Shown piece by piece: positions 1 to 64,000 of a stretch of DNA of 64,000 bases. Within the stretch, counting starts at the first letter, position 1. Each line of letters opens with the position of its first letter. The translations under genes were made by a program, and so were the position numbers. The DNA is taken from positions 1 to 64,000 of the forward strand of contig JAURER010000007.1 of the NCBI GenBank assembly GCA_030827315.1, given 5' to 3'. The notes below the pieces were generated by a model. The model did not search any database, had not been told where the DNA came from, and saw nothing but the letters and a program-made list of their open reading frames with translations. Origin of the DNA: Gemmatimonadota bacterium. Lineage in GTDB: Bacteria > Gemmatimonadota > Gemmatimonadetes > Longimicrobiales > Gaopeijiaceae.

Positions 1-92
1 GCGCGGCCGATACGCCCATCGAGGCGGGGGACCAGACCGTCACCGCGCGGGTCACGATCCGCTTCGCGCTCGGACCGGAGCTGGGTGGTTGA
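1..92 (+). CDS. C-terminal end of a SIMPL (DUF541)-like protein, 5' truncated by the window
   Basis: The window opens inside a gene read in frame from base 3 and ending with TGA at 90-92. The 29 visible residues include TPIEAGDQTVTARVTIRF, which resembles the last beta strand of SIMPL/DUF541 periplasmic proteins, where a 'PI.pGe..v.a.V.v.f' pattern is common. The family assignment rests only on this short tail. Its stop codon overlaps the TTG start of the next gene (TTGA), so the two are probably translationally coupled. Most of the protein lies outside the window. Confidence 0.45.
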   Translation, partial: AADTPIEAGDQTVTARVTIRFALGPELGG

Positions 93-532
93 AGGAGATC
101 CTCACAGGGCTGAGGGGAAGCCACGCCGCGACCAACGTCGATGCGCCCGACCCCGCGCTTCGTGGCCGGACCTATGCCATCCCGTTCGAGACGGTCTGGC
201 AGGCGGTCGTGAGTCTCGCAGGCGACGGACTCAGAGGGTGGTCCATCGAGAGCGCGGACGACCAGATCGGCGTGTTGAAGGCGCACGCTCTCGGCGGGCT
301 CCTTCGCCCCGGGATCGACGTTCGTGTGTCCATCCGCCTCGACCATAACGCTCAGACGAGGGTGGATCTCCTGGCGCGAACGCGATCGGGGCGTCATGAC
401 CTGGGACGCAGTCGACGGCTCGTGGCCCACTTCACGGACCGCCTGGACCGAAAGCTGGAGGCGGGTCCGGCACAGATCCTCGATCCTCGCGTGCTGCCCG
501 CGTACGGGCCCGGCTTGGGAGCGGAGGCGTGA
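89..532 (+). CDS. DUF1499-like protein
   Basis: A 147-residue soluble protein with no signal peptide or membrane segment. The segment around residues 97-110 (RTRSGRHDLGRSRR) matches the 'RSrSR.G..DlG.N..Ri' signature of DUF1499 proteins, and the preceding strands ('IPFETVWQAVVSLA', then a beta-rich stretch) fit the START-like layout seen in that family. No biochemical role is established for the family. The TTG start overlaps the upstream stop by 4 bases and the stop overlaps the next GTG start by 4 bases, so it sits inside a coupled operon. The family call is by motif only. Confidence 0.5.
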   Translation: MKEILTGLRGSHAATNVDAPDPALRGRTYAIPFETVWQAVVSLAGDGLRGWSIESADDQIGVLKAHALGGLLRPGIDVRVSIRLDHNAQTRVDLLARTRSGRHDLGRSRRLVAHFTDRLDRKLEAGPAQILDPRVLPAYGPGLGAEA

Positions 533-1494
533 GGGGGCGCCGCGGGCCGGTGGGCAGACGGTTGAGCGCGATCACCATCGCGGTCGGCCTGTCGGCGTGC
601 GGAACCGACGCGGAGGCGCCGCCGCCCGCAGCCTCTCAGGGCGCTACAGCCTCGGCCGCGGCAAACTTCGAGGCGCGGGAATACGAAAGGAACTTCGTAT
701 TCGCCTCGTTGGAGGGCGACAGCCTCTTCATGGTGTCATGGATGTTGCACAACGTCGAGACCCCCGATTCGATCCTGCGTGAGGCCGACGCCTGGCTCGC
801 TCGCGGCGGGGTGTGGGACGGCTTCTACTCGGCGCGCTGGTCGACGCGTCCGACGACCGAGCCGAGCCTGCTGCTCCCGTACGGCGGACTCACCCTGCTG
901 GCACGCGAGGGCGGCGTCATCGACGGAATCGTCTTCGAAGAAGGCCCCCGCGCGCTGGAGGTCAGCATGGAGGGGGTGGAAGCGTCGTGGACGGGGCCCC
1001 GGGGTGGGCTGTACGAGGTGCTCGAGGGCTCCGCGTATCTGTCGGACCAGCGCATCGACGGGATGGTGCTCGACATGGCCCGGGCCTCCGTGGGCGGAAC
1101 GCCCACGGGCGGGGACTGGCTCTTCCTCCTCTCCGGAGACTCGGCCCGTTTCGTCCTGGCCGCCGACGTGGAGCACGGTGGTGAAGTCGAGCCGCTCTAC
1201 CGAGGCTGGGGCGACCTCGGCGAGCAGGAAGTCGTGTGGCCCGGGGTACGGCTGGATTGGCGTCGTACTGAGGCGTTCCCTCCTGCGAGGCGGGACGTCC
1301 CCGTCGAGTGGCGCATCTGGTCATCCGATGGCTCGGTCGAGGGCTCGCTCGCGGCGGCGTCCGCGGAGATCCTGGCGGGCGAGGGGCCCGGCCCACTCCT
1401 CCCCGTGCGCGCCCTCTACGACGTCGCGGGCGAACTCCGCACCGCCGACGGTCGCTTCCCGGTGCGGGGCATCCTGGTCCACCGGCGACGGTAG
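529..1494 (+). CDS. putative lipoprotein of unknown function
   Basis: A 321-residue protein whose N-terminus is basic, then hydrophobic, ending in a lipobox (LSAC, Cys24). It should therefore be exported and lipid-anchored in the periplasm. The mature part is rich in Trp, Gly and beta-strand patterns, with repeated 'W...R..G' segments and a final 'G.FPVRGILVHRR'. This recalls lipocalin or carotenoid-hydratase-like beta structures, but I cannot name the family. The GTG start at 529 overlaps the previous stop (GTGA). The stop at 1492-1494 is followed after 5 bases by the DUF445 start, so the genes from 1 to 3074 probably form one operon. Confidence 0.7.
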   Translation: MRGRRGPVGRRLSAITIAVGLSACGTDAEAPPPAASQGATASAAANFEAREYERNFVFASLEGDSLFMVSWMLHNVETPDSILREADAWLARGGVWDGFYSARWSTRPTTEPSLLLPYGGLTLLAREGGVIDGIVFEEGPRALEVSMEGVEASWTGPRGGLYEVLEGSAYLSDQRIDGMVLDMARASVGGTPTGGDWLFLLSGDSARFVLAADVEHGGEVEPLYRGWGDLGEQEVVWPGVRLDWRRTEAFPPARRDVPVEWRIWSSDGSVEGSLAAASAEILAGEGPGPLLPVRALYDVAGELRTADGRFPVRGILVHRRR

Positions 1495-1499
1495 CGGCG

Positions 1500-3074
1500 A
1501 TGCTCTCGGAAGGGGTGGTCCTGGCCCTGGTGAAGATCGGCTTCGGCGCGCTCGCGGGAGGCCTCACGAACACGGTTGCCGTGTGGATGCTCTTCCACCC
1601 GTATCGGCCCCCGAAGCTGTTGGGCCGCTGGCCCGTCAACTTCCTCCACGGAGCGATCCCGAAGAACCAGCCGAGGCTCGCGGCGGCGATCGGAAGGACC
1701 GTCGGAAACCGTCTGCTGACCTCCGAAGACCTGACGCGAACCTTCGCGAACGTGGAATTCCGCGAGGCGTTCGACCAGCGGCTGTCCGCGTTTCTCGGCG
1801 AGATGCTGCACACCGAGCGCGGCTCCCTTCGCGACCTGATTCCACCCGCGGTGAAGGCCGACGTCGACGCCCTCATCGCGGAGGCTCTCGAGCGCGGCGT
1901 GAACCAGCTCGAGGCGTACGTGGCCTCGGAGTCGTTCGAGCAGGCAATGCGGCGGCGGGCTGGAGATCTCGTCGCGACGATCGCCGACGAGCCGATTGGA
2001 GGCCTGCTGACGCCCGGCCGCGGCGCGGCGCTCGAAGGCGCGGTGGAAGAGTGGCTCCAGAACGCGGTGGAGAGCGACGACTTCAACGCAGCCGTGGAGG
2101 ACTACATCCGCCGCGCCTCGACGAAGCTCCTGGAGCCCGGGCGCACCTTCGAGGAGATCCTCCCGCTCGGGCTCATCGGCTCGGTCGAGAAAGCGATCGC
2201 GAGCTACCTGCCTCTTGCCGCGGAACGGCTGGGCGGACTGCTCGAAGACCCGAAGGCGAGGGCCCGCTTCGAGTCCATGATCCACGATCTGCTGCACCGC
2301 TTTCTGCGTGACCTCAAGTTCCACCAGCGGGTCGTGGCGCGCCTCGTCATGACGGAAGACACGGTGGACAAGGTCCTCGATACGATCGAAGCCGAAGGGG
2401 CGGAGCGACTTTCCGAGATCCTGCGCGACCAGGCCGTACAGGAGGCGATGGCGCGGGGTGTGAACCAGGCGATCGTCGACTTCCTGCGGCGCCCGGTGGC
2501 CGACGTGCTCGGCTCGGCGGACGACCCCAACCTGGTCGAGATGCGTGAAACGCTTCGGGGCTGGGTCGTCGCCATGGCCCGCGACCCGGCGACCCGGGAG
2601 TTCCTGGTCGAGAAGCTCCGCGGCGGCCTCGAGAAGGCCGGCGCGCGTACGTGGGGCGACGTGCTGGCCCGGATACCTACCGAGCGCATCGCCGAAGTCC
2701 TGGTCACCGCCGCGCGAACCGATACCGCGCGCGGCGTCATGGACGCCAGCGCGCTCAAGCTCGCCACGCGTATCATGGAACGCCCTATCGGCACCCCGTC
2801 CCGCTGGCTGCCCGAGACCGGTCCGCAGCGTATCGAGGCGGCGCTGGGCGACCCCATCTGGGACTGGCTGCAGACGCAGGTGCCGGCCGTGGTCGAACGC
2901 ATCGACGTGGCCCGGCGCGTCGAGGAAAAAGTGCTGCACTTCCCCACGCAGAAGATGGAAGAGATCGTGCGCCGCGTGACCGATCGGGAGCTCCGGCTGA
3001 TCGTCCGGCTGGGCTACGTGCTCGGCGCGATAATCGGCGTCGGCCTGGTCGTAGTCGACGCTCTGGTCCGATAG
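1500..3074 (+). CDS. DUF445 family membrane protein
   Basis: A 524-residue protein starting at the ATG at 1500. An N-terminal hydrophobic segment contains the DUF445 hallmark GALAGGLTNTVAVWMLFHP (about residues 12-30), followed by 'IPKNQPRLA..IGRTVG'. The centre is a long amphipathic, probably helical region with repeated coiled segments. The C-terminus has one transmembrane helix (YVLGAIIGVGLVVVDALV). This matches the YjiN/YheB-type DUF445 architecture, in which a large soluble domain is held between two membrane anchors. Its molecular role is unknown. An in-frame extension upstream to 1308 lies inside the lipoprotein gene and lacks the domain, so it was not used. Confidence 0.85.
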   Translation: MLSEGVVLALVKIGFGALAGGLTNTVAVWMLFHPYRPPKLLGRWPVNFLHGAIPKNQPRLAAAIGRTVGNRLLTSEDLTRTFANVEFREAFDQRLSAFLGEMLHTERGSLRDLIPPAVKADVDALIAEALERGVNQLEAYVASESFEQAMRRRAGDLVATIADEPIGGLLTPGRGAALEGAVEEWLQNAVESDDFNAAVEDYIRRASTKLLEPGRTFEEILPLGLIGSVEKAIASYLPLAAERLGGLLEDPKARARFESMIHDLLHRFLRDLKFHQRVVARLVMTEDTVDKVLDTIEAEGAERLSEILRDQAVQEAMARGVNQAIVDFLRRPVADVLGSADDPNLVEMRETLRGWVVAMARDPATREFLVEKLRGGLEKAGARTWGDVLARIPTERIAEVLVTAARTDTARGVMDASALKLATRIMERPIGTPSRWLPETGPQRIEAALGDPIWDWLQTQVPAVVERIDVARRVEEKVLHFPTQKMEEIVRRVTDRELRLIVRLGYVLGAIIGVGLVVVDALVR

Positions 3075-3159
3075 CGCGTGCCGCCTACTTGTACGTGAAC
3101 AGGAGACAGCCGCCTGTCACCGTCACCGACGGGTACGGCGGACCCTCTGCGCGTCCGTC

Positions 3160-3330
3160 TCACAGGACGAACTCGAACGTCGCCCCGAAGCGGGTGGCCG
3201 AGGCCTCCATGATCTCCAGGTAGCCGCTCCACTCGATCGGCTCCACGGCCGCTTCGTCACTGACGTAGTGAACGTCCGATCCTGCACAGGAAGGCCGGTA
3301 AATCGCCCGCGCGAAGAGCGGCGCGCACAT
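3160..3330 (-). CDS. possible 56-residue protein or gene remnant
   Basis: An ATG at 3330 opens a 56-codon frame ending at a TGA at 3160. The peptide has a protein-like composition in its second half (HYVSDEAAVEPIEWSGYLEI...), unlike the Arg/Ser-rich shadows in the other frames here. I recognise no family. It lies 30 bases downstream of the 88-residue membrane protein gene on the same strand. It may be a real small gene or the C-terminal remnant of a longer one. The frame stays open upstream of the ATG into the neighbouring gene. Confidence 0.25.
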   Translation of the reverse strand: MCAPLFARAIYRPSCAGSDVHYVSDEAAVEPIEWSGYLEIMEASATRFGATFEFVL

Positions 3331-3360
3331 CCGCACGACCCGACGAGGAACCGCGTGCGT

Positions 3361-3627
3361 CTATTTCTCGTCGGGTGACTCGAGGCTGAATCCCGAGCGC
3401 CTCCCGCGAGCCTGCCGCCGCCCCCGGGCCGGACCCGACTTCGCGCCCGCCTTCCGCTGCATCCAGGCGAGCGGGGTGAAGACGCGTCTCGCCTTCCGGC
3501 GCCGGGCCCCGCCCGACTCGATGATCTTCTCGATCTCATCGTGCGTCTGCGTGTACCGGCCGGGCATACCCAGCCAGACACCGACGGCGAGCCCCCCCAG
3601 GGCGGTGACGAGGAGCGCGAGCGTCAT
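3361..3627 (-). CDS. small single-span membrane protein with basic tail
   Basis: An 88-residue protein: one N-terminal transmembrane segment (LALLVTALGGLAVGVWLGM, about residues 3-21), then a short acidic-amphipathic stretch (THDEIEKIIESGG) and a strongly basic C-terminal region. This layout suggests an inner-membrane anchor with a cytoplasmic positively charged tail. I recognise no family. It follows the 50-residue membrane protein gene on the same strand and may end the long minus-strand operon that includes terB. Confidence 0.55.
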   Translation of the reverse strand: MTLALLVTALGGLAVGVWLGMPGRYTQTHDEIEKIIESGGARRRKARRVFTPLAWMQRKAGAKSGPARGRRQARGRRSGFSLESPDEK

Positions 3628-3718
3628 GGCGCGCGGTCTCGAGTGGTGGTCGCGTCCGGGTCCGACAACGGCGACCCCGCCCGGGAGGCGCCGCGTACCG
3701 ATCGTCCTGCCGGGACGT

Positions 3719-3871
3719 TCACTTCTGCTGCGTCACCGTCTCCACGACCAGGAGTCCCAGACCGATCGAGAGGATGATCGCGACGGCGTTCGTGCCCACG
3801 GCGACCATGGCCACGACGGTCCAGAAGATCGCGTGCGTGAAGAGGTATCCGCCGGGGACGAGGTCGCGCAT
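3719..3871 (-). CDS. 50-residue hydrophobic membrane protein
   Basis: A short frame from ATG 3871 to TGA 3719 encodes 50 residues. The sequence is almost entirely membrane-like (FTHAIFWTVVAMVAVGTNAV, then AIILSIGLGLLVV), consistent with two closely spaced or one long transmembrane helix and a polar C-terminal tail ending VTQQK. The composition is far more protein-like than the competing His/Arg-rich frame over the same bases. It lies 74 bases after terB on the same strand. Function is unknown. Confidence 0.5.
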   Translation of the reverse strand: MRDLVPGGYLFTHAIFWTVVAMVAVGTNAVAIILSIGLGLLVVETVTQQK

Positions 3872-3945
3872 GGTGAGGTTCGGTTGAGTGATGCTCGAAA
3901 GAACGCCGAAATATGTCCGGCGCCCCGCGGCCTGTCACCCCTTGC

Positions 3946-4407
3946 TCAGCTGCTGCCGTCCGCGAACCGCTGCCGGGCTTCGGCGAGATACCCGGGCTCG
4001 AGCCGGAGCAGGTTGCAGATCTTGCGCATGAGGTAGTCTTCCTTCGTGGCCAGATCCCCGTCCGAGTACACCAGCCCCCACATGATTTCGGCGAGCACCA
4101 TCTTCTGACCGGTCGAATAGTTCTCGGCGATCAGGTTCGTGAACTGCCAGAGATCGTCCGCCTCCTCGCGCGCCTGCTGGGCGAGTTCGAGAAGCTTTTC
4201 CCCCTCCGCCGCGCCGAGTCCGAACTGACGGCGCACCGCGGACTCCAGGTGCTGCCGCTCGTCATCGGTGAACTCGTCGTCCGCGTTCGCCAGTTCGAGA
4301 AGGAGCGCGCAGGCGGCGAGTCGGATATCGCTGGCGGCCTCCGGACCCTGCGCGTCAGGCGAGGGGCTCATCGACGAGGAGAAGAACTTCTTGATGGCAC
4401 TGAGCAT
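3946..4407 (-). CDS. TerB-family protein
   Basis: A 153-residue acidic, mostly helical protein. After a short basic N-terminus (MLSAIKKFF) the body follows the TerB fold pattern: 'RLAACALLLELANADDEFTDDERQHLE', then later 'AEIMWGLVYSDGDLATKEDYLMRKI', with paired acidic 'D.E' and 'DGDL..KE' motifs that bind metal in TerB domains. TerB proteins occur in tellurite-resistance and broader stress or membrane-linked systems, but no other ter genes are present here, so a tellurite role is not implied. It lies 13 bases downstream of the ABC permease gene and is likely co-transcribed with it. Confidence 0.8.
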   Translation of the reverse strand: MLSAIKKFFSSSMSPSPDAQGPEAASDIRLAACALLLELANADDEFTDDERQHLESAVRRQFGLGAAEGEKLLELAQQAREEADDLWQFTNLIAENYSTGQKMVLAEIMWGLVYSDGDLATKEDYLMRKICNLLRLEPGYLAEARQRFADGSS

Positions 4408-4420
4408 GCAACGTCTCTCG

Positions 4421-6124
4421 TCAGAAGTCGATCGACTGGACTTTCCGGATTCCCGCGCGCAGGGGCAACCACGTTGCGAACGCGGTCAGCATCGCCGCTC
4501 CGCTCACCCCTGCCAAGAGGGGACCGAGCCCGACCTGCGCCTCACCCCCCTGCATACGGGAGTTCAGGTAGATGTAGACGGGCCACGCTTCCAGGATCAC
4601 GACGCCTGCGAGGTACGATACCGCTGCCATCATGAAGAGCAGTCCGCCGAACGACGTCGGGATCTCCGCTACGTTCTCCGTGTCGTAGTTCGGATAGAGC
4701 GCGCCGAAGCCGAGAGCCAGCGAGGTGAGCGCGAAGGTGACCCCCACCATCGTGAGCGAGGTGAGCGTAAGGATGAACGGCGTCGCGTCGAGCACGAGGT
4801 TGGTACCGACGATGAGTGGGAGCGCCACGAAGAGAAGGGGCAGCGTCCCGACCCAGTACTTGGACCAGAATACCGCGCGCACGTCCACCGGCGACGATCG
4901 TAGCAGCCACATCATCCGCCCCTCGATCGAGATCGCCGGAAAGACGAAGCGCGCGGCGATCGCCGCGACGACGAATCCGGCCAGGCCGAGGTTCAGAAAC
5001 GACACGACGTTGATGAGCAGGAATGAGACCTGCTCCCCCGTGTACAACGGCAGCACGGTGATGTTGTAGACGTAGACCGCCACGAGCACGCCGAGCAGGA
5101 TCAGCTGCGACCACTGCGTGGTGTCCCGGAAGAAGACCCGCACTTCCTTGGTGATCATCTGCCGCGTACTCGGCCGCCTCGACGCCAGCAGCCGATCGAG
5201 TGTCCGTGAACGCTCGCGTCCTTCCTTGCGCTCGGCTCCCTCCTGCGCCCTCGTGAAGCCGGCATCGAAATGACGCCGATGCATCCACGCTCCGGCCACG
5301 AAGAATGCGGCCGCCGTGGACCATAGAAACGCGAAGGGGAACCACTCGAAGTACCCCGACAGGTAGGACATGAGCGCGTCACCCGCCCACTCGCTCGGGA
5401 GCCAGGTCGACGTGGGCGTGCGCAGCACCGCCACGAAGTCCACGAGGCTGCTGAACTCCTCGGGTCGCATCAGGCGCTCGGGTCGCAGAAAGCGGAAGAG
5501 CGCGACGACCCCAGCCGCGGCGAAGAGGCCCACGAGCGCCAGGAGGTCTCGGGTGCGGCGCGCCGGGAAGACATTTACCAGCAGCAGGGTTCCCGCGGAG
5601 CCGATGACCGCGGGGATCACCAGGAAGGGCACGATCGTGCCGATGGCCAGGAGGTAGTAGACGGGCCCGGCCGCGTAGACCACGCCGTAGGCCGCGAGCA
5701 ACGGCACGGCCAGAAGGGCCACCATCCACGAGGAGTCGACGATCGTCTCCACCAGCCGCGCCGCGTAGACGGTCTCCGCCTCCACGGGTGCAGCCACCAC
5801 GAGCTCCAGGTCCTCGGACAAGAAAAACGTGGACAGCGCCGTGATCACGTTCGAGAGGACCAGGATCATCAGGAAGGTGAGGAAGGCCAGGCCCAGAAGC
5901 TTGGCCGCCAGCAGGTCGCCGATCCCCTGGGTGCCGCGAAAGTACACGAGCATCCGGAAGATCACGGCGAAGATCAGGGACCAGAAGAAGAGGCCCACGA
6001 AGCCGAGCAGGAACGCCTTGAACAGGCGCCCGTCGTCGGTGCGCGCCCGGTTGAGTTTGGTGCGGAGCTTCGGCCGCAGGAGCCAGAAGAGTCCCGCCCG
6101 CGCGGGGGCGAAGGCGTCGTTCAC
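4421..6124 (-). CDS. ABC-2-like exporter permease
   Basis: A 567-residue polytopic membrane protein with roughly a dozen hydrophobic segments, for example LLGFVGLFFWSLIFAVIF, LAFLTFLMILVLSNVITAL, LAGFVVAAIAARFVF and LLFMMAAVSYLAGVVIL. A soluble Arg/Glu-rich loop lies near residues 285-320. It resembles the large permease subunits ('putative ABC exporter') that pair with a cytoplasmic ATPase. The substrate cannot be told. The GTG start overlaps the stop of the ATPase gene by 4 bases (GTGA), so the two subunits are translationally coupled. Confidence 0.8.
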   Translation of the reverse strand: MNDAFAPARAGLFWLLRPKLRTKLNRARTDDGRLFKAFLLGFVGLFFWSLIFAVIFRMLVYFRGTQGIGDLLAAKLLGLAFLTFLMILVLSNVITALSTFFLSEDLELVVAAPVEAETVYAARLVETIVDSSWMVALLAVPLLAAYGVVYAAGPVYYLLAIGTIVPFLVIPAVIGSAGTLLLVNVFPARRTRDLLALVGLFAAAGVVALFRFLRPERLMRPEEFSSLVDFVAVLRTPTSTWLPSEWAGDALMSYLSGYFEWFPFAFLWSTAAAFFVAGAWMHRRHFDAGFTRAQEGAERKEGRERSRTLDRLLASRRPSTRQMITKEVRVFFRDTTQWSQLILLGVLVAVYVYNITVLPLYTGEQVSFLLINVVSFLNLGLAGFVVAAIAARFVFPAISIEGRMMWLLRSSPVDVRAVFWSKYWVGTLPLLFVALPLIVGTNLVLDATPFILTLTSLTMVGVTFALTSLALGFGALYPNYDTENVAEIPTSFGGLLFMMAAVSYLAGVVILEAWPVYIYLNSRMQGGEAQVGLGPLLAGVSGAAMLTAFATWLPLRAGIRKVQSIDF

Positions 6125-6963
6125 CTCTCGAGTGCCTGGCGCAGTGACTCGATGACGTCGCTCATCGCCTCGCCGCCCGTGACCTTCAGGAAGATCTCCT
6201 CTAGGTGCGCCCCACCGGCCTCCGCCTGGCTACGGAGCTCGTCCATCGTACCCAGAGCCTCGATCTGCCCCCGGTTGATGATGGCGATGCGATCGCAGAG
6301 CGCCTCGGCGACCTCCAGCGTATGCGTCGACAGGAACACGGTGCCGCCGTGACCCACGAACGTGCGAAAGAGGTCCTTGAGAAGGCGGGCCGAACGCGGG
6401 TCGAGTCCCACCATCGGCTCGTCCACCACAATCAGCTCCGGCTGATGGATGAGCGCCGAGCTGATCAGGATCTTCTGACGCATGCCGTGCGAGTAGCTCT
6501 CGATGAGCTCGTCCTTCCACGGGGCGAGCTGGAAGAGCTCGAGCAGCCGGTCGACCCTCGCCTCCACCGTGTCACCTTCGCGGCCCCAGAGGCCCGCGAC
6601 GAAGCGGAGGAACTCGCCGCCCGACAGCTTCTCGTAGAGGTAGGGTCGGTCGGGGATATACCCGATGCGCGCCTTGGCCCTCTCCGGATGCCGCAGGAGG
6701 TCGTCACCTCCGACGAGCACCTCCCCCGAGGTGGGTCGGAGCACGCCGGCCACCATCCGGATGGTCGTCGTCTTGCCGGCGCCGTTCGGCCCGAGAAATC
6801 CGAAGATCTCGCCGCGGTGCACTGTCAGATCGAGGCCCTTCACGGCCACGAACTTCCCGTACTGCTTCCGGGCCCGACGAAGCTCGAGCATGGGGGCGGT
6901 CTTGCCGCCCCCACGGTCGACCGGGGACAGGACTTCCTCCACCATCGATCTCTCTTCGGTCAC
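6121..6963 (-). CDS. ABC transporter ATP-binding protein
   Basis: A 280-residue nucleotide-binding subunit. Walker A is GPNGAGKTT (residues 58-66), Walker B is LIVVDEPM, and the switch His lies in LSTHTLEVAE. The signature loop reads YSHGMRQK instead of LSGGQ, as is usual in this exporter subclass. I chose the GTG at 6963 because AGAGGAG lies about 5 bases upstream; an earlier in-frame GTG at 6981 is possible. It begins 28 bases after the transglutaminase gene and overlaps the permease gene by 4 bases. With the permease it should form an efflux or membrane-remodelling transporter. Confidence 0.88.
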   Translation of the reverse strand: MTEERSMVEEVLSPVDRGGGKTAPMLELRRARKQYGKFVAVKGLDLTVHRGEIFGFLGPNGAGKTTTIRMVAGVLRPTSGEVLVGGDDLLRHPERAKARIGYIPDRPYLYEKLSGGEFLRFVAGLWGREGDTVEARVDRLLELFQLAPWKDELIESYSHGMRQKILISSALIHQPELIVVDEPMVGLDPRSARLLKDLFRTFVGHGGTVFLSTHTLEVAEALCDRIAIINRGQIEALGTMDELRSQAEAGGAHLEEIFLKVTGGEAMSDVIESLRQALER

Positions 6964-6991
6964 GCGCACTCCTCTGTGCACAGGGGTGACG

Positions 6992-8560
6992 TCACGGTTG
7001 CTCCTGTCGCTCCTGGGCGGCTACCTCTCCGAGAACTTCGATGTCGAGGTTCCCGATCAGCCGTACGATCTCGACCTGCTGAGCGAGCCCGCCGATGACG
7101 AAGCGGATGTGGGATGCGTCCGCCGGATACTGCCCGAACGTGGGGTCGACCGCGACCCACTCGTCCAGCCACACCTCCGGCCACGCGTGATAGAAGAAGG
7201 CGCCATTCACGTAGACGAGCCCGACCGCCGTACGGGCGGGCAGCCCGAGCGAGCGCGCCATCGCGACATACAGAACGGTGTGCTCGTTGCAGTCGCCTCG
7301 CAGGGTCTCGAGCACCTGCACGGCGTTGGGAACCGAGAACGTCACGCTCTTGTCGACCATGTTGTAGACCGCAGTCGTGAGCTGGCGCGCCACCTCTTTC
7401 GGGTCCTGCGACCACTGAGCGCGGCGCGCTGTGATCTCCCGCGCCCGCCGCAAAATGCGGGGGTCGTCGCTCTGGATGAGAGGCTCGGGCTCGAGCGCCT
7501 CGCGGAGATCCATGAAGGCGTAGGGAAGGCGGTAGCCGGGATCCAGCCCGTCCCAGCCCTCGCGGCGGATGATCAGGGTGTCGCCCCGGAGCGTCTGCCG
7601 CCCGCCATCGAGCTGGAACCCCTCCAGGTCGACACCCGTGAGCCGGAAGCGAAGCTCGTCGAACTGCGTCACGTCCGCGAAGTCGACATTGCTCTGCACC
7701 GCCGTGGAAAGGATCACGTCGTCATCGATCGGCGACGACGACGTGAGGCGCGCATCTTCCTGCGCCTGGCGGGCCAGTTCGTATTCGGTCTTCCGCATCG
7801 AGAAGCCCATCGCGCTCGACGCCTGCAGGATCCGTCCGTCCTCGTCGACCCAGCTCTCGACGCGTACGCCTCCGAACTCCTCGGTAATCCTCCAGGCCGG
7901 CACCGAGTCCGTCCGGGCCGGAGACCACCGCCCGTCCGGGCCGAGCGCGGCCGAGTCCGTAACGAAAAGGGTGTCGTGCTCGAGGATCCGCACCTCGACG
8001 GTGCGGGTGCTCAGGCTGGTGGGATCGAAGACGGGGAGACGCACCGTCTTTCCGACCTCGAGTCCCTCGCCCATGGCGACGCGGATGGGCACGACGTTGG
8101 ACATGATGGGCGGCTGGGAAAGCCGGAAGCTCAGGTTCTGCTCGCTGCCCGCCGACACGATACGGACCTCGAGGGTCGTGTCCGGGCGCAGCATTCCGCT
8201 GGCCTCGAAGCGACCGACCTCGGAATCGAGGGTAAACGAGAAGCTCTCCATCACGAGCGACGGACTGAGCTTCACGCGGGTGCGGGCGACGGCCAGGCCC
8301 GTCTGTCCGAGGGCGGGCAGCTCGAGGTTCATGAAGTCTTCGAGCTCGAATCCGTCGGGCAGCGTGTCGAGCCGCGACGTGGCCTGCCCGATGGTCCGGT
8401 CGCCCATCGTGAGCGAGTAGAAATTGATGCCCGGAGCCAGCGACAGCGCGGCCTCGGCCAGCCGGGCGAGCTCCGGCTGAAAGTACTCGTCGCGGGCCTT
8501 CCAGCCGACCATCCCGATCCAGACCAGGACGATCGCAGTTCCGACAACCCGCTTCCGCAT
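6992..8560 (-). CDS. transglutaminase-like domain protein
   Basis: A 522-residue protein starting at ATG 8560 with an N-terminal membrane anchor or signal (VVGTAIVLVWIGMVGWKA). The middle is a beta-rich domain that may bind substrate. The C-terminal third is a transglutaminase/cysteine-protease-like core with Cys in RGDCNEHTVLYV, His in FYHAWPEVW and Asp in VAVDPTFGQ. This family spans periplasmic proteases, amidases and cross-linking enzymes, so the reaction cannot be fixed. It lies 77 bases after the macro-domain gene and 28 bases before the ABC ATPase gene, apparently within one operon. Confidence 0.82.
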   Translation of the reverse strand: MRKRVVGTAIVLVWIGMVGWKARDEYFQPELARLAEAALSLAPGINFYSLTMGDRTIGQATSRLDTLPDGFELEDFMNLELPALGQTGLAVARTRVKLSPSLVMESFSFTLDSEVGRFEASGMLRPDTTLEVRIVSAGSEQNLSFRLSQPPIMSNVVPIRVAMGEGLEVGKTVRLPVFDPTSLSTRTVEVRILEHDTLFVTDSAALGPDGRWSPARTDSVPAWRITEEFGGVRVESWVDEDGRILQASSAMGFSMRKTEYELARQAQEDARLTSSSPIDDDVILSTAVQSNVDFADVTQFDELRFRLTGVDLEGFQLDGGRQTLRGDTLIIRREGWDGLDPGYRLPYAFMDLREALEPEPLIQSDDPRILRRAREITARRAQWSQDPKEVARQLTTAVYNMVDKSVTFSVPNAVQVLETLRGDCNEHTVLYVAMARSLGLPARTAVGLVYVNGAFFYHAWPEVWLDEWVAVDPTFGQYPADASHIRFVIGGLAQQVEIVRLIGNLDIEVLGEVAAQERQEQP

Positions 8561-8637
8561 CCGGCTTCCCCTTGGTGAAGGTCGTGAACGCCTCACGCAG
8601 GCGAAGAGGCAGGCCCCGTCGTCGCCGCTGCTTCTGG

Positions 8638-9162
8638 TTACGAACGAGGTTCGGCCAGGTTCCGTGCGACCTCGACGACGACCCCGGCGAAGAGATCTCT
8701 TTCGAACGGCGAAGTGGTGACGATGATGAGATCCCGGGGGGGCCTGCCCTCGTCGAGGTGCGACGCCAGGAGCTGCACCAGGGCATCCGCGGCGTCTTCT
8801 GGCTCGGTCAGCCCCACGCCGATCCCCATCGGCGGCAACGCGAGAGAGGCCACGCCCCAGTCGGCCGCCCGGGCGAGCGCGTTTCGCACCGCCCTCTGCA
8901 CCGTGACCTGGGTCTGGGGCTCCTCGTCGGACATCACCACGGCATGGATCACGAACGCCGCGCGCAGGGACCCCACCGGGGTCATCACCGCACCTCCGAC
9001 CGGCAGGGAGCCCAGGCGTTCGAGCCTGGCCTCGAGCTCGGCCCCGGCCGCGATGGCCACGTCCCGGGACGCCCCGCTCACGGGTGCGAGGTCCGAGCGA
9101 ACAGGACGCACGAGGGCCTCCGCGTCCACGTCGACCAGCGAGCCGGTCACGACCCGGATCAT
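8638..9162 (-). CDS. divergent macro-domain protein
   Basis: A 174-residue single-domain protein with the macro-domain order: N-terminal 'VVTGSLVDVDAEALV', central 'AFVIHAVVM', and a GIGVG phosphate loop (residues 114-118) in LALPPMGIGVG. At the position where active macro domains have the NAAN motif this protein reads RPVRSD (about 19-24), and the Gly-rich 'GGGV' loop is weak. It may thus bind ADP-ribose or a related nucleotide without hydrolysing it, or bind another ligand. The ATG overlaps the upstream TPR gene's stop (ATGA), so the two are coupled. Confidence 0.72.
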   Translation of the reverse strand: MIRVVTGSLVDVDAEALVRPVRSDLAPVSGASRDVAIAAGAELEARLERLGSLPVGGAVMTPVGSLRAAFVIHAVVMSDEEPQTQVTVQRAVRNALARAADWGVASLALPPMGIGVGLTEPEDAADALVQLLASHLDEGRPPRDLIIVTTSPFERDLFAGVVVEVARNLAEPRS

Positions 9163-10154
9163 GATGTCGCCTTGCCCGCGGCCCGCTGGAGATCGCGCGC
9201 GCGACGGTACATCTCCGAGGCCTCCTCCCGCATGCCACGCCGGTCGAAAAGGTGGCCCAGTGTGTACGCGGGACGGGGGTCGTCGGGCAACAGCTCGACC
9301 GCGTACTCGAGCAGTTCCGCGGCCTCTTCGTAGCGGTTCAGGCGGTTCAGTGACTCTCCCCGGTAATAGAAGGCAAGCCCGTGCGCGGGGTCGCGCTCAC
9401 AGACCCAGCGGAGCTCCACCTCCGCCTGCGCGTAGAGTCCGCGGCGGAAGCAGAGTACGGCGGAGGCGTAGCGGCCACCCGGATCGTCCGGGGCGAGGCG
9501 CAGAGCGCGCCGGAGCAGCTCGCCCGCCTCGTCGTACCGAGTGAGCGCTGCGAGCGCCGCGGCCTGGTTCACCAGCACCTCGACGCTGTTCGGCTCCACC
9601 TCCAGCGCCCTGTTGAAGTGCGCCGAGGCCAGTTCGTGGCGCCCGAGCTCGTCGAAGAGGACCCCGAGGTTGTTGAGAGCCTTGAGGTTCACCGGATTGT
9701 CGACGAGGATCGCCCGGTACGTCTCGATCGCCTCCTCGATTCGACCCCCGTGTACGAGGTCGCGGGCGCGCGCCAGCTGGTGTCCCGCCGAGCGCGGTCC
9801 GGCATCGCCGCGGGCCGGCTGACCCGAGACCCCCGACGCCGCGCCGGGCGATGTCGTCCCGGAGTGACCGGGCGTGCCGTCGAGCCCGCCGGGGGCGTCG
9901 TCGACGTGGTCGGGCGCATCGTCGACCCTGTCGGCGTCGTAAATCGGCGAGAGAGCCCCGGGACCGGACGGCCGAGCGGCCTCGCGTGCGCTGTCTTCGC
10001 CCCCCCCAGCGGGCGGCTCTACGTCGCCCGGCTCCTCCTCGATCGCTCCGGGAAGGAGCTCTACCTGCTGCCCGTCGGTCGACCTGTGCTTCGCCTTCCG
10101 GCGCCGCCCCAGACGCGCGGGCTTCTTCCCCGTCGGGGGTGGCAGCTCGCTCAC
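9159..10154 (-). CDS. TPR-repeat protein with disordered N-terminus
   Basis: A 331-residue protein from the GTG at 10154, chosen because it overlaps the cutA stop by 4 bases (GTGA). Residues 1-130 are basic and then Pro/Gly/Asp-rich and probably disordered. From about residue 145 there are five to six tetratricopeptide repeats, including 'LKALNNLGVLFDELGRHELA', 'VEVLVNQAAALAALTRYDEA' and 'GLAFYYRGESLNRLNRYEEA'. No signal peptide is visible, so it is probably cytoplasmic and acts as a scaffold. Its stop overlaps the macro-domain start. A partner is not evident. Confidence 0.8.
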   Translation of the reverse strand: MSELPPPTGKKPARLGRRRKAKHRSTDGQQVELLPGAIEEEPGDVEPPAGGGEDSAREAARPSGPGALSPIYDADRVDDAPDHVDDAPGGLDGTPGHSGTTSPGAASGVSGQPARGDAGPRSAGHQLARARDLVHGGRIEEAIETYRAILVDNPVNLKALNNLGVLFDELGRHELASAHFNRALEVEPNSVEVLVNQAAALAALTRYDEAGELLRRALRLAPDDPGGRYASAVLCFRRGLYAQAEVELRWVCERDPAHGLAFYYRGESLNRLNRYEEAAELLEYAVELLPDDPRPAYTLGHLFDRRGMREEASEMYRRARDLQRAAGKATS

Positions 10155-10501
10155 GCGCCCCCCCCGGCTTCGGCCCGGACCCACTCGAGGTACGTCTCGA
10201 GCCCCCCCACGACGTCGAGCGCGACGAGCTCGGGTACGTCGTAGGGATGCAGTTCCGGAAGACGCCGCTCTAGATCGGGAAGGGAGGCGCGGGTCGTCTT
10301 CAGAATCACGAGGGACTCATCGTCGCGCCGGATCTCCCCCTTCCAGCGGTAGAGCGACCTCGCCCCCGGCAGCACGTTCGCGCACGCCACGAGGCGTTCG
10401 TGAATGAGCTGAACGGCCAGGGCCTCGGCCGCCGGAGCGTCCGGCAGCGTCGTCAGCACGACCATGACGGTCGCATCCACCTCGGGGGGCATGTCGCTCA
10501 C
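10151..10501 (-). CDS. cutA: CutA1 family protein
   Basis: A 116-residue protein with the CutA1 fold signature: VVLTTLPDAPAAEALAVQLIHERLVACANVLPG is interrupted only by typical substitutions, followed by 'SLYRWKGEIRRDDESLVILKT' and 'HPYDVPELVALDV'. CutA1 proteins are stable trimers linked to divalent-cation tolerance; the exact function is unsettled. The GTG at 10501 overlaps the fadD stop (GTGA), and an ATG nine bases in is an alternative. The gene is embedded between fadD and a TPR gene with 4-base overlaps on both sides. Confidence 0.93.
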   Translation of the reverse strand: MSDMPPEVDATVMVVLTTLPDAPAAEALAVQLIHERLVACANVLPGARSLYRWKGEIRRDDESLVILKTTRASLPDLERRLPELHPYDVPELVALDVVGGLETYLEWVRAEAGGGA

Positions 10502-12327
10502 TTCCCCGTGGCGTCCGCGGCTTCCTCCGCGTAGAGCTCGTCGATCACGTCACGAAGACGCTCGCCCACGACCTTCCTCTTCACCTTGAGGGTCGGCGTG
10601 AGCATCCCGTTCTCGATCGTGAACTCCTCCTCGATCAGCGCCACCTTCTTGGGTCGCTCGTACTGGGCGAAGTCCGTCAGCATGGCGAGCAGCTCCTTCT
10701 CCACGTGAGCCACGACCACCGGATCGTGCAGGAGCTCGTCGGTCGACGTCCACGTCACGCCGTGATCCGCAGCCCACGCTTCGAGTGGCCCGAGGGCCGG
10801 TACGACGAGGAGCGAGCAGTAGCGGCGGCGGTCGCCGATCATGACCGCCTGCTCGACGAACGGATGCGTCTTCAGGCGATTTTCGATCGGCTGCGGCGCG
10901 ACGTTCTTTCCGCCGGCCGTGACGATGATGTCCTTCTTCCGGTCGGTGATGCTGAGGAAACCGTCCTCATCGATCACACCCACGTCACCGGTGGCGAACC
11001 AGCCGTCCGCGTCGATCACGGCCGCCGTCGCCTCAGGCTTGTTGTAGTATCCCTTCATGACCTGAGGCCCACGGATCAGGATCTCGCCGTCCGACGCGAT
11101 GCGGACCTCGGTGCCCGGCATGGCCTTGCCGACCGTTCCGATGCGGAAGTCGTTCTCCGTGTTCACGTTCGTCACGGGGCTCGTCTCGGTGAGGCCGTAC
11201 CCCTCCAGGATCGTCAGACCGATCGAGTAGAAGAAGCGGTTCAGGGCCGGCGCGAGGGGACCACCCCCGCTCACGAAGAAGCGCAGCCGACCGCCGACCG
11301 CCCGCTTGACCTTGGCGAAGACCAGCGCGTCCGCGATCCGGTACTGGAGAGCGAGCAGGCCAGTCGGCTCTCGTCCCGCCAGCCGGAGGTCCGCGGCACG
11401 GTCCGCGACGCCGGCCGCCCAGTCGATGAGCGCCTTCTTCACGCCGCGGGCATTCATGACCCCGTTGTAGATCTTCTCATAGATGCGGGGAACCGAGACG
11501 ACCACGGTGGGCTCGAGCTTCTTGAGATCGGCGATCAGCGTGTCGAGGGAGCGGGGGTAGCCGATCCTGCACCCGGTCCAGAAGAAGAGATAGTCGACCA
11601 TCCGCTGCAGGATGTGCGACAACGGGAGGAAGCTGATCGTGTTGTCCGAATGCCCGATGGGCAGGATCGTCACGGAGGTCCGGACGTTCGACGCCACATT
11701 GTTGTGCGTGAGCATCACGCCCTTGGGGTCCCCCGTGGTCCCGGACGTGTAGAGCACGGTGGCGACGTCGTCGGGCGCCGCGCTCAGCGCCGCCGCGCGA
11801 AACGCCTCCGCATCCGGTCCTGCGGCCCCGGATGCCAGGAAGTCGCTCCACGAGGTCACATCTTCGCCGGACTGGACGTCGAATGCCACGATGGCAACGG
11901 GCTGCGGACAGTCCCGCACGGCCTCCCGTACCCTGGCCAGAAGATCTCCGGTAGAGACGAAGACGAACTTCGCTCCCGAATCGCGCAATATATACGCAAT
12001 CTGAGGCGCAGCGAGAGTCGGATAGATCGGCACACTGATGACGCCCGAGCAGAGACAGGCATAGTCCGCGATGGCCCATTCAGGCCGGTTCTCGGACAGG
12101 ATCGCCGCCCGATCACCGCGGGCGAGCCCCTTCGAGGCGAGCCCCCCCGCAGCGCGCCGCACCAGATCATGAGCCGCGTCGTAGGAGATATCGACGATCC
12201 TCTCCGCGGACTCGAAGCGCTGGAACGCGGGCGCCTCACCCCACCGATCCACGGCCTCGAAGAACAGAGACGTGAGCGTAGACTTCGCTTCGGGTGCCTC
12301 GTGGCCGACGGCAGTGGAAGGCGTCAT
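10498..12327 (-). CDS. fadD: long-chain acyl-CoA synthetase (AMP-forming)
   Basis: A 609-residue ANL-superfamily ligase from ATG 12327. The P-loop-like motif is YTSGTTGDPKG, the adenylate-binding motif is GYGLTETSP, and the hinge/catalytic region reads GWFATGDVGVIDEDGFLSITDRKKD. It has the extra length and 'KDIIVTAGGKNVAPQPIE' segment of long-chain FadD15-type enzymes. It would activate fatty acids to acyl-CoA for lipid synthesis or degradation. It starts 10 bases after the OsmC gene and overlaps cutA. In-frame codons upstream of 12327 lie inside the OsmC gene and are not part of the family. Confidence 0.92.
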   Translation of the reverse strand: MTPSTAVGHEAPEAKSTLTSLFFEAVDRWGEAPAFQRFESAERIVDISYDAAHDLVRRAAGGLASKGLARGDRAAILSENRPEWAIADYACLCSGVISVPIYPTLAAPQIAYILRDSGAKFVFVSTGDLLARVREAVRDCPQPVAIVAFDVQSGEDVTSWSDFLASGAAGPDAEAFRAAALSAAPDDVATVLYTSGTTGDPKGVMLTHNNVASNVRTSVTILPIGHSDNTISFLPLSHILQRMVDYLFFWTGCRIGYPRSLDTLIADLKKLEPTVVVSVPRIYEKIYNGVMNARGVKKALIDWAAGVADRAADLRLAGREPTGLLALQYRIADALVFAKVKRAVGGRLRFFVSGGGPLAPALNRFFYSIGLTILEGYGLTETSPVTNVNTENDFRIGTVGKAMPGTEVRIASDGEILIRGPQVMKGYYNKPEATAAVIDADGWFATGDVGVIDEDGFLSITDRKKDIIVTAGGKNVAPQPIENRLKTHPFVEQAVMIGDRRRYCSLLVVPALGPLEAWAADHGVTWTSTDELLHDPVVVAHVEKELLAMLTDFAQYERPKKVALIEEEFTIENGMLTPTLKVKRKVVGERLRDVIDELYAEEAADATGK

Positions 12328-12337
12328 GTCGATCTGG

Positions 12338-12757
12338 TCAGCCTCGCTGGACTCGGATCTGGACGTCGAGCGCCGAATCGAGCGTGTGGAGCACCGAGCA
12401 GTATCGGTCCCTGGACAGCTCGATGGCGCGGTCGAGCTTCGCCTGATCGTCCTGCGAGGGTCCCGTGATCCTGTAGACAAGCTCCACGGATACGTACCGC
12501 TTCGGCGGCGTCTCTGCCCGAACCCCGGTCACCTCGACCTCCAGCGTCTCCACCGGAACCCTCGACTTCTGCAGGATCATCAGTACGTCGACTCCCATGC
12601 ACCCGGCGAGGGACATGAGGAGGAGCTGCATCGGCGTCTGGCCGGAAGCCCCGTCGCTGTCGACTCCGATCTGAACGCCGCCTTCGGGCCCGCCTTCGAA
12701 CGCGAGACCCTCCCCGGACCAGCGCAGGCGGACCTGCCGAACGTTAGGGGCCGACAT
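12338..12757 (-). CDS. OsmC/Ohr family peroxiredoxin-like protein
   Basis: A 139-residue protein with the two conserved OsmC-family cysteines: Cys53 in SLAGCMGVDVL and Cys120 in SRDRYCSVLHTL. These form the redox pair that reduces organic hydroperoxides in OsmC and Ohr proteins. The spacing fits the OsmC-like rather than the Ohr subfamily. It is cytoplasmic. Its start lies inside the last 14 bases of the upstream TPR gene and it is followed closely by fadD. The substrate is not determined by sequence. Confidence 0.88.
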   Translation of the reverse strand: MSAPNVRQVRLRWSGEGLAFEGGPEGGVQIGVDSDGASGQTPMQLLLMSLAGCMGVDVLMILQKSRVPVETLEVEVTGVRAETPPKRYVSVELVYRITGPSQDDQAKLDRAIELSRDRYCSVLHTLDSALDVQIRVQRG

Positions 12758-13193
12758 CGTCCAGCCCCCTTTGGTCGGAACGGCCCTGCTCGCGGAGTTG
12801 CGCGAGGGTCCAGCGCGCGTGCTCGACGTGCGCGCCCGTGCTCTCGTCGTCCGGTGCCTGGGCCAGGAAGGCTTCGAGATGCGGGATCGACTCGACCGGA
12901 CGGTCTCCTCGAAGCAGGATGAAGGCGAGGCCGTAGTGGGCGCCCGGCGAGTCGGGATGCTTCTGCAGGACGTGCCTGTACGTCTTGGCGGCCTCCTCGA
13001 CCATCCCGATGCGCGTGTAGCAGATGGCGATCTGCTGCAGCACGACGGGGTCGCCCGGCGAGGCCTTCAGCGCCAGGCGGAGGGAGGTGAGGGCTTCGTG
13101 GAACTTGCCGGAACCGAGGAAATCCATGCCCTCGCTGTAATAGTCGACAGGCCGGTCGTCCTCGTTTCCGAGAATCTTCTTCCAGAACGCCAT
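12744..13193 (-). CDS. TPR-repeat protein
   Basis: A 149-residue protein from the ATG at 13193 (MAFWKKILG). It has about three tetratricopeptide repeats: 'YYSEGMDFLGSGKFHEALTS', 'VVLQQIAICYTRIGMVEEAA' and 'PGAHYGLAFILLRGDRPVES'. There is no signal peptide. A longer in-frame start at 13289 adds only an Arg/Pro-rich, low-quality stretch. The gene overlaps the OsmC gene by 14 bases. It probably acts as a protein-interaction module, with partner unknown. Confidence 0.8.
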   Translation of the reverse strand: MAFWKKILGNEDDRPVDYYSEGMDFLGSGKFHEALTSLRLALKASPGDPVVLQQIAICYTRIGMVEEAAKTYRHVLQKHPDSPGAHYGLAFILLRGDRPVESIPHLEAFLAQAPDDESTGAHVEHARWTLAQLREQGRSDQRGLDDVGP

Positions 13194-13296
13194 AGGCGCG
13201 GGGGTCTGAGGGATGGTACGCCACCGGAGCGAGCCTCCGACGGCATCCCCGGGAGCACGTCGCAAGGTAGACGGCCCCCGGGGGGGCACGCAACGC

Positions 13297-13923
13297 TCAA
13301 CCCCTTGCAGCTACGACCGTTCCGGCTTCTGCGGCGAGCACGTTGAGTCCCGCCTTCTCGAGCACCCGAGGCGCGGATTCCGGCGCGGAGACGACCACCG
13401 TACGGCACCGGGAGGCCGTTACGCGCGCGGCCTCGTGGATCATGGCCTCGCCCAGGCGTCCGTCGACCACAACGCCGCGGAGCACCCCGGAGAAGAACGG
13501 CAGCCCCGGCGCCGAGACGATTCGGCTGACCCCCGGGTGGTCGGTCCACGCCCGGGTATCGGCGTCCACCGCCACCACGTCGAGCTCGGGCACCGTGTCC
13601 GCGAGCAGCGTGGCGTGGCGCGCGGGCCCTCCCACGAGCGCGACGGTGCCTGGCCCGCGCACAATCCCGAGAAGAGCGACGATCCGTCCGCCTTCGCCGG
13701 CGTCCACGTCCGGCGAGCCGGCGAGCCCCGGGGGCAGCGCCCCCCGCGGAGGCTCCCGGAGGTCCGCGAAACCCCCGACGACCGTGAACGAGTCTCGGCA
13801 GTTCGGACAACCGAGCACTCCGTCGCGCACGCGACGGTCGACCAGGTGGTCGGCCAGAAGGACGAGGCCGAAGCCCGGCCCGCAGCGCGCACAGGTCAGC
13901 CGGTCGGTCAGCAGCAGCTGCAT
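13297..13923 (-). CDS. zinc-ribbon plus Rossmann-like protein of unknown function
   Basis: A 208-residue protein from ATG 13923. Four cysteines in two CxxC pairs (Cys11/14 and Cys39/42) form a Trm112-like zinc ribbon at the N-terminus. The rest is alpha/beta with 'GTVALVGGPARHATLLAD', 'LDVVAVDAD' and 'GVVVDGRLGEAMIHEAARV', which resembles a methyltransferase Rossmann fold. The cofactor motif is weak. A role in RNA or small-molecule methylation is possible but not shown. It begins 13 bases after the SDR gene and may belong to the folE operon. Confidence 0.6.
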   Translation of the reverse strand: MQLLLTDRLTCARCGPGFGLVLLADHLVDRRVRDGVLGCPNCRDSFTVVGGFADLREPPRGALPPGLAGSPDVDAGEGGRIVALLGIVRGPGTVALVGGPARHATLLADTVPELDVVAVDADTRAWTDHPGVSRIVSAPGLPFFSGVLRGVVVDGRLGEAMIHEAARVTASRCRTVVVSAPESAPRVLEKAGLNVLAAEAGTVVAARG

Positions 13924-13936
13924 GGCGTCGGGGGCG

Positions 13937-14656
13937 TCAGCTGCGCTCGATGCGAAGGAGCGGGAGCGCGACCCCGTCGGGGCGCGTCGCGGCGAAGACG
14001 ACGGCTTCCGCCACATCCTCGGGCCTGAGCATGTCGGCGCGGTTCGGGAGGCCGGGATTCGCATCCGGGTCCAGGGGATCCCAGAGCCCCGTGTCGGTCG
14101 CCGCTGGCTCCACCAGGGTCGCGCGCACCCCCGTGCCACGGATCTCCTCCAGAAGCACTTCGTGGAGGCCCTTCAGACCGTACTTGGACGCCGAATACGC
14201 AGCGTTGCCGGGAAACGCCTTCCAGCCCGAGATCGATCCGACGTTCACCACGAGCCCGGAGCCACGCTCGAGCATGGCCGGAAGGAGGGCCCGAATCACG
14301 AGGAAGGCCCCGCGCGTGTTGACCCGAAGATGATCGTCGAAGGCGCGGACGGATTCATTCGCGATCGACTCGATCCCGAAGACGCCGGCCGCGTTCACCA
14401 CGATGTCGGGCGGCCCTCCGGACGACTCGACCAGCTCGTCCAGTGCGGTCCAGACGTCCGCATCGTCACCGAGATCGGCCACCACGGGGGTCAGCCCGTG
14501 TTCCGACTCGAGCCGGGCCAGAGCGCGGGCGTCGCGGGCCAGGCCCCAGACACGGGCACCCTCGCGCGCGAGCGCCACCGCCGTCGCGCGCCCAATACCG
14601 CGGCTGGCGCCGGTTACGAGCGCTCGCGTTCCGACGAGTGAGGATCGATCGGTCAC
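13937..14656 (-). CDS. SDR family oxidoreductase, candidate pterin-pathway reductase
   Basis: A 239-residue classical short-chain dehydrogenase. The cofactor motif is TGASRGIG (residues 15-22), the structural motif is NAAG (88-91), and the catalytic residues are Ser141, Tyr154 and Lys158 (YSASK). It follows a PTPS-II-type gene and folE on the same strand with a 48-base gap, so a sepiapterin-reductase-like role in tetrahydrobiopterin-type synthesis is a reasonable inference. Family members reduce many substrates, and sequence alone does not prove pterin specificity. The start is GTG. Confidence 0.75.
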   Translation of the reverse strand: MTDRSSLVGTRALVTGASRGIGRATAVALAREGARVWGLARDARALARLESEHGLTPVVADLGDDADVWTALDELVESSGGPPDIVVNAAGVFGIESIANESVRAFDDHLRVNTRGAFLVIRALLPAMLERGSGLVVNVGSISGWKAFPGNAAYSASKYGLKGLHEVLLEEIRGTGVRATLVEPAATDTGLWDPLDPDANPGLPNRADMLRPEDVAEAVVFAATRPDGVALPLLRIERS

Positions 14657-14704
14657 GTTCGAAATTCCAGGATGCGAGGGAGGGAGGCTCCGGCCACGCC
14701 CGAC

Positions 14705-15304
14705 CTAGAGCGGCGGGTGGACGCTCGTCACGAAGCGCATGAACTCGTCGCGCGTGCGATGATCCTCGAGGAAGCTCCCACGCATGGCGGAGGTAATCGT
14801 CTTCGAATTCTGCTTCTCCACACCCCGCATCATCATGCACAGGTGGTACGCCTCGACCACGACCGCCACGCCCTGAGGCTGCGTGGTGTCCCATACCGCC
14901 TGAGCGATCTGGTCGGTGAGTCGCTCCTGCACCTGGAACCGACGCGCGTACACCTCGACGAGACGCGCCACCTTGGACAGGCCCATGATCCTGCCGTTCG
15001 GGATGTAGGCGACGTGCGCCTTCCCGAAGAAGGGGAGCATGTGGTGCTCGCAGAGGGAGTACAGCTCCACGTCCTTGACGAGGACCATGCTCCGGTGACT
15101 CTCCTCGAACAGCCCCTCGCCGAGGACGGCCTCCGGCGTTTCGCCGTACCCCTTCGTCAGAAACGCCATCGCCCGGGCCACACGCTCGGGCGTCCGGGCC
15201 ATGCCCTCGCGCTTGGGGTCTTCACCCAGCCGACGGATCATCTCCTCGACCAGGTCCTCGAAGCGGACGCCCGAAAGATCCGCACGCGGTGCCCCGGCAC
15301 TCAT
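14705..15304 (-). CDS. folE: GTP cyclohydrolase I
   Basis: A 199-residue FolE starting at ATG 15304, which overlaps the stop of the pterin synthase gene (ATGA). The zinc ligands are Cys85, His88 and Cys156 in LCEHHMLPF and HLCMMMRG. The conserved catalytic segments [22 protein letters not shown] and the C-terminal SAMRGSF are intact. The enzyme converts GTP to 7,8-dihydroneopterin triphosphate, the entry compound for folate, queuosine and tetrahydrobiopterin. The in-frame upstream extension to 15463 falls inside the neighbouring gene. Confidence 0.96.
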
Positions 15305-15732
15305 CGATCGCCTCCCTCGGGGCCGAGATACTCCACCGAGTTGTTCGGGGTCTCGCGCAGGAAGACTCGCTGAAGTCGGACGCCCTCCGGCAGCACCGGG
15401 GCGATGCGATCCCAGACCGCGACGGCGAAGTTCTCCGTCGAGGGCCTGATCCCACGCATCCATGCCACCTCGAGGTTGAGGTTCCGATGGTCGACGTCCC
15501 TCACGACCCGCTCGTCGATGGCCCCCTTGACGGCCTTCAGGTCCATGACGAACCCCGTTTCGGGATCGACCGGCCCTTCCACCGTGACGTCGAGTACGTA
15601 GTTGTGTCCGTGCCAGTGAGGATTGGAGCAGTCACCGAAGACCTCGCGGTTCTTCTCATCGGACCACTCGTCATGGAAGAGACGATGCGCCGAGCAGAAA
15701 TGGGCCCGACGGGTCACGCGAACAGTCGGCAT
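15301..15732 (-). CDS. 6-pyruvoyl-tetrahydropterin synthase, PTPS-II type
   Basis: A 143-residue T-fold enzyme. Zinc ligands are His16, His41 and His43. The catalytic region reads [11 protein letters not shown], so Cys35 is separated from HGH by five residues. That CxxxxxHGH spacing is the motif of true 6-pyruvoyl-tetrahydropterin synthases, while QueD has CxxxHGH. Asp81-His82, the STEN motif and the pterin-anchoring Glu127 (RETPNN) are present, and the line [10 protein letters not shown] resembles eukaryotic PTPS. It would turn dihydroneopterin triphosphate into 6-pyruvoyl-tetrahydropterin. It is coupled to folE by an ATGA overlap. Confidence 0.88.
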
Positions 15733-16064
15733 GGTTCGGGGGGTTGGTGTGGCGGAACTCGGAATGGACGGCTACCCGCCCCTACCAATGTCGGTCCATC
15801 GCCCGGAAGAAAGAATGGGCCGGCCCCGACGCACGCATGCGAGGTCGAGACCGGCCCGGAGGCGCACCGAAGGGGAATTATTGAAGCCCGGGAACCAATG
15901 AATGGTGACCTCCCCGGGGGTTACCGCCTTCCCCTCTGCCGGGGCCTGGCGTCATTCCCGGGAGTCAGTCCCGGCTTCTTTGCGTTGGCTCAATAAACGG
16001 ACCCTCCGACACGCCGGCGATGAATATAGTGACGTGTCGTCACCACCACGAAACCACGGCCGGG
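15733..16064 (-). other. 332-base intergenic region with nested inverted repeats, possible leader RNA
   Basis: No convincing gene is seen here. An outer pair of arms, TTATTGAAGCC (15878-15888) and GGCTCAATAA (15987-15996), encloses two internal hairpins: 15904-15925 (GGTGACC...GGTTACC) and 15958-15974 (CCGGGA, 5-base loop, TCCCGG). This could fold as a closed multi-branch element. It lies 146 bases or more upstream of the pterin synthase start on the minus strand, so it may be a leader of that operon. I could not match it to a known riboswitch class. The strand is inferred. Confidence 0.35.
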
Positions 16065-16952
16065 TCAACCCCCTGAGCGGAAACTCCGCAGGAGCGTGAG
16101 GTTGGCGACGTCCGCCGCCTTCTCGTCGTCGCCCTTGGGTGTCTCGAGGACCTTCGGAACGGTGCGCAGCTTCGGGTCGAGGACGATCCGACGGAAGGGC
16201 TCCACACCGAGCGTTCCCTGGCCGATGCCTTCGTGCCGGTCCTTGCGTGAAGCGAAGGGGTGTTTCGAGTCGTTGAGGTGCAGGAGGCCCAGTCGATCCA
16301 GTCCGATCACGCGATCGAACGACTCCCACACGCCGTCGTAGTCGTCGACGAGGTCGTAGCCGGCGCTGAAGGCGTGACACGTGTCGAAGCAGACGCCCAC
16401 GCGATGGCGGACCGCCTCCGGTATCAGGTCGAGGATGCCACGAAGGTTCTCGAAGGTCGCCCCCACAGTCGTCCCCCCACCCGCGGTGAGCTCGAGCAGG
16501 ACCCGGGTCGGGCCACCCACCGCCTCGAGTGACTCGGTGACGCCGCGCGCGTTCCGTTCGATGCCGGCCTCGACGTCGCCGTCCGTGGCATTGCCCGGAT
16601 GGGTGACGAGAAAGTCGAGCTCGAGGAGCGCGCAACGTTCCAGCTCGGCCTGGAACGACCGCTGGGACATGCGCCACAGCCGGGGGTCCGGCGTCGAGAG
16701 GTTGATGAGGTACGAGTCGTGAGCCCCCGCCACGGTCGTACCGTGACGTTCGCGCTCAGCGAGGAACGCGGCGGCCGCCGCCGCGTCGATGGTCGGCTCG
16801 GCCCAGCGATTCGGCTGCTTCGTGAAGAGCTGGAGGACGCGGGCGTCGATCTCCCGGGCGCGTCCCGGAGCGAGATGCACGCCGCCGCCGGCGGAGACAT
16901 GCGCCCCGAGCTCGTCCGGCGCGGCGGGCGGAGGGGAAGCGTGGTCAGACAT
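16065..16952 (-). CDS. nfo: endonuclease IV (AP endonuclease)
   Basis: A 295-residue TIM-barrel nuclease from ATG 16952. The trinuclear zinc site residues are in the expected order: 'GAHVSAGGG', 'THPGNATDGD', 'LLELTAGGGTTVG', 'VCFDTCHAFSAGYD', 'LLHLNDSKHPFASRKDRHEGIGQG' split by typical spacing, and 'LETPKGD'. It cleaves DNA at abasic sites during base-excision repair. Length is close to the family norm of about 280. Upstream in-frame codons to 17030 add a non-conserved tail. Its promoter should lie in the 228-base AT-richer gap shared with the divergent gene at 17181. Confidence 0.94.
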   Translation of the reverse strand: MSDHASPPPAAPDELGAHVSAGGGVHLAPGRAREIDARVLQLFTKQPNRWAEPTIDAAAAAAFLAERERHGTTVAGAHDSYLINLSTPDPRLWRMSQRSFQAELERCALLELDFLVTHPGNATDGDVEAGIERNARGVTESLEAVGGPTRVLLELTAGGGTTVGATFENLRGILDLIPEAVRHRVGVCFDTCHAFSAGYDLVDDYDGVWESFDRVIGLDRLGLLHLNDSKHPFASRKDRHEGIGQGTLGVEPFRRIVLDPKLRTVPKVLETPKGDDEKAADVANLTLLRSFRSGG

Positions 16953-17180
16953 CACGAACAGGTCGATACATTTTGCCTCATTCGGAATAAGAGTGGCGGC
17001 CTCGCCCCCGACAGCAGCCCTGAGTCGCATTTTGCCCGGATCTGCATATCCATGTTCTGCATAGCTTTACCGAATCGAAAAGCCCTGACCGCAATCGTTC
17101 GAATTTCTGGCACGCGATTTGTTCGGCGTTTGGGTCGAAGTGCCACATGTGAGTGCCCGCATCTCAGGTTGGAGGCCAGT

Positions 17181-17627
17181 GTGCGAGTTTCTGCAGATGG
17201 ATACATCAACATCAGCGACCCCCGCAGGGTTCGCACCCCCGGCTACCACGACCACGCCCTGGAACCGGTTCCGGAGGAGGAAGCCGTCGCCTTTCTGCTG
17301 TCCCATACCTTTCGCGGACATCGCCGAATCGTGCGGCCCCTCTCGCTCCAGGAGCGGAAACGCATCCGATTGGCGCTGTGGGCGGGTTCGCTCCAGGAGC
17401 GCATGACGCTGATGGACCGGGTCTGGCGGGCCATCACGGAGCGCGTCGACGCGATCGTCGATCCGGCCGGACCTCAACTGATCCAGGTCGTTCGATGCGG
17501 CTCGTGGGCCTACCCGATCTACACCGACGGCGACGTGACGCGCGTGATCCCGAACGGGGGGATGCCTCTGGCCGACGTTGAGCCGGATCCGTTGTTCGAC
17601 TTCGCCGTCGACCGCAAGACTGCGTAG
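17181..17627 (+). CDS. unknown 148-residue cytoplasmic protein
   Basis: The start GTG at 17181 is supported by GGAGG at 17171-17175, five bases away. The protein is soluble, with a charged helical middle (PLSLQERKRIRLALWAGSLQ) and a C-terminal beta-rich segment (LIQVVRCGSWAYPIYTDGDV). No family is recognised. The coding stretch is flanked upstream by an unusually AT-rich region with repeated CATTTTGCC and TCTGCAT words, and downstream by strong inverted repeats. That suggests an independent transcription unit. The reading frame remains open far upstream, but only this part looks like protein. Confidence 0.6.
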   Translation: MRVSADGYINISDPRRVRTPGYHDHALEPVPEEEAVAFLLSHTFRGHRRIVRPLSLQERKRIRLALWAGSLQERMTLMDRVWRAITERVDAIVDPAGPQLIQVVRCGSWAYPIYTDGDVTRVIPNGGMPLADVEPDPLFDFAVDRKTA

Positions 17628-17633
17628 ATGGGT

Positions 17634-17676
17634 TTCGTGCCGGTTCGGTTCGACCTCGGTCGTCCACCGGCACGAA
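17634..17676 (+). terminator. perfect 11-bp inverted repeat after the 148-aa gene
   Basis: TTCGTGCCGGT (17634-17644) and ACCGGCACGAA (17666-17676) are exact reverse complements separated by 21 bases, starting 6 bases after the stop codon at 17627. No T-tract follows directly, so this may be a terminator stem, a protective 3' hairpin or a protein-binding site. Confidence 0.45.
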
Positions 17677-17720
17677 GTCCCACTTTCGGGTGGGCATCAC
17701 GCCCTGGGGGGGCGTGCCAA

Positions 17721-17770
17721 GAGTGGCGTCAGTCGCTTCGGTGGCTGGCGTCACTCGCTTTTCTCCCTCT
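17721..17770 (+). terminator. hairpin followed by a pyrimidine tract
   Basis: GAGTGGCGTCAG (17721-17732) pairs imperfectly with CTGGCGTCACTC (about 17745-17756), and the sequence GCTTTTCTCCCTCT follows. This is the layout of an intrinsic terminator for the plus-strand gene ending at 17627. It also lies just beyond the 3' end of fumC on the other strand. Confidence 0.45.
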
Positions 17771-17799
17771 GGTGTCCGGTCGGAACGTACGGCCGCGGA

Positions 17800-19191
17800 T
17801 CACTTCGGCAGGCCGGGCTCCGTCATCGACCGGACGTCGAGCGCGCCGTCGATCTGGTCTTCGGGCAGCAGCCCGCGCTCACGGACCACGTCGCGCACAC
17901 TGACCCCGCGCCGGGCCGACTCCTTGGCGACCACCGCCGCCTCGTCGTAGCCGATATAGGGGTTGAGCGCCGTCGCGATAGCGGGGTTCTTTTCGAGCAG
18001 TTCCCGGGCCCGTGCCTCGTTCGCCTCGATCCCGACCACGCAGTTGTCGGTGAAGGCACGCGCGATGTTCGCGAGCAGCGTGATCGACTCGAGGAGCGCG
18101 TGCGCCAGAACCGGCATCATCACGTTCAGCTCGAAATTGCCTCGGCTGCCGGCCACCGTGACGGTGGTGTGATTCCCCATGACGCGGGCACACACCATCA
18201 TCATCGCCTCGGACATGACGGGATTCACCTTGCCCGGCATGATCGACGACCCGGGCTGGATCGCGGGAAGACGGATCTCGTGGAGACCGGACGTCGGTCC
18301 CGAACCGAGCCAGCGAATGTCGTCCGCGATCTTCATGAAGCTCGTGGCCACGGTGTTCAGCGCGCCGGCCACGTTCACCGCGGCATCCTTGGCCCCCTGT
18401 GCCTCGAAATGGTCGTCGGCCTCCCGGAAGGAGACACCCGTGGCGGCTGCGATTCGGGCGACGGTGCGCGCCGAGAACTCGGCGTGCGTGTTGATGCCCG
18501 TACCGGTCGCGGTCCCGCCGAGTGCCAGCTCCTCGAGCTCGGCTCCGGCCGACCTCACGCGCTCGATGCCCTTGGCCACCTGCGTGGCGTAGCCCCCGAA
18601 CTCCTGCCCGAGGCGGACCGGCGTCGCATCCATGAGGTGCGTTCGTCCCGACTTCACGACCCCGTCGAACGCCTCCGCCTTGGCCGCCAGCGCCGAGCGC
18701 ATGTGCTCGAGCGCCGGCAGGAGCTCTTCCTCGATCGCGACCCGGGCCGCCACGTGGATGGCCGTGGGGATCACGTCGTTGGAGGACTGCCCAAAGTTCA
18801 CGTGGTCGTTGGGGTGGACCGAGCCGTCACCCTCGAGGAGCTCGGTGGCCCGGCGGGCGACCACCTCGTTCGTGTTCATGTTGGTCGAGGTCCCCGAGCC
18901 CGTCTGGTAGATGTCCAGCACGAACTGGTCGTCCCACTTCCCGCCCGCGACCTCCGCCGCCGCCACCACGATGGCGTCGGCCACCTTCGTGTCGAGATGT
19001 CCCTGTTCGGCATTCGTCTGCGCCGCGGACTTCTTGATGATCCCGAGCGCCTGGATGAAGCGACGACCGAACCTCTGGCCGCTGATGGGAAAATTCTCCA
19101 CGGCCCGCTGCGTCTGGGGTCCATAGAGCGCGTCGGCGGGGACCTTCATCTCGCCGAGGGAGTCCTTCTCGATCCGATATGCGTCGGCCAT
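17800..19191 (-). CDS. fumC: class II fumarate hydratase
   Basis: A 463-residue enzyme of the aspartase/fumarase family. The signature loop GSSIMPGKVNP is intact, as are the substrate segments TGSGTSTNMNTNEV, HPNDHVNFGQSSNDV and SGRTHLMDATPVRLGQE. The TSTNMN and GRTHLMDA words favour fumarase over aspartase or argininosuccinate lyase. It interconverts fumarate and L-malate in the citric acid cycle, in the cytoplasm, without an iron-sulfur cluster. It is preceded by a 119-base gap to the YHYH-DUF305 gene. Confidence 0.96.
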   Translation of the reverse strand: MADAYRIEKDSLGEMKVPADALYGPQTQRAVENFPISGQRFGRRFIQALGIIKKSAAQTNAEQGHLDTKVADAIVVAAAEVAGGKWDDQFVLDIYQTGSGTSTNMNTNEVVARRATELLEGDGSVHPNDHVNFGQSSNDVIPTAIHVAARVAIEEELLPALEHMRSALAAKAEAFDGVVKSGRTHLMDATPVRLGQEFGGYATQVAKGIERVRSAGAELEELALGGTATGTGINTHAEFSARTVARIAAATGVSFREADDHFEAQGAKDAAVNVAGALNTVATSFMKIADDIRWLGSGPTSGLHEIRLPAIQPGSSIMPGKVNPVMSEAMMMVCARVMGNHTTVTVAGSRGNFELNVMMPVLAHALLESITLLANIARAFTDNCVVGIEANEARARELLEKNPAIATALNPYIGYDEAAVVAKESARRGVSVRDVVRERGLLPEDQIDGALDVRSMTEPGLPK

Positions 19192-19310
19192 GGGGTGTCG
19201 ATCCTGAAGGGGCGTTCGGAGTCCGGCGCGACCACACGGCCGAGCCGATCAGCTCCGAAATCTACCCCGGCGGACCCGGACTTGAAGTGGAGCCCGCCAT
19301 GTCCGCGACG

Positions 19311-20768
19311 TCATCCCCCGCGGGCCAGCATCCCCCGCATGCGCTGCACCTCCATCGCCTGTTCCGCGTCGATGTGTCGAAGCAGCCATGCGGCCTCGGG
19401 CGTCGTGCCGACCGACCCCACCCGATCGAGAATGACCCGCGCCATGACGATCGCGCCCTCGTGGTGCTCCACCATGGACTCGAGGAACAGTCGGTCGAAC
19501 TCCGGGCCGCTCGCGTCCCGAAGACGGCGCATACGTGCGTCCGAAATCATCCCCGGTATGTCATGGATCCCATCGTGAGTTACGAGGAGGTCGCCACCGA
19601 TGTCCGAATGACCCGACTCAAGCCACCGTCTCATCAAATGGATCTCTTCGGTCTGGGCAATCTGCATTCGCACCGCCATCTCGATCACTTCGGGTCGGTC
19701 TGAGCGATCAGGTACGAGCGCGACCAGATCGAGTGCCTGGCGATGGTGGCGTATCATGCTCACCAGCGCAGTCTGATCGACTTTCACCGAGGCCGCCGTC
19801 CCCGCGATGGCGACCGGAAACGCCAAAGGGGTCAGGAGGGCCGCCGCGGGAGTACCGCGATAGCAGCCGACGGTGTAGGGATATTCGATCGTCGCGTGGT
19901 AGTGGTAACCAAGGGGGGCGTGCTCGTGCCCGTGGCACTCGTCGAGATCGGCGTTGGACAGTTCCCGCCCCCCAACCCCCGAGTATCCGTAAAGACCGAA
20001 ACCGTCGCGTATGTAACCGACGAGCCCGGAATGGCCGTCAGGCATCGGCGCCGCATCGAGGCGCTCCGGGAGATAGTGGTAGTGATAGTCTGTCATGGCA
20101 GGATGCCCACCGAACTCGTCCACAATCTCATGGGCGACGGCATCATCGCCTCGTCCATCCATCGCGTTGTAGAGGATCACGCCGTTGAGCGTGACCCCGA
20201 TTGCTCCGAGCGACGTGCAAGCAGGAATGGCGCCCACCGTCGGATTCATGGGAAGATTGAACGTGTAACTCCCGGGGGATGGCACGCCGGGGTTTCTGTC
20301 GATGGCAGACAGGTCCGGGTACTGCGTCATGGGCCAGTCGCCGATCCTCAGGTCCACCGGGAGGTTGTTGATCGTGATGGTCCGAACGCTACCGGACTCC
20401 GACACCCGAATGGTCCCCGGTTCCGGCGCGAACGCTCCCCGAGGCAGGAAAGGCTTCGACAGCAGATTCCACGTTCCAGCGGCCCAGTCGATCCAGGTGA
20501 TCCGGTCCGCCTGACTCCCTGGCGCATTCGGGTTGCCCGGCGAACACGCGTAAAGCTTGCCGCGTGCCGGACTCGTCGTCGTGACATGGTCATCACCGAG
20601 ACGAAGAGATCTGCAGTCGGGTCCGAACGTGTCCGCGCACAGATCCGGCGTGATGAAATATCTGGAGAGGTCCGGGTCGCCGCCGACCTGAACCTCACTC
20701 ACCGCCCCATCACACGCGAGTGAAAAAACGGACAGGGCCAGAAGCAACTCGACGCTACGCCGTTTCAT
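19311..20768 (-). CDS. lipoprotein fusing a YHYH domain to a DUF305 domain
   Basis: A 485-residue exported protein with a lipobox near the N-terminus (SVFSLACDG). The first two thirds form a YHYH domain, with the motif itself in MTDYHYHYLPERL and a second histidine cluster in ECHGHEHAPLGYHYHATIEY. From about residue 325 a DUF305 four-helix domain follows, with MIRHHRQALDLV and MVEHHEGAIVMA as the paired His-His motifs. Both domains are His-rich and often linked to metal handling, but neither has a settled reaction. ATG 20768 was chosen over the adjacent GTG at 20771. Confidence 0.85.
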   Translation of the reverse strand: MKRRSVELLLALSVFSLACDGAVSEVQVGGDPDLSRYFITPDLCADTFGPDCRSLRLGDDHVTTTSPARGKLYACSPGNPNAPGSQADRITWIDWAAGTWNLLSKPFLPRGAFAPEPGTIRVSESGSVRTITINNLPVDLRIGDWPMTQYPDLSAIDRNPGVPSPGSYTFNLPMNPTVGAIPACTSLGAIGVTLNGVILYNAMDGRGDDAVAHEIVDEFGGHPAMTDYHYHYLPERLDAAPMPDGHSGLVGYIRDGFGLYGYSGVGGRELSNADLDECHGHEHAPLGYHYHATIEYPYTVGCYRGTPAAALLTPLAFPVAIAGTAASVKVDQTALVSMIRHHRQALDLVALVPDRSDRPEVIEMAVRMQIAQTEEIHLMRRWLESGHSDIGGDLLVTHDGIHDIPGMISDARMRRLRDASGPEFDRLFLESMVEHHEGAIVMARVILDRVGSVGTTPEAAWLLRHIDAEQAMEVQRMRGMLARGG

Positions 20769-20839
20769 CACAAGTTCTCGAACGATTGAGACTCCCTTCC
20801 CCCAGCACCCTCGACGTCGCGACCATCGTCGACGTTAGG

Positions 20840-21553
20840 TCAGGAGCGTGACCCGGGCCGGCTCGGCCGCATCTCGATCCGGCTCACGTGGGCCTCCTTC
20901 GGATACTCGAGGAGCTGCATCACGGCCAGCGCACAGTCGTCGGCTTCGAGCTTCCACCCTCGCTCCGCAGCCTGGACGTTGTCGTTGAAGTGGGTATTCA
21001 CGCTGCCGGGCATGACGATGGAGACTCGGACGCCGTCATGGCGCACGTCGAGCATCATCGCCTCGGACATGCCGAGCAGCCCGAACTTGCTGGCGTTGTA
21101 CCCGGTGCCGTTCGCGAACGAGTTGCGGCTGGCGAGTGACCCGATGTTGATGATGAACCCGTCACCCGAGGCGCTCAGGTGCGGCAGCGCCGCCTTCGAG
21201 CAGTAGAAGACGCCCCCCAGGTTCACGTCGATCATCCGGCGCCACTCTTCGACGCTCATCTCCGCAATCGGCTTGAAGATGCCGAACCCCGCGTTGTTCA
21301 CGAGCACGTCGAGTCGGCCGAAGCGCTCCACGGTGGCCAAGACCAGGTCGGCACACTGTTCCGGGTCCGACACATCGCACGGGACGCCGAACGCACGCTC
21401 GCCCAGTCGCTCCGCAACCGACGCGACATCCTCGGGCGACCGCGAACTCACCACGACCGACATCCCTGCGTTGATCATCCGCTCGGCAACGGCGAGCCCG
21501 ATGCCCTTCGTGCTGCCCGTAACGACGGCAACCTTGCCCGTGACCCTCGGCAT
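20840..21553 (-). CDS. SDR family oxidoreductase
   Basis: A 237-residue classical short-chain dehydrogenase starting at ATG 21553. Motifs are TGSTKGIG (cofactor loop), NNAG, a catalytic Ser in IGSLASRNSF and YNASK. It resembles 3-ketoacyl-ACP reductase-type and related broad-specificity SDR enzymes. The substrate is unknown. It is divergent from the pteridine-reductase-like SDR at 21645, with about 90 bases between the two starts, so the two may share a control region. Confidence 0.85.
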   Translation of the reverse strand: MPRVTGKVAVVTGSTKGIGLAVAERMINAGMSVVVSSRSPEDVASVAERLGERAFGVPCDVSDPEQCADLVLATVERFGRLDVLVNNAGFGIFKPIAEMSVEEWRRMIDVNLGGVFYCSKAALPHLSASGDGFIINIGSLASRNSFANGTGYNASKFGLLGMSEAMMLDVRHDGVRVSIVMPGSVNTHFNDNVQAAERGWKLEADDCALAVMQLLEYPKEAHVSRIEMRPSRPGSRS

Positions 21554-21644
21554 CCTTCCCTTTCCTGTTCGATTCGATGTTTCGAGTCGACGCGGCGCAT
21601 GACCGTCCGCCGTCCACCCCGCACCCCCAGAAGAAAGTGTGCCG

Positions 21645-22412
21645 ATGACCCAAGGTACAGGGCAACGCGTAGCGCTCGTCACCGGTGGCGCGGTGCGGCT
21701 GGGACGGGCCATCACGCTCGGCCTCGCCGGCGCGGGCTACGACGTCGTCGTTGCGTACGGATCTTCCGGTGACGCCGCCGCGGAGGTCGCCACCGCCCTC
21801 GACGCCCTGGGCCGGCGTTGCGAGACCGTCCAGGCCGACCTCCGCCGCCCCGAGGCCGCCGACACGCTGGCTTCCGCCACCCGCGCGCGATTCGGCCGGC
21901 TCGACCTGCTCGTGAATTCGGCCGCTTCGTTCCACGCCCGCCCGCTGCTCGAGGTCGACGCGACCGAGTGGGACGAGGTCATGGCGCTCAACGTGCGCGC
22001 GGTCCACCTCCTGGTCCGCGCCTGTGCCAACATGCTCCGGGCGGCCCGCGGCGCCGTCGTGAACCTCACCGACCTGTCCGCCTTCCAGGCCTGGACGGTC
22101 TACCCGCACCACGCGGTGTCGAAAGCCGCCCTCGTGCACCTCACGCGCGTCCAGGCTCGCGCCCTCGCGCCCGAGGTGCGCGTCAACGCGATCGCGCCGG
22201 GCGCCGTACTCCCGCCCGCGGAATGGCCTCGGGAGCGCCTGGAGGCGCTGGCGTCGAGGGCGGTCCTGAAGCGAACCGGATCGGCCGACGACGTCGTCCA
22301 GGCGGTGCTGTACCTGGCGAGCGCCTCGTTCGTGACAGGGCACGTGCTCCCCGTGGACGGCGGCCGCCTTCTCGGCCCCCCCGGACCACCGGACACCAGC
22401 GGCGCCGAGTAG
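21645..22412 (+). CDS. pteridine-reductase-like SDR with a substituted catalytic tyrosine
   Basis: A 255-residue SDR from ATG 21645 (a GTG 6 bases earlier is possible). The cofactor loop TGGAVRLG (residues 13-20) fits the TGxxxRxG motif typical of PTR1/FolM pteridine reductases. Asp143 stands 13 residues before the YxxxK position, where PTR1 also has Asp instead of the usual SDR Ser. The tyrosine itself is replaced by His156 (HAVSK, Lys160). It could reduce dihydropterin or dihydrofolate, or the His may change the substrate. A C-terminal Gly/Pro tail follows the conserved VDGGRL. Confidence 0.7.
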   Translation: MTQGTGQRVALVTGGAVRLGRAITLGLAGAGYDVVVAYGSSGDAAAEVATALDALGRRCETVQADLRRPEAADTLASATRARFGRLDLLVNSAASFHARPLLEVDATEWDEVMALNVRAVHLLVRACANMLRAARGAVVNLTDLSAFQAWTVYPHHAVSKAALVHLTRVQARALAPEVRVNAIAPGAVLPPAEWPRERLEALASRAVLKRTGSADDVVQAVLYLASASFVTGHVLPVDGGRLLGPPGPPDTSGAE

Positions 22413-22431
22413 AACCGTATCGCGATGGCCC

Positions 22432-22447
22432 CGCGGGCTTACCCGCG
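22432..22447. terminator. short bidirectional hairpin between convergent genes
   Basis: CGCGGG-CTTA-CCCGCG is a perfect 6-bp stem with a 4-base loop, placed between the stop of the pteridine-reductase-like gene (22412) and that of trxB (22463). No T-tract is present, so it could work on either strand or in Rho-dependent termination. Confidence 0.4.
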
Positions 22448-22462
22448 AAACATCCCCTCAGC

Positions 22463-23470
22463 TCAGTGCCCCGCGGCGACTTCCCCGGGGTGCGCGTCCA
22501 CGCCGCCGTGCGCGAGCCAGCGCTCCGCGTCGAGAGCCGCCATGCAGCCCGTGCCCGCGGCGGTGACCGCCTGGCGGTAGTAGTCGTCCATGACGTCACC
22601 GGCCGCGAAGATGCCGGGAACAGACGTCTGCGTCCGCCAAGGGATCGGCGTCTTCACGTAGCCGTTGTCTTTCAGGTCGACCACGTCCTGCAGGAACCCG
22701 GTGTTGGGCTCGTGCCCGATGGCGACGAAGAGCCCGCCCACCTCCAGCTCCCGCTCCTCGCCCGTCACGGTGTCCTGGAGACGGAGGCCCGTGATCACGT
22801 CGTCACCAAAGACCTCCGTCACCACGCTGTTCCAGGCGAAGGTGATCTTCTCGTTGGCCAGCGCACGCTCGGCCATGATCTTCGACGCGCGCAGCTCGTC
22901 GCGCCGGTGAACGATCACGACCTCCTTCGCGAACTTGGTGAGATAGAGCGCGTCCTCCATCGCCGTGTCGCCGCCTCCCACGACCGCGAGCACCTGATTG
23001 CGGAAGTGCGGCAGCGCACCGTCACAGACGGCGCAGGCACTCACGCCCCCACCCGACTGGGCGAGGCGCTCCTCGTTCGCGAGGCCGATCCACTTGGCGT
23101 TGGCACCCGTCGCCACGATGACCGCGTCGGCGAAGACCTCCGTACCGCCGGTCGTGACGAGACGGAACGGATACTGGGCGGGATCGATCTCCACGACGTC
23201 CTCGGTGAGCACCCGCGTGCCGAAGCGCAGCGCCTGCTCCTTCATGTCGAGCATGAGCGTCTGACCATCCACGCCATGCTTGAAGCCCGGGTAGTTCTCG
23301 ACCTCGGTCGTGAACATGAGCTGGCCACCGGGAATCATCGTCCGACTGATGCCGCCTTCGATCACGAAGGGATTCATTTCCGCGCGGGCGGAATAGATCG
23401 CGGCCGTCCAACCGGCGGGACCCGATCCGATGATGACGACGCGCTCATGGAGCGTGGTGCTCTCCGACAT
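22463..23470 (-). CDS. trxB: thioredoxin-disulfide reductase
   Basis: A 335-residue flavoprotein. The FAD-binding loop is GSGPAG (near residue 16), the redox-active disulfide is Cys146-Ala-Val-Cys149, the NADPH-binding loop is [10 protein letters not shown] with [10 protein letters not shown], and the C-terminal FAD segment is GIFAAGDV. All residues needed to transfer electrons from NADPH to thioredoxin are present. It lies 3 bases after a ferredoxin-reductase-type gene and is the last gene of the mla operon. Confidence 0.95.
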
Positions 23471-23473
23471 CCC

Positions 23474-24481
23474 TCAATCCTCCTTGAAGACTTTCATGTT
23501 CGTCGAATGCCCCGGATTGACGCGCGCGGCCGGGTCGACGTAGTGCACGGCATTGTTGACCGCGATGGCCGCCTCCGAGAAACCCGTGGCGATCAGGTCG
23601 AGCTTCCCCTCGTAGTCCACGATGTCGCCCGCCGCGAAGATGCCGGGAACCGACGTCGCCATGAGCGGACTCACCATGATCCGATTCTTCTGGACGTCCA
23701 GCCCCCACTCCTTGATGGGGCCCAGGTCTGGCTTGAACCCGAGACACGAGAGCACGACGTCACACTCCAGCACCATGTCCTCGTCCGTCCGGTTGTCGAA
23801 GATGGTCACACGATCGACCCGCCCGGTCCCTTCGATGGTCCGGACCTCATAGAAGGTGCGCACGTCGATCTCACCGGCAGCGGCAGCGGCCTCCACCTGA
23901 TCGACCGTGGCCTGGTGCGCCCGCCATCCGTCCCGCCGGTGGACCAGCGTGATCCGAGAGGCGATTCCCTTGAGCATGAGCACGAAGTCGAGCGCGGTAT
24001 CGCCCCCGCCGACGATAACCACCCGCCGGTCCCGAAACGCCTCGGGGTCCTTCACGGCGTACTCGACACCGGCGTGCATGAACTCCTCGTAGCCGGGGCA
24101 CTTGAGCGGCATCGGCTCGAACGCACCCTTGCCGCCGGCGATGACCACCGAGCGCGTTCGGTACGTGCCGCCACTGCACTTCAGTTCGAAGTGCCCGTCG
24201 ACCCGAACGAGCTCCCGAACCTGCTCGTCGAGCGAGACCTCGGGACGGAACTGCATGGCCTGCTGCACCAGGTTTCGCACCAGATCCTTCGCCAGAACCC
24301 TCGGGAAGCCACCCACATCGAAGATGTCCTTCTCCGGATACAGGGCAGCCAGCTGGCCCCCGAGCTCGGGCAGCGAGTCGACGATCCGGCAGGACGAGCC
24401 GCGCATGCCGGCGTAGAAAGCGGCAAAGAGCCCCGTCGGCCCTCCCCCGATGATGGTGATGTCCCGGATGTCGTCAGCCAT
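23474..24481 (-). CDS. ferredoxin-NADP+ reductase, thioredoxin-reductase-like type
   Basis: A 335-residue flavoprotein from ATG 24481. It has the same two-domain fold as TrxB (GGGPTGLFAA and GGGDTALDFV, HRRDGWRAH) but lacks the CxxC redox pair, and carries the 'LGGQLAALYPEKDIFDVGG' and 'ATGFSEAAIAVNNAVHY' segments typical of YumC/TrxR-like ferredoxin-NADP reductases. It should pass electrons between NADPH and ferredoxin or flavodoxin. The in-frame upstream part to 24607 is Arg/Pro-rich and not conserved. It is adjacent to trxB. Confidence 0.88.
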   Translation of the reverse strand: MADDIRDITIIGGGPTGLFAAFYAGMRGSSCRIVDSLPELGGQLAALYPEKDIFDVGGFPRVLAKDLVRNLVQQAMQFRPEVSLDEQVRELVRVDGHFELKCSGGTYRTRSVVIAGGKGAFEPMPLKCPGYEEFMHAGVEYAVKDPEAFRDRRVVIVGGGDTALDFVLMLKGIASRITLVHRRDGWRAHQATVDQVEAAAAAGEIDVRTFYEVRTIEGTGRVDRVTIFDNRTDEDMVLECDVVLSCLGFKPDLGPIKEWGLDVQKNRIMVSPLMATSVPGIFAAGDIVDYEGKLDLIATGFSEAAIAVNNAVHYVDPAARVNPGHSTNMKVFKED

Positions 24482-24643
24482 GTCGGCCTGGAGTGGTCGG
24501 TGCACGCGCTTCGGAGCGCGCGGAGTACGCGTCGGACGTCCACCGGGCGCGGCATGACCGCGGCTCGGGGAAGCCCTGAAGTCTAACCGGAGCGGGGGGG
24601 TGATCAACGGCTGGAGACCGGCCCGCGCACCGCTCTGCCCGGC

Positions 24644-25132
24644 TCAGTCCGCGGCCGCGTCCGAGTCGACTGCGTACACCGTTCGCTGAGCGATCTTCAC
24701 GACCTCGCTCGCGTTGTCATACGAAATCCGCTCGTGGGCGGTGCGGAGCGGAACCCACCGACACGCGGAGATGCCCTCACGCTTCTCGGGAATCGGCTCG
24801 CCCACCTCCGAATACATCAGGAAGAAGGTCGTGAACTTGTGGATTCTCCGGCCCGAGGCGCGGTAGATCCAGTCGATGGTCACGAGCTCCTGACCAAGCC
24901 GGAGATCGGTCAGGCCGGTCTCCTCCCGAACCTCCCGCAGGGCGGTCTCGTCGGGAGACTCCCCCTCCTCGGCGTGCCCCTTGGGCAGACCCCATTTCCG
25001 GTACGGATCCCGAATGACGAGGACGTGCCGGATGCCTTCGATGACGCGCACCACGACCCCGCCGGCGCTGACCTCCACGATCGGCTTGCGGGCACCCGGC
25101 GGGGCACCCGACCTCGGAGAAGGAAGGTGCAT
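24644..25132 (-). CDS. NUDIX hydrolase
   Basis: A 162-residue protein with a complete NUDIX box at residues 52-74 (GHAEEGESPDETALREVREE, then TGL), matching Gx5Ex7REUxEExGU. The N-terminal 20 residues are a flexible Pro-rich lead. The family hydrolyses nucleoside diphosphates linked to another group. The spacing 'YRKWGLPKGH' is typical of diadenosine polyphosphate or general housekeeping members. It starts one base after the mlaD stop, so it is probably co-transcribed, though a functional link is not evident. Confidence 0.9.
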   Translation of the reverse strand: MHLPSPRSGAPPGARKPIVEVSAGGVVVRVIEGIRHVLVIRDPYRKWGLPKGHAEEGESPDETALREVREETGLTDLRLGQELVTIDWIYRASGRRIHKFTTFFLMYSEVGEPIPEKREGISACRWVPLRTAHERISYDNASEVVKIAQRTVYAVDSDAAAD

Positions 25133-25133
25133 G

Positions 25134-26150
25134 CTAGAAGATCGAGAGTCGGACGTACCGGTGGGGATTTTCCCGCACGTCCTTGAGCAGGAGGTCGAAG
25201 GAGAGGAGCACCTCCTCGGCGCGCAGGGCGAAGGTGGTGTCGAGCAGGAGCCGTCCCAGAGAGCCTTCGCCGGCTTCGAGCCGGGCCGTGATCCGATCGA
25301 TCCTCACGAACGCGGAATCGGCGCGTTCGAGCGTCGAGGCCAGACCTGACTCCGGGTCCGCGAGGCCCGCAGTGATGATGCGGATCCCCTCCGAAGCAAT
25401 GCGGACGTTATCGATGATCGAATCGAACCTCGCGTTTTCCACGAAGGCCTCGACGCGGTCGAGCGAGCGACGGGCCGCGTGGGCCGCGAGCTCCACTTCG
25501 TTCAGCGCGCTGTCCGCGCTCGCGGTGATGCTCGCAGCGACAATCGACTGCTGCTGCACGAGCGAGCGCACCTCCTGCGTGATTGCCTCGATGTTGTCGA
25601 TGGCCCGGGCCAGGTTGTCCGCAGTCTCCTGGTTGAAGGCGAGCTCCATCCGAGCGGTGAGGTCCGCCAGGTTCACGGAGATCTGCTCGGCCGACGCGGT
25701 GAGCCTCGTGATCTCGGGGAGTGCGTACCCCCCCACCACGCCGACCGCCTCGTCCGAGAGCGGGCGCGTGCCCGGCGGTACGTCGAAGAAGGCGAATCTC
25801 GGAAAGCGCGAGCGGCTCACGATCTCCGCCTGCCAGTCACCGAAGAGGGACTCCGGACCGAGTACGACGCCGGCATCCGCCGGGAGGCTCATCTCCTCGG
25901 TGAGGAGCAGCGTCACCCGCACCGCCGAGCCGCCCGGCTCGACATCGATCGAGGCGGTCTGCCCGATGCGCACGCCCCGGTAGGTGACCGGGTTGCCCTC
26001 GGACAGCTGGCCGACCGACTCGAGGAGGACCTCCACCGTGGTCGTGGCGCGCCCGAAGTTCGTGCCCTGGAGCAACAGCGTTCCGCCCACCGCGACGACG
26101 ATCGCCAGAATGATCACCGCGCCAACCAGGAACTCCTTGTTCCGGTTCAC
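25134..26150 (-). CDS. mlaD: MCE/MlaD-type lipid-transport protein
   Basis: A 338-residue protein from the GTG at 26150, which overlaps the mlaF stop (GTGA). It has an N-terminal membrane anchor (FLVGAVIILAIVVAVGGTLLL) and then an MCE domain (VEVLLESVGQLSEGNPVTYRG split by normal spacing, 'IGQTASIDVEP'). A long helical C-terminal region with heptad-like patterns follows, typical of MCE proteins that form tunnels across the periplasm. With MlaE and MlaF it should carry phospholipids between inner and outer membranes. Confidence 0.88.
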   Translation of the reverse strand: MNRNKEFLVGAVIILAIVVAVGGTLLLQGTNFGRATTTVEVLLESVGQLSEGNPVTYRGVRIGQTASIDVEPGGSAVRVTLLLTEEMSLPADAGVVLGPESLFGDWQAEIVSRSRFPRFAFFDVPPGTRPLSDEAVGVVGGYALPEITRLTASAEQISVNLADLTARMELAFNQETADNLARAIDNIEAITQEVRSLVQQQSIVAASITASADSALNEVELAAHAARRSLDRVEAFVENARFDSIIDNVRIASEGIRIITAGLADPESGLASTLERADSAFVRIDRITARLEAGEGSLGRLLLDTTFALRAEEVLLSFDLLLKDVRENPHRYVRLSIF

Positions 26151-26896
26151 GACTTGGCCCCCATCAGCTCCGGTATCCCTTGGATGAAGCCCTTTACGAT
26201 CGGGTCGTCCGACGCGCGTACCTCGTCCGGCGTCCCGTCGATGCGGATCATCCCCTCGTACAGCATCGCCACACGATCCGAAATTCGGAAGGCGCTCTTC
26301 ATGTCGTGGGAGATGATCACACCCGTCACGCCGAGCTCCTCGGACATCCGCACGATCATCTCGTCGATCACGGCCGTGGTCACCGGGTCGAGCCCGGTGG
26401 TCGGCTCGTCGTAGAGGATGTACTTCGGGCGCGTGGCGATGGCACGGGCCAGCCCGGCCCGTTTGCGCTGACCGCCCGACAGCTGGGAGGGCAGCCTGTC
26501 TTCGTAACCGGACAGCTCGACCAGCGCGAGGCATTCGGAAACGCGTTGACGGATCTCGTCCTCCTCGAGCTCCGGCATCCGCCTCAGCCCCATCCCCACG
26601 TTCTCTCCTATCGTCATCGAGTCGAACAGGGCGGCGAACTGAAAGACATACCCGATGTTTCGACGAAGCCGGTACAGCGAGTCCTGGTCGAGCCGACTCA
26701 CGTTGTGCTCGTCGACCCAGACGTCACCGCGATCGGGCCGGAGCAGCCCGACGATGTGTTTCAGCGCCACGGACTTTCCCGAGCCGGATGCACCGACGAT
26801 GGTCGTCGTCTGGCCGTCGTTGATGGTCAGCGACAGCCCCTTGAGAACCTCGTTGCTGTCGAAGGACTTGCAGACGTTCACCAGCTCGATGCTCAT
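26147..26896 (-). CDS. mlaF: MlaF-type ABC transporter ATP-binding protein
   Basis: A 249-residue ATPase: Walker A GASGSGKS (residues 35-42), signature LSGGQRKR, Walker B YILYDEPTTGLDP and switch His in ISHDMKSAF. The 'RNIGYVFQFAALFDSMTIGENV' Q-loop region is characteristic of the Mla (Mkl) family. It energises the MlaE permease. Start and stop overlap mlaE and mlaD by 4 bases. Confidence 0.94.
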   Translation of the reverse strand: MSIELVNVCKSFDSNEVLKGLSLTINDGQTTTIVGASGSGKSVALKHIVGLLRPDRGDVWVDEHNVSRLDQDSLYRLRRNIGYVFQFAALFDSMTIGENVGMGLRRMPELEEDEIRQRVSECLALVELSGYEDRLPSQLSGGQRKRAGLARAIATRPKYILYDEPTTGLDPVTTAVIDEMIVRMSEELGVTGVIISHDMKSAFRISDRVAMLYEGMIRIDGTPDEVRASDDPIVKGFIQGIPELMGAKS

Positions 26897-27675
26897 CGGA
26901 GGAGCACCGCAGCCCAGAAGGCGTCCAGCACCAGGATGATCATGCTCGCGATGACGACGGCCCGAGTCGTGGCATGGCCCACGCCCTCGGCCCCGCCACG
27001 CGTGTGAAAGCCGAAGTAGCAGCCGACCGCGGTCACCGTCACGCCGAAGGTGATGGACTTGATGAACGAGAAGCGGACGTCGAAGGGGAGGAAGAAGAGT
27101 TTGAGCCCCTTCAGGAACTCGGGCGACGACAGGTCCAGCAGGACGAGCGAGGCGCCCCAGCCCGCGAGGATCCCGATGGCGTTGGCGAGGATCACGACCA
27201 GAGGGAACATGATCGCGCCCGCCAGCACCCGCGGCACGACAAGGTACGCGACCGGATCGTAGGCGAGCGTCTCGAGCGCGTCGATCTGGTCGGTAACGCG
27301 CATGGTACCGATCTCCGCCGCGATGTTTGCGCCGACCCGACCGGAGAGGGCGAGTCCCGTGAGCACGGGCCCGAGTTCCAGGATCATCGTCTTGCCGACG
27401 AGCGTGCCCACGAAGTACAGCGGCACCGCGCCGGTGAAGGTGTACGATGCCTGCAGCGAGAGCACGATGCCCGTGAACGTCGCGATGAAGAGGGCGATGG
27501 GGACGGACTCGACGCCGACGCGAGCGAGCTGGGGAATCAGGTGCGGACCCCAGAGCTCCACCTTCCTCAGGGCGCGCACTGCATCGATCCCCAGGAACCC
27601 GGCGCGTCCCACGGACGAAACGCTCCGGATCGCGGCCTGCCCGACGGCCTCGACGTGCGTGGTGATTGCAGCCAT
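26893..27675 (-). CDS. mlaE: MlaE-type ABC transporter permease
   Basis: A 260-residue membrane protein with five to six hydrophobic spans and the MlaE core: 'FTGIVLSLQASYTF', 'LGPVLTGLALSGRVGANIAAEIGTM' by typical spacing, and 'DQIDALETLAYDPVAYLVVPR'. It forms the inner-membrane channel of the phospholipid transporter. It is the first gene of the operon mlaE-mlaF-mlaD-nudix-ferredoxin reductase-trxB on the minus strand. Confidence 0.94.
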   Translation of the reverse strand: MAAITTHVEAVGQAAIRSVSSVGRAGFLGIDAVRALRKVELWGPHLIPQLARVGVESVPIALFIATFTGIVLSLQASYTFTGAVPLYFVGTLVGKTMILELGPVLTGLALSGRVGANIAAEIGTMRVTDQIDALETLAYDPVAYLVVPRVLAGAIMFPLVVILANAIGILAGWGASLVLLDLSSPEFLKGLKLFFLPFDVRFSFIKSITFGVTVTAVGCYFGFHTRGGAEGVGHATTRAVVIASMIILVLDAFWAAVLLR

Positions 27676-27728
27676 GACGGAATCTAAGAAGAAGCTGCCC
27701 CCGTCGCCCCCCGGGGTCCGTCGCCCGT

Positions 27729-28082
27729 TCAGCCGTCGCTCAGAACGTCGCTCTCGAGTGTGAATTCGACCTCTTCGCGGCGACCATTCGCTCCGGGCAC
27801 CTCGTAGGCCACGCGAATGCGCTTCACCGCCGAGCGGGGATCGGTCAGTGCGATCTCGAACTCCAGAGCCTGGTCGGTGGACGAGATGCGCGTGCGGATC
27901 CGGTCGCCCGGCTCGGCCTCGGGCTGCGTCTGGGGGTTCCGGAACAGCGTCTTGGTGGACTGCCGTCCGGATTCGAGCGTGCGCGTGACCTTCACGAGCT
28001 TGAGCCAGTCGGGCTGGTAGCTCACTTCGTACTCGACGCCGCGCTGGTCGGCACCGGCTCCATCTCGGTTGTGTCGTGCCAC
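27729..28082 (-). CDS. unknown small beta-rich protein
   Basis: A frame ending at 27729 encodes a soluble protein with alternating hydrophobic strands (YEVSYQPDWLKLVKVTRTLE, 'ALEFEIALTDP', 'VKRIRVAYEVPG', 'REEVEFTLESDV'). I placed the start at GTG 28082, giving 117 residues. A longer start at 28145 adds an Arg/Ala-rich, less likely stretch. No family is recognised. It is followed by mlaE after 53 bases. A TTGACA box lies upstream at 28181-28186. Confidence 0.6.
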   Translation of the reverse strand: MARHNRDGAGADQRGVEYEVSYQPDWLKLVKVTRTLESGRQSTKTLFRNPQTQPEAEPGDRIRTRISSTDQALEFEIALTDPRSAVKRIRVAYEVPGANGRREEVEFTLESDVLSDG

Positions 28083-28157
28083 CCTCGACGCCCCCTGTCC
28101 TGGCCGAACCGCGCCCGCCCGGGCGCGGAGCCGTGCTCGTGACAATTACAATAAACG

Positions 28158-28186
28158 AATGTTTTTACCGCCGGCCGAAATGTCAA
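28158..28186 (-). promoter_or_regulatory. possible sigma-70-like promoter
   Basis: Read on the minus strand, a perfect TTGACA (28186-28181) is followed after 17 bases by AACATT (28163-28158), a weak -10 match. The surrounding 28146-28265 gap is markedly more AT-rich than the neighbouring genes. It would serve the 117-residue gene and perhaps mlaE. Confidence 0.3.
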
Positions 28187-28265
28187 CATTTTCCGACGCC
28201 CGAAACGCGACAAAGCCTTGATGGGAAAGGACGATACGACGTTGACGTGGCTCCGTTTTACAGAA

Positions 28266-29426
28266 TTAGAGCTGAATCGGGACAGGAACGAAGGTGAGCA
28301 AAAAAGCCGCGATCAAGAGCCATCCCAGGACCATCCGGAAGGCACCGACGCCGGGACCCGGCTGGACCACCCGGGGGTGCCCCACGCGTCCGCGGTGCAG
28401 GACCAGGACCAGCGCGGCCCACCCCCACCACCCCCACCACAGGATGCCCAGGGGCACGAGCGTGAGAAGGAAGAGTCGGGCGAAATGGTGGTGTCTTTCG
28501 GGGAACAGGGCGTACAGGACGTGGCCCCCGTCGAGCTGACCGAGCGGAAGAAGGTTGAGCCCCGTGACGAAGAGCCCCAGCCAGCCGGCGAGCGCGAAGG
28601 GGTGCAGCAGAATGGGCGCATCCCCCACCGCGCCCGGCCCGAAGAGCCCGGCCAGAGCATGCGTCACGACGCCGTTTCCGAGCCACACCGACTGCCCGGC
28701 GAAGTTGATGACGAACGGCGAGAGCATGTCTGCATAGCCGGGGACGGTTCGCGACATCGACAGCCCCGCGGCCAGAAGCGGTACGGACACGAGGAACGAG
28801 GCGATGGGTCCCGAAGCCCCGATGTCGAAGAGGCTCACGCGACGGACGGTGGGCCCGCGCAGCCGTATGAATGCGCCCAGACTCCCGATGACGGAAAAGT
28901 AGGGGGGAAACGGAATGAAGTAGGGCAGGCTCGCCCGAACCCCGTGCCGGCGCGCGGCGAAGAAATGACCCATCTCGTGGCAGATGAGCACTCCGAGGAA
29001 GGGGAAGGCGAACGACGCTCCGAACCAGAGCCGCCACGGCTCGAGCGACGAGGGGTAGGGCAGGAGCACGCCCCCGATGTCCAGCACGCGGGTCCCAAAC
29101 GGGTCCAGGTCCCGCATCAGCGCGCCCGACCCCAGTGTCGTGAGGATCGTGAAGAGGAGGAGCCCAGCGTGCAGCCAGAGTCGCGGCCGCGGCTCCTCGG
29201 CCGTGACGAAGACGAGCACGACGCGGGTGCCGTCGGCACTCGCCTCGAAGTCCGCGCGGACCGGCGCAGCGGCGAGCGCGTCGATCACCTCGGGTGCGTC
29301 CGGCGCGAGGCCGTCCCGGAGCCGGCCCTCGACCATCAGGTCGTGCGGAAGCGTCGTGAGGCGAACGTCCACGAGCAGCGGCATCCAGGGGCCGGGATCG
29401 ACCTTGACCCCAATTTTTTTGCTCAT
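28266..29426 (-). CDS. M50 family (site-2 protease-like) membrane metalloprotease
   Basis: A 386-residue polytopic protein from ATG 29426. The zinc site is HEMGH (His150, Glu151, His154) inside a transmembrane helix, with the second motif LDGGH (Asp299). Hydrophobic segments before and after match an FtsH-loop-free site-2 protease with an N-terminal soluble region. These enzymes cut membrane-bound substrates. The substrate is unknown. It is divergent from rho, with 189 bases between the starts. Confidence 0.9.
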   Translation of the reverse strand: MSKKIGVKVDPGPWMPLLVDVRLTTLPHDLMVEGRLRDGLAPDAPEVIDALAAAPVRADFEASADGTRVVLVFVTAEEPRPRLWLHAGLLLFTILTTLGSGALMRDLDPFGTRVLDIGGVLLPYPSSLEPWRLWFGASFAFPFLGVLICHEMGHFFAARRHGVRASLPYFIPFPPYFSVIGSLGAFIRLRGPTVRRVSLFDIGASGPIASFLVSVPLLAAGLSMSRTVPGYADMLSPFVINFAGQSVWLGNGVVTHALAGLFGPGAVGDAPILLHPFALAGWLGLFVTGLNLLPLGQLDGGHVLYALFPERHHHFARLFLLTLVPLGILWWGWWGWAALVLVLHRGRVGHPRVVQPGPGVGAFRMVLGWLLIAAFLLTFVPVPIQL

Positions 29427-29615
29427 TACGTTCGCCTCGATTGCGCGGTTCGGATGCGCGGTCGCATCATCCCGCCGTATCACCCCGCCCGTGGGTCGCT
29501 TCTCCCGCCCGGCGAACGCCCGTACGTCACGACCCCCGTGGTCGGCCTTCCCGCCGAAGCCCCCCCGACCGTATGAAGTCCGCGGCTCGATCGAGCTGCG
29601 CGCCCGGAGCCCCTC

Positions 29616-30875
29616 GTGGACATCTCCGAACTCAAGAGCAAGAACGTTGGAGCTCTGAACGACCTCGCCGTCGAACTCAACCTCGACGGGGCCGAAGAGC
29701 TTGGCAAGGAACAGCTGATCGAGGCGATCGAGCAGGCGCTGCTCGACCGCGGAGACGCGCTAACCACCGAGGGCGTGATGGAAATTCTGCCCGAGGGGTA
29801 CGGCTTCCTCCGGTCACAGGAGTGGAGCTACGTCGCGAGCCCGGACGACGTGTACATCAGTCCGTCACAGATCAAGCGGTTCGAACTCCGTACCGGAGAC
29901 ACCATCGCCGGGGAAGTCCGGTCGGCCCGGCGTGGCGAAAAGTACCCCGCGATGATTCAGGTCGACTCCATCAACGGCCTCGCGCCCGAATCGCTCCAGG
30001 GGCGGCCGAAGTTCGACGAACTGCGCCCGCGGTACCCGGAGCGACGCCTGGACCTCGAGATCGAGGGTGACGACAACTCGCTCGCCATGCGCATGGTGGA
30101 CCTCATCGCACCCATCGGTGAAGGTCAGCGAGGCCTCATCGTGTCTCCGCCGAAAGCGGGAAAGACGACCATCCTTCGTCAAATGGCGAACGCGATCACG
30201 ACCAATTCGCCCGACGCGCACCTGATCGTCCTGCTCATCGACGAGCGCCCCGAAGAGGTGACGGAGATGAAGGCGAAGGTGAAGGGAGAGGTGATCGCCT
30301 CCACCTTCGACGAGTCCCCCCAGCGCCACGTACAGGTCGCGGACATGGTGCTCGAAAAGGCGAAGAGGCTGGTGGAGCACGGGAAGGACGTGGTGATCCT
30401 GCTCGACTCGATCACCCGGCTCGCGCGAGCCTACAACGCGGTGATCCGCAAGTCCGGGAAGATCCTTTCCGGCGGCGTCGACGCCAACGCGCTGCAGAAG
30501 CCCAAGCAGTTCTTCGGAGCGGCGAGGAACATCCAGGACGGAGGCTCCCTGACCATCGTGGCGACGGCACTCATCGAGACCGGCAGCCGCATGGACGAGG
30601 TGATCTTCGAGGAGTTCAAGGGCACCGGGAACATGGAGCTCGTGCTCGACCGCGAGATCTCCGATCGGCGCATTTTCCCCGCTATCAACCTGAACCGGTC
30701 GAGCACGCGCAAGGAAGAACTCCTGCTCAGCGACGTCGAGCTCAACCGCGTCTTCCTGCTGCGCAACTTCCTGTCGGACATGCCGCCCGTGGAAGCGCTC
30801 GAGTTCCTGCGCGCGCGCATGAAGATGACCAAGTCCAACGCCGAGTTCCTCGACGACATGACCCGCGGCGTCTGA
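29616..30875 (+). CDS. rho: transcription termination factor Rho
   Basis: A 419-residue protein, the same length as E. coli Rho, starting at GTG 29616. It has the N-terminal Rho domain ([20 protein letters not shown]), the RNA-binding cold-shock region ([20 protein letters not shown]), the P-loop SPPKAGKTT (residues 177-185), [13 protein letters not shown], and the Q- and R-loop segments ([32 protein letters not shown]). It forms a hexameric RNA helicase that ends transcription. There is no long insertion of the kind seen in some Actinobacteria. Confidence 0.97.
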
Positions 30876-30901
30876 CCCGTCGCGCCGATCGCCCGGACGG
30901 G
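30876..30901. terminator. inverted repeat between convergent rho and phosphoribosyltransferase genes
   Basis: CCCGTC (30876-30881) pairs with GACGGG (30896-30901) around a GC-rich 14-base loop, directly after the rho stop and a few bases before the end of the convergent gene. There is no T-tract. Confidence 0.35.
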
Positions 30902-30909
30902 CGGATCCG

Positions 30910-31419
30910 TTACTCGTCGATGACGTCCGAGTAACGCGGATTCACGACGAACTCGTCCCCCTCGAAAACCTTCCTGTCCCAGGGGAAGATCACGTTCGCG
31001 TCCATGCTGAGGGCCGAATAGTCGGGTTGATAGCCCGTCGTTCGCGCGAAGCTCGTCGCGGTACGCACCTCGGCGGGGTGCTGGTCGCGCACGGCGGCGA
31101 GTGCCAGGCGAAGGGTGTCTCCGGACGTCGTGATCTCGTCCACGATCAGCACCCGCTTTCCCCGGACCTGGGGCGGCGCCGCGGACAGCACGGCCGGGCG
31201 CTCGCGTACGGTCTCGTCCCCGTCGCGGCGTGAGATCTTCATCGAATAGAAGTCGAGCCGGAGCATCGACGCGACGACGGCGGCGGGGATCACGCCCGCG
31301 CGCGCTATGCCGACGATGATCTCCGGTTGGTACTCGCGCGCGACCTTCAGGGCCAGTGCCCGGCACAGCTCGCCGAACATCGCCCAGTCGACTTCGAGGT
31401 GCTCATTGGAGTTCAGCAC
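30910..31419 (-). CDS. phosphoribosyltransferase-domain protein
   Basis: A 169-residue protein with a type I phosphoribosyltransferase fold. The PRPP-binding motif VLIVDEITTSGDT occupies residues 90-102, and 'IIVGIARAGVIPAAVVASML' is the N-terminal PRT loop. It is similar to xanthine/hypoxanthine-type PRT proteins that act in purine salvage, but the base specificity cannot be read from this sequence. The start is GTG 31419. Confidence 0.85.
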   Translation of the reverse strand: MLNSNEHLEVDWAMFGELCRALALKVAREYQPEIIVGIARAGVIPAAVVASMLRLDFYSMKISRRDGDETVRERPAVLSAAPPQVRGKRVLIVDEITTSGDTLRLALAAVRDQHPAEVRTATSFARTTGYQPDYSALSMDANVIFPWDRKVFEGDEFVVNPRYSDVIDE

Positions 31420-31621
31420 GGCGGATCCCGGGTTGAAGGCACGATCGGGAGGGATCGCGAATGTCGTCTGCGTGCGCAGGAGGAGTCGCTACAATATGAA
31501 AGTATTCCCTTTTGCCACCGCAGGGTACGGGCGACGCGGGCGTGAAACGAGGGCCGACGGACGAAGACGGCGACCCGTCGCCCGCGTTGACGCGACCCGG
31601 GGCGTGAGCGAGTCTGTCGGC

Positions 31622-32065
31622 ATGGTGGATGAACTGACGGAACGCGCCGACCGGGTTCTCGCGGAGGCGCTCGAGGCAACGGGTGCACGCGACCCCCGCG
31701 AGTTCTATCGCGAGCGACTCCGGGAGCTGCGCCAGGCGAATCCCGAGGGATACGAGCACGCGGTGGCGTACTACCGGGAAACGCTGATTCCCGCGGTCGC
31801 GAACGGGACGTCCCCGGCGCTCGCCGCCTGGACCGAGTACGGACGCGTCCTGGCGGAGGCGGTCACCCCCGGACGCACCGTTTCCATCGACGAGACGGGC
31901 CTCGCGCGTCCCTACGAGGGGCCGGGTCCGGACCGGCTGGTGTTGCACCTGCCCTCGGCGAAGGGCGGGCGGGCCCTCCTGGTCGGCCTCCCGCAGGTGC
32001 TGTCGACCGCGCAGCGGGCCACCTTCGACGTGCTCGTCGCGGGCAGGCAGAAGATCCAGGAGTAG
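31622..32065 (+). CDS. unknown 147-residue protein
   Basis: An acidic, helix-rich N-terminal half (ELTERADRVLAEALEATG, 'FYRERLRELRQANPEGYEHA') is followed by a strand-rich C-terminal half ending 'LLVGLPQVLSTAQRATFDVL'. No signal or membrane segment is present and I recognise no family. ATG 31622 was chosen; an in-frame GTG at 31604 is possible. A TACAAT hexamer at 31490-31495 could be a -10 element for a leader of about 100 bases. The gene converges on the FakA-FakB fusion gene. Confidence 0.6.
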   Translation: MVDELTERADRVLAEALEATGARDPREFYRERLRELRQANPEGYEHAVAYYRETLIPAVANGTSPALAAWTEYGRVLAEAVTPGRTVSIDETGLARPYEGPGPDRLVLHLPSAKGGRALLVGLPQVLSTAQRATFDVLVAGRQKIQE

Positions 32066-32077
32066 CGCTCCGCAGCC

Positions 32078-33922
32078 CTACGACGCGTCCTCCACGATGT
32101 ACGCGATTCCCCAGGCTCCGATTCCAAGGTGCGTGGCGATCACCGGCGTCGCCGGCGCCGAGAGCACCTCCACATCCGCCCCATACTCCGACCGGAGCGC
32201 CCCCGTCATCTCGTCGACGATCTCGGGCATGCCGACGTGCACGACCCCGAACCTGACCTTTCGGGCGCTCGCGGGAATCTGCCGTCTCAGCACACGCAGC
32301 AGTTCAGCGCGCGCGCGCTGAAGCCCGAACGCCTTGCCGAACGGTGCGACGACACCCTCGGGTGTCATGCCCATGATCGGCTTGAGGCCCAGGAACCGAC
32401 CCACGAATGCCTTCCCCCGACCCACGCGGCCCGAGGCGATCATCCGTTCGAATGTCTTCACGGTGAAGAGAATGCCGGACCGGGCGCGGATGCGTCGCAC
32501 CTCGGCCACGATCTCCGAGGGGGCCCACCCGGCCTCGGCAAGTTCGACCGCCTTCAGCGTGAGCAGCCCGGTCAGAAGAGACGCGCCGAGGGAATCGGCC
32601 AGCAGAGGCGGGTCCCCCTCGACCCGCCCGGCCGCGACCTCGGCGGCCTGAAAGGTGCCTGAGAGCGTGGACGACAGGAACACGCCGACCACCGCCTCCC
32701 CCTCCTCGGACGCGGCACGGAAACCTTCGAGGATGGCCGCGGGCGTGGGCTGACTCGTCGTCGGCAGCCGCTCCGATTCCGCCAGCATCCGGTGGAACTC
32801 GGTCGCGTTGATGTCGATGCCGTCGCGATACGAGCGGTCTCCATCCACGAGCGAGAGAGGAACGACATGGATGCCGTGCGCCCGCACGATCTCCTCCGAG
32901 AGGTCCGCCGCCGAGTCGGTCACGATGGCGACCGGGCGCCGGGCGAGCTGAATGTGCCCGTCGCGACCGATGGCGTCGTGCTGGGCCTTCATGTCCTCGG
33001 CCTTGTGCGTGATCAGCGAGCCGACCGAGCGCAGGTAGGCGAAGACGTCCTCGGGGTCGTCCGTGTGGATGTGCACCTTGAGCACGTCGTCGGAGCGGAT
33101 GACGATCAGCGAGTCGCCGCGCTCCCTGAGCACCTCCCGGACCTCGGCCTGCGTAGGCAGCGCCTCGCCGCGGACCAGCGCCTCGGTGCAGAAGCGGTAC
33201 TGCTCTTCCGCCGTCGGGTATTCGGCGAGTGCGGCGGCCATCCCCTCGCCCGCGGCCGCGCCCGGCCCGGCCACGGCCTCCGAGCCGGCGGCCAGCGACA
33301 CGCCCTGGACGAAGAGGAGCACGCCCTCGAGCATGCTCACGAAGCCCTTCGCTCCCGCATCGACCACGCCCGCCTTCTTGAGCACCGGCAGCTGATCGGG
33401 CGTGCGGGCGAGCGATTCGCGCGCCTGCTCGACCACGTGACCGAAGAGGGGCACGAAGTCGGCGGTGCCCGCCCCTTCGGCGGCCACCGCCGTGTCGCGC
33501 ATGACGGTCAGGATCGTGCCCTCCACGGGACGCTCGAGCGAGGCGTACAGCTTGTCCACTCCAGCCTTCAGGGCGACCCCGAACTCTATCGTGGAGATTC
33601 GCTCTCGTTCGACGACGCTGTCGGCGAATCCCAGCAGGAAGTGCGACAGCATCATTCCGCAGTTGCCCCGGGCACCGAGCACGGCGCCCTGTGCGGCCTC
33701 GCGCGCCACGGCCGAGACCGCGCGCTCGCGATTCGCGCGCAGGTGGTCGGACACGGCCCGGAGGGTAAGCGCGAGGTTGGTACCGGTGTCGCCGTCCGGC
33801 ACCGGAAAGACGTTGATGCGGTTGAGCTCGGCTCGCTGACCCTGTGCGTATTCGCAGGCGGCGATGAGAGATCGTCGGAGGCGGGGTCCGTCGAGGTACC
33901 GGATCTGCATGTGCGAGATCAT
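32078..33922 (-). CDS. fused fatty acid kinase: DAK2 (FakA-like) plus DegV (FakB-like)
   Basis: A 614-residue protein joining two proteins that are normally separate. The N-terminal DAK2 kinase domain has the metal- and phosphate-binding DGDTGTN at residues 43-49 and 'GARGNCGMMLSHFL'. A FakA-type middle region ('LIVIRSDDVLKVHIHTDDPE') follows. From about residue 325 a DegV fatty-acid-binding domain starts (VAIVTDSAADLSEEIV, 'LPTTSQPTP', 'GLKPIMGMTPEGVV'). In Firmicutes FakB binds fatty acid and FakA phosphorylates it to acyl-phosphate. Here kinase and carrier would be linked in one chain. Confidence 0.88.
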   Translation of the reverse strand: MISHMQIRYLDGPRLRRSLIAACEYAQGQRAELNRINVFPVPDGDTGTNLALTLRAVSDHLRANRERAVSAVAREAAQGAVLGARGNCGMMLSHFLLGFADSVVERERISTIEFGVALKAGVDKLYASLERPVEGTILTVMRDTAVAAEGAGTADFVPLFGHVVEQARESLARTPDQLPVLKKAGVVDAGAKGFVSMLEGVLLFVQGVSLAAGSEAVAGPGAAAGEGMAAALAEYPTAEEQYRFCTEALVRGEALPTQAEVREVLRERGDSLIVIRSDDVLKVHIHTDDPEDVFAYLRSVGSLITHKAEDMKAQHDAIGRDGHIQLARRPVAIVTDSAADLSEEIVRAHGIHVVPLSLVDGDRSYRDGIDINATEFHRMLAESERLPTTSQPTPAAILEGFRAASEEGEAVVGVFLSSTLSGTFQAAEVAAGRVEGDPPLLADSLGASLLTGLLTLKAVELAEAGWAPSEIVAEVRRIRARSGILFTVKTFERMIASGRVGRGKAFVGRFLGLKPIMGMTPEGVVAPFGKAFGLQRARAELLRVLRRQIPASARKVRFGVVHVGMPEIVDEMTGALRSEYGADVEVLSAPATPVIATHLGIGAWGIAYIVEDAS

Positions 33923-34066
33923 CGTCGAGGGAGCGGCCGGCCCCCTCGCGGGACCGGCGGCTCAATGTACAGAACGCGTGGTCCGGAGGCACCGGCCCGC
34001 CCTGTCGGGCAGCGAGGGGGTTGGTATCTTGTGGCCCTTCTTCCGTACCCTCTCCCCCCCGCCCCA

Positions 34067-36280
34067 GTGCACGTGCCCCCAGCCGCTTCGTCCCTGCGCG
34101 TCTTCGCGACCCCGCGTCGCGCCGCCGTGCCGTGGATCGTGTCCGCGTGCCTGCTGGCCGGCGCCGAGCCAGCCCAGCCGCAGCAGCGACCCGAAGCCGT
34201 CGCCCACCGGATCGAGACCGAGCCGGTGATCGACGGCGTGCTCGACGAACCCTTCTGGGCCACGATCGAACCGATCACGGGCTTCCTTCAGCGTGAGCCC
34301 GTCGACGGCGCGGCCGCCACCGAGCGGACCGAGGTACGCATCGCGTATACGCCGCGGGCTCTGTACTTCGGGATGACGATGTACGACTCGTCTCCCGGGC
34401 TGATCCTCGGCAACATCCTCCAGCGAGGTGGGTGGATCGACAAGGACGACAACGTCCGGATCGCGATCGACACGTACCTGGACCGGCGAAACGCGTACAT
34501 GTTCGAGATTGGAGCCCTCGGAGCCCAGGACGATGCCCTCATTACCGACGAATCGGTCGAGGACTGGAACTGGGACGGGATCTACACCACCGAGGCCCGT
34601 GTCACGGAAGAGGGGTGGGTCCTCGAGGTCGAGATCCCCTTCACCACGATCCGCTTCGACGACACCGACGCGCCGGTCATGGGCATCGCCTTCTTTCGCT
34701 CCATCCGCCGCAAGAACGAGCAGGTCTACTGGCCCCACATCGGGCAGGAGTACCGCGGGGGCATCCTGCAGGCGTCCCGGTATGCGACGCTGACCGGACT
34801 CGAGGGCGTGGAGCGGGCGAGGCACGTCGAGGTCAAGCCGTACGGCATCGTGGGTGCTTCGAGCGCCAACGAAGAGTCCTCCGACACCGACGCCGACTGG
34901 GGCCTCGACCTGAAGGCCGGCTTGACGTCGAATTTCACCGTTGACCTGACGTACAACACCGACTTCGCCCAGGTGGAGACGGACAACGTGCAGATCAACC
35001 TGACGCGTTTCGATCTCTTCTTTCCGGAGAAGCGGGAGTTCTTCCTCGAGCGCGCGGGCCTGTTCCAGTTCGGGGCACCGAGGGAGTCCGAAGTCTTCTT
35101 CTCCAGGCAGATCGGCCTCGACACGGATGTCGTCGGCGGTGGCCGAGTCACGGGACAGGCGGGCGCCATCTCGATCGGCGCACTGAGCCTGCGCACCGAC
35201 GAAGCGGTCCTCTCCGACGAGGCCGATTCCGTGTCGCGCGTCCCGGCCGCCTGGAACTCGGTCGTGCGCGTCCGCGGAGACGTCGGCCCGCGCACTTCGG
35301 TAGGTGGAATCTTTACAAGTCAGGAAACGTCGGCCGGTTACAACCGCGTGGCCGGAGGCGACGTCGTCGCCCGATTCTGGAGCAGCAGCTCCTTCTTCCT
35401 GTGGGGCGCGGACGTCCGGGACTCACGCGCCGGGAACGTGGACGACCGCACCGACGCGATCCAGGCCGAGCTGATTCTTCAAAACGACCGCTACCTTTTC
35501 GAAATCACGCGCACCATCGTGGGAGAAGCGTTCGCGCCTGCGCTCGGCTTCGTGCAACGACCGGACCAGAAGCGGTGGGGCGGACAGTTCTCCTTCCGCC
35601 CGCGTTTCGAGCGGAATTCCTGGGCCCGCCAGCTCTTCCTGACAGCCGGGGCGAACCGTATCACGGGCATCGACGGCGTCGAGCAGTCGCGTCTCGGGCT
35701 CTTCAACGCACGACTCAACTTCCAGTCCGGTGACAACGCCCAGGTCGGCGTGACCCAGAACTACGAATTCCTGGACGAGCCGGAGCGCATCGCGGGACGC
35801 GAGCTCGGTCGCGGCGAATACACCTTCCGCACCTTATCCGCTACCTTCACGCCCAATCGGGCACGAGCGCTCGGCCCGAGCCTCAGGCTGTCGACGGGAA
35901 GTTTCTGGGGTGGAACGCGGACGGAAGCAGGAGGAGGACTCGTCTGGATCGCGAACCGGCATCTCACCATCGACACGAAGGCCAGCTGGAACGGCGTGTC
36001 CCTTCCGGTTCCGGACGGCGACTTTTCGACGACGCTCGTGAGCACCCGGCTGGAGGCTGCACTCAATCGACGTCTCTTCGCGTATGCCCTACTGCAGTGG
36101 GACGACGTGTCCCGGACCCTGCAGTCGAACGTTCGGGTCGACTGGATCCACACGCCGGGCAGCGACCTCTTCGTGGTCTTCGACACCGGTTATCAGACGG
36201 GTCCGCTGAACGACCCGCGCGATGTGCGCTGGCTTCGGCGCACGGGGGTGCTGAAGCTGACGTACCTCAAGGCCTTCTGA
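34067..36280 (+). CDS. DUF5916 outer-membrane protein with CBM9-like N-terminal domain
   Basis: About 737 residues from the GTG at 34067, with a signal peptide (AAVPWIVSACLLAGAEPAQ). Residues after the signal form a carbohydrate-binding-9-like domain (VIDGVLDEPFWATIEPITGF, 'VRIAYTPRALYFGM'). The rest is DUF5916, including 'YNTDFAQVETDNVQINLTRF' and 'FPEKREFFLER', followed by many amphipathic strands and a terminal KAF. It probably sits in the outer membrane as a barrel or barrel-anchored protein. The ligand is unknown. In-frame codons upstream of 34067 belong to the opposite-strand gene's shadow. Other starts (34031, 33965) are possible. Confidence 0.88.
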   Translation: MHVPPAASSLRVFATPRRAAVPWIVSACLLAGAEPAQPQQRPEAVAHRIETEPVIDGVLDEPFWATIEPITGFLQREPVDGAAATERTEVRIAYTPRALYFGMTMYDSSPGLILGNILQRGGWIDKDDNVRIAIDTYLDRRNAYMFEIGALGAQDDALITDESVEDWNWDGIYTTEARVTEEGWVLEVEIPFTTIRFDDTDAPVMGIAFFRSIRRKNEQVYWPHIGQEYRGGILQASRYATLTGLEGVERARHVEVKPYGIVGASSANEESSDTDADWGLDLKAGLTSNFTVDLTYNTDFAQVETDNVQINLTRFDLFFPEKREFFLERAGLFQFGAPRESEVFFSRQIGLDTDVVGGGRVTGQAGAISIGALSLRTDEAVLSDEADSVSRVPAAWNSVVRVRGDVGPRTSVGGIFTSQETSAGYNRVAGGDVVARFWSSSSFFLWGADVRDSRAGNVDDRTDAIQAELILQNDRYLFEITRTIVGEAFAPALGFVQRPDQKRWGGQFSFRPRFERNSWARQLFLTAGANRITGIDGVEQSRLGLFNARLNFQSGDNAQVGVTQNYEFLDEPERIAGRELGRGEYTFRTLSATFTPNRARALGPSLRLSTGSFWGGTRTEAGGGLVWIANRHLTIDTKASWNGVSLPVPDGDFSTTLVSTRLEAALNRRLFAYALLQWDDVSRTLQSNVRVDWIHTPGSDLFVVFDTGYQTGPLNDPRDVRWLRRTGVLKLTYLKAF

Positions 36281-36289
36281 CGTTCGCAG

Positions 36290-36309
36290 ATCTCCGCCGA
36301 GGCGGAGAT
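36290..36309. terminator. bidirectional hairpin between convergent genes
   Basis: ATCTCCGC-CGAG-GCGGAGAT is a perfect 8-bp stem with a 4-base loop, lying 10 bases after the DUF5916 stop and 7 bases before the asparaginase stop. It lacks a T-tract. Confidence 0.5.
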
Positions 36310-36316
36310 GCCGTCA

Positions 36317-36814
36317 TCACCCAAGCGCTTCGAAGATGCCCGTGTCGCGGTTCTTCCGAACGTCGTTCCACGGAAAGATCCGGCCGTTCATGGTGACCCA
36401 GACCCCCGCGGGCAACACCTGAACCACCGTCAGCGCTCCCCCGAGGTTGAACAGACCGTCGGAGCTACCGAACGAAATCGGGATCATCGCCCCCGTGAGC
36501 ACGATGGTCTTGTCGGGAACCTGCTCCGCGAGCACGCGCGCCGTGTCCACCATCGTGTCGGTGCCGTGCGTGATCACGATGAACGACTCGGGCGCCTCGC
36601 GGCAGTTGTTCGCGATGATTTCTCTGTCCGCCCCGGTCATGTCGAGGGAGTCCACCATCATGAGCGTGCGCACGCGCACGTCGAGTCGCGAGCGCGCCAT
36701 CTCGAGCATCTGCGGAAGATGCGTGTCGTGGAACTCGAGTCGACCGTGGATCTCGTCGTACTCCTTGTCGAACGTCCCGCCCGTCACGAAGAGGCGGATG
36801 GCCGGCGAGCTCAC
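36317..36814 (-). CDS. single-domain asparaginase-like protein
   Basis: A 165-residue protein equivalent to only the N-terminal domain of type I/II asparaginases, which are usually about 330 residues. It keeps both catalytic motifs: TGGTFDK (first Thr at 11; the family usually has TGGTI) and HGTDTM (residues 83-88). The missing C-terminal domain normally helps shape the active site across subunits, so activity is uncertain. The GTG start overlaps the thyX stop (GTGA), so it is coupled to thymidylate synthesis. Confidence 0.82.
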   Translation of the reverse strand: MSSPAIRLFVTGGTFDKEYDEIHGRLEFHDTHLPQMLEMARSRLDVRVRTLMMVDSLDMTGADREIIANNCREAPESFIVITHGTDTMVDTARVLAEQVPDKTIVLTGAMIPISFGSSDGLFNLGGALTVVQVLPAGVWVTMNGRIFPWNDVRKNRDTGIFEALG

Positions 36815-37788
36815 TCGAAGCTGCCCGGCACCGCCTCGTACATCTTCGCCGCCATCTCGTCGGCCGTCTCCATCCTCGAAATGTCGAGTTCGAAATCCGG
36901 ACGCTCCGGAGCGCGGAGCTTCTCGACGAGCTCGCGGATCTCACGCGGCGACAGTCCGGCGTCCTGCATCTCGGCGGCGGAGACGCGGGCTCCGTCGCGC
37001 GCGGCAATGGCCTCGTCGTCTCCGTCGACGAGGCGCGCGAGGATCTCTCGTTCGACTCTCGTGACCGGCTCCGACTGAAGGTCGTAGTCGACCCAGGCCT
37101 CGTACGAGATCGGGGCGACGCGCTTGACCATGCCGGCGATGACGCGCGCGAACTGCTGGATCTCCCACTGCGCGCGCGGGTCGACGCGAAGCGAAAGAAA
37201 GTGAAGCAGGTTGTGGAGGTCGATCTTCCAGTACCACTGCGTGTAGGTCGATACCGGCAGGTCGATCCGCGCGATCTCACGCGCGACGTCCTCCTCCAGG
37301 AGCCAGCGGTAGGTGGCACCGGCCTCGGTGCGCAGACGCTCCCACCGCTCGATCGCCTCACGGTAGACGGCGTCAGGCGCGCCACCCTCTCGCCCCTGCT
37401 TGTTCGAGCGGCTCTGGAGCTTGAACTGCGACGCGTCGGGCCGATAGAAAAGGAGCGGCATCAGGGAGTAGCGCGCCGACAGCTCGTTGACCGAAGCGGT
37501 CCGGTGCCGGATCCACTGACGGGCCACGAACATCGGCATGGCACAGTGGAACTTGAACTCGACCATCTCGGACGGTGTCGTATGACGATGCCGGCGGAGG
37601 TAGCGAACGAGTCCACGGGTCTGCGACACCTGACGCGTCCCGAAGCCGTAGCTCACCCGGGCCGCACGCTCGATGTCTTCGTCCGAGCCCATGTAATCCA
37701 CGAGCGCGACGAAGCCGTGGTCGAGTACGGGAAAATATCCGCCGAGGATCTCCTCGGCCGCGTGGACGGTGGGTCTCTTCGTTTCCAT
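36811..37788 (-). CDS. thyX: flavin-dependent thymidylate synthase
   Basis: A 325-residue ThyX from ATG 37788. The diagnostic motif RHRTASVNELSARYS begins at residue 94, and LPVSTYTQWYWKIDLHNLLHF carries the other conserved active-site residues. It makes dTMP from dUMP with FAD, NADPH and methylene-tetrahydrofolate. The C-terminus extends about 60 residues past the usual end, with a helical acidic tail (LSPREIRELVEKL...). No thyA is in the window. The frame is open upstream but lacks homology there. Confidence 0.95.
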   Translation of the reverse strand: METKRPTVHAAEEILGGYFPVLDHGFVALVDYMGSDEDIERAARVSYGFGTRQVSQTRGLVRYLRRHRHTTPSEMVEFKFHCAMPMFVARQWIRHRTASVNELSARYSLMPLLFYRPDASQFKLQSRSNKQGREGGAPDAVYREAIERWERLRTEAGATYRWLLEEDVAREIARIDLPVSTYTQWYWKIDLHNLLHFLSLRVDPRAQWEIQQFARVIAGMVKRVAPISYEAWVDYDLQSEPVTRVEREILARLVDGDDEAIAARDGARVSAAEMQDAGLSPREIRELVEKLRAPERPDFELDISRMETADEMAAKMYEAVPGSFE

Positions 37789-37859
37789 GGGCGTGGTTGC
37801 GGGGTCGGCTCGGTCGGGAGCCGGAATATATACCCGGGCCGGGTGGCCCGCGCGGACCC

Positions 37860-38439
37860 TCAGTCCACGCCCCACGGCCGGATGAAAGTCTCCGGCTCGA
37901 CACCCAGGGGATCCGCGATGCGGTTGATGTAGTTGAAGTACGCGATCACCTGCGTCGCATCGTGGATCGCGCGGTCGTCGAAGCCGACCGCTCGAAGCTC
38001 GTCGAGATCGGAGGGTCCGACGTCGCGTTGTGCATGCGTGACCTTCTCGGCGTAGGCGCACAGCGCCCGGTCCGCGGCTCCGAGCGCGGCGATACGCCAG
38101 TCGCGTGCGACCGCGTGCACGAAGGCATCCCGCTCCGCGTCGCTTTCGAACAGATCCCCGACCTCTTCCCGGAGGTCATGCGCGTGCGCGCGTTCAGTAG
38201 AAGCAGTCGTTGGCCTTCGACGTCACTACGGCGAGCATCTCCCGCTGCCACCGGGTGAGCGGAGAGGCGCCGAACATGAGGGCCCCGTAGAGCTTCATGG
38301 AAGTATCCAGCGCACGCGGATTCTGGCTCATGACGTGAACGATGTGCCAGACGCGGCCGGCGCGTGCGATGGCCGCGTCGAAGAGCTTCCTCAGCAGGCC
38401 GGTGGCCGTCTCCACCGGAATCTGTTCGATGTGGGGCAT
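37860..38439 (-). pseudogene. frameshifted AhpD/peroxidase-related gene
   Basis: Two overlapping reading frames together make one peroxidase-related (carboxymuconolactone decarboxylase-like) protein. Codons from ATG 38439 encode 81 residues ending SKANDCFY and a TGA at 38194. The continuation is found in another frame as RAHAHDLREEVGDLF, then HAVARDWRIAALGAADRALC up to 37860. The expected CxxC redox motif (C-F-Y-C) is broken exactly at the shift, within the slip-prone run ACGCGCGCACGCGCA. A +1 or -2 change would restore it. It may be a true pseudogene, an assembly error or, less likely, recoding. Confidence 0.8.
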
Positions 38440-38568
38440 GTCGCGAAGCTACGGTCGATCCAACGTCTTCGGTATGGGCCAACGTCGCCTTATGAACCGA
38501 TCCGGGACCACGATCGTAGTAGACAGGACGAGCCTGTCGCTGCACGCTCATTCCGGAGGAAGTGACCC

Positions 38569-38775
38569 ATGGCACAGTGTGACGGCAGGACGAAGAAGGG
38601 CGAACGGTGCCGCCGCGAACCGAGGGCCGGCTCGGCGTTCTGCTCCATCCACGTCGACCAGGAGGTCCGTGCACGCAGTACTCGGACGGCAGAGTGGGAT
38701 CGCGACTCGACGCTGAAGGCGGCGCTGGGCTTCGCCCTGGTCGGTGCGATCCTCCTCTTCCGGTTTCGAAGGTAG
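38569..38775 (+). CDS. small zinc-finger-like membrane protein (DUF5763-like)
   Basis: A 68-residue protein. The N-terminal half has Cys4, Cys14, Cys25 and His28 (CDGRTKKGERC, AFCSIH), a likely zinc-binding knuckle similar to DUF5763-type domains. The C-terminal half is one transmembrane helix (LKAALGFALVGAILLF) with a basic end. GGAGG lies 12 bases before the ATG. It is divergent from the broken AhpD-like gene. Function is unknown. Confidence 0.7.
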   Translation: MAQCDGRTKKGERCRREPRAGSAFCSIHVDQEVRARSTRTAEWDRDSTLKAALGFALVGAILLFRFRR

Positions 38776-38787
38776 GAACTGCCCGGG

Positions 38788-40563
38788 TCAGAAGTGCTCG
38801 GCGCCCAGGTTGTAGCGCCGGCTCCGAAGCACGTCCCCGGTGAGGAAGCCGTTCCTCAGCCGGTTCAGCTCGAACGTGACTCGAACGACCGGGCCGCCGG
38901 TCGAGGGGCCCGCGGGGACCGCGACGTCCATGCGCCACACGTTGCGCGTCCGTGACGGCAGCCCGATGCGCAGCCCGGCGCCCACTCCGGCCTGCCACCC
39001 GGAATCGACGGCGTAGGGCACGTCTCCCGGCCACACCCGCCCGACGTCCGCGAAGAGCGTCAGCCCGAGGTCTGCGGTTCCGGGCCTGGGCCAAGGAAAG
39101 ACGATGCGATCCTCGACCACGAGGCGTGCCAGTCGACCGCCCGGAAAGCGGTCCTCGGGAAGGGACCTCACTCCTTCCCGGCCGCCGAGGCTGAGCTGGA
39201 AGGGAAGGGCGACCCGAGATCCTCCGGCCACGGACGCGCGCAGGAACACGGTGTGGGCCGGCAGCGCATCGGTGCGAAGCCAGGCGACGAGGTCCGCGTC
39301 CATGAGGACGTCCTGCCACGCGCCCCCGTCACGCCGTGACTCCACGGTGACCCCACCGTGCAGCAGGGATGAGCCGATCGGCGCTCCGAAGCTCCCATGG
39401 AGCCGCCCGAACCAGTCGTCGAGCGCCGGAACGTCGCTCGGCGTCAGCCACCCGAAGCCGCGCCCTACGGACACGCCCCCGTAGAGCCCCAGGGACACGA
39501 GCATCCGGTCACGCAGCCCGTCGATACCGGTGTACTCCTGATACCGGTACCGGCGCGTGCCGAGATGGACGGAGAGACGTGTGGCCGCCGAAGCGCTGAG
39601 CTGGCGCTGGACGGGGAGCGGAAGCTGCCCGGGGTACGGCTCCAGGGCGTCGAAATCGATTCCGTACGCGACCTCGGCCGGGCCGGGAAACCGGATCACG
39701 TCGCGTGAGAGCGTGACGCCCGTGATCCAGGAGCGGCCGGGCTCGCCAAAGCGTCGGGCGAACGAAAGCTCGACGAGATCACGGAAGGCCGGGACAAGCA
39801 CCTGACTGTACGCCGCGCTCTGGTCCGTGGAGTACGAAAAGTAGGTCGTGCCCCGGCTGTACCCCTGTCGCACGGAGTACCGCCCAGCCTCGCCGACGAA
39901 CGGGTACCGGACGAACTGGTGGAAGAAGTGCCCCGGCCGGTCCCGACCCCACTCGACACTCGCGTCCGAGCGGCCGAAGAGCCGGGGGGTGGCGAGGCTC
40001 AACGACTGCGCTCGGGTCTCGCGTCGTTCACGATGCGTGAATTCGGCGAAGACGCCCTGGCCCAGGAAGTTCTCTTCCGTGACCTCGAACTTCTCCAGGT
40101 TGAGCGCGGCGTCGTAGGTGACCCCCACGTCGACCTTCGTGGACCACTCGTCCTGGGTTTCCACCAGGACGGTCTTCCCGCCCCCGGCGTCTTCGGTCGC
40201 GGTGATCCGCGCGGTCGCCAGGAAGCCGTACGCGTCGAGGAGCCGCTCGGATTCGTCGACGAGGAAGTCGTCGTAGCAGTCCCCCTCCTCGAACAGGAGC
40301 TCCCGGCGAATGAACGACGGCGACGTCCGCACGTGCAGGACATTGAGAGCCCGGTACGTCCAGGAGAGCGCCGCGAGGTCCGTGGATTCGGGATCGAAAG
40401 CCGATCGGCGCTCCAGTACGATGGACCTCACGACGCCGTCGGCGCAGGACACGGCTCCGCCAGCGGCAGGCTCCCGAGCGGACTCCTGTCGAGCCGCGAC
40501 AGGAATCGGAGCAACCGAAGCCAGCATCAACAGCCACCCGATTCCCGCGCGGGATCGTGCCAC
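38788..40563 (-). CDS. Omp85/BamA-like outer-membrane barrel protein
   Basis: About 591 residues starting at GTG 40563, with a signal peptide (IGWLLMLASVAPIPVAA). An N-terminal POTRA-like domain ('SIVLERRSAFDPESTDLAALS', 'LLDAYGFLATARITATED', 'VLVETQDEWSTKVDVGVTYD') precedes a beta barrel with alternating strands. It ends in a terminal Phe (NLGAEHF), as expected for a BAM substrate. It could be a BamA/TamA paralogue or a surface antigen. Only one or two POTRA-like repeats are visible, so it is not a standard BamA. Confidence 0.8.
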   Translation of the reverse strand: MARSRAGIGWLLMLASVAPIPVAARQESAREPAAGGAVSCADGVVRSIVLERRSAFDPESTDLAALSWTYRALNVLHVRTSPSFIRRELLFEEGDCYDDFLVDESERLLDAYGFLATARITATEDAGGGKTVLVETQDEWSTKVDVGVTYDAALNLEKFEVTEENFLGQGVFAEFTHRERRETRAQSLSLATPRLFGRSDASVEWGRDRPGHFFHQFVRYPFVGEAGRYSVRQGYSRGTTYFSYSTDQSAAYSQVLVPAFRDLVELSFARRFGEPGRSWITGVTLSRDVIRFPGPAEVAYGIDFDALEPYPGQLPLPVQRQLSASAATRLSVHLGTRRYRYQEYTGIDGLRDRMLVSLGLYGGVSVGRGFGWLTPSDVPALDDWFGRLHGSFGAPIGSSLLHGGVTVESRRDGGAWQDVLMDADLVAWLRTDALPAHTVFLRASVAGGSRVALPFQLSLGGREGVRSLPEDRFPGGRLARLVVEDRIVFPWPRPGTADLGLTLFADVGRVWPGDVPYAVDSGWQAGVGAGLRIGLPSRTRNVWRMDVAVPAGPSTGGPVVRVTFELNRLRNGFLTGDVLRSRRYNLGAEHF

Positions 40564-41271
40564 CGTGGTCGGGGTCTTCGGCGTAATGCTCCCTCCAGAA
40601 AGGCGACAGGCAATCGAACCTCCCGTCCATGAATCACGACACCGAATGACGGGACGGCAATGGTCGGGTAACGATGGATCGGGCAGGGCCCCGGAGCCGC
40701 CGAACTTACCCGACTCGTCCGTTCTGCATACCGAGTTCGGCCGCCCGAGTTCGCCCACGAGACCGGTTCGCACCCGTCGATCTCTGCCCTGGTCACCGCC
40801 CACTACGCCATCGTAGCCCTGTTCGGAGCCGCCTTCGCGGCTTTCGCACTGCGGATGCTGGGTCGCTTCCTGCGCCACCGCCAGGCGATCCGGGCGGCGG
40901 CTGGATCGTCGAGGCGCAGCCGGAGGTCGACGGTCTCGGTGACCCGCCCGTTGCTGACGCAGACCACCGCCCATCGACGGTCAAGGAGTTAAGGCGCCAG
41001 TATGGCGCTGCGCTGGCCGCCGCCGGTGTCGTGCATCGGGTTGGCGGAGGAGATCACGGCCCAGGCGGACGCCCGTCCGCACTGGGAGTGTGGCTGCTTC
41101 ATCGCCTTCGCGTGATCAGGCGTGCACCAACCTGACCCTACCCTCGGCGCGATGGACCCGTGAGCCCGTACGGCTTGCGAGGCACGGCAGGCCGCGGTCA
41201 CTTTGGCCGACCCGACTCGTCCGCCCTCCCCGGGCCGCACCGAGCCCTCGAATCGACGCCGGAACGCTGCC
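40564..41271 (+). other. 708-base gene-poor stretch with possible gene remnants
   Basis: No intact gene is supported. One plus-strand frame stays open from about 40670 to a TAA at 40990 without any ATG, GTG or TTG ahead of its best part, which reads HYAIVALFGAAFAAFALRML, like a membrane helix. A second short frame, 41002-41115, ends with WECGCFIAFA. Both may be decayed pieces of former genes. The upstream ends should hold promoters for the Omp85-like gene and the acyl-CoA synthetase gene. Confidence 0.3.
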
Positions 41272-42774
41272 TTGAGCCTCGAACTCGTCAATCGTGCCGC
41301 CGGGCACGCCGACCGCACCGCCCTCCTCGCACCCGAGGGCCTCTTCTCGTACAGCACCCTGCTCGACGTGTCGGCGGCGATCGCCACGCGCCTCCTCTCC
41401 GGCCGCGACGATCTCGACGGGGCCCGGGTATGCTATCTCGTTCCTCCGGGGTGGAGCTACGCCGCCGTGCAGTGGGGTATCTGGCGGGCCGGCGGTCTGG
41501 GCGTTCCCATGGCGACGTCGCACCCCGAGGCTGAGCTCGCCTACGTCCTCGACGACGCGGATCCGGAGGTCGTCGTCGCGCACCCGTCGCTGGTGGACCG
41601 CGTGGCGGGTATCGCGAAGCAGCGCGGGCTGACCGTGCTCCAGACACCCGCGCTCCTGGCCCAGACACCCCTCGCCGTGCTCCCCGACGTGGACGAGGCC
41701 GCCGGCGCCCTCATGCTCTACACTTCGGGAACCACCGGCCGGCCCAAGGGCGTGGTGCTGAGTCACGCCAACATACGGGCGCAGGTCGAGTCGCTCTCCG
41801 GGGCGTGGGGGTGGCGCGGCAGCGACCACATCCTCCTGCATCTGCCGCTGCATCACGTGCACGGCATCGTCAATGTGCTCACATGTGCCCTGTGGAACGG
41901 CGCCACGTGCGAGATCCTTCCGCGCTTCAACGCGGTCGACGTGTGGGAGCGTCTGGCCCGCGGCGACGCGACGCTCTACATGGCCGTCCCGACTGTCTAC
42001 CGTCGCCTCATCGACGCCTGGGACGATGCGGACCCCGAGACCCGTGCGGCATGGACCGCCGGATCGAAGAGCTGCCGCCTCATGGTGTCGGGCTCGGCCG
42101 CGCTCCCGGTACCTACGCTGCGCCGCTGGGAGGGCATCACGGGTCAGCGCCTCCTCGAGCGCTACGGCATGACGGAAATCGGCATGGGGCTCTCGAACCC
42201 GCTCGAGGGTGAACGCCGCCCGGGATTCGTCGGCACGCCCCTGCCGGGCGTGGAGATTCGACTCGTCGACGACGACGAGCGGCCGGTGGAAGCCGGACAT
42301 CCGGGGCAGATCCAGGTTCGCGGCCCGGGCGTCTTCTCCCAGTACTGGCGGCGTTCGGCGGAAACCGCCGACGCCTTCACGGACGACGGATGGTTCCGCA
42401 CGGGTGACCTGGCGGTCGTCGAGGAGGGCGCGTACCGCATCCTCGGCCGATCGAGCGTCGACATCCTGAAGACGGGTGGAGAGAAGATCTCTGCCCTCGA
42501 GATCGAGGACGTGCTCCGCTCGCACCCGGGTGTGGCCGACTGCGCCGTGGTCGGGGTGCCCGACCCGGAGTGGGGCGACCGAGTGTGCGCAGCCGTCGTT
42601 CCGGCGGGTGACGCCGAGCTGGTCGAGGACGAGCTGCGCGACCTCGCCCGCACGCGCCTGGCCCCCTACAAGGTGCCGAAGGATTTCCTCATCGTGGACG
42701 ATCTGCCCCGAAACGCCATGGGGAAGGTCACGAAGCCCGACGTGCGAGAGCTGTTCACACCGGACGACGCCTGA
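41272..42774 (+). CDS. ACSF3/MatB-like acyl-CoA synthetase
   Basis: A 500-residue AMP-forming ligase. Motifs are YTSGTTGRPKG, the family-specific PLHHVHGIVNVL, YGMTEIGM and GWFRTGDLAVVEEG, with the C-terminal catalytic Lys in PRNAMGKVTK. The HHVHG segment and the 'GATCEILPRFNAVDVWERL' region match malonyl/methylmalonyl-CoA synthetases of the ACSF3 group. It should activate a short dicarboxylic acid. I chose the TTG at 41272 because homology begins there; a TTG at 41203 is also possible. Confidence 0.82.
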   Translation: MSLELVNRAAGHADRTALLAPEGLFSYSTLLDVSAAIATRLLSGRDDLDGARVCYLVPPGWSYAAVQWGIWRAGGLGVPMATSHPEAELAYVLDDADPEVVVAHPSLVDRVAGIAKQRGLTVLQTPALLAQTPLAVLPDVDEAAGALMLYTSGTTGRPKGVVLSHANIRAQVESLSGAWGWRGSDHILLHLPLHHVHGIVNVLTCALWNGATCEILPRFNAVDVWERLARGDATLYMAVPTVYRRLIDAWDDADPETRAAWTAGSKSCRLMVSGSAALPVPTLRRWEGITGQRLLERYGMTEIGMGLSNPLEGERRPGFVGTPLPGVEIRLVDDDERPVEAGHPGQIQVRGPGVFSQYWRRSAETADAFTDDGWFRTGDLAVVEEGAYRILGRSSVDILKTGGEKISALEIEDVLRSHPGVADCAVVGVPDPEWGDRVCAAVVPAGDAELVEDELRDLARTRLAPYKVPKDFLIVDDLPRNAMGKVTKPDVRELFTPDDA

Positions 42775-42898
42775 TGCACCCGGCGTGTGGATCGCAGCTC
42801 GCGGCGGGACCTCGTCCGCGCCTCCGCGGTACTACACGCCATACGTCCCGGCCGCACCGCCGTCGCGGGACCGTCCGTCCGAGAGTATCATCCGACCG

Positions 42899-43330
42899 AT
42901 GAGCGCCACCCACGCCCCGCGGGAGCGGGGCACCTGCCGGATCCTGGCCGTCGCCGGCATCCTCTTGATCCTTTCCGCGTGTTCGACGGGCGGGCGGACG
43001 CTGAGTCCGTTCGACGGTCCGCCCCCCGAAGGGGCGATGAGCACCGACGATCCGATCTCCATCGAGATCCAGAACCTCAGCTTCAACGACATCACGGTCT
43101 GGGCGCTGCGATCCGGCGGACAGCGGAGGCGTATCGCCCGCGTGACCGGAAAGTCCGACGAGAAGGTGCGCATCGGCTGGAATGTGGCGATGCCCATATC
43201 CTTCTTCATCGAGCAGACGGCGGGTCGCTCGTGCTCCATCCCGGCGATCGGCGTCGAGGTGGACGCGGTCGTCGTGGTGAGTATCCCCAGCAACGTCGGA
43301 ATGCAGCCGTGCCGGTCCTGGCGTCGGTGA
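42899..43330 (+). CDS. putative small lipoprotein, first of a tandem pair
   Basis: A 143-residue exported protein with a lipobox (LLILSACSTG). The mature part is beta-rich: 'ISIEIQNLSFNDITVWALRS', 'RRRIARVTGKSDEKVRIGW', 'SFFIEQTAGRSCSI'. The next gene shows the same pattern, so the two are paralogues. No family is recognised. The stop overlaps the next GTG start (GTGA). Confidence 0.72.
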   Translation: MSATHAPRERGTCRILAVAGILLILSACSTGGRTLSPFDGPPPEGAMSTDDPISIEIQNLSFNDITVWALRSGGQRRRIARVTGKSDEKVRIGWNVAMPISFFIEQTAGRSCSIPAIGVEVDAVVVVSIPSNVGMQPCRSWRR

Positions 43331-43713
43331 CCGCACGTTCGTTGCGAACGACGCTCGCGATCGCGGTACTTCTCGTGACGGCGGGGTGCGCGTCGTCCGG
43401 GCGCACGGTCCGCGGCCGTCAGCCGTTCACGGACGTGAGGGCCTCCACCGTTCGCGTGATCGTGCAAAACCGGAATTTCTCGGATGCCAGGCTCTACTAC
43501 TCGCGCCGTGGCGCCCGGATGGCGCTCGGCGTGGTGGGTGGCAAGAGCGACGCCGAGTTCGTGATCGATTGGGACTTCCCCGACGTGATGCAGATCGAGA
43601 TCGACCTGCTCGCCGGACCGCGCTGCGTGACCGAGGAGCTCCCCGTCGATCCGGGCGACATTCTCGAGCTCCAGATCGCCTCGGTCTTCACCGACACGCG
43701 CGGCTGTCGCTGA
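43327..43713 (+). CDS. putative small lipoprotein, second of a tandem pair
   Basis: A 128-residue exported protein with lipobox VTAGCASS. It aligns by eye with the upstream protein: 'VRVIVQNRNFSDARLYYSRR', 'ALGVVGGKSDAEFVIDWDF', 'IEIDLLAGPRCVTEELPV', sharing the IxxQNxxFxD and GKSD words. It looks like a product of local duplication. The GTG start is set by the 4-base overlap with the previous stop. Function is unknown. Confidence 0.72.
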   Translation: MTARSLRTTLAIAVLLVTAGCASSGRTVRGRQPFTDVRASTVRVIVQNRNFSDARLYYSRRGARMALGVVGGKSDAEFVIDWDFPDVMQIEIDLLAGPRCVTEELPVDPGDILELQIASVFTDTRGCR

Positions 43714-43725
43714 CGAACCCGTCGC

Positions 43726-44901
43726 TCAGGCGTAGAGCAGGTACGGCCGGACGGACGCCTCGAAGTCGCTGATCTCCGAGTCGATCCCCGCCAGAATCTC
43801 GTCCACGCCGGCGCCGGCGTCGACGCCCTCGCGCAGCCCCGAGTGCCCCCAGAGGATGTCGATCGGCGCGAGCACCTCCTCGTACTCGTAGGGCGGCGGT
43901 CTCCAGTCGAAGTCGAGCGGCGCGAGCGCGCGGCAGGCACGGAGGATCGCGACGGCCGCGCGCACGGATCGCACGGCCGAGGAGTCGGTTACGTGCAGCT
44001 GCCCACCCCCGCACCTCACCCCATGGTGCTTCTGAAAGGTGGGCTCGAACCAGCACGGCCGGAGCGCGACGCCGGGCCCGAGGTCGCCTTCCACGGCCCG
44101 CGCGAGCGCGTACGGATCGAGGTACGGCGCTCCGAACAGCTCGAAGGGCTTCGTGGTACCCCGACCTTCGGAGAGGTTGGTGCCCTCGACGAGCACCATC
44201 CCCGGGTACACGTCGCACGAGGCGGGCGTCGGCAGATTGGGACTGGGCAGAACCCAGGGCAGCCCGGTCGAGGTCCAAGGCATGGATCGCCGCCACCCGA
44301 CGCACTCGACCACCTCGAGCTCGCACCCGATCCCTCGCTCCACGTTCAGCCAGCGCGCGAGTTCCCCGGCGGTGAGACCGTGCCGGAGGGGAACGGGGTG
44401 GAGACCTACGAACGACTCGAACCCCGGGCGCAGGACCGGCCCTTCCCGCACGACTCCACCCACCGGATTCGGGCGATCGAGCACGACGAACGGGATGCCC
44501 GCCTCGGCGCAGGCTTCCATGGCGAGCGCCATCGTCCACACGAATGTGTAGACGCGCACGCCCACGTCCTGAAGGTCGAACAGCAGTGCGTCCAGTCCGG
44601 AGAGCATCTCCGGCGTGGGCTTGCGCACGTCGCTGTAGAGGGAGTGGACGGGCAGGCCCGTGACCGGGTCGGTGTCGTGCTCGGACTCGATCATGTTGTC
44701 CTGCTTCTCGCCCCGCGCCCCGTGCTGCGGCCCGAACAGCGCCTCGATCCGATATCCCTGCGCCAGGAGGACGTCGGCCGAGAAGCGCAGTCCCGAGTCG
44801 ACGGAGGCCGGGTGCAGCACCAGCCCGAGACGTCGGTTGCGGAGATGGGCGAGTCGCTCGCCGGCCGACTCCAGCCCCGGCCGGACCGCGGGCTGTCTCA
44901 T
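43726..44901 (-). CDS. namZ: NamZ-like exo-beta-N-acetylmuramidase (DUF1343, GH171)
   Basis: A 391-residue protein with the DUF1343 pattern: 'LGLVLHPASVDSGLRF', 'FGPQHGARGEKQDNM', 'HSLYSDVRKPTPEML', 'LFDLQDVGVRVYTFVWTM', 'SPNLPTPASCDVYPGMVLVEG'. NamZ removes terminal MurNAc from muropeptide glycans during cell-wall recycling. No signal peptide is evident in this copy, whereas many homologues are exported, so the compartment is uncertain. The ATG overlaps the stop of the large Asp-box gene (ATGA). Confidence 0.9.
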   Translation of the reverse strand: MRQPAVRPGLESAGERLAHLRNRRLGLVLHPASVDSGLRFSADVLLAQGYRIEALFGPQHGARGEKQDNMIESEHDTDPVTGLPVHSLYSDVRKPTPEMLSGLDALLFDLQDVGVRVYTFVWTMALAMEACAEAGIPFVVLDRPNPVGGVVREGPVLRPGFESFVGLHPVPLRHGLTAGELARWLNVERGIGCELEVVECVGWRRSMPWTSTGLPWVLPSPNLPTPASCDVYPGMVLVEGTNLSEGRGTTKPFELFGAPYLDPYALARAVEGDLGPGVALRPCWFEPTFQKHHGVRCGGGQLHVTDSSAVRSVRAAVAILRACRALAPLDFDWRPPPYEYEEVLAPIDILWGHSGLREGVDAGAGVDEILAGIDSEISDFEASVRPYLLYA

Positions 44902-47639
44902 GGCGCCATGCCGCGAACGACGGCCACGGTGGTCGTGTACTCGCGACCCCCGGCCCGCAGGACCGCCGTATAGCTACCCGGCTCGACCCAGTTCGCCCGT
45001 CGGAAGAATCCCTCCGAAGTCGTGCCACCCCGCTCGAGATTCCACTCGACGCGGTTGAGTCCCGTCCGGCCCCGGGCTTCGAGGCGCGCGACCGTTCCCC
45101 CGTCCGCGTCCAGGATCTCGACCTCCACCTCGGCGTCCTCGCCGAGCCAGTAGTGGACCCAGGCACTCCTCACGCGCTGGCCGCCCCCCCCTCGACGGAC
45201 CGCGGGCAGCGACCCCGCCTCCGCCGCGAAGAGATGCGCCGGACTCGCGGTAACGGCCGGGGTCAGCTGCTGCAACTGACGGACGTCGAAGGCGAACATG
45301 CCCTGACCGTGCGTGCCGGCGATCATGAGATCCTCACGCGGATGGATCACGAGATCGTGGACGAAGGTGCTCGGCATGCCGCTGGCGAGCGCGTGCCAGG
45401 TGGCTCCCCGATCGAGCGAGACGTACACGCCCACGTCGGTGCCGAGGTAGAGCAGATCGGGGTTCCGTGTGTCCTCGCGGACGACATTGACCGGACCGAA
45501 GGGGACGCCATCCGAGAGACTCTCCCACGTGCGCCCGTAATTCGTCGAACGCCATACATACGCTGCAAAGTCGTCGTCCCTGCGTCCGTTCTGCGTCACG
45601 TAGACGGTCGCCTCGTCATACGCCGAGGCGACGATCTCGGAGGTGAATCGGTCCGGGTGCAGACCCTCGGTGATCTCGACCCACTCGGCCCGGGGTCCAC
45701 GCATGACGTGCACGCGACCGTCGTCGGTGCCGGCGTAGAGCAGCCCCTCGGCGAGCGGGGATTCGGCGAGCGCCGTGATGGTCTGGAACTGGATGTCACC
45801 CAGGCGCGCGGGGTCCGCGTGGCTGAGGTCGGGCGAGATCCGCTCCCAGTCGTCACCGCGGTTGCGGGACCGGAAGACGAAGTTCATCCCGTGATAGATC
45901 GTGTTCGGGTCGTGCGGAGACAGAATGAAGTGAGCGAGCCACTGGCCCCGCAGCGGGGGCTGGCCCGGTTCAGGGAGCGGAACGATCGAAGCGGTCTCGC
46001 CGGTGGCGATGTCGGTGCGGGTGAGCGAGCCGTAGAAGCCGGCCGAATAGACCAGATCCGGGTCACGCGGATCGACGGCATGGTGGCTCCCCTCCCCGCC
46101 CGGGGCGTTGTTCCAAGCCACCGCCGGAATGGCGTGACGCCCCGTGCTCAGGTCGACGACCCCGGAGTACGACCCGTGGTCCTGGACCGAGCCGTACACG
46201 CGGAACGGGTCGCCGAGGTCGTAGTTCACGTTGAAGAAGGTGACGATCGGGAGTTCGACGAAGAAGCGCCAGTTCTCGCCGCCGTCGTACGAGACGTACG
46301 CTCCGCCGTCGTTGTTGTTGACGAGATAGTCGGAGTTGTTCGGATCGATCCAGAGCCCGTGATGGTCGACGTGCATGCCGGTGAGCCGACGGAAGCTCCG
46401 TCCTCCGTCCTCCGAGACATGTAGCTGCACCCCCATCACGTAGATCTTTTCGTGGTCGTTGGGATCGACGCGGATCTGGCCGAACACCCACCCGTAGGTG
46501 CCGCCCAGGTTCTCCATGTACTCGCCGTCCTCGCTGGCCTGGCTCCACGTCGATCCCCCGTCGTTGGAACGGAAGACGGTCGCACCGCGGATGATCCCCC
46601 CGCGCGGCTGCCCGTAGGCGTCGAGCTGTCCTCCCGGAGCCTCGCGCGCGATCTCGTAGTTGTCGACGAACGCGTAGACCGTCTCCGGACGGGACCGCGC
46701 GATGTCGATCCCGATGCGGCCGCGGTAGCGGGCCTCGGGAAGCCCCCGGTTCACCTGCGCCCACGTCACGCCGCCGTCGGTGCTCTTCCACACGCCCGAG
46801 CCGGTGAAGTACTCCTCCGAACCGGTGAACGCCGGCTCGTTGCGGGGATCGTTGAACTTGGCCCGACGCCGTTGCCAGGTCGCGGCGTACAGCGTATTCG
46901 GATCGGTCGGGTGAATCACCAGATCGATGGCGCCCGTCATGTCGTCGACGTAGAGGACCCGGCTCCAGGTCTGGCCTCCGTCCGTGGTCCGATAGACGCC
47001 GCGATCCGGGTTGTCACGGTACTCGTGTCCGCTGGCCGCGACCCAGACGACGTCGGGGTCGGCCGGATGCACGACGATCCGCGCGATCGTCTGCGTCTCG
47101 GTGAGCCCCATGTGCGTCCAGCTGGCCCCCGCGTCGTTCGACCGCCAGACGCCGGCCCCGGCATGCGAGCTGCGGAAGATGTTCGCCTCGCCCGTGCCCA
47201 CCCACACCTGGTCCGGATCCGACGGCGCGATCGCGATGTCGCCGATCGACGCGGTGATCTGGTCCTCGAAGACGTTCTCCCACGTGACGCCCTCATTGGT
47301 GGTCTTCCACACCCCGCCCGCGGCGCCCCCGACGTACATGGTGTACGTCTGGCCGCGCGGCTCAGCGACCGCGACGTCCGTGACCCTCCCGCTGATGTTC
47401 GTGGGACCGAGACGCTGCCACGCCAGCGTCCCGAAGGGCGATGCCTCCACCATGTCCCGATGCAGCGGCCAGCGCTCGAGTCGCTCCGTGGCCGACATGC
47501 GGTCCGACTGGGCGTAAACGGGCACGGCGAGCATCGTGCACAACAGCGCGAGCGCAGGCAGGACGAAGGACGAACGGGTCTTCGAGTGGACCGGACGACG
47601 CGCACGGCACGGTCCGGCGAAGGGAAGGAAACGGCGCAT
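44898..47639 (-). CDS. secreted Asp-box (sialidase/VPS10-like) beta-propeller protein
   Basis: A 913-residue protein with a signal peptide (LLCTMLAVPVYAQ). It has many BNR/Asp-box repeats of the SxDxGxTW type, such as KTTNEGVTWENVF, RSNDAGASWTHMG, KSTDGGVTWAQV and SLDRGATWHAL, that build one or two beta propellers. A C-terminal beta domain (VEVEILDADGGTVARLEARG, 'GLNRVEWNLE') completes it. Such proteins are abundant in Gemmatimonadota and Bacteroidota. Their ligands are mostly unknown, and no sialidase catalytic residues are evident. Coupling to namZ may hint at a cell-wall or glycan role. Confidence 0.9.
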   Translation of the reverse strand: MRRFLPFAGPCRARRPVHSKTRSSFVLPALALLCTMLAVPVYAQSDRMSATERLERWPLHRDMVEASPFGTLAWQRLGPTNISGRVTDVAVAEPRGQTYTMYVGGAAGGVWKTTNEGVTWENVFEDQITASIGDIAIAPSDPDQVWVGTGEANIFRSSHAGAGVWRSNDAGASWTHMGLTETQTIARIVVHPADPDVVWVAASGHEYRDNPDRGVYRTTDGGQTWSRVLYVDDMTGAIDLVIHPTDPNTLYAATWQRRRAKFNDPRNEPAFTGSEEYFTGSGVWKSTDGGVTWAQVNRGLPEARYRGRIGIDIARSRPETVYAFVDNYEIAREAPGGQLDAYGQPRGGIIRGATVFRSNDGGSTWSQASEDGEYMENLGGTYGWVFGQIRVDPNDHEKIYVMGVQLHVSEDGGRSFRRLTGMHVDHHGLWIDPNNSDYLVNNNDGGAYVSYDGGENWRFFVELPIVTFFNVNYDLGDPFRVYGSVQDHGSYSGVVDLSTGRHAIPAVAWNNAPGGEGSHHAVDPRDPDLVYSAGFYGSLTRTDIATGETASIVPLPEPGQPPLRGQWLAHFILSPHDPNTIYHGMNFVFRSRNRGDDWERISPDLSHADPARLGDIQFQTITALAESPLAEGLLYAGTDDGRVHVMRGPRAEWVEITEGLHPDRFTSEIVASAYDEATVYVTQNGRRDDDFAAYVWRSTNYGRTWESLSDGVPFGPVNVVREDTRNPDLLYLGTDVGVYVSLDRGATWHALASGMPSTFVHDLVIHPREDLMIAGTHGQGMFAFDVRQLQQLTPAVTASPAHLFAAEAGSLPAVRRGGGGQRVRSAWVHYWLGEDAEVEVEILDADGGTVARLEARGRTGLNRVEWNLERGGTTSEGFFRRANWVEPGSYTAVLRAGGREYTTTVAVVRGMAP

Positions 47640-47713
47640 GGATCGCTGCGGGCTCGGGTCGGCGTGCGCGCCGGAAGGGCGCGCGGACGGGACCCGAAGC
47701 TACGAACCCGGAC

Positions 47714-49426
47714 TCAGCGCGGCGAGATCTCCAGAACCCGGACCACACCCACCTCGTACGACGGAATCGTCAACTCGAAGTCGTCGGAGCGCGAATCCCC
47801 GTGCACCGCGTACATCGTGATCCTCTGGCCGGTGGGCACGTTGCAGAAGCGGAACGCACCGCTCTGCTCCGCGGTCGCCTCGAAGCCATCGGTCGTCTCG
47901 CCGAGCAGCGGCAGATTGTTGATCTCGATGTCGCCACCGCCCCCGGCGAAATAGCCGACCCACTGGATCCGAACGGTGGCGTCCGGTACGGGCCGACCTC
48001 GCGAGTCGACCACGGTGCCCATCAGGACGGCGGACGCCTCGGCGCGCTCGGTGCCGCGGCATGCCTCGAAGAAGACGTCACCGATGGACGGCATGTGGTA
48101 CTCGAGCGAAGACATCTCCCCCCGGATCACGTCACGCGTCACCGGCTCGGGCAGGAAGCCCAGCTGCTCCAGGTCGGAAGCCACGAAACGAACCTGATAC
48201 CGACCGGCCGTCAGTCCGGTGATGGAGAAGGAGCCCTCGGCGGTGGTGTAGACCTCCTGGTTGGAACCGATCACGCCCACGCGTACGCCGCGCATGGGTG
48301 CCCCGAGGCTGTCCGTCACCACGCCCTCGATCCCCCCCGTCTCCGCACGCTGTCCGAGGCTGCGACCGCCGGCCTCCCGGGCCGCGACAACCAGTCCGCC
48401 CGTCTGGTGGTACTGCGCCACGTAAGGAAGCGTATTGCCCTGGAAGTCCGTCTGGGTCGACATGACCGGCATGCGGATCCACCACTCCGGCACGATCCAC
48501 ATCCCGTTGGGCATGCGCTCGAAGTCGACGCGCCCACCCACGTCCGGCGTCATCATCTCCGGCTGAAGGAACTGATACTGAAAGTCGAGCCATCCGAGCT
48601 CCGCAGTCTCCGAGTCGATCCAGAGCGTGCCCGCGATGTCCGGCACGCTCTTGTCGTCGCCCGTCGGCTCGAAGCCGAGGCCCACGAAGTTCGTCGCCGG
48701 GTCGCGACCGGCCAGGCGGAAGCAGTGTGCGTCGAGGAACTCATCCGAGAGGAGGACATCGGCATCAGGCGCGTAGTACACGTAGTCGCGCCCGTCTCGC
48801 TGCACGTATCCGTTGATCGCGAGATCGTCCGCAGGCCTGCTCTCGAAGGGCGTCGCCATGTACCCCTCCCGCTTCACCTGCTGCTCGTCGAGGATCACGC
48901 CGCCGCGGTTGAGTTGCCGCTCGTAGCGGATGAGCTCGTAACGGTACGTGCCGCGCTGATCGGTGAACGCAGCCGCGGACAGGGCCTTGCGCGCCTCGTC
49001 CCAGACCTGGGCGACGACGAGCCCCTCTCCCCCGGGACGGACCCGGCATCGACCGGCCTCGAGCTCGACCTCGAGCCCCTCGAGCTGGATTGCGCTCGAC
49101 TCGAGGCGGAACTCGTCGGTGTGCGTCATACCCGATCGCAGGTCGAACAGGTCGCTCTCGGCGGTGCTCATGCCGATCATCTCCACCCGCACGCGGTAGG
49201 CCCCCGCCGGCACGTTCGTGAACAGCGCCCTGCCCCGTTCATCCGTGAGCGTGTTCTTCACCGTGCCCCCCCCGGCGTCGACCAGGTACGCGAGCGCACC
49301 GAACGTCGGCTGCATCGACTCCCTCTCGACCACGCGTACCACGACGGTCTGGGCCTCGGCCTGGAAGGGGAGGCCGAAAACGAGAACAGCGAGCCCGCGG
49401 GCGATGAGACGGTATCGGTTACGCAT
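47714..49426 (-). CDS. exported protein with CarboxypepD_reg-like domains
   Basis: A 570-residue protein from ATG 49426 with a signal peptide (GLAVLVFGLPFQAEAQ). At least three Ig-like CarboxypepD-regulatory domains are seen: near the start (LTDERGRALFTNVPAGAYRV), in the middle (GIEGVVTDSLGAPMRGVRVG, then EGSFSITGLTAGRYQV), and at the end (GTVVDSRGRPVPDATVRIQW). No plug or barrel is visible, so it is not a TonB receptor. It is likely a periplasmic or surface scaffold. It lies 74 bases downstream of the Asp-box gene's start region on the same strand. Confidence 0.82.
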   Translation of the reverse strand: MRNRYRLIARGLAVLVFGLPFQAEAQTVVVRVVERESMQPTFGALAYLVDAGGGTVKNTLTDERGRALFTNVPAGAYRVRVEMIGMSTAESDLFDLRSGMTHTDEFRLESSAIQLEGLEVELEAGRCRVRPGGEGLVVAQVWDEARKALSAAAFTDQRGTYRYELIRYERQLNRGGVILDEQQVKREGYMATPFESRPADDLAINGYVQRDGRDYVYYAPDADVLLSDEFLDAHCFRLAGRDPATNFVGLGFEPTGDDKSVPDIAGTLWIDSETAELGWLDFQYQFLQPEMMTPDVGGRVDFERMPNGMWIVPEWWIRMPVMSTQTDFQGNTLPYVAQYHQTGGLVVAAREAGGRSLGQRAETGGIEGVVTDSLGAPMRGVRVGVIGSNQEVYTTAEGSFSITGLTAGRYQVRFVASDLEQLGFLPEPVTRDVIRGEMSSLEYHMPSIGDVFFEACRGTERAEASAVLMGTVVDSRGRPVPDATVRIQWVGYFAGGGGDIEINNLPLLGETTDGFEATAEQSGAFRFCNVPTGQRITMYAVHGDSRSDDFELTIPSYEVGVVRVLEISPR

Positions 49427-49499
49427 AATCGGGTACGGCGAGGCTGACAGGAGGAGGTACCACACTGGTACGGACACGGCGGTCCGCGGTTCCGCTGGC

Positions 49500-50216
49500 T
49501 CAGCCGTGGTGCCCGCTTCGTTTCCAGACGTGCATGCGGTAGGAGAGGAATCCCTCCTCGAGCCCCGTCCGGAGCGCATCGCCGGCGATCATGTTTCCGA
49601 ATAGCGGGATGCCGACGAGGCCGGCCGCCCTCAGGACGGGGCTGACCAGGGCGATCGCCCGGTCGCGGACGCGGCGAAGACGCACGAGTGCGGAGAGATC
49701 CACCGCGCGTTCCAGAGCGAAGCCCGCGGCGGCGGCCGCCGCCTCGCTCGCTTGGGGCGTGCACACGCTTGGAACGCGCCAGCCGTCCTGGAAGTCGCGC
49801 ACCCGCCGGCGTCGACGGGCGTCGAGCTTCTCGAGCGGCTCGGACAGAAAGTCGTCGACGACAACGAGCAGCCCCCCTGGGCGTAGCGACCGCGCGGCGG
49901 CCCGGAAGAAGCGCTCCGGGGTATCGGAATGGACGAAGGACTCGATCGCCACGCCCACGTCGAAGTCCCGGCCGAGCTCGTCGTCCTGGAAGTCGGCCCG
50001 TGCGAACGTGCACCGCGACGCGAGGCCGAGGGAGTCCGCAAGCGCTCGGGCGCGTCCGACCTGACGCGTACTGATCGTGACGCCATGCAGGACCGCCCGC
50101 GGCCAGCGCTCGGCCATCCCGAACACCGTTCCGCCCACGCCGCACCCCAGATCCACGAGCCGGAACGCGTCTCCAGGCCCGAGGCGCTCGATTTCCCGGG
50201 CGAGGAGGTCGTGCAC
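49500..50216 (-). CDS. SAM-dependent methyltransferase whose N-terminus lacks a normal start codon
   Basis: The class I methyltransferase core has motif I LVDLGCGVGGT (residues 20-30 from the GTG at 50216), 'FDVGVAIESFVHSD' and 'LRPGGLLVVVDDF'. It resembles gamma-tocopherol or cyclopropane-type methyltransferases. The same frame continues upstream with protein-like sequence (VARYYDASTWRFLLAGPG, then HKARTIHRELWGPGVESRSE) to about 50342, matching the usual N-terminus, yet no ATG, GTG or TTG occurs there. The true start may be lost by mutation, use a rare codon, or be masked by a sequence error. Confidence 0.75.
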   Translation of the reverse strand: MHDLLAREIERLGPGDAFRLVDLGCGVGGTVFGMAERWPRAVLHGVTISTRQVGRARALADSLGLASRCTFARADFQDDELGRDFDVGVAIESFVHSDTPERFFRAAARSLRPGGLLVVVDDFLSEPLEKLDARRRRRVRDFQDGWRVPSVCTPQASEAAAAAAGFALERAVDLSALVRLRRVRDRAIALVSPVLRAAGLVGIPLFGNMIAGDALRTGLEEGFLSYRMHVWKRSGHHG

Positions 50217-50392
50217 GTGCTCGACCGCCTCGGACCTCGACTCGACCCCCGGGCCCCAGAGCTCCCGGTGGATGGTACGCGCTTTATGCCCCGGGCCGGC
50301 GAGGAGGAATCGCCACGTGCTCGCGTCGTAGTAGCGAGCGACGGCGCTCCTCCCCCCCGCCTCCCGACCGCCGGCGCCGGTTCCGCGGCCGG

Positions 50393-51829
50393 CTACTGGG
50401 CGATCCCTCCGCCCGTGAGTGCCTTCACGAGCCGATACAGGAATTCCTGTCCCTCGTAGAAGTTCTGGATGCTGATCCGCTCGTCCTGGCCGTGGGCCCG
50501 GACGTCGTCCATGTCGCCGAAGAGGCCGCTCACGCCGTACACCGGAATGCCCTCACGGCGCAGGTAGAGGCCGTCCGTCGCGCCCGTGGACATGACGGGC
50601 AGAACCGTGACCCCGGGCCACATTTGCTCGGTGATCCGCTGGATGGGACCCATGACCTCGTCGGTGAGCGGCGAAGGGGGGCTGGGCGTGGCCTGTCCGG
50701 CCCCGACGACCTCGACGTCATACGGCGCGGCGAGCTCCTGCAGCGTCGCCTGGACCTCCTCGGGGTCGTGCGACGGGAAGATGCGGCAGTTCACGGTCGC
50801 CTCCGCCAGCTGCGGCAGCGCATTCTGCGCGTGCCCACCTCGCAGCATGGTCGCCACGCAGGTCGTACGAAGACGGGAGTAGTAGCCGGGCTCCTGGGAG
50901 AGCACCTCGTCGGCGGCCGCGTCGGCCGGATTCGAGACAATGCGGCGCATGGCCTCGCCCATCTCTCCGCCTACCAGATCCGCCGAGCCCGAAAAGAAGG
51001 CCTCGGTCACTTCGTTGAGCATGACCGGGAAGTCGTGGTTCTGCACTGCGAGCAGCGCACCGGAGAGGTCGTAGATGGCATTCTTGGGAACCGGGAGCGA
51101 GGAGTGCCCGCCCGGGTTCGTGCCCCGGAAGGTGAACGACTGGAACTTCTTCTCCGCGGCCTGAACGTTGTTCGAGATCTTGCGACCGTCCTTCTCCATG
51201 CCGCCACCGCCCTCGTTGAGCGCATACGCCGCATCGATCAGGTCGCGGTGTTCCTCCAGGAGGTATGCCACGCCGTTGCGGGGTCCGCCTTCCTCGTCGG
51301 CAGTCAGGGCGACGATGATGTCGCGGTCGGGTACGAAGCCTTCCTGCTTCATGCGGATGAGGTTCGCCGTGTAGATGGCCGCCTCGTCCTTGTCGTCGGT
51401 GACGCCGCGACCGTAGTAGAAGCCGTCGCGCTCGAGGAAGGTGAACGGATCCAGATCTGGGCTCCAGTCCTCGGGCAGGGCCTCCACCACATCGATGTGC
51501 GCGAGAAGGAGCACGGGCTTCTGCCCCGAGTCACGCCCCCTGTAGCGCGCAACCAGGTTGCCCTTGGTGGGCGCATCGTCGGGCACGAGCACGTGCACGT
51601 CTTCCTCGGGGAAGCCAGCGTCGAGAAGGTGACGCGCGAGCGCGCGGGCCGCGGTGGTATTGTTCCCCCGCTCCGAGTTGGTCGTGTTGATCTCGATGAG
51701 CTCGGAGAAGATGTCGCGCGCCAGGTCCATGTACTCCTGCGGTGGCGTCGTCTGCGCGCGAGCCGCATTCGGCAGCGAGAGCGCAAAGGCCAGTGCCACG
51801 GCCGCGAATATGCTCGATGCGTTCCTCAT
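50393..51829 (-). CDS. exported M20 family metallopeptidase
   Basis: A 478-residue protein with a signal peptide (AAVALAFALSLPNAARAQ). Zinc-site residues are His111 and Asp113 in LLAHIDVVEALPEDW, the bridging Asp in GRGVTDDKDE, Glu179-Glu180 in TADEEGGPRNG, and later 'ALNEGGGG' and the C-terminal His in RAHGQDERISI. A dimerisation lid domain is inserted in the middle. Related exported enzymes cut peptides or acyl-amino acids in the periplasm. Confidence 0.92.
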   Translation of the reverse strand: MRNASSIFAAVALAFALSLPNAARAQTTPPQEYMDLARDIFSELIEINTTNSERGNNTTAARALARHLLDAGFPEEDVHVLVPDDAPTKGNLVARYRGRDSGQKPVLLLAHIDVVEALPEDWSPDLDPFTFLERDGFYYGRGVTDDKDEAAIYTANLIRMKQEGFVPDRDIIVALTADEEGGPRNGVAYLLEEHRDLIDAAYALNEGGGGMEKDGRKISNNVQAAEKKFQSFTFRGTNPGGHSSLPVPKNAIYDLSGALLAVQNHDFPVMLNEVTEAFFSGSADLVGGEMGEAMRRIVSNPADAAADEVLSQEPGYYSRLRTTCVATMLRGGHAQNALPQLAEATVNCRIFPSHDPEEVQATLQELAAPYDVEVVGAGQATPSPPSPLTDEVMGPIQRITEQMWPGVTVLPVMSTGATDGLYLRREGIPVYGVSGLFGDMDDVRAHGQDERISIQNFYEGQEFLYRLVKALTGGGIAQ

Positions 51830-51871
51830 GTCGTTCCTCTCAGGTCGTTCGGTCGTCGAGTGCCCGGATCT

Positions 51872-52432
51872 TCAGGACACCCAGGTCGTGAGCTCCGCTG
51901 CGCCGCGCCGGGGCTTGGCTTCGGGAACCGAGGCCGGCTCCCCGAGCGTGATCGTGGCGACGATCCTCTCGCCCTCGGGCACGCCCACCGCCGCGCGTGC
52001 CCCGGGATCGTCCATGACCGCGCCGCTCTTCACGTGCGTCCCGAGACCCAGCGCGTGCGCGGCGAGGCTCAGGTTCTGGATCGCCATCCAGGTGGCCGCG
52101 TAGTCCTCCTCCCGGATCTCCGGATTCTCGTCGACGACCACGGAGACTGCGAGCATGGCGGGAAGGTCGCGATGGGACTGCTCGACCTTCGCGATCACGG
52201 CGGCCGCGGCCGCCGCTTCCTCCACCCGCTTCGCCTTCCGGTGCCCGAGCACGCGCCCGTAGCCGGCCCGAGCCTCCGGCCCGAGCACGTAGAAGCGCCA
52301 CGGCTGCGTCATCCGGTGGTTCGGCGCCAGTACCGCTGCGGAGAGCATCCGCTCGATCTGCTCGGAGGCGACCTCGCGGTCCGTGAACTCCTTGATCGAA
52401 CGGCGTGCGGAGATGGTATCGAAGATGTCCAT
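51872..52432 (-). CDS. nitroreductase family protein
   Basis: A 186-residue flavoprotein from ATG 52432, where the conserved start MDIFDTISARRSIKEF begins. 'LSAAVLAPNHRMTQPWRFYV' is the FMN-binding loop, and 'ATWMAIQNLSLAAHALGLGTHV' and 'GVPEGERIVATITLGEP' complete the family pattern. It would use NAD(P)H to reduce nitro, quinone or similar substrates. An in-frame start at 52513 adds 27 less conserved residues. The gene is divergent from the chimeric ORF at 52531. Confidence 0.9.
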   Translation of the reverse strand: MDIFDTISARRSIKEFTDREVASEQIERMLSAAVLAPNHRMTQPWRFYVLGPEARAGYGRVLGHRKAKRVEEAAAAAAVIAKVEQSHRDLPAMLAVSVVVDENPEIREEDYAATWMAIQNLSLAAHALGLGTHVKSGAVMDDPGARAAVGVPEGERIVATITLGEPASVPEAKPRRGAAELTTWVS

Positions 52433-52530
52433 GGATTCTGCCGGCGGGAGGTTGCGATCGAAGCGCAGACCGGAATGTGCGGAGAGGTAGCGCTCTGGAA
52501 AAGTCGTCGCCATCCGCGGACCGTCGGCTC

Positions 52531-53013
52531 GTGTCCTTTCCCAGAGAGCTGGGCCGGTTCGACACCGCCATGGTCGTGGTGGGCGGAATCACCGGTGCCG
52601 GCGTCTTCATCAACCCGTATATCGTCGCCCAGCGGCTGGACGCGGTCGGCTCGATCCCGTCGGAGACGATCGGCACGCTGGCCTTCGAGCGTCTCGACCA
52701 CCTGCTGGAGCGCGCACGCTGCGTGCTGGAGCCGGGCGCGCGTCGCTTCCGGTCGTTCGTGGAACGTCGACCCGAGCGCGTGTGGGTCCCGCCCGTGGGT
52801 GGCTCGGTCGGCTTCCCGCGACTGGACGGCGTGGACGACGCCGAGCCATTCGTGGAGCTGGCCATGCGAGACTTCGACGTCGGGGTGCCCCCGGGACGAT
52901 TCTTCGGAGAACCGGCGCACTTCCGCGTTGTCGTGGCGGGGCCCTTCGACGTGCTCGAGCGTGGCCTGGACGCCCTCGGCCGTGCGCTCGCACGCTGGTC
53001 GGGCGGCGCCTGA
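52531..53013 (+). CDS. chimeric ORF: N-terminus of an amino-acid permease joined to the C-terminus of an aminotransferase
   Basis: A 160-residue frame starting at GTG 52531. Residues 1-31 read like the first part of an APC-family permease (LGRFDTAMVVVGGITGAGVF, then INPYIVAQRL). From about residue 35 the sequence switches to the C-terminal domain of a fold-type I PLP aminotransferase (SIPSETIGTLAFERLDHLL, 'VWVPPVGGSVGFPRLDGVDD', 'VPPGRFFGEPAHFRVVV'). Both parts lack essential regions: no other permease helices and no PLP lysine. An in-frame deletion or an assembly join near 52630 explains it. It is not expected to be functional as either enzyme. Confidence 0.7.
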   Translation: MSFPRELGRFDTAMVVVGGITGAGVFINPYIVAQRLDAVGSIPSETIGTLAFERLDHLLERARCVLEPGARRFRSFVERRPERVWVPPVGGSVGFPRLDGVDDAEPFVELAMRDFDVGVPPGRFFGEPAHFRVVVAGPFDVLERGLDALGRALARWSGGA

Positions 53014-53034
53014 GGACGCTCGCCCGGCCCGGCG

Positions 53035-53424
53035 TCACGCTTCCGTCGCTTCCGTCCGTCGCCTCATGCGCATCCGCCCGCCCGCGAGCGTCATCGGCAC
53101 GACGAGGGCAAGAAACGCCATGTGGTACCAGGCCGGCATCAGTCCCCAGTAGATCACCTCGACCACGATCCCGATGGTGAGGTTCACGCCCGCGAGCGCC
53201 TGAACGGCACCCATGGCGTCGCCGCCCCGGATCATCGCGACGACGTATCCGGCCAGCACGGACAGCGCCGCGCTGTATGCGACCAGCACCAGGAGCACCG
53301 GGACGCTGGTGACGGACTCGCCCATCACGAACAGGCCGGCCGCCGCGAGCGAGGCGTTTCCACCGTTCCAGAGACCGCCCCAGAGCACCACGCCCGCGGC
53401 TACCGCACCGATCGTACGTCCCAA
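53035..53424 (-). CDS. four-span membrane protein of unknown function
   Basis: A 129-residue hydrophobic protein with about four transmembrane segments (IGAVAAGVVLWGGLW, VPVLLVLVAYSAALSVLAGYVV, LAGVNLTIGIVVEVIYWGLM, HMAFLALVVPMTLAGG) and a basic C-terminus. I chose the TTG at 53424 because GGAGG lies 7 bases upstream. Longer in-frame starts run into low-quality Arg-rich sequence. No family is recognised. It converges with the chimeric ORF. Confidence 0.6.
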   Translation of the reverse strand: MGRTIGAVAAGVVLWGGLWNGGNASLAAAGLFVMGESVTSVPVLLVLVAYSAALSVLAGYVVAMIRGGDAMGAVQALAGVNLTIGIVVEVIYWGLMPAWYHMAFLALVVPMTLAGGRMRMRRRTEATEA

Positions 53425-53614
53425 GCTGCCCCCTCCGGATCGTGAGTGGTCCGCGCCGACGCGCGCACGCCAACGCGCACGGTACGACCTCGGAAACGCC
53501 GCGGCCACCGGGGCACGACTTGCCGCCGGGTCGTGCGGCCGGCACGATCCACGCTCGACACGCCTACCCGGTCGGCCACATGGGCCGATCCGAACCCGTC
53601 CATCCGGCACCCCG

Positions 53615-55306
53615 ATGCATCGCACAGCCGCCCCCCGCCCGGTCGCTCGCCTCGCCCGCCGCCACACCGGTGCCATCACGCTCGCCATGAGCCTGGCGGC
53701 GCTGGCGTGCGGGGACACGCCGGAGCCCGCGGACCTTCTGCTGACCGGCGGCCGCGTGGCGCTGGCCGACGAGCCGTTCACGGTCGTATCCGCGATCGCG
53801 ATCCGCGACGGGGTCGTACTGGAAGTGGGCAGCGACGAGATCGCCGCGCGGTACGACGCCGAGCGCAGCGTCGACCTCGGCGGTCGCCTCGTCGTCCCCG
53901 GGTTCAACGACACCCACACGCACATCCGCGGACAGGCCCGGCGGCACATCGATCTCGGCGGTGTCTCGTCGATCGCGCAGATCCAGGAGCTGGTGACCAC
54001 CAGGGCCGCCGAGCTCGGCGAGGGCGAGTGGATCACGGGGTACGGGTGGAGCGAGGACGAGCTCGCGGAGGGCCGTCGCCCCCTCCGCGACGATCTGGAT
54101 GCCGCGGCGCCGGCCAACCCGGTCATCCTCACGCGGGCCGGTGGGCACAGCGGCGTGGCGAACTCGATGGCCCTCGCCCTGGCCGGGGTCGACGAGCGGA
54201 CTCCCCAGCCCGAGGGCGGCGTGATCGAGCGTGACGAGAACGGTCGCCTCAACGGCGTCATCCGCGAACGTCAGTCGATCGTGAGCCGCCTGGTTCCCGA
54301 CGCGACGCCCGCCGAACTCCGCGAAAGCATGGTGCAGATGCTCCGTGACCAGCTCTCGCTCGGGATCACGAGCCTCATCCAGGCCGGCGAGACCCCCGAA
54401 GGATTCGCGACGTGGGAGAGCATCTACGACGAGTTCGGCCACGAACTTCCGAGAGCGACGGTTCAGATCCGCTGGGTGGGCGCCGGGCGTCTGGCCGACT
54501 TCGGCCGGATCACCGGCGACGGCGACCATCGCCTGCGCGTGGGCGCCATCAAGGTCCTCGTGGACGGGGGCTTCACCGGGCCCGCCGCGTACACCCTCGA
54601 ACCGTACCGCGGGGAAAGCGAATACCGTGGACTACTCAACGTGCCCGAGCCCGAGCTCCGCGCGCTCGTCCGCGAGGCCAACGCGCTGGGATGGCAGCTC
54701 GGATTCCACGCCATCGGCGATGCCGCCATCGAGCTGACCGTCGACGCCTTCGTCGAGGCCCTTGAAGAACATCCCCGCGAGGATCACCGCCACTACCTGA
54801 ACCACTTCACGGTTCCGCCGCCCACCCCCACGCTGGACCTCATGGCCGAGCACGGCATCGCCATCGCCCAGCAGCCGAACTTCACCTGGACGCTCGAGGG
54901 CCGATACGCCGAACATCTCGACGGCGATCGACTGGCCCGCAACAACCCGGTCCGGACCCCGATGGACCACGGCGTCTTCGTCGCGCTGGGCAGTGACATC
55001 CTTCCCATCGACCCGATGGTGGGCCTGTACGCGGCCGTGACCCGAAAGGGGATGTCCGGCCAGGTGTACGGACCCGAGGAGGCGATCACGATCGAGGAAG
55101 CCATCCGCGGATATACCGCTCACGGGGCGCGCCTCTCCTTCGAGGAGGAGGTCAAGGGCACCCTCGCGCCCGGCATGCTCGCGGATCTCGTCGTGCTCTC
55201 GCAGGACCTGCTGACCATCGACCCGGATCGCATCATGGAAACCGAAGTGGACATCACCATCGTGGGTGGCCGCGTCCTGTGGGAACGTGCCGTGGGAGGG
55301 GGCTGA
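53615..55306 (+). CDS. exported amidohydrolase family 3 protein
   Basis: A 563-residue amidohydrolase with an N-terminal signal ending in a lipobox-like LAALAC (Cys32). Metal ligands are His101 and His103 (NDTHTHIRG), His in LGFHAIGDAAIE, His in LNHFTVPPP and Asp in ALGSDILPIDP. The 'GYGWSEDELAEGRRP' and 'LTRAGGHSGVANS' segments match the NfdA/YtcJ group. It cleaves an amide or related bond in an unknown exported substrate. It ends one base before the VCBS-repeat lipoprotein gene, so the two form an operon. Confidence 0.9.
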   Translation: MHRTAAPRPVARLARRHTGAITLAMSLAALACGDTPEPADLLLTGGRVALADEPFTVVSAIAIRDGVVLEVGSDEIAARYDAERSVDLGGRLVVPGFNDTHTHIRGQARRHIDLGGVSSIAQIQELVTTRAAELGEGEWITGYGWSEDELAEGRRPLRDDLDAAAPANPVILTRAGGHSGVANSMALALAGVDERTPQPEGGVIERDENGRLNGVIRERQSIVSRLVPDATPAELRESMVQMLRDQLSLGITSLIQAGETPEGFATWESIYDEFGHELPRATVQIRWVGAGRLADFGRITGDGDHRLRVGAIKVLVDGGFTGPAAYTLEPYRGESEYRGLLNVPEPELRALVREANALGWQLGFHAIGDAAIELTVDAFVEALEEHPREDHRHYLNHFTVPPPTPTLDLMAEHGIAIAQQPNFTWTLEGRYAEHLDGDRLARNNPVRTPMDHGVFVALGSDILPIDPMVGLYAAVTRKGMSGQVYGPEEAITIEEAIRGYTAHGARLSFEEEVKGTLAPGMLADLVVLSQDLLTIDPDRIMETEVDITIVGGRVLWERAVGGG

Positions 55307-55307
55307 G

Positions 55308-56837
55308 ATGGCCGCCCGCTGCCGCGTCTTCAGGACCCGCCCCCTCGCCGTCACCTCTCTTTCCGTCGCGATCGCCGCGTGCGGCGGACACCCCCCCGAG
55401 CCGGTTCGATTCGCCCCGGTCCAGGCGGATCTCTTCTCCGACGGTGGCACGCTCACGGACGCGTGGGCGGACTTCGATCTGGATGGTGACCCCGACCGCT
55501 TCGTCGGCTTCGACGGCGCCACCAGCCGCCTCTACCGCAACGGCCTGGTGGACGGCTTCAAGGACGTCGCCGCCGACGTCGGCCTCGTGGTCGAGCGGTC
55601 GGTCCGGACCAGCGCCTGGGGAGACTTCGACTCGGACGGCGACCCGGATCTCCTCCTCGGGTACGCAGGAGGCGAGCCGGTCACCGCGCTGTATCGCAAC
55701 GACCTGGACGCCGGCTTCACGAACGTGGCCGCGGCCGTCGGCCTCGAGCTCGCGGCGGGCACGACGCGCCAGGCCGCCTGGATCGACCACGACGGCGACG
55801 GTGACCTCGACCTGTTCCTCGCGATGCGCGATGGACCCAACCGACTCTTCGAGAATCTGGGCAACGACGGTTTCGTCGACGTCGCCCCCGACCTCGGCCT
55901 CGACGACGCCCGACGGTCGGTGGGCGCGTCCTGGTTCGACACGGGTGACGGAGGCCTCGACCTGATCGTGGCGAACATGAACGGGGACGCGAACGCGCTC
56001 TACCTCGCCGGCCCGGACGGCTTCACCGACGCGCTTCACTTCCCGGAGCTGCGCGACGGAGGGCGGGCCCTCGGCGACGAGGCTCAGGGCACGGTGCGCC
56101 CCTGCGTCGTGGACTACGATGCCGACGGGGACTTCGATCTCTTCTTCGCCAATTACGGCCCGAACGGCCTCGCGGAGCGGACGCCGACGGGCTGGTCGCA
56201 CGTCGCGGCGGAGGTCGGCCTCGCCATCGACGCCCGCTACGACACGTGTGCCTGGGGCGACTTCGACCACGACGGCACGATCGACCTCTACGTGAACGGC
56301 ACGGTCGGCGGAGACACCCACTGGCGCGACTGGCTCATGCGCCGCGAGGGCAGCGCGAGCTTCGTGGACGTCACGCCGGCCGACATCCTCGCCGAGTACG
56401 CCAGCCACGGGGCTTCGTGGGTCGACTTCGACCTCGACGGCGACCTGGATCTGGCGCTCGCGGGCGCGGCGGGCGACGGCACGCACCACCTCTACCGGAA
56501 CCTGCTGCGGCCGGAATACGCGTGGCACTCCCTGCAGGTGCGCGTCGTCGACGACGCCGGGCGCGCCACGCGGCCGGGTGCCGAGGTGCGGATCTACGCG
56601 GCGGGGACCGATCGCATCATGGGCACCCGGCTCGTCGACAGCGGTTCGGGATACGATGGGCAGTCCGACCTGCCGGTCCACTTCGGCGTGCCCGGCGGAC
56701 AGCCGGTGGACGTTCGGGTGACAATCGTGCTCGGCGGTGATCGTCGCTCCGTGTCGGTGGAGGACGTCGATCCGCGCGAGTACCAGGGGTCGCCCCTGTT
56801 GGTCCGGGTGGGCGCGGGAGGCGACACCGGACGGTAG
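55308..56837 (+). CDS. VCBS/FG-GAP repeat lipoprotein
   Basis: A 509-residue protein from ATG 55308 with GGAGGG about 8 bases upstream and a lipobox (AIAACGG). It holds about seven FG-GAP/VCBS repeats with calcium-binding DxDxDG loops: DFDLDGDPD, DFDSDGDPD, DHDGDGDLD, DYDADGDFD, DFDHDGTID and DFDLDGDLD. A C-terminal ASPIC/UnbV-like region ('RPGAEVRIYAAGTD', 'GSGYDGQSDLPVHFGV') follows. It probably forms a seven-bladed propeller on the cell surface or in the periplasm. It may act with the coupled amidohydrolase. Confidence 0.9.
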   Translation: MAARCRVFRTRPLAVTSLSVAIAACGGHPPEPVRFAPVQADLFSDGGTLTDAWADFDLDGDPDRFVGFDGATSRLYRNGLVDGFKDVAADVGLVVERSVRTSAWGDFDSDGDPDLLLGYAGGEPVTALYRNDLDAGFTNVAAAVGLELAAGTTRQAAWIDHDGDGDLDLFLAMRDGPNRLFENLGNDGFVDVAPDLGLDDARRSVGASWFDTGDGGLDLIVANMNGDANALYLAGPDGFTDALHFPELRDGGRALGDEAQGTVRPCVVDYDADGDFDLFFANYGPNGLAERTPTGWSHVAAEVGLAIDARYDTCAWGDFDHDGTIDLYVNGTVGGDTHWRDWLMRREGSASFVDVTPADILAEYASHGASWVDFDLDGDLDLALAGAAGDGTHHLYRNLLRPEYAWHSLQVRVVDDAGRATRPGAEVRIYAAGTDRIMGTRLVDSGSGYDGQSDLPVHFGVPGGQPVDVRVTIVLGGDRRSVSVEDVDPREYQGSPLLVRVGAGGDTGR

Positions 56838-56859
56838 TCGGGGCGGTCAGGCCACCGTC

Positions 56860-59800
56860 CTACCAGCTGTCCGTCCGTCCCTGGGCGGTGTAGAAGAGAA
56901 CGCGCTCCTTCACCGGCTCGCCCGTCAGGCGCGTCCACGCGCGGGCGTAGAGCTCCACCTGCCGTCGGTATCCCTCCGCCCGGGCCGCGAAGTCCGCGTC
57001 GGTGCCCACGTCGGTCTTGTAGTCCGCGATGACCCAGCCGCCTCGTTCGCGGAAGGCGAGGTCGACGACCCCCTCCAGGACGAGCGGCACGTCGCGGATT
57101 CCGGCCGAGGCGTGGACGGCCGCGTCCGCCTCCTGCGAGGGCGCGCGCGCCGTTTCCGGCTCCTCGCCCGCGCCGGCGCCTGCGAACAGGTCGAGCTGCC
57201 GGCGACCGGTCGCCGGGGCGTGACCCCGGGGGTCCGCGACCTCCTCCGGTTCGTTCTCGAGCGAGAGGCCCGGAACCGCAAACGCCACCTCCACCAGCGT
57301 CCGGTCCGCCGCCTGCGCACGCGCCCAGAGCTCCGAAGTCCGAACGGCGCGCACGAGTTCGAGCAGCTCACGCAGCTCGACCGGTTCCCCGTGGTCGTCG
57401 AGCGGGCGCTGGTACTCCACGAGGAGGTCCCGGCATGCCGCCCGCAGCACTTCGGGGTCGGGCCCGGTGGCCGCCACCGCGAGTGCTCCGTGGACGGCAC
57501 TGCCCCACGAGTACCCGCGAAGCTCGTCCGTCCGCGCCGCCGGGGTCTGTGGGCCGCCGGAGGAGGCGGGCGGCATCCCCGAGCCATCGCCCTGGCCGAC
57601 GTCGGCGCCCGTCGCGCGGCCCTTCGCCATCCGCGTCACGCTCGCGTGCTCGTAGGTCGGGAGACCCGCGAGCCGAAGGGCGTCCGCGGCCCCGTCCACG
57701 AGTGCCCCGATCTCCCCGTCGTGGGGCTCCAGCTTCTGCCGCGGCGCGGGTGACGTGATCTCGCGCGTGATCCGCTCCGCGTTCGCGTCGAGCCACCGGT
57801 CGAGCGGGGCCCACGCGGACGAGCCGCGCCCCTCCGGCCAGCGCGCCACCACCAGCTCCTCCCTTGCCCGGGTCACGGCCACGTAGAGCAGGCGCACGTC
57901 CTCCGCCTCGTCGAAGCGGGCCTCCGCCTCCTGCCGGCTTCGCCAGCCCACGGGCCGGGCCAGGTCCCGGGCCGAGCGGGAGGGGCCCTGCGACTCGGAG
58001 ACGCGCAGGAATCCCTCCGCGTGTCCGGCCTCCGACCGGGTCATATGCTCGTCCGGGGCACGAAGAGACCGTTCAGTGGGGTCGGCGAGGATGACCACGG
58101 TGCCCTCGAGACCCTTCGCCTGATGGAGATTCATGAGCCGGACGGCATCCTGGCGCCCCGGCTCGAGCGGCGCCTCCGCCTCGCGGAGGTCGAGGGCCGA
58201 CTCGAGCGCCCGCAGCGCGCCCGGCAGCGAGGTGTCACCGGCGAGCGCCGCCGCCCGCACCGCGTCGAGGGCGTACAGGAGGGCGCCCGCGCGCAGGGAG
58301 CCCAGATCCCCGGCGGCCGCATACGGAAGCAGGCCGAGCTCGCTCGTCACCGCGCCCACGAAGACGTCCGCGGGTTCGGACACCGAGGCCCTCCACCAGG
58401 CGTGCAGCCTGCGAAGCGCCTCGAGCACGTCGGCGTGTCCGCGATCGCCGGGCCACATGGCGTCGAACCCACCGCCGTCGAGCCGATGCTGGACCAGGCG
58501 CTCGTAGTCCAGGCCGAAGAAGAGGCCCACCAGCACCGTCACCACCTTCACCGGATCGGAGGGGTCGATCATGCACCGGATGAGCGCCCGCAGCTCATGG
58601 ATCTCCTCCTCGACCCCGATGCCGGCCCCGGTGACCTGCACCGGCAGGCTGTACGCCTCGAGAGCCTGAGCATACGCCGCGAGCTGGCCACGCTGCCACG
58701 TGAGGATCAGGAAGTCTTCGGGCTTCCGCTGACCCTCGTCGACGCGCTCGCGGATCCAGGACGCGATCCAGGCTGCGTCGTGTGCCCCGGCGGACGCCTT
58801 GTTGGCCCGCTCCGGCGCCAGGAAGTAGGTGAAGACGCCCTCGCACGGCACGGGAGCCGTGGGTGGGCGGGTGTCGAGTCGCTCGAAGGCCGCCTGTTCG
58901 CGCGTCGCCTGCGCGGGAAAGAAGCCCTCGGTCGAGAAGAGATCGTTGACGATGTCGCCGATGGGAGGGCGTGATCGGAAGTTCGTCGACAGGGTCAGGA
59001 CTTCGCCGAAGTCCGCGAAGCGCTCGCGCACGAAGCCGTACAGCTGGATGTCGGCCCGGCGGAAGCGGTAGATGCTCTGCTTGGGGTCTCCCACCACGAA
59101 GAGCGCGCCATGACGAGGCACCTGCGTCCGCCAGTCCGCCGGCTTCGCCTTCTCGTCGCCGTCGTCTTCCATGGGTTCGGAAGACAGGAGGAGCATGATC
59201 TCGGCCTGAAGGGGATCCGTGTCCTGGAACTCGTCGACCAGCAGGCGCCGGTAGCGCCGACCCAGCTGCCGACGCACGGAAGGGCGGTCGCGCAGAAGCC
59301 GCGCGGCGAGCAGGAGGAGATCCTGGAAGTCGAGTCGGCCGGCCCGCAGCCGGTACGCCTCGAACTCCCGGGCCGCGGCCCGGCACAGCCGGATCGCGAG
59401 CGCGTACCGATGAGCGTACCACCGGTCGACCAGCCGACCCGCCGCCGTGTCGCCGAGCCCGAAGGCATTGACGTCGTCCACGAGCGTGCGGGTCATCTCG
59501 GTGTCCCGCCACCGGTTGAACGTCGTGGTGTGCGGACGCCCCTCCCTGCACAGAACGGCCACTGCCTCGAACAGGTCGGTGGGTTCCCTCCACCCGCTGA
59601 TCTCCCGCTCGAAGTGGAGCTGACGGAGCTTCTTCTGGAGAGAGTCCCAGCCTCTCGGGGGCGGTCGGTCGTCCATGAGTTCCCACGCCCGGTCCACGAG
59701 GCCCTCCAGCTCGGACCGGATGGCGCCCACGTCGGCGACGCGTGGAGGGTCGACCGCGTCGACGGGGAAGTCGACGTCGGGGTTCTCGACGATCCGGTCG

Positions 59801-60357
59801 AAGAGGCCGAAGAGCGAAGCTGGCCGGAGTCCGGCCCGCGCGAGGTCCTCGAGCAGCGGATCGCTGTCGCGCGCCAGGCGCTCGAGGTACGAAGCCCAGA
59901 AGCGGCGCCTGAGCTCGATCCGCTCTTCGACGGGAAGCTCCTCGAACGCAGGGTCGAGCCCCACGTCCAGCGGGCGCTCCCGAAGGAGCCGGCCGCAGAA
60001 CGAGTGGATGGTCCCGATGAACGCCCGGTCGATGTCGTCCAGGGCTGCATCGAGACGCTCGAGGGTCAGCTCGTCCACGAGCTCGGCCTCGCGTGCCGCG
60101 TGCAGCGACTCCTCGATCTGCGTCTGAAAGCGCTCCCGCAGCTCTGCGGCCGCCTTGCGGGTGAAGGTGACCGCGGCGATCTCGTCGACCGTCGCGGCAC
60201 CGGTCGTGATGAGCGCGACCATGCGCCCGACCAGCGCGGTGGTCTTGCCGGAGCCCGCCCCGGCCTCCACGAGGAAATTCGTGTCCAGATCCGACGCGAT
60301 GCGGTCGCGCGCGGGATCGTCGGGGAGCGGGAGTCGGATCACCTCGGAGTCGGTCAC
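56860..60357 (-). CDS. AddA/RecB-like UvrD-family helicase-nuclease
   Basis: A 1165-residue protein. The helicase part has Walker A EAGAGSGKTT (residues 31-40), AVTFTRKAAAELRERF, LLVDEFQDTDPLQAEI, VGDPKQSIYRFRRAD, TNFRSRPPI and RLLYVAVTRAREEL. The C-terminal RecB-type nuclease has His in SAVHGALAV, Asp in EGVVDLAF, the DYK motif in VIADYKTD and QxxxYA in RRQVELYARAW. No cysteine cluster of an AddB-type iron-sulfur site is seen. A partner subunit is not in the window. It probably processes double-strand breaks. Confidence 0.9.
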   Translation of the reverse strand: MTDSEVIRLPLPDDPARDRIASDLDTNFLVEAGAGSGKTTALVGRMVALITTGAATVDEIAAVTFTRKAAAELRERFQTQIEESLHAAREAELVDELTLERLDAALDDIDRAFIGTIHSFCGRLLRERPLDVGLDPAFEELPVEERIELRRRFWASYLERLARDSDPLLEDLARAGLRPASLFGLFDRIVENPDVDFPVDAVDPPRVADVGAIRSELEGLVDRAWELMDDRPPPRGWDSLQKKLRQLHFEREISGWREPTDLFEAVAVLCREGRPHTTTFNRWRDTEMTRTLVDDVNAFGLGDTAAGRLVDRWYAHRYALAIRLCRAAAREFEAYRLRAGRLDFQDLLLLAARLLRDRPSVRRQLGRRYRRLLVDEFQDTDPLQAEIMLLLSSEPMEDDGDEKAKPADWRTQVPRHGALFVVGDPKQSIYRFRRADIQLYGFVRERFADFGEVLTLSTNFRSRPPIGDIVNDLFSTEGFFPAQATREQAAFERLDTRPPTAPVPCEGVFTYFLAPERANKASAGAHDAAWIASWIRERVDEGQRKPEDFLILTWQRGQLAAYAQALEAYSLPVQVTGAGIGVEEEIHELRALIRCMIDPSDPVKVVTVLVGLFFGLDYERLVQHRLDGGGFDAMWPGDRGHADVLEALRRLHAWWRASVSEPADVFVGAVTSELGLLPYAAAGDLGSLRAGALLYALDAVRAAALAGDTSLPGALRALESALDLREAEAPLEPGRQDAVRLMNLHQAKGLEGTVVILADPTERSLRAPDEHMTRSEAGHAEGFLRVSESQGPSRSARDLARPVGWRSRQEAEARFDEAEDVRLLYVAVTRAREELVVARWPEGRGSSAWAPLDRWLDANAERITREITSPAPRQKLEPHDGEIGALVDGAADALRLAGLPTYEHASVTRMAKGRATGADVGQGDGSGMPPASSGGPQTPAARTDELRGYSWGSAVHGALAVAATGPDPEVLRAACRDLLVEYQRPLDDHGEPVELRELLELVRAVRTSELWARAQAADRTLVEVAFAVPGLSLENEPEEVADPRGHAPATGRRQLDLFAGAGAGEEPETARAPSQEADAAVHASAGIRDVPLVLEGVVDLAFRERGGWVIADYKTDVGTDADFAARAEGYRRQVELYARAWTRLTGEPVKERVLFYTAQGRTDSW

Positions 60358-60403
60358 CCGGCCAATCTGTCGCGCGCGGCTGGGGGGCGGAAGGCGGCTC
60401 GGC

Positions 60404-61444
60404 TCACGCCCGGTTCAGATCGTATTTCATGATCCGCCCGTGGGGGCCGTCGCGGTCCCGCTCCAGCTCGAAGACGTCGCCTGCGGGGCCGGGCGATGCA
60501 TCGGTGAGCCGCCGGATCCGGACGTGGTCCTCCGAAGTGAGCTCGAAGGCGCCCGCGCCGAGGTTCCGGGCCATCTGCCCCGGGCGCGTCGCGCCCGCGA
60601 TGACCGCCGCCACGGATGGCTGCTCGAGCACGAATCGGATCGCGACGGCCGATGTTTCGACTCCGTGCGCCTCCCCGATCGCCGCTAATTCACGCAGGAG
60701 CGCCTGATGGGCGGCCCACCCCCCGAACTCGTCGATGACGAGCCTGTACTTCGTCAGCGACCGATTGTCGTGGATCGCGGGATCGGGCCGTCCGAGCCAG
60801 CGGTCGGTGAGAAAGCCGCCCGCGAGAGAGCCGAACGCGATGACTCGCATCTCGCGGCGCGCACACCAGTCGGCCAGACCGTGCTCCGGACGTCGGTCCA
60901 GCGCCGAGTACTGCACCTGATTCGAGACCATGCGGACCCGGGCCTCCTCCAGACGGCGGAGGTGCGCGACGTCCATGTTGGTGACGCCCAGATGGCGGAT
61001 CTTTCCCTCCTGCTGGAGGTCGGCAAGCCAGCGCGCGGCCTGCTCCATGCCCGGCACGTCGTCTCTCCACCAATAGAACTGGACGAGGTCGAGCCGTTCC
61101 ACGCCAAGTCGCGAAAGGGAGCGGTCCACGATGCGCTCCACATACGCGCGGTCCACCCGCGGAAGGTCCGACGCGTCGGGAACGAACTTCGTGTGGATCT
61201 GGATCGGACGCGCCGCCGACGTCGTCCTCCAGCGCCTCAGGAAGCGGCCGTACAGTTCCTCGACACCCGTGTAGATGTCTGCGCAGTCGAACGTCGTGAC
61301 GCCGAGGTCGGCCGACTCCACGAGCACCTCGAGCGCCATCTCCAGGTCGGTCCCGCCCGCCCGGTGCCCGGCGGAGAACTGCCACCCTCCGTGCACGACC
61401 CTCGAGATGTCGTAGCCGGGCGCGAGCTCGAATCGCCCGATCAC
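60404..61444 (-). CDS. aldo/keto reductase
   Basis: A 346-residue TIM-barrel oxidoreductase. The GTG at 61444 overlaps the upstream gene's stop (GTGA). Catalytic residues are Asp and Tyr in TFDCADIYTGVEEL, Lys in IHTKFVPDASD, and 'VQFYWWRDD' where many members have His. 'GVTNMDVAHLRRLEE', 'SNQVQYSALDRRPE' and 'VIAGATRPGQMARN' match the family. The substrate is unknown. It is coupled to a TIGR04076-like protein, which may be a working partner. Confidence 0.9.
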   Translation of the reverse strand: MIGRFELAPGYDISRVVHGGWQFSAGHRAGGTDLEMALEVLVESADLGVTTFDCADIYTGVEELYGRFLRRWRTTSAARPIQIHTKFVPDASDLPRVDRAYVERIVDRSLSRLGVERLDLVQFYWWRDDVPGMEQAARWLADLQQEGKIRHLGVTNMDVAHLRRLEEARVRMVSNQVQYSALDRRPEHGLADWCARREMRVIAFGSLAGGFLTDRWLGRPDPAIHDNRSLTKYRLVIDEFGGWAAHQALLRELAAIGEAHGVETSAVAIRFVLEQPSVAAVIAGATRPGQMARNLGAGAFELTSEDHVRIRRLTDASPGPAGDVFELERDRDGPHGRIMKYDLNRA

Positions 61445-61782
61445 CGATCCTCCATCGGCACGAGCGTGACGTCGGCATGGCGGAAGGTCGTCCGGCCGGT
61501 GCGCGTGATGCGGAAGCGGGCGCCGCAGTGTGGATCCGGACACGCGACCTCCATGTCGGTCGTCATCCAGTCGGCCGGCGCGGTGTCGCGCTGCTTCGCC
61601 GGCAGCAGCGGAAGCAGCGCGGCGAGTGGGTAGAGCGGGAAGGTCTGTCCGGGAGGGAACCGCAGATTCTCGCCCGAGAGCTCGAAGTAGTCGCCGACCG
61701 CGTGATTGCACACCATCGGACCGTCACCCTGCACGACCTCCACCTTCAGGTCGTACAGCTCGAAGGTATCGGGAGCGCTCAT
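61441..61782 (-). CDS. TIGR04076-like protein
   Basis: A 113-residue protein from ATG 61782. The pattern 'YDLKVEVVQGDGPMVCNHAVGDYFELSG', read across the usual spacing, and 'LYPLAALLPLLPAK' with 'VACPDPHCGARFRI' match TIGR04076 proteins. A cysteine pair sits in CPDPHC. There is no signal peptide. The family's role is unknown. The stop overlaps the aldo/keto reductase start by 4 bases, so the pair is likely produced together. Confidence 0.7.
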   Translation of the reverse strand: MSAPDTFELYDLKVEVVQGDGPMVCNHAVGDYFELSGENLRFPPGQTFPLYPLAALLPLLPAKQRDTAPADWMTTDMEVACPDPHCGARFRITRTGRTTFRHADVTLVPMEDR

Positions 61783-61904
61783 CCGTTCTTCCTTGTTCGA
61801 GGTCCGGGCCGCCGAAGTCCGCCGTCCCGTGCGCAGCGCGAGCCGAGAACGTAGGATTCCGCCGTCCCGGAGACGACCCTCCGACCGACTCGACCCGTCG
61901 CCCC

Positions 61905-63302
61905 GTGAAGCCTCCCGCCACCGCAGACGCCCGCACACCGCTCGCCTTCCGTGGCGGATGGGCCGGAGCCCTGGCCCCGTTCGCGGTCTTTCTGGGCGGC
62001 GTGTCGTGGCTCGGGCTCTCCGGCGCGCCCGACGAGACGGGCTTTGGGCCGGTCCTCCTGGTGGCGCTCGGCGCCGGGCTGCTGCTCGCGAAGGACCGCG
62101 ACCGCTACGCCGAGGCCGTCATCGACGGAATGAGTCATCGACTCGTGATGCTCCTGATCCTGGCGTGGCTCCTCGCGGGCGTGCTCGGCGTGCTCCTGCG
62201 AGAAAGCGGGCTCGTCGCCTCGCTGGTCTGGCTCGCGGACGTCTCCGGGGTGCGGGGCGGAGGCTACGTCGCGGCGATCTTCCTGGTGTGCGCGGTATTC
62301 TCGACGGCGACGGGCACGAGCCTCGGGACGATCCTGGTGTGCGCGCCACTTCTGTATCCGGCCGCCGGTGCGCTGGGAGGGGATCCGGCGTTCACCGCGG
62401 GCGCGATCCTGGCCGGCGCGACGTTCGGGGACAACGTCTCGCCGATCTCGGACACGACCATCGCGTCGGCCGCCACGCAGGGCGCCGACCTCGGCGGTGT
62501 CGTCCGCTCCCGCATGCGCTACGCGCTTCCGGCGGCCGCCCTCGCCCTCGTGGTCTTCGCGGTGCTCGGCGGCGCCGAGGGCGAAGCGCGTGTCGGCCTC
62601 GCGGCCGGTAGCGGGGAAGGCACGGGTCTCGTCATGCTCGCTGTCCCCGCGCTCGTCCTCGGGCTCCTTCTCCGACGGACGCATCTGGCCGTGGGACTTT
62701 TCGCGGGTATCGGGACCGGGGCCGTCCTCGGGGTCGCCCTCGGCCGCTTCGGACCCGCGGACCTGCTCGCCGTCGATGCCGACAACTTCATCGCGTCGGG
62801 CATCCTGCTCGATGGCATGCGGCGCGCGTTCGGCGTGTCGATCTTCACGATTCTCCTCATGGGCCTCGTCGGCGGACTGGCGGCGTCGGGGCTACTCGAA
62901 CGCCTCATCGAGTGGCTCGCGGAGCGCGCGCGCACCGCGCAGAGCGCCGGGTGGTGGATCTTCGGCTCCATCTCGGCGGCCACGATCCTCACCACGCACT
63001 CGGCCGTCGCGATCCTGGCGGTGGGCCCGGTTGCGAGGGACGTCGGAGCGGCCGCCGGAATCGGCGCGTACCGCAGGGCCAACATCCTCGACGTCGCCGT
63101 GTGCACATACCCGTTCCTGCTCCCGTTCTTCATCCCCACGATCCTCGCCGCATCCATGACGGCCGGCGTCGCGGACATGCCACGCGTGTCACCCTTCGAC
63201 GCGGGCCTACACAACATCCACTCCTGGGGGCTTCTGGCCGTGCTGCTGCTTTCCCTGCTGGCACCGCCACGGGCGCACGAACGGGAAGAGGTCGCGGGCT
63301 AG
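61905..63302 (+). CDS. NhaC-type Na+/H+ antiporter family protein
   Basis: A 465-residue polytopic membrane protein from GTG 61905, with about ten to twelve hydrophobic spans. The family hallmark GATFGDNVSPISDTTIASAA is intact, and so is the second half 'WIFGSISAATILTTHSAVAI'. These motifs carry ion-binding residues in NhaC/MleN-type exchangers. The substrate may be Na+/H+ or malate-lactate with Na+/H+. Its stop overlaps the convergent aconitase-X small subunit gene by 4 bases. Confidence 0.88.
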   Translation: MKPPATADARTPLAFRGGWAGALAPFAVFLGGVSWLGLSGAPDETGFGPVLLVALGAGLLLAKDRDRYAEAVIDGMSHRLVMLLILAWLLAGVLGVLLRESGLVASLVWLADVSGVRGGGYVAAIFLVCAVFSTATGTSLGTILVCAPLLYPAAGALGGDPAFTAGAILAGATFGDNVSPISDTTIASAATQGADLGGVVRSRMRYALPAAALALVVFAVLGGAEGEARVGLAAGSGEGTGLVMLAVPALVLGLLLRRTHLAVGLFAGIGTGAVLGVALGRFGPADLLAVDADNFIASGILLDGMRRAFGVSIFTILLMGLVGGLAASGLLERLIEWLAERARTAQSAGWWIFGSISAATILTTHSAVAILAVGPVARDVGAAAGIGAYRRANILDVAVCTYPFLLPFFIPTILAASMTAGVADMPRVSPFDAGLHNIHSWGLLAVLLLSLLAPPRAHEREEVAG

Positions 63303-63709
63303 TCGCTCCGGACTTCCACGGCTCCATCGCGCCGCACCTCGACCGTCGATCCGTCCGGGAGCGACGCCATCGCCTCCGGGTCGATCTCGACGACGGGAAT
63401 GGTGTCGTAGCCGAGCTCTCCGGCCACCACAGCCCCGAGCGCGAGGATCGCGTCGGCACGGCCCATGAGGATCGCCGCGGGCGCGGTGCCTTCGCGCAGC
63501 AGCTCCAGCATGATCGCGCTCGACGAGCTCGAGCCCACCGCGGACGGGATCGCGAGCACACGTCCTTCGAGACGGGCGCCGAACTGCGGGTGCCGGGGGT
63601 CGACGATCTCGCCCGCGACCGGATCGACGCCCCCCCAGAAGGAGATCGGATGAGTGAGCCGGAGGAGCGTACCCGACGCCTCACCCGGCACGAGAGATCT
63701 TCCCCTCAC
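63299..63709 (-). CDS. aconitase X swivel-domain (small) subunit, DUF126
   Basis: A 136-residue protein from the GTG at 63709, which overlaps the large-subunit stop (GTGA). It has the DUF126 pattern: 'VPGEASGTLLRLTHPISFWGG', 'GRVLAIPSAVGSSSSSAIML' and 'LMGRADAILALGAVVAGELG'. It is the swivelling domain of AcnX, fused in some lineages and separate here. Known AcnX enzymes include cis-3-hydroxy-L-proline dehydratase in bacteria and phosphomevalonate dehydratase in archaea. Which applies here is not clear. Confidence 0.88.
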   Translation of the reverse strand: MRGRSLVPGEASGTLLRLTHPISFWGGVDPVAGEIVDPRHPQFGARLEGRVLAIPSAVGSSSSSAIMLELLREGTAPAAILMGRADAILALGAVVAGELGYDTIPVVEIDPEAMASLPDGSTVEVRRDGAVEVRSD

Positions 63710-64000
63710 CACGTCCACACCTCCTCGCTGCGCAGCACGCGTCCGGCCACCGCCGAGCCCACACAGTCCTCGAGGCTTCCGTAGATGACCTCGTAGCCCG
63801 TGTTGGAAGGTCCGTAGTGCGCGAATTTTCCGGAGTTCGTCATGAGAACGCCGTCGGACGCGGGCAGGATCGGGGTCACCACCACGCACGTGTCGACGAC
63901 GATGTCGACGCCCGCCGCGCGCAGAACCGCCTCATATCCGCGCTCCTCGGCTTCGGCGAGCGTCGCGCGCGCGGTGCAGACGTAGAACGGAACGGCGAGC
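63706..64000 (-). CDS. aconitase X catalytic (large) subunit, truncated at the window end
   Basis: The last 97 or so codons of a gene that runs off the right edge. The visible C-terminus has the AcnX pattern 'VVDTCVVVTPILPASDGVLM', 'TNSGKFAHYGPSNTGYEVIY' and 'GSLEDCVGSAVAGRVL', including two conserved cysteines that bind the iron-sulfur cluster in this family. It is coupled to the small subunit by a 4-base overlap. The upstream part, which would show the remaining ligand and substrate residues, is not visible. Confidence 0.85.
   Translation of the reverse strand, partial: LAVPFYVCTARATLAEAEERGYEAVLRAAGVDIVVDTCVVVTPILPASDGVLMTNSGKFAHYGPSNTGYEVIYGSLEDCVGSAVAGRVLRSEEVWTW

Follow-up and report, generated by a model that had tools for sequence, protein, structure and literature searches.

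The window analyzed here, a stretch of 64,000 nucleotides from a Gemmatimonadota bacterium, encodes a 485-aa protein that joins a YHYH domain to a C-terminal DUF305 domain. This fusion is real and, so far, restricted to one genus. We propose that it is an envelope-anchored copper-handling lipoprotein, a reading to which we assign a probability of about 0.45. This role has the best support of those considered, since each half of the protein points to copper on evidence of its own: YHYH is joined here to a CopM-type domain and, elsewhere, shares a cross-phylum gene order with a MORN-like gene and SCO1.

Architecture of the fusion gene

The preliminary description of this DNA had placed two His-rich domains in one exported chain, and this reading held. 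The open reading frame starts with a signal sequence, and HMM searches recovered both domains. The YHYH match (PF14240) scored 55.8 bits against a cutoff of 25 (E = 7e-15) and fell into two stretches, the best of which covers residues 170 to 264 (19977 to 20261). The DUF305 match (PF03713) scored 117.2 bits against a cutoff of 27 (E = 9e-34) and is nearly full length, spanning profile positions 5 to 151 of 151. Because both matches exceed the curated cutoffs, chance is a poor explanation of the pairing, and an assembly artefact is unlikely because eight genomes of the genus share this architecture. The features are as follows:

19311 to 20768, reverse strand: YHYH-DUF305 fusion gene, 485-aa reading frame with an ATG at 20768 and no internal stop (or possibly starting from the GTG at 20771)
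20712 to 20768, reverse strand: signal sequence with lipobox-like Cys19 (residues 1 to 19), SLAC19 at its end
20274 to 20687, reverse strand: N-terminal module (residues 28 to 165), without a Pfam match and common to the stand-alone orthologs
19839 to 20273, reverse strand: YHYH domain core (residues 166 to 310), Pfam PF14240
20076 to 20105, reverse strand: His site 1, GHP...YHYH (H222, H229, and H231), invariant in 17 bacterial sequences and also found in phage YHYH
19896 to 19934, reverse strand: His site 2, HGH...YHYH (H279, H281, H289, and H291), in 15 of 18 long-type sequences
19779 to 19838, reverse strand: variable linker (residues 311 to 330), 27% mean pairwise identity
19326 to 19766, reverse strand: DUF305 domain (residues 335 to 481), Pfam PF03713, predicted CopM-like helical bundle
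19743 to 19748, reverse strand: first HH motif (H341-H342), invariant in six fusions
19461 to 19466, reverse strand: second HH motif (H435-H436), invariant in six fusions

By the lipobox rule, SLAC19 is a putative lipobox. Its A18-C19 pair is invariant across six aligned fusions, and a lipid would serve as the membrane anchor. A profile search of the window genome found the fusion as the single YHYH gene, together with two further DUF305 genes.

Distribution and origin of the fusion

Searching for the domain pair with the window protein as query against 121 genomes of its family, we found fused copies in 8 of the 14 genomes of the window's genus (G000, G082, G153, G229, G256, G277, G415, and G418). 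All eight reach query residue 481 or beyond. The eighth copy (G418, locus L098) is cut by a contig edge, and Pfam confirmed both of its domains; its DUF305 match, like that of the window copy, runs to profile position 151. The relatives carrying the fusion are Gemmatimonadota MAGs. Among 395 genomes drawn from the phylum, 51 carry YHYH and 6 of these have it fused; in the other 45, no DUF305 match lies in the same reading frame as YHYH.

Outside the genus, we found eleven orthologs without DUF305, seven in genomes from other genera of the family and four in genomes from another family. They show 60 to 68% identity and terminate at CYRGTP(I/R). The G420 ortholog (L069) is broken into two frames. 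Because the orthologs outside the genus end without DUF305, this domain is most simply the added part; it was probably gained at the C terminus, and the fusion would thus be derived. Stop-codon readthrough into DUF305 was rejected for the stand-alone orthologs, as three-frame translation past the end of YHYH revealed no such domain, and extensions of the matches to these orthologs, which contain in-frame stops, are read as chance.

A scan of genome contigs for fusions elsewhere relied on just two N-terminal peptide patterns and may have passed over more distant ones. No plasmid or phage record matched at least 80% of the fusion query in one place, and viral scans with A3 YHYH (a subfamily described below) and with the DUF305 part alone returned no relatives. 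One locus labeled Rhodospirillaceae (L099) holds a close N-terminal copy that meets a contig edge before DUF305; because it shares the gene order of the fusion loci, it may be misbinned. In a five-gene tree, six fusion genomes formed one clade (100/100), with the window placed apart at weak support. Seven fused DUF305 sequences likewise formed one group (100/100) in the DUF305 tree, on a long branch.

A gap of 119 bases separates the fusion gene from fumC, which lies downstream, and a dehydrogenase gene (SDRa) lies ahead of the fusion; all three are on the same strand. The fusion gene adjoins fumC in all seven loci with enough sequence (window, L094 to L098, and L103). SDRa was found ahead of it in the window, L093, L094, L096, and L099 but not in L095, L097, or L103. 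The neighbors tested comprised the dehydrogenase, fumC, two pyridine-nucleotide-disulphide oxidoreductases, and pterin-type genes, and no copper or metal gene was found beside the fusion gene in the loci compared. Six genomes of the genus have SDRa and fumC adjacent without the fusion gene; in two of them, a different exported-looking gene fills the slot, the one in L108 encoding a PD40 beta-propeller. Across the genus, this slot from SDRa to fumC (19192 to 20839 in the window; L104 and L108) varies in content, being nearly empty or occupied by the fusion or by other exported-looking genes. None of the fusion-locus neighbors appeared around the stand-alone orthologs in the stretches read.

YHYH subfamilies and their gene context

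By their best tblastn hits, 61 YHYH genes from 51 genomes fell into four subfamilies; one further gene without a locus (G172, contig C5) was left out of the 61. The A3 subfamily, which is short and lipoprotein-like, has a co-oriented SCO1/SenC gene beside 21 of 26 genes, with midpoints 0.9 to 1.5 kb apart (L348, L350, L352 to L357, L359 to L365, L368 to L370, and L385 to L387, all Gemmatimonadota). Two of these SCO1 genes were checked with Pfam, and one of the five A3 loci without SCO1 sits at a contig end. SCO1 was found beside none of the 18 long-type genes, which include the fusions, and none of the 9 PEBP-type or 8 L007-type genes (0 of 35 together), misses that weigh less for the L007-type, with flanks of about 0.8 to 1.5 kb per side, and for several other loci because their flanks are short.

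At least 11 of the 21 SCO1-linked A3 loci have a MORN-like gene separating YHYH from SCO1 (seven by clustering and four by tblastn). In 7 of 22 clustered A3 loci, there is a sigma-factor-type gene close by, with one representative checked by Pfam. The order YHYH, MORN, SCO1 was also found in Bacteroidota, on plasmid pPP1 of Persicobacter psychrovividus (L374, 5965 to 7938), where its neighbors are DUF3347, a regulator of the AraC type, and a CusB-type gene whose product carries a heavy-metal-binding domain (HMBD). By tblastn, no SCO1 was found at the plasmid YHYH loci of Bradyrhizobium, Tsukamurella, Limimaricola, and Loktanella, and copper context was missing at those of Bradyrhizobium and Tsukamurella. 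The Loktanella locus (L375, 3562 to 6984) shows the gene row YHYH, PEBP, PEBP, YHYH, and PEBP (YbhB-like)-YHYH fusions occur in Gemmatimonadota at L048 and L051.

In 3 of the 45 genomes with unfused YHYH (G251, G263, and G366), a YHYH gene and a separate DUF305 gene are no more than about 6 kb apart. G263 has YHYH, SCO1, and DUF305 on one strand, with 1.4 kb from YHYH to DUF305 and with a metal-sensing repressor, a HAD/ATPase-type frame, and CopC nearby. In G251, the two genes are 4 kb apart, accompanied by SCO1, nosZ, and NosL; here the YHYH-SCO1 pair adjoins nosZ and a NosL-containing gene (L348, 9953 to 15252). A general link between nosZ and YHYH was rejected, since nosZ occurs in 132 and YHYH in 51 of the 395 genomes and the two coincide in 13, against about 17 expected. 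The link also fails in the window's genus, with nosZ in none of its 10 genomes in that draw.

The preliminary description had stated that YHYH and DUF305 proteins are each often found near metal-handling genes. This stands for A3 YHYH and, on the passages available from PMC4335983, for cyanobacterial DUF305 proteins, as most CopM-like genes there lie near copper genes; it does not extend to the fusion gene or the long-type subfamily. Within the window's genus, SCO1 scored above the cutoff in two of the eight fusion genomes (one match partial) versus five of the six non-fusion genomes, several of these genomes being incomplete.

Histidine sites of the YHYH domain

Conservation of the histidines, a check that the preliminary description had suggested, was found in both halves. 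Besides the HH motifs of DUF305, the residues D217, H222, H229, H231, and D255 do not vary among 17 diverse bacterial YHYH sequences, nor do Y228-H231 and D255-G256 (the DG motif). Site 1 (H...YHYH...DG) is common to bacteria and phages. For site 2, the three long-type sequences without HGH...YHYH (L371, L379, and L382) are distant members with 34 to 36% identity. GH...YHYH is present in all 21 SCO1-linked A3 sequences; among the SCO1-negative ones, it occurs in G015 but not in G074, G133, or G236, and G118 is unreadable. HGH...YHYH was seen in none of the 8 readable PEBP-type, 8 L007-type, and 17 phage sequences. The second motif reads YAYF in 14 of the 17 phage sequences, and its missing reading in the other three may reflect the limits of the interval read. 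Two Rhodobacterales YHYH proteins also have site 2, with no SCO1 found beside them; thus, the link between site 2 and SCO1 is a correlation and no rule.

The occurrence of site 1 and D255 in both phage sequences and the fusion protein agrees with a different explanation, in which YHYH is a Zn2+-dependent hydrolase or a glycan- or wall-binding domain, as proposed for phage tails, DUF305 merely dimerizes or buffers metal, and copper is peripheral. Passages of a jumbo-phage survey predict three His and an Asp as the Zn site of a tail-associated hydrolase (PMC7824862), and those of a pelagimyophage paper place YHYH, by prediction only, among receptor- and carbohydrate-binding domains linked to host recognition (PMC7029224). 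Two viral contigs (L157 and L318) also encode YHYH joined to a subtilase domain. However, the A3 subfamily of bacteria is strongly linked to SCO1, and the YHYH/GHP histidines are lost in some phage sequences, such as the viral-contig homolog L167; because of such sequences, an enzymatic role of YHYH is not general. We regard this explanation as the most serious competitor, although an unlikely one.

Structure prediction of the YHYH part gave pLDDT values below 50 over most of the domain from 12 sequences, and a mean pLDDT of 54.8 with a pTM of 0.57 from 43 sequences, 31 of them from phages. Fold searches with this low-confidence model returned nothing usable, and the best PDB sequence match (E = 0.16) was unconvincing.

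Fold and divergence of the DUF305 domain

The DUF305 part models like CopM. Its ten-residue blocks have pLDDT values of 73 to 95, except for residues 381 to 400 and 451 to 460 (34 to 56). The model of residues 326 to 484 matched 3bt5 with a Z score of 19.9 (rmsd 2.0, 145 aligned), 2qf9 with 19.1, and CopM in its Cu(I), Cu(II), Ag, and apo forms with 16.7 to 16.9 (16.9 for 5ffc), followed by ferritin-like proteins at 15.3 or less. The profile of the CopM family metallochaperone (NF049983) scored 56.8 bits, under the NCBIfam cutoff of 90. According to the excerpts available, CopM binds Cu(I) and Cu(II) in vitro (PMC4335983) and protects Synechocystis (PMC4335983 and PMC12292863).

Mean pairwise identity among six fusions is 78% in the N-terminal module, 87% in YHYH, 27% in the linker, and 58% in DUF305; the stand-alone DUF305 orthologs of the same six genomes are 70 to 98% identical. 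Judged by these values, the fused DUF305 diverges fast. In seven fusions (L098 not among them), the loop between the two DUF305 halves contains 3 to 5 Met and His residues (mean 3.6). The count is 4 to 14 (mean 8.4) in a comparison set of 44 further DUF305 domains; these are picked hits and no random sample, and the groups are related. By this count, the loop is eroded, with most of its Met and His lost.

The 58% identity against 87% for YHYH, the eroded loop, and the long branch would suit a passenger under loose constraint: a C-terminal module that recurs in exported proteins of this family, was fused, now drifts, and carries little functional weight. DUF305 also lies C-terminal to RCC1 repeats (L074 and L078) and a serine beta-lactamase-type domain (L076). 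Yet six fusions all keep the HH motifs, Met338, Met432, Met442, and further core residues unchanged, and the domain reaches its full profile end; we consider the passenger reading improbable.

The RCC1-DUF305 proteins belong to one genus, in which L077, L081, and L131 look like the Pfam-confirmed L074 and L078; in the DUF305 tree, L079 and L080 carry RCC1 labels that are uncertain. L076 comes from another genome. Long reading frames at other DUF305 hits were rejected as fusions, since most look like an unrelated frame before a signal peptide; Pfam confirms L074, L078, and L076. L118 combines DUF305 with a weak overlapping DUF4142 match and nothing else.

A proposed role in envelope copper handling

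In the copper-handling role that we favor, YHYH would be the conserved working domain, coordinating metal at site 1 (with D217 and D255) and at site 2. The C-terminal DUF305 bundle, probably gained in the genus, would be a built-in CopM-like copper holder or a dimerizer, and could supply metal to YHYH or take metal from it. That the metal is copper, and that it passes between the two domains, we infer. Both may act on the same ligand, as the preliminary description suggested, a view to be set beside the loss of most Met and His from the DUF305 loop.

For copper, we counted the CopM-like DUF305 model, the subthreshold NF049983 match, the invariant HH motifs, the A3-SCO1 linkage, the CusB-type context in Persicobacter, the G263 and G251 gene rows, and the sharing of site 2 between long-type and SCO1-linked YHYH. 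Against it, we counted the lack of copper neighbors in the loci compared, the absence of SCO1 beside the 18 long-type genes, the eroded loop and fast divergence of DUF305, the presence of above-cutoff SCO1 matches in only two of eight fusion genomes, the low-confidence YHYH model, site 2 in Rhodobacterales YHYH beside which no SCO1 was found, the Bradyrhizobium and Tsukamurella loci without copper context, and the published prediction of a Zn site in phage YHYH.

A broader proposal would be that two-site bacterial YHYH proteins are unrecognized envelope copper proteins working with SCO1-type chaperones and that, in this genus, the fused CopM-like domain replaces the separate partner, giving a self-contained copper carrier. 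In most fusion genomes, no full SCO1 gene was found; we offer the proposal as a speculation that is more probably wrong than right.

The range of YHYH spans bacteria, phages, and diatoms, and in diatoms it is described as abundant (PMC11992049), yet the literature found gives predicted functions only. Our search returned no paper with both YHYH and DUF305 and no YHYH paper title tying this domain to SCO1; within the literature searched, neither the fusion nor the YHYH-SCO1 order turned up in print. PMC4520260 was set aside as irrelevant, its available passages concerning DUF3050.

Comparison with known systems

The PEBP (PF01161)-YHYH fusions of the same phylum are also exported-looking YHYH fusions, but their PEBP domain is N-terminal and none of the eight readable sequences has HGH...YHYH at site 2. 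The clusters of YHYH, MORN-like gene, and SCO1 in Gemmatimonadota and Persicobacter share with the fusion a lipoprotein-like YHYH with both His sites; they differ in belonging to another YHYH subfamily (25 to 35% identity in the aligned bacterial sequences), and the fusion has no SCO1 neighbor. CopM of Synechocystis (PDB 5fej and 5ffa to 5ffe) resembles the fused DUF305 in its DUF305 fold, two HH motifs, and export. However, CopM is a free periplasmic or extracellular protein from a copper-induced operon, whereas the fused domain is tethered to YHYH, has a loop poor in Met and His, and is encoded by a gene beside which no copper genes were found. With the YHYH family (PF14240) as a whole, the fusion protein shares an above-cutoff match, the H...YHYH site 1, and the DG motif; it is distinguished as a long subtype with an N-terminal module, a second His site, and the extra DUF305 domain.
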